From JBDREC01 sp043820105 [NCBI: Pseudomonadota bacterium] (GTDB taxonomy: Bacteria; Bdellovibrionota_F; JAHFAK01): a stretch of DNA of 8,193 bases. Shown piece after piece: positions 1 to 8,193 of this stretch (position 1 is the first letter of the stretch; each line of letters opens with the position of its first letter). A program made the position numbers and the translations under genes. Below the pieces are notes generated by a model. That model was not told where the DNA came from, ran no database searches, and was given only the letters and a program-made list of their open reading frames with translations. The stretch is taken from NCBI GenBank assembly GCA_043820105.1, contig JBDREC010000113.1, positions 1-8,193 on the forward strand, written 5' to 3'.

Positions 1-61
1 AAGATAAGTTCTGAAGCAACCTTTTAATCAACTATTGATATTCCAGAACCTGGAATGTGCC

Positions 62-109
62 AATCGGATTGAAAACTGGTCCACGAATCGGACGCAAAAG
101 TGGTCCACC
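62..109. mobile_element. IS21-like terminal tandem repeats (element end)
   Basis: Two adjacent 24-bp units (62-85 and 86-109) share AATCGGA, AAAA and TGGTCCAC in the same order and spacing. Multiple tandem subterminal repeats carrying TGGTCCAC-like cores are typical of IS21-family ends, so I read this as one end of an IS21-like element whose istA/istB genes lie beyond the left edge. A plus-strand frame from position 1 closes with TAA at 25-27 after eight codons and could be the tail of istB, but it is too short to identify. A small inverted repeat, TTCCAG-AAC-CTGGAA, lies at 41-55. The element's outer edge is probably between 109 and about 124. Family assignment is inferred from repeat architecture only. 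Confidence 0.5.
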
Positions 110-124
110 TAGCCCAAAAATTTT

Positions 125-610
125 TTAAATCATTATCCTTACAATTATATTTAAATAATACCTTATAGCCGTCAAATCCAATGCTAAAATTTCTGTAAAA
201 TGAAACAAATCTCTTTCAGGATAAAGTTTTTTTATGTTAAAATCACTTAACATGCTTTTAATTTCATCATAATTTTCATCAAGATAATAAAAATTGATTT
301 TATTCAATTTCCCCCAAAAGTAGTTTGGATTTTTTTCTAACAATTTATCATTTAACTCTCTTGCTAGATCACTATTCCCTTTTCTATGATAAAGTGCTAT
401 TAGATAATTCTTAAATTGAGGTAAATTTGGATACTTTTGTATAGCTTTTTTTAATTTTTTTATAGTCCCAATTTTATTTTTTGTAGATGCCCAATACAGT
501 TTACTCATAAGATCTTTAACATCTTCATCATTGTTGTTATCATTATATAAAGGATTAAATGTAATTGTGTAATCTTTCTTTTTTAATTCATTCATAACTT
601 TTTTAACCAT
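125..610 (-). CDS. TPR-like protein, C-terminus probably truncated at an IS end
   Basis: This 161-residue soluble protein starts at ATG 610-608. Residues about 55-125 read as degenerate helical TPR-type hairpins: a YPNLPQFKNYLIALYHRKGN segment followed by LARELNDKLLEKNPNYFWGKL, the spacing expected of alternating A and B helices. It resembles bacterial TPR proteins with FNPLYND-like N-termini and a YPERD/FHF segment, which are usually much longer. The last residues (IIVRIMI) lose this character, and the stop at 127-125 lies about 16 bp from the IS21-like repeats, so the 3' end was probably lost by insertion. A one-base shift near codon 150 gives a more polar continuation (YNCKDNDLKKFLG), suggesting a frameshift as well. 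It is last in the leftward block, 50 bp after the preceding gene. Its function is unknown; a scaffold role is only the generic property of TPRs. Confidence 0.6.
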   Translation of the reverse strand: MVKKVMNELKKKDYTITFNPLYNDNNNDEDVKDLMSKLYWASTKNKIGTIKKLKKAIQKYPNLPQFKNYLIALYHRKGNSDLARELNDKLLEKNPNYFWGKLNKINFYYLDENYDEIKSMLSDFNIKKLYPERDLFHFTEILALDLTAIRYYLNIIVRIMI

Positions 611-660
611 TTATTCAATTTAAAAGATGAGATATTAAATAACGAAAGCTTTCTTTGTTT

Positions 661-846
661 TCATGCTTCAAGATACCATGATTCAATATAGTAATTACCA
701 TTAATGGGATATTCATCATTGTCATTTGCTTTTAATTCAATTGTATTGGTTTTAGGATTTAATCTGATATTATCTGAATCAGAAAGCATTATTTGATTTC
801 TATTTTCTTCTAAAAATTCAAAGCTATGAATAATTTCAGTAATCAT
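661..846 (-). CDS. small hypothetical protein coupled to the tail-completion gene
   Basis: This 61-residue protein is acidic and Asn/Asp-rich, with no membrane segment. Its ATG (846-844) overlaps the TGA stop (845-843) of the upstream gene in an ATGA arrangement, the classic sign of translational coupling, and this supports it as a real gene despite its size. I do not recognise the family. The N-terminal half (ITEIIHSFEFLEENRNQI) should be helical and the C-terminal half (IRLNPKTNTIEL, NYYIESWYL) suggests beta strands. Its place directly after a virion-morphogenesis gene suggests a minor structural or assembly protein of the same phage module, but that is inference from position only. Confidence 0.6.
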   Translation of the reverse strand: MITEIIHSFEFLEENRNQIMLSDSDNIRLNPKTNTIELKANDNDEYPINGNYYIESWYLEA

Positions 847-1460
847 TTTATCCTCAAAGCTTTATTAACAGCATTATTCCATCTTTTTTTCGATTGTCGG
901 ATTAATTCACCATCTTTGAAAGAAATATCAAAAAATCTTCTTGGTGGAATTGTGATATACTTAGTATTAGCCGATAATGGTTTTACTCCTGGAACTTCTC
1001 CTGCCAAATAATAAAAATAAGCTCTCATCTTTTTCGTAACTTTAATTGTCCTACCATCATGTAAAGTTTTAGCTATGTTGATAAGTGGTTTGCCTTTTTT
1101 ATTTTTGACTTGTCTTAAAACTCCAATAAAAGCCAGATAAGGAGATATGATTTTCCTTGTGATCGATCTTGTTAAATCACCTTTATCAACTAATGGTTTC
1201 GAAGATTTTTTTATTAAAACAGTAAGTGGAGCATTGTCAGGTGGGACAGATTTTCGAATAACTTGTTTAACCTTTTTAATCGTATAAATGGCATTTTGTT
1301 TAGTAGCTAAACCTACTTCTTTTCTTAAGTTTTCTTTGAATTGTTTAGTACAATGCCTTATAAACTTATCCCAATTTTCATCAAGTTTAATTGTCATGAT
1401 AGGTTTATTGTAGCAGTATGATGAAAGCCTGACAATTGGATCAATTACAATTTCTTTCAA
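843..1460 (-). CDS. phage virion morphogenesis / tail completion protein (gp10-like)
   Basis: The protein matches the pattern of phage virion-morphogenesis and HK97 gp10-like proteins, which complete the head-tail interface or tail tube. It has a basic helical N-terminal half, then APLT...IKKSSKPLVDKGDLTRSI at residues about 77-100 (the hallmark region in which a substrate-like SSKPLVDTG precedes an L-x-x-S-I strand), and ITIPPRRFF at 169-177 (the usual IPARPF near the C-terminus). The frame opens with TTG at 1460, 6 bp after the previous stop. An internal ATG at 1397-1395 gives 184 residues beginning MTIKLDENW and may be the true start, because the first 21 residues do not look like the family. 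No strong ribosome site separates the two. Its stop overlaps the start of the 61-residue gene. It is the most confidently phage-derived gene here, together with the connector at 3950-4660. Confidence 0.75.
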   Translation of the reverse strand: MKEIVIDPIVRLSSYCYNKPIMTIKLDENWDKFIRHCTKQFKENLRKEVGLATKQNAIYTIKKVKQVIRKSVPPDNAPLTVLIKKSSKPLVDKGDLTRSITRKIISPYLAFIGVLRQVKNKKGKPLINIAKTLHDGRTIKVTKKMRAYFYYLAGEVPGVKPLSANTKYITIPPRRFFDISFKDGELIRQSKKRWNNAVNKALRIK

Positions 1461-1466
1461 TTAGTT

Positions 1467-3260
1467 TTATTTTATCTGATCTGTTTGTCTTTTTTTTTCT
1501 AGTTCTTGTTCCAAATATCTTCTAAATTCAAGTTCAAACATGTCGTCATCAGTGCACATATCACATTTAAATTCACTTTTTTCAAGAGGTTTTATTAAAT
1601 CTTCTGACCAAACAGGTATTGTATTTGGTCTAAAAACAATTAAATCAATTGGATTTTTATAATCTATTTCTTCTTCTAATGTGCTTATTATCCAAGGATA
1701 ATTTGACTGCCCTTTACCTTTTGAAAAAACAAATCCATTATTAAGATAAGTTACTGTGTGCTTTTTTGGATTACCTCTATCATTAATTTTTTTATAAATT
1801 ACATCTCCAAATTTTAAATCTTGAATATTAACAATACTTATTCTGTCATAATACATATCAACCATTCGTTTAAGTGTAATACCTGTATTTTGATTAGGAT
1901 AGAATCCATAATTTGGAAGAACAACATCATCAGCCCAAAAATGAGAAGTAGTATGGTGACAATTTGGTCCATCTTCCTGGTTTCCATCCAACACTTCATT
2001 AGTTGGAAATGAATTAAGTCTTTTCTTTGGCATACTAGGTAAAATATTCTTAATGCTAAATTTTATCATTTTATTTTTTCTAATTTTTCCTTTTTCAATT
2101 TTAATTAATGACAATAAATTATCTTTCATTTCATTAAAATCTCGTGGCCCTGCAAAAACCTGGATTATTTCTTCAATTGCTTCATTGTTAAATGGTAATT
2201 CAAATGTGATATCATATGTAAAATAACAATATTGTTGTGCGCTATCACAAATACTTATTCTTTTATGTAATAAATTAAAATTATCGTATTCAATAATTTC
2301 AATTGGAGAAAAATTATTTTGAAGTTTAATGAATAATTTAAGTCCATTGTTTCTTAGAATCTTTCTTTTTTGATTATCATTTAATAAATTGCTTTCAGAT
2401 ATTCTAACAACTTGATCATTATAAATATATGCTGGATAATCAGATCCAAATAATACTCTATCAAATCCAAATTCTTCCCATGATTCAATCACATCTTGAT
2501 TAACCGGGAAATCACCGGAAGTATCTAAATAAATGTTTTTTTCAATTCCAGGATTATCATTAAAATATTTTCCAATTATTCTCAATCCATCAAATCCAAT
2601 CGAAGATTTTTCTCCAGAATGAGCAATAATAAATTTTGCATCAGGATTAATTACAGCTGTATCTATCAAAAACTCTATTTCTTCTTTTATTCCTTGATTT
2701 AAATTATAATTTTGCTCATGGAAATGATATGTTGTTTCAAAGTGAATTAATAAAATGCCAGCTTTTTTATTAACCATTGAACTTAATTTTCTAAATCTTT
2801 TTTTCCTCTTGGAATTTGTATATAAATATCCACCGTCACTTTCAAGATGTAACTTAATTCCAACCATACCTGACAACATGAAACAATCATGCACCTTTTG
2901 TAGGTAATCCTTCCATTCAATATTTATTCCACAAATTCCTAATACATTATCAGGATTTTCTAGATGTTTTTCCTCAAGTATTTCATTTAAATGATCTCTA
3001 ATATCTTCATTGTAACGACTATCTTTATTAAATGGTTTAATTCTGTAACTATCTGATATTAAAAGATGTTTATCTGCTTTTTCTTCAAAAGAATTGCCGC
3101 TTTGATCAATTGTTTGAATAATTGTTCCATATCCCCATTTAGATTGAGCTCTTTCATCTATTTGATGGACATGGAAATCAATTAGTTGATAATCTAATGA
3201 ATAACTTGAATTGATTATAATACAAGTTAGTATTAGGATATGTTTAAATATTTTTTTCAA
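1467..3260 (-). CDS. secreted amidohydrolase (amidohydrolase_2-type) fused to NlpC/P60-like domain
   Basis: The 597-residue protein begins with a signal peptide (basic MKKIFKH, hydrophobic core about 8-17, SSYS near 21), so it should act outside the cytoplasm. Residues about 25-312 form a metal-dependent TIM-barrel hydrolase of the amidohydrolase_2 type: DFHVH with H30 and H32, GIKLH (K136, H138), LLIHF (H173), IIAHSGE (H214) and VLFGSDYP with D274, the expected order of metal and catalytic ligands. A linker (about 313-425) carries CDSAQQYC. A second domain (about 428-545) has a GPNCHH cysteine (C434), FGDVIY, KKHTVTYL (H501) and FSKGKGQS, a Cys-then-His pattern like NlpC/P60 papain-fold peptidases or amidases. 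The C-terminus ends in a charged helix with CDMC. Substrate is unknown; a role on peptidoglycan or a peptide conjugate is inference. It lies between phage head-closure and tail-completion genes on the same strand, with 250 bp of AT-rich non-coding DNA upstream (3261-3510) that could hold its own promoter; I see no convincing consensus there. Confidence 0.75.
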   Translation of the reverse strand: MKKIFKHILILTCIIINSSYSLDYQLIDFHVHQIDERAQSKWGYGTIIQTIDQSGNSFEEKADKHLLISDSYRIKPFNKDSRYNEDIRDHLNEILEEKHLENPDNVLGICGINIEWKDYLQKVHDCFMLSGMVGIKLHLESDGGYLYTNSKRKKRFRKLSSMVNKKAGILLIHFETTYHFHEQNYNLNQGIKEEIEFLIDTAVINPDAKFIIAHSGEKSSIGFDGLRIIGKYFNDNPGIEKNIYLDTSGDFPVNQDVIESWEEFGFDRVLFGSDYPAYIYNDQVVRISESNLLNDNQKRKILRNNGLKLFIKLQNNFSPIEIIEYDNFNLLHKRISICDSAQQYCYFTYDITFELPFNNEAIEEIIQVFAGPRDFNEMKDNLLSLIKIEKGKIRKNKMIKFSIKNILPSMPKKRLNSFPTNEVLDGNQEDGPNCHHTTSHFWADDVVLPNYGFYPNQNTGITLKRMVDMYYDRISIVNIQDLKFGDVIYKKINDRGNPKKHTVTYLNNGFVFSKGKGQSNYPWIISTLEEEIDYKNPIDLIVFRPNTIPVWSEDLIKPLEKSEFKCDMCTDDDMFELEFRRYLEQELEKKRQTDQIK

Positions 3261-3510
3261 TTTTAAATTCTAATTTTACATTCATCAAAAACTTCAATTA
3301 TCCATTAATGCTGGATTCTTTATAATAACTTTGCAATAATCGCGCCATCTATACTCTTTATATAAATACATAATATTAGATAGTTATAAATTTAACTCTT
3401 AGTTTACATTAAATAAAACTGAAATTTCTCAGCATATTTGAAATTTTTAGCAAAATTAAAGCGATTTTATTAGTTTTTGTAAGACTTTCTTCTTAAAAGA
3501 GTTTTAATAG

Positions 3511-3900
3511 CTATATTCCGTCAATAAAAATAAACCACAACAATTTTAAGGTTGATCCATCTTGATCTGAATAATGACCATGATTCTGAATTTGGACTAT
3601 TTGGTATTTTATAGATTCATTTCCGATTTTTATAATTTTATCTCCGATTTTTGGATTATATCCAATTGAAGATAAATCTTTATTTCGAACAACTAAATAG
3701 CCTGTAACATCTTTTGTAATTCCCGTATTATCAATACTAACTTCAGAATCTTTGTTATATTCGATCTGAGCTTTGATTATAAATTCTGATTGATATCTTA
3801 ATAACTTCTTTAGTTCTCTTGCTTCATCATCATATCTTTGTGAAGCTGTACCGATCTGCTTAATTGTAACATTTATTGTATGAAATAAGTTAGGAATCAT
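3511..3900 (-). CDS. probable phage head closure / head-tail adaptor protein
   Basis: This 129-residue protein has no signal or membrane segment and starts at ATG 3900-3898. Its features fit small head-tail joining proteins: an N-terminal strand (TINVTIKQ), the phrase ASQRYDDEARE at about 19-29, a strand carrying KAQIEY at 43-48, and a C-terminal beta-rich half containing GYNPKIGDKIIKIGNESIKYQIVQI, where 'gD-I-ig...y-I-v-i' is the usual layout for head-closure and adaptor proteins that follow a gp6-like connector. Its position, 49 bp after such a connector and on the same strand, supports this strongly; the sequence match alone is modest. In tailed phages such a protein sits between connector and tail and seals packaged DNA. 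A palindromic repeat occupies the gap to the upstream gene. Confidence 0.6.
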   Translation of the reverse strand: MIPNLFHTINVTIKQIGTASQRYDDEARELKKLLRYQSEFIIKAQIEYNKDSEVSIDNTGITKDVTGYLVVRNKDLSSIGYNPKIGDKIIKIGNESIKYQIVQIQNHGHYSDQDGSTLKLLWFIFIDGI

Positions 3901-3912
3901 AAATTAGACTTT

Positions 3913-3965
3913 GGTTATTAGCGATTGGCTTTTGGCTAAGAGCTAAAAGCTAATTGCCAATAGCC
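3913..3965. repeat. 53-bp imperfect palindrome (GGCTATTAGC-type) overlapping a gene end
   Basis: The arms 3924-3937 (ATTGGCTTTTGGCT) and 3941-3954 pair at 12 of 14 positions around a 3-nt AAG loop. Outer arms 3913-3923 and 3955-3965 pair at 8 of 11. The unit resembles the dispersed GGCTATTAGCTTTTAGCC-type palindromes found in many copies in some AT-rich bacterial genomes, a REP/MITE-like class. It contains the TAG stop of the connector gene (3952-3950), so that protein's final residues (VAIGN) are encoded by repeat DNA. It may also fold as a hairpin in the transcript between the connector and head-closure genes. There is no T-tract, so it is not a convincing intrinsic terminator. Confidence 0.6.
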
Positions 3966-4660
3966 ACAATAGCTTTAATTGGTCTTCTATACATCATAAG
4001 TATTTCATCAATTTCTTTATCTCCTGTAATTGATAAATGGCTGGAAGAACTTGAACTAAATTTCACTGAATGCTTATCGGTTTTTTCTTCAATAATTGTT
4101 TTACCAACTGAATGATCACGATTTGCTAAATTTGATAAATCTTTGATAACTAATTTTCTATGCGCATATTTTATCATTTGCGGGGGATTACCACTTTGAT
4201 CGACAAAACCAAAAACTCCTTTAATAATTTGATTTTGTTTGCCTTTTTCAAATATTCTTCTACATGAACTTCCAGAATAAATATTGCTAGAATCTAAAGT
4301 TTTAAGTTTAATCCTGGGATTAAATCGGTCCTTTGGATAGTCTCTATTATAAACAACAACATAATCTTCCTCTAATTCATCTTCTGAGTCATTGATTTTT
4401 ATATATTCAATGGAAATGATAGGAATACCAAAAAACAAGATATCCGAATTATTGCCATCAAGATAGAGCGTTTTAGTTTTTGGTAGAAAAAATTGGCCTG
4501 TTATTTGATCAATAAACTCTTGCCACATGATTATTTTTTGTAGGAGCTTTTCATCATTTGCATCTGTGATTGATACTCCTTCATCTCTAATATCTTGAAC
4601 TGTAATATAAGTATCATTCGAGGAACCTTCAGATTGAAGTAATACTTCAAACTCTTCCAT
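3950..4660 (-). CDS. phage gp6-like head-tail connector protein
   Basis: This 236-residue protein has the profile of gp6-like connectors, which form a ring beneath the portal. It shows YITVQDIRDEG at 18-28 followed by a helical segment ending FIDQITGQFFLPKT (49-62; the family's 'i-x-x-x-TGR-F-P' motif), then LYLDGN and LFFGIPIISIEYIKI (74-89; the usual 'L-dG-g...L-l-PiisI'), and EDYVVVYNRDYPKDRFNPRIKL with the typical dyv.ynR. A Ser-rich patch (SSSSSS at 202-207) precedes the C-terminus. Family proteins normally begin just before YITV. Here about 16 residues precede it, and the frame stays open upstream of the ATG (NWYWKITSTAGEQCG, to a stop near 4717), so the 5' end may be altered by a junction. 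A palindromic repeat supplies the last few codons. It is first in the surviving phage block. Confidence 0.7.
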   Translation of the reverse strand: MEEFEVLLQSEGSSNDTYITVQDIRDEGVSITDANDEKLLQKIIMWQEFIDQITGQFFLPKTKTLYLDGNNSDILFFGIPIISIEYIKINDSEDELEEDYVVVYNRDYPKDRFNPRIKLKTLDSSNIYSGSSCRRIFEKGKQNQIIKGVFGFVDQSGNPPQMIKYAHRKLVIKDLSNLANRDHSVGKTIIEEKTDKHSVKFSSSSSSHLSITGDKEIDEILMMYRRPIKAIVAIGN

Positions 4661-4727
4661 CCCACACTGTTCACCTGCTGTGGAAGTAATTTTCCAATAC
4701 CAATTAAAAAATAATTAGATAATTTTC

Positions 4728-4756
4728 TTGACAATTGGATAATAATTGGATAAAAT
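4728..4756 (+). promoter_or_regulatory. sigma-70-type promoter embedded in a palindrome
   Basis: A perfect -35 hexamer TTGACA (4728-4733) is followed after exactly 17 bp by TAAAAT (4751-4756), one mismatch from the -10 consensus. It points rightward into the repeat-protein fragment. The spacer and -10 lie inside the near-palindrome at 4732-4777, an arrangement typical of a promoter with an overlapping dimeric-repressor operator. If the host is from Bacteroidota, whose promoters use TAnnTTTG instead, the match would be accidental or would mark imported DNA. No regulator gene is visible in the window. Confidence 0.4.
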
Positions 4757-4777
4757 TATCCCATTATTATCCAATTG
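4732..4777. repeat. 46-bp near-perfect palindrome in the divergent junction
   Basis: The outer arms CAATTGGATAATAAT (4732-4746) and ATTATTATCCAATTG (4763-4777) are perfect 15-bp inverted repeats. Inside them GGATAA and TTATCC pair again, leaving one mismatched pair and a central AA. ATTGGATAA also occurs twice as a direct repeat in the left half. The repeat lies between the leftward phage block and the rightward fragment, so it is downstream of neither and is an unlikely terminator. An operator, a recombination end or a small transposable palindrome are the plausible readings. Confidence 0.65.
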
Positions 4778-4785
4778 CGAGCTGA

Positions 4786-5070
4786 TTATGCATTCTTTTA
4801 TGGGTCCATCGTTCAGGACCGATTAGCGCAGCAGGTGATCCTTATGGAAGAATAGTTATTTCCTGGGGAGTCTTGACAGATGGAGATGATACAATTTATT
4901 CACTATTAGCTACAGCAGATGGCAAGATTTACAGTGATGATAAATTCATTGTGGAAAGAACAGACAACAATGGAGGAATAAATGCATGTATGCTAAATGA
5001 TGGCAGATTTGCAATTGCACATAGCTCTGTGGATAGAGCAAAGATTAAAGTTTACAATAATTTGCACTAA
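4786..5070 (+). pseudogene. C-terminal fragment of a repeat protein (5'-truncated)
   Basis: The frame is open from the TGA at 4783-4785 to TAA at 5068-5070. Protein-like sequence begins around 4822 (ISAAGDPYGRIVISW) and runs through DGDDTIYSLLATADGKIYSDD and INACMLNDGRFAIAHSS to the stop. This matches the rhythm of beta-rich surface repeats of the type 'G-x-P-x-VA-L-x-DGRFVVSWQS...YA.LFdsdG', so what remains is roughly one and a half terminal repeats. There is no ATG; the only late start is TTG at 4873, inside the repeat, which argues for a remnant rather than a gene. It is the only coding-like sequence on the plus strand in the left two thirds of the window. The near-palindrome 45 bp upstream probably marks the breakpoint. 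Original function unknown, likely extracellular. Confidence 0.5.
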
Positions 5071-5160
5071 GATTTAAATCAGTCTCAAAATAAAAATGTT
5101 ACTACTCCATTGATACATTCCCACGCATTTTCATGTCTTCTATTATTGGAATCAAATCAG

Positions 5161-5235
5161 GAATTAATTTTGGTGCCAGGCTCAATTGAAATTTAATTTT
5201 GAATTTTGAATTAATTATGGTGCCATGCTCGATTT
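5161..5235 (+). repeat. pair of 28-bp direct repeats
   Basis: Copies at 5161-5188 and 5208-5235 share GAATTAATT, TGGTGCCA and GCTC, with four mismatches in 28 positions. They are separated by 19 bp of AT-rich DNA. They lie in the 261-bp non-coding gap 5071-5331, where a weaker partial echo (GAATTAATTAGATCTTAAGCTC) occurs near 5296. I see no gene, hairpin or terminator in this gap. They may be decayed intergenic repeats or duplication footprints at the junction. Confidence 0.45.
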
Positions 5236-5331
5236 GGGATGCAAAAATCCGTTTTTTTTACAGGCTATTTTCTCAGAGTGAAACAAAGGGAATTTTGAAT
5301 TAATTAGATCTTAAGCTCAATAAGTTAAAAG

Positions 5332-6252
5332 TTACAGGCCGTCGTTTTCACATGCTAAAATCTTTGCTAGCTTTTCTTTTTGTGAATCTTCTGCATAAAG
5401 TTCAAAATATTGCATTAAAATAACATCATCAAGCAACTCTAATAATCTAGAATACTTAGCTAGCTTTTTTTCAGCAGCCATATACTTATTTATTAAACCA
5501 CGTTTTTGATTATATAAATCTTTTAATAATTGAAAATCATCCATCTTGTTTATTTCTTTAAGTAACTTATTGCATTTATCTTTATCAGTACAAAACAAAA
5601 CATATTGAGGTGAATATTCATCATAAAGCGCAATATAATCGGGGTTATTATGAATAAAGCTCCACAAATCAGCTTTCACTTGCTTATATGAATCATGCAA
5701 TTCTCCATAGGTGCTATCAATGGAATCTGCTTTTTCTTTTAAAGTAAAGTATAATTGCTCAAGATCAAATGGCTTTAAGTCATCATCTAAATCCAGCTTT
5801 TTTATTAATCCTTCAATTGCAGCTTTTTGTGAAAGATCTGCATATTTCTTAATTTGTCTTAAACTTAATGTTCTATTAATTTTCAGATCCTCAGAATTTA
5901 ACATATCATAAGAAACTATTTTTCTTAAAAATTCACCCGAAGTTTTGATTGGCTCATCTATAGTATCCAATGACATAAGTGCATAGTGGTGAGCTTCATA
6001 AAAAGAAATAAATCCATTTTTATCAAAATCTGCGTTCACAGAAATTGAATCAGCTCTTGCAGATTCACCTTTTATGGCTTCAAAGAATTTTATAGAATAT
6101 TCATCATAATCTGGATTTTTAGTGTCTGGAGAGCAACCTGCTGCTGTTTTATTTTTGGGGGTTGCAAAAAAACCACAAAAATCCTTTTCTGTAAAATCAT
6201 TATCAGGATTTGCATTTTCAAAAATTAAGTTAGAAAAGGATCCGGCAAAGCA
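5332..6252 (-). pseudogene. 5'-truncated caspase/legumain-like (clan CD) peptidase fragment with EF-hand
   Basis: The minus-strand frame is open for 306 residues after a TAA at 6255-6253. Its first residues are CFAGSF, matching the QCFSGGF-type catalytic-cysteine motif of bacterial caspase/C13-like peptidases, followed by FCGFFATPKNKTAAGCSPD and YSIKFFEAI, the usual post-cysteine strand and helix. A complete EF-hand loop lies at 75-86 (D75, D77, N79, G80, I82, E86), then EAHHYAL and DTIDEPIKTS, which typically follow it. Residues about 105-306 are charged and helical (linker/coiled coil). The upstream half, including the catalytic His, is absent: upstream frames show nothing similar before the IS91-like end at 6329. 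No ATG lies near the start; a GTG at 6039-6037 would give only the EF-hand and C-terminal helices. The TAA may be a mutated CAA (Gln). The product is inactive unless a partner supplies the other half. Confidence 0.6.
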
Positions 6253-6328
6253 TTAATCATAGGAACTTTCTAGGACATAGTAAAAGTAAAAAACATAAAA
6301 TAATTCAAAACAGGTAGAAATCAACAAG

Positions 6329-6376
6329 AAAAGTCCACCAAGTGTATGTAAGCTTACATACACTTGGTGGACTTTT
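6329..6376. repeat. perfect 48-bp palindrome at the 3' side of the IS91-like transposase
   Basis: The sequence reads identically on both strands from 6329 to 6376 with no mismatch and no spacer (centre between 6352 and 6353, inside AAGCTT). It would form a 24-bp cruciform arm, or an RNA hairpin with the usual minimal loop. TTTTT at 6373-6377 gives it terminator character for plus-strand transcripts. On the minus strand it lies 83 bp beyond the transposase stop. The tetranucleotide CAAG (6325-6328) directly abuts it, matching the GAAC/CAAG target next to which IS91 elements insert at their origin end. I read it as the element's origin-proximal hairpin; a transcription terminator is the alternative, and both may be true. 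Confidence 0.75.
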
Positions 6377-6459
6377 TGCAAAACATTCAGCTATTAATGA
6401 AAATACTTAATTTTTTCCATTTTTTGATTACAACTCTCCTGTTAACGATAATAAAAGAT

Positions 6460-7485
6460 TTAAAGCATCATTTCTTGATGATCATCATAAATATATTCAA
6501 TACTTTCTGACACCTCATCAAACTTCGGAAAAGTAATCTTTGGCGGTGCTCGTTTAAACCAAGGAACAATTGGGATTATTTCTTCCTCTTTTTGCAAAAA
6601 CCTTTTAAGCTTCATTTCCTTACCACATTTTGGGCAAATTGTCGGAAGTTCACCAAAAATCCTTGCTATTAATGAAGCCCATCCAATATTTACTGGTTTA
6701 TCTTCATCTATTGAAACTGATGCCTTGTTATCATCTTTATTTTCTTTCTTTGGCAATGTCCTTTGTACATTAGAAGCATAAAATCCACAATATCTTCTTA
6801 CATTTTGATAATGGTCGGGGATATGTGATGTAATAAGTGCAATAAAATCAAGTGGTGAAAAGGATAATGTAAGTCCATTCTTGGTTTTGTAATATACAAT
6901 GTTATTCTTATATTCAAGCCTGCTTACAGCTACAGGTGGACGACCTGCATAACTTAACCTTGAAATCAAACCTTCACGATCATCTAAGTCAAATGGATCA
7001 CTTGCATGAACATGAAATCCTGAATGTTTCCATGATAATAAGTTATCTGAAAGTTTTTCTGACAAAACTTCCTTTTTCACCATAAGCTTTATCAATATTT
7101 CCCTGAAAAACTGTGTGATCTTGCTTACGTTCCAATCATTGCATGGATGAAATGTAATGTTCTCTTTGTCACGATAATCGAATAATCCATTTGAAGTTAT
7201 TTGATGAAGATGAGGATTCGCATTCAATTCATCTCCATGCGATTGAATCAAAGCAACAATTCCTGGTCTTAACTTTTTTATGATCTTACCATTACTAAGA
7301 GCAAGGCATAATGATTTATAAAGACCATTAAGACGGAGGTGAAATAATCTTATTCTTTTGGGAAGCCGAAAAAGTAATAACAACAGAAGCAAAACAATTT
7401 CAAAACCATGAGCTGCTGTTTTATGTGCATGGCCGCATCCAGATGAAGGTTCCATATTAAATTCTGATGTAAACTTGGATGCCAA
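6460..7485 (-). CDS. IS91-family HUH transposase, N-terminal zinc domain missing or degraded
   Basis: This 341-residue rolling-circle transposase would nick one strand and attach through a tyrosine. It shows FRLPKRIRLF (39-48, the family's 'vlTlPkrlR'), NPHLHQI with the metal-binding HUH pair H92 and H94, FHVHA (157-161), RLSYAGRPPVAVSRL with the presumed nucleophile Y179 (classic IS91 enzymes have two tyrosines here; only one is visible), SPLDFIALITSHIPDHYQNVRRYCGFY (210-236) and a closing zinc ribbon half CPKCGKEMKLKRFL (284-297). The N-terminal Cys/His-rich zinc domain is reduced to about 38 odd residues (GCGHAHKTAAHG plus a VLLLLLLLF run), making the protein shorter than usual for the family. 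The TTG start at 7485 is uncertain; ATG 7455-7453 is the alternative. Activity is doubtful for lack of the N-terminal domain, although the core motifs are intact. Confidence 0.85.
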   Translation of the reverse strand: MASKFTSEFNMEPSSGCGHAHKTAAHGFEIVLLLLLLLFRLPKRIRLFHLRLNGLYKSLCLALSNGKIIKKLRPGIVALIQSHGDELNANPHLHQITSNGLFDYRDKENITFHPCNDWNVSKITQFFREILIKLMVKKEVLSEKLSDNLLSWKHSGFHVHASDPFDLDDREGLISRLSYAGRPPVAVSRLEYKNNIVYYKTKNGLTLSFSPLDFIALITSHIPDHYQNVRRYCGFYASNVQRTLPKKENKDDNKASVSIDEDKPVNIGWASLIARIFGELPTICPKCGKEMKLKRFLQKEEEIIPIVPWFKRAPPKITFPKFDEVSESIEYIYDDHQEMML

Positions 7486-7492
7486 GATTGGA

Positions 7493-7520
7493 CCATGAAA
7501 ATCTATATACGGAGGTCCGG
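7493..7520 (+). repeat. 28-bp IS91-like end motif, copy 1
   Basis: This motif (CCATGAAAATCTATATAC, then GGAGGTCCGG) lies just upstream of the transposase reading frame and matches the copy at 8016-8043 at 25 of 28 positions in the same orientation. It includes a GGACC (7490-7494) / GGTCC (7514-7518) pair able to form a small stem around the ATGAAAATC loop. I take it as the 5'-side (termination) end of the IS91-like element. A remnant of another structured element such as a group II intron 3' end is an alternative I cannot exclude. Confidence 0.5.
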
Positions 7521-7595
7521 ATTTCGATAAACGTCATTTTGATGATCAGAAAGAGAGAGAGATGTTTGAAAAAAACAAAGAAAAAGTTATTTTAT

Positions 7596-7892
7596 TCAAT
7601 TTAATTTTAGGTCTTTTATTTTCTTGAAAAACATCTTTATAATACTAGCAAGCCCGTAGAATATCCATGGAAGTGAAGCCAAAAAGAATACGTTAATAAT
7701 TGTTTTCATTACTGCAATCCATCTAATTCCACCATAACCTCTGTTTAGACCCATGTGTGGCTCAGCGTAGTCTACTAAAACTGTCATGACATATATATAA
7801 CGATCAATAGATAAGGCTAGAGCCAAAGTGCCAAGTAGAATAGATAATATTATGAGAATTCGTTTAATAATTTTTGAATTACATTTGTTCAT
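7596..7892 (-). CDS. small inner-membrane protein with two predicted helices
   Basis: This 98-residue protein starts at ATG 7892-7890 and ends at TGA 7598-7596. A basic N-terminus (MNKCNSKIIKR) precedes a hydrophobic helix at about 11-29. A roughly 35-residue loop contains YAEPHMGLNRGYGGIRWIAV, and a second helix spans about 64-87, followed by a basic tail (KMFFKKIKDLK). By the positive-inside rule both termini are cytoplasmic and the Gly-rich loop is outside. I do not recognise the family. The gene has the same orientation as the IS91-like transposase and lies between the two copies of the end-like motif, so it may be a passenger. No ribosome-binding site is evident upstream of the ATG. Confidence 0.5.
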   Translation of the reverse strand: MNKCNSKIIKRILIILSILLGTLALALSIDRYIYVMTVLVDYAEPHMGLNRGYGGIRWIAVMKTIINVFFLASLPWIFYGLASIIKMFFKKIKDLKLN

Positions 7893-8193
7893 TGAAAAAA
7901 ACTATAAGATTAACCAGATAAAATCAACTTGTAAAAAAGGGAGTTATTTTAATTGAAAAAAATTAACAAGGCGAACGGGTCGATTTCCCAGTAATCATTG
8001 CTGCAAAAGGATTGCCCATGAAAACCTATATAGGGAGGTCTGGGGTTTGAAACCGGAATGCGTTTTATACCTCAGTCTTGCCATCTTTTTATTGCTCACT
8101 CCCAGTTTATTTCAATTTGAAGATCATGGAATAGGTGGATTGGTAGCGTTTTTTTAGAGATTATGTTCATAGTGCCATTATAATGAAAAGTAT
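7893..8193. other. non-coding end region with a possible plus-strand gene fragment
   Basis: This 301-bp stretch holds no complete gene. It contains the second end-like motif (8016-8043). Right after it a plus-strand frame from 8047 to TAG 8155-8157 reads LKPEC, a hydrophobic helix VLYLSLAIFLLLTPSLF and QFEDHGIGGLVAFF. That could be the tail of a decayed membrane protein, but there is no start codon and the frame is short, so I do not call a gene. Positions 7893-7970 are A-rich and featureless apart from weak TTAATT...AATTAA symmetry. Confidence 0.35.
8016..8043 (+). repeat. 28-bp IS91-like end motif, copy 2
   Basis: This copy differs from copy 1 (7493-7520) at three of 28 positions (T/C, C/G, C/T). 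It carries the perfect 10-bp palindrome CCTATATAGG at 8025-8034, which is broken by one base in copy 1. No transposase follows it within the window. Together with copy 1 it brackets 7521-8015 in direct orientation, including the small membrane protein gene, as expected for two successive element ends or for one element that overran its first terminator. Confidence 0.5.

Follow-up and report, generated by a model that had tools for sequence, protein, structure and literature searches.

Enzymes of the Amidohydro_2 family (PF04909), among them ACMSD, the gamma-resorcylate and 2,3-dihydroxybenzoate decarboxylases and 4-oxalomesaconate hydratase, carry their active-site residues in the order HxH, Lys, His, His, Asp. 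NlpC/P60 hydrolases (C40, PF00877), to which the D,L-endopeptidases MepS, RipA and CwlO belong, are papain-fold enzymes. The window analysed here, i.e. the whole stretch of 8,193 nt with a GC content of 29%, contains a gene in which domains resembling both kinds of enzyme are joined behind a putative export signal. Its product shares the residue order of the Amidohydro_2 enzymes and differs from them by the signal-like N-terminus, a cysteine pair found in exported relatives and the papain-fold partner; the substrates of these enzymes cannot be transferred to it. The C-terminal domain is predicted to resemble NlpC/P60 in its fold, with a cysteine at the start of a helix, a histidine on a later strand and a GD motif before this histidine, but it has no Pfam match and a serine where the third residue of the NlpC/P60 site is histidine. 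According to profile comparisons in both directions, it is the same domain as in a family of exported papain-fold proteins (the motif-containing loci and L129–L138, see below), whose other members examined stand alone or are combined with Peptidase_S8 (L023, L040) or ankyrin repeats (L014), not with an amidohydrolase.

Organisation of the fusion gene

The gene forms a single frame of 597 codons, exactly at the coordinates of the original prediction, and has the following parts:

1467–3260, minus strand: fusion gene, 597 codons, with stop codon 1467–1469 and TTG start 3258–3260
3195–3260, minus strand: predicted N-terminal export signal, about residues 1–22 (boundary by eye, from sequence and hydropathy maximum)
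2325–3188, minus strand: Amidohydrolase_2-type domain, about residues 25–312 (PF04909 E 2.3e-5, relatives, residue columns)
2007–2324, minus strand: middle region, residues 313–418 (no family match, low-confidence model)
1608–2006, minus strand: NlpC/P60-like papain-fold domain P0002, residues 419–551 (family HMM, reverse search, model)
1959–1961, minus strand: codon of C434, predicted nucleophile (sequence and alignment)
1758–1760, minus strand: codon of H501, predicted catalytic His (sequence and alignment)
1722–1724, minus strand: codon of S513, 12 residues past H501 (spacing of the third triad residue of MepS)

All residues named in the original prediction (H30, H32, K136, H138, H173, H214, D274, C434 and H501) were found at the numbers given, and the signal, the amidohydrolase domain and the NlpC/P60-like papain fold lie on one chain, as had been proposed. 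The TTG at 3260 is the earliest possible start past the preceding in-frame stop, and a ribosome-binding site is not clear. The plus strand over 1467–3260 is full of stops, and no open frame exceeded 172 codons in 300 first-order Markov sequences modelled on the window, compared to 597 here. Third-position GC values of 0.14 in the first domain, 0.14 in the linker and 0.13 in the second domain are uniform, as in one coding gene. This even codon bias argues against an assembly chimera or a sequencing error that merged two genes, and the linker contains, by eye, no second signal peptide of the kind seen in proteins related to the C-terminal half. The absence of a second copy of the fusion among the genomes searched would favour such an artefact, which we nevertheless consider extremely unlikely. 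An exported protein joining an amidohydrolase to a papain-fold cysteine hydrolase is very probably the true architecture.

The middle region appeared by eye to resemble the region preceding the cysteine in L129, L130, L132 and L134. Homology was rejected after scoring, as the value of -0.6 bits was reached by 1483 of 2874 reported shuffles.

The amidohydrolase domain and its exported relatives

Behind the signal peptide, which was called by eye and from hydropathy, the fusion protein contains the active-site set D28/H30/H32, K136, H173, H214 and D274. PF04909 alone matched the predicted TIM barrel below the Pfam cut-off (E 2.3e-5, 24.7 bits versus 26.4 bits; residues 241–310), and the assignment is secured by relatives that support this match. 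A search with the whole protein in 368 Bdellovibrionota genomes (chosen as the phylum of L001, which lies in a Halobacteriovoraceae MAG) matched 13 genomes with a best E of 6e-23, 12 of them through the amidohydrolase half and one through the C-terminal half (L063). When the fusion protein and six relatives were combined into a profile, each of the seven rows matched PF04909 at E ≤ 0.1 (best 4.6e-16). Among PDB amidohydrolases, this profile matched 3ij6 best (E 1.2e-8), followed by gamma-resorcylate decarboxylase 3s4t (E 3.9e-7); the matches to 4-oxalomesaconate hydratase and ACMSD were weak. The N-terminal half alone matched 2,3-dihydroxybenzoate decarboxylase (E 6.5e-4) and gamma-resorcylate decarboxylase (E 1.1e-3) in the PDB. 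A full-length model predicted from the single sequence had a mean pLDDT of 35 and was unusable.

Fourteen exported relatives were compared with generic amidohydrolases, for which 8 of 13 loci provided usable frames. As the latter were chosen by their DxHxH and GSD/GTD motifs, the presence of D28, H30, H32 and D274 in the generic rows is by construction. In the exported rows covering each column, D28, H30, H32, K136, H214 and D274 are invariant, and H173 is kept except in L122, which has Asp. Of the ligand pair K136/H138 that had originally been proposed, K136 is conserved in 14/14 exported relatives, whereas position 138 is Arg in 4/14, which leaves the lysine only. Both C110 and C126 occur in all 14 exported relatives versus none of the eight generic ones; judged from the sequences, such a pair would be compatible with a disulfide in an extracytoplasmic protein. 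A tree of 23 rows places the amidohydrolase domain of the fusion protein with six exported relatives (support 100/97), while the other eight fall on the side of the eight generic amidohydrolases. A single clade of exported amidohydrolases is therefore not supported.

The original prediction had described Amidohydrolase_2 enzymes as usually cytosolic. For this lineage a correction is needed: exported amidohydrolases are not unusual here, with a hydrophobic signal-like N-terminus in 13 of the 14 exported relatives and the remaining one being a fragment. By eye, a cysteine ends the signal-like segment in five of these 13. Loci L117–L120, L123 and L124 represent a second exported amidohydrolase group of Bdellovibrionota, in which five of six proteins show, also by eye, a lipoprotein-like cysteine shortly before DxHxH. 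Apart from the amidohydrolase itself, no gene was common to more than three of the 14 loci, among which L123 and L124 nearly duplicate each other. The C-terminal family was not detected near the 14 loci (best E 0.11). Partial amidohydrolase matches were obtained in 69 plasmids, with gamma-resorcylate decarboxylase as best rows, and in two records of the phage set (30% identity). These two phage records, titled ‘Staphylococcus phage’, are unannotated and may hold host DNA.

The C-terminal domain and its family

Pfam yielded zero matches for the C-terminal domain at E values up to 10. Relatives were collected by a scan for the pattern GPNC[FW]N, a motif of Bdellovibrio proteins. By record title, the 51 loci obtained are 28 of Bdellovibrionota type (including Oligoflexia), 15 from Elusimicrobia, five assigned to ‘bacterium’ and one each from Omnitrophica, Riflebacteria and Magnetovibrio. 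After removal of six loci that were cut off, too short or chance matches (L004, L007, L012, L015, L024 and L046) and merging of near-copies, the remaining 45 segments gave 34 domains for a family HMM; 30 of these entered the conservation alignment and 22 a second profile. The family HMM scored the C-terminal domain of the fusion protein with 33.3 bits, the best among 1685 scores reported for 2000 shuffles being 10.6. The score was 25.4 bits with GPNC masked and 25.8 bits for the part behind the motif alone, of which 3000 shuffles gave 2699 reported scores with a maximum of 9.3.

Because the motif route carried a risk of circularity, a reverse search was made without motif-derived sequences. 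A profile of only the fusion domain and L063 matched 10 of 270 genomes in frames that score 15–157 bits with the family HMM. They comprise the gene of L063 itself, the L003 and L035 genes, which were already in the HMM, and seven independent matches with 26 to 96 bits. A hydrophobic stretch near the N-terminus in 43 of 45 motif-family proteins makes the family look exported. By these comparisons, the C-terminal half is a member of a putatively exported papain-fold family found mainly in Bdellovibrionota and Elusimicrobiota.

This family is well supported and, as far as members were scanned, without a Pfam name: no Pfam family for the papain-fold domain was found above the cut-off, and NLPC_P60 was matched weakly by 4 of 23 scanned members (best E 0.0015), the domain of the fusion protein not being among them. 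The 22-domain profile retrieved no papain-fold entry from the PDB by sequence. A first scan of genome contigs with invented motif peptides gave 0 confirmed relatives, as did exact-peptide scans of viral contigs, for which the complete protein or its C-terminal domain was used. The motif pattern was likewise without a match in viral contigs. With tblastn, no match to the C-terminal domain was found below E 0.2 in phages and plasmids; NlpC/P60 proteins of Listeria ranked highest among the plasmid rows.

Predicted fold and active site

An AlphaFold2 model was calculated for residues 316–597 together with 30 relatives (31 sequences). Its block pLDDT values are 72–90 for residues 456–545 and 58–79 for residues 406–455, and low elsewhere. 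In this model C434 (model residue 119) opens the helix 119–128, where the block pLDDT of 66–67 is moderate, and H501 (model residue 186) lies within the strand 182–192. The best match in a structure search was E. coli MepS (Z 9.1, rmsd 3.3, 111 residues), and MepS, 4xcm and other NlpC/P60 structures were found at Z 8–9; Z values of 7–9 are modest according to the warning of the search tool itself. By title, the 50 matches listed are hydrolases of the papain fold (NlpC/P60, CHAP, C39, Tse1 and similar enzymes) or complexes that include such a hydrolase, the fold being presumed for some entries. Foldseek gave no match reaching E 0.001 and a few unrelated folds in its list. The papain-like fold on which the original prediction depended is predicted for the C-terminal part by AlphaFold2 and structure search, and the modelled positions of C434 and H501, at a helix start and on a strand, do not speak against the expected closeness of the two residues.

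The invariance of G431, P432, N433, C434 and the Asn at C+2 follows from the search pattern and therefore carries no weight. The cysteine and the preceding Asn are, however, kept in L130, L132, L134 and L135, which were found without the motif, and L129 keeps the Cys alone. H501 and K514 are conserved in all 30 aligned relatives and in the four divergent rows outside the alignment (L031, L038, L041 and L042), which have the same His/Lys spacing. The GD motif is present in 30/30 aligned relatives and in 1/4 outside, three of these rows being without it. Ser513 occupies the position 12 residues after the histidine, which we take to be that of the third triad residue in MepS. The 30 relatives have at this position Ser in 13, His in seven, Thr in six, Gln in two and Ala and Glu in one each. 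According to PMC10318531, the NLPC_P60 site is Cys-His-His, and Cys-His-Ser sites have been described, for example in Tae3. The serine in place of the third histidine suggests a Cys-His-Ser site formed by C434, H501 and S513. Position C+2 is His in the fusion protein and, by construction, Asn in the motif-selected relatives; this residue and Ser513 may indicate a changed or lost activity. We expect the C-terminal domain to be an active but variant cysteine hydrolase, and we lean towards both heads being catalytic.

Rarity of the domain combination

No second fusion of an amidohydrolase with the papain-fold domain was found among 771 genomes (368 Bdellovibrionota, 247 Elusimicrobiota as the phylum of L002, 39 Riflebacteria as that of L044 and 117 Omnitrophica as that of L007), many of which are probably incomplete drafts; the searches may also have overlooked a fusion that is strongly diverged or interrupted. 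Rescanning of 59 loci from the amidohydrolase matches with the C-terminal profile gave a best E of 0.86, and matches without a retrieved locus were judged on open-frame length alone (393 codons or less). Four long frames (G361, G329, G367 and G478) were rejected as candidates; they are explained by a different amidohydrolase frame, by frame overlap or by an adjacent gene, and are without the C-terminal family. Among the literature matches listed, no paper on such a fusion was found.

The papain-fold domain itself is modular, since relatives are also joined to subtilases. In L023 and L040 it stands behind Peptidase_S8 (E 9e-30 and 1.2e-32, respectively), and in L014 ahead of ankyrin repeats. 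The subtilase fusions are a second type with an exported hydrolase:

L023, 398–2410: subtilase with papain-fold domain (Peptidase_S8 match)
L040, 2092–4314: subtilase with papain-fold domain (Peptidase_S8 match)

The originally suspected unusual character of the pairing therefore stands for the amidohydrolase in the genomes searched, but not for the occurrence of this domain behind an exported hydrolase. Each half has relatives that are, by their sequences, separate exported proteins, and the fusion is a combination of known domain kinds, apparently singular. Separate genes for both heads occur in 2 of 14 amidohydrolase-bearing genomes versus 10 of 270 overall (Fisher p about 0.09, on the assumption that all 14 are within the 270), and co-occurrence of the heads as separate genes was rejected as not convincing. 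A joint pathway of the two heads was supported neither by gene neighbourhoods nor by co-occurrence.

Genomic surroundings

The fusion gene is an extra gene between phage connector genes, all on the same strand:

843–1460, minus strand: phage tail-completion / Neck1 gene (phrog_222, E 2e-13), directly downstream of the fusion gene
3511–3900, minus strand: phage head-tail joining gene, weak match (PF25138, E 3.7e-4, below cut-off)
3950–4660, minus strand: phage head-tail adaptor gene (phrog_442, E 3.1e-6)

This gene order is that of a phage neck module, a context absent from the original prediction. Between the stop of the fusion gene and the Neck1 frame lie 6 bp, and an AT-rich gap of 250 bp (3261–3510) separates the fusion gene from the upstream phage gene. 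Promoter-like sites numbered 26 versus 32.7 in shuffles, and no terminator-like site was found in 600–5400. Among the eight frames scanned, none matched capsid, portal or tail-tube families; for this reason, and owing to an IS91-type transposase and a start-less caspase-like frame beyond, we consider the block to be decayed. An exact-peptide scan of viral contigs with the adaptor gene gave 0 confirmed relatives.

A plus-strand frame of 94 codons (4786–5070) adjoins the adaptor gene and is possibly the end of a larger protein. The caspase-like frame (5332–6252, minus strand, 306 codons) opens mid-protein at CFAGSF, presumably a caspase-like active-site motif, and contains an EF-hand-like stretch. 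It was matched in 8 of 191 Bdellovibrionota genomes, four of them small genomes with E 2e-14 to 1e-23. Of the four best matches, three belong to open frames of 526–556 codons, so that the copy in the window seems to be without its start. The host is probably a member of the Bdellovibrionota, in view of these matches and of the closest amidohydrolase relatives found, which come from the same phylum. The IS91-type (Y2) transposase (6460–7485, minus strand; NCBIfam IS91 model E 1.7e-18, below its cut-off) shows 24–26% identity to the 20 plasmid rows listed and had no match at E 1e-20 in the 368 Bdellovibrionota genomes. A perfect 48-base palindrome is located at 6329–6376 between the caspase-like frame and the transposase. 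Further repeats are an inverted one (95%) at 4732–4777, on the upstream side of the adaptor gene, and a direct one (44 bases, 77%) at 7484 and 8007. No tRNA or Rfam family was found within the window.

Proposed function and alternative explanations

We propose that the fusion protein is an exported two-headed hydrolase and was cargo of a now-decayed prophage. It would act outside the cytoplasm, where envelope material, most likely peptidoglycan peptides, may be cut by the C-terminal cysteine head at an amide or peptide bond. The N-terminal head, presumably metal-dependent and of the amidohydrolase type represented by ACMSD and gamma-resorcylate decarboxylase, could hydrolyse or decarboxylate a linked or released small group. 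We assign this reading a probability of roughly 0.45; an envelope-derived substrate, taken by itself, is a tentative assignment that we rate below even odds. Export, fold and active-site composition are supported computationally; the substrate, the order of reactions and the role as phage cargo we infer. A still more specific scenario, in which secreted prophage cargo of a Bdellovibrionota-like, possibly predatory host acts with both heads, a cysteine endopeptidase of a so far undescribed NlpC/P60-like family and a metal-dependent amidohydrolase, sequentially on one envelope-derived substrate against prey or competitors, seems quite improbable.

The gene could also be an ordinary host gene, in which two exported host hydrolases were fused without any special joint reaction and which landed among phage genes by rearrangement in a decayed, IS-rich region. 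The plus-strand fragment upstream of the adaptor gene and the nearby start-less caspase-like frame and IS91-type transposase fit this explanation, as does the neck block being the only phage part recognised in the eight frames scanned. The 250-bp AT-rich gap at 3261–3510 points in the same direction, and closer relatives of both halves are found in bacterial genomes, the viral-contig scans having returned no confirmed relative. However, the gene shares its strand with the connector genes and is only 6 bp away from the next phage frame, and old cargo can persist in a decayed prophage. We regard an ordinary host gene as somewhat unlikely. If the gene was instead a functional part of the phage, it might encode a lysis or tail-associated enzyme, i.e. 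an exported endolysin and not cargo. Endolysins often contain an NlpC/P60 or CHAP domain (8h1i, 8tw1 and 4ct3 are among the structural matches), and the gene stands among phage structural genes. On the other hand, no lysis family was detected in the eight frames scanned, none of the PHROG matches of the fusion protein was better than E 0.045 and we know of no endolysin with an amidohydrolase head, which renders this explanation very unlikely.

A further alternative concerns the C-terminal domain, which might have no catalytic role and instead direct the amidohydrolase to its substrate as a binding or targeting module. The domain is placed at the C-terminus of the subtilases of L023 and L040 like a targeting domain, NlpC/P60 domains without catalytic function are known (RipD, by structure title) and the classic third histidine is missing. 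The conservation of H501 and K514 in every aligned and divergent row, of GD in the alignment (and in one divergent row) and of the cysteine, with or without its Asn, in relatives found without the motif looks more like an active site than a targeting module, and Cys-His-Ser sites have been described (PMC10318531). A targeting role alone is thus unlikely.

The fusion represents a concrete case of two separately exported hydrolases united in one protein. Furthermore, the comparison brought out two exported groups that are poorly or not named by Pfam, namely amidohydrolases that share two cysteines and a modular family of papain-fold proteins whose site resembles Cys-His-Ser. If the proposed action on the envelope is true, this would hint at enzymes that predatory bacteria or their phages secrete and that currently escape profile searches.
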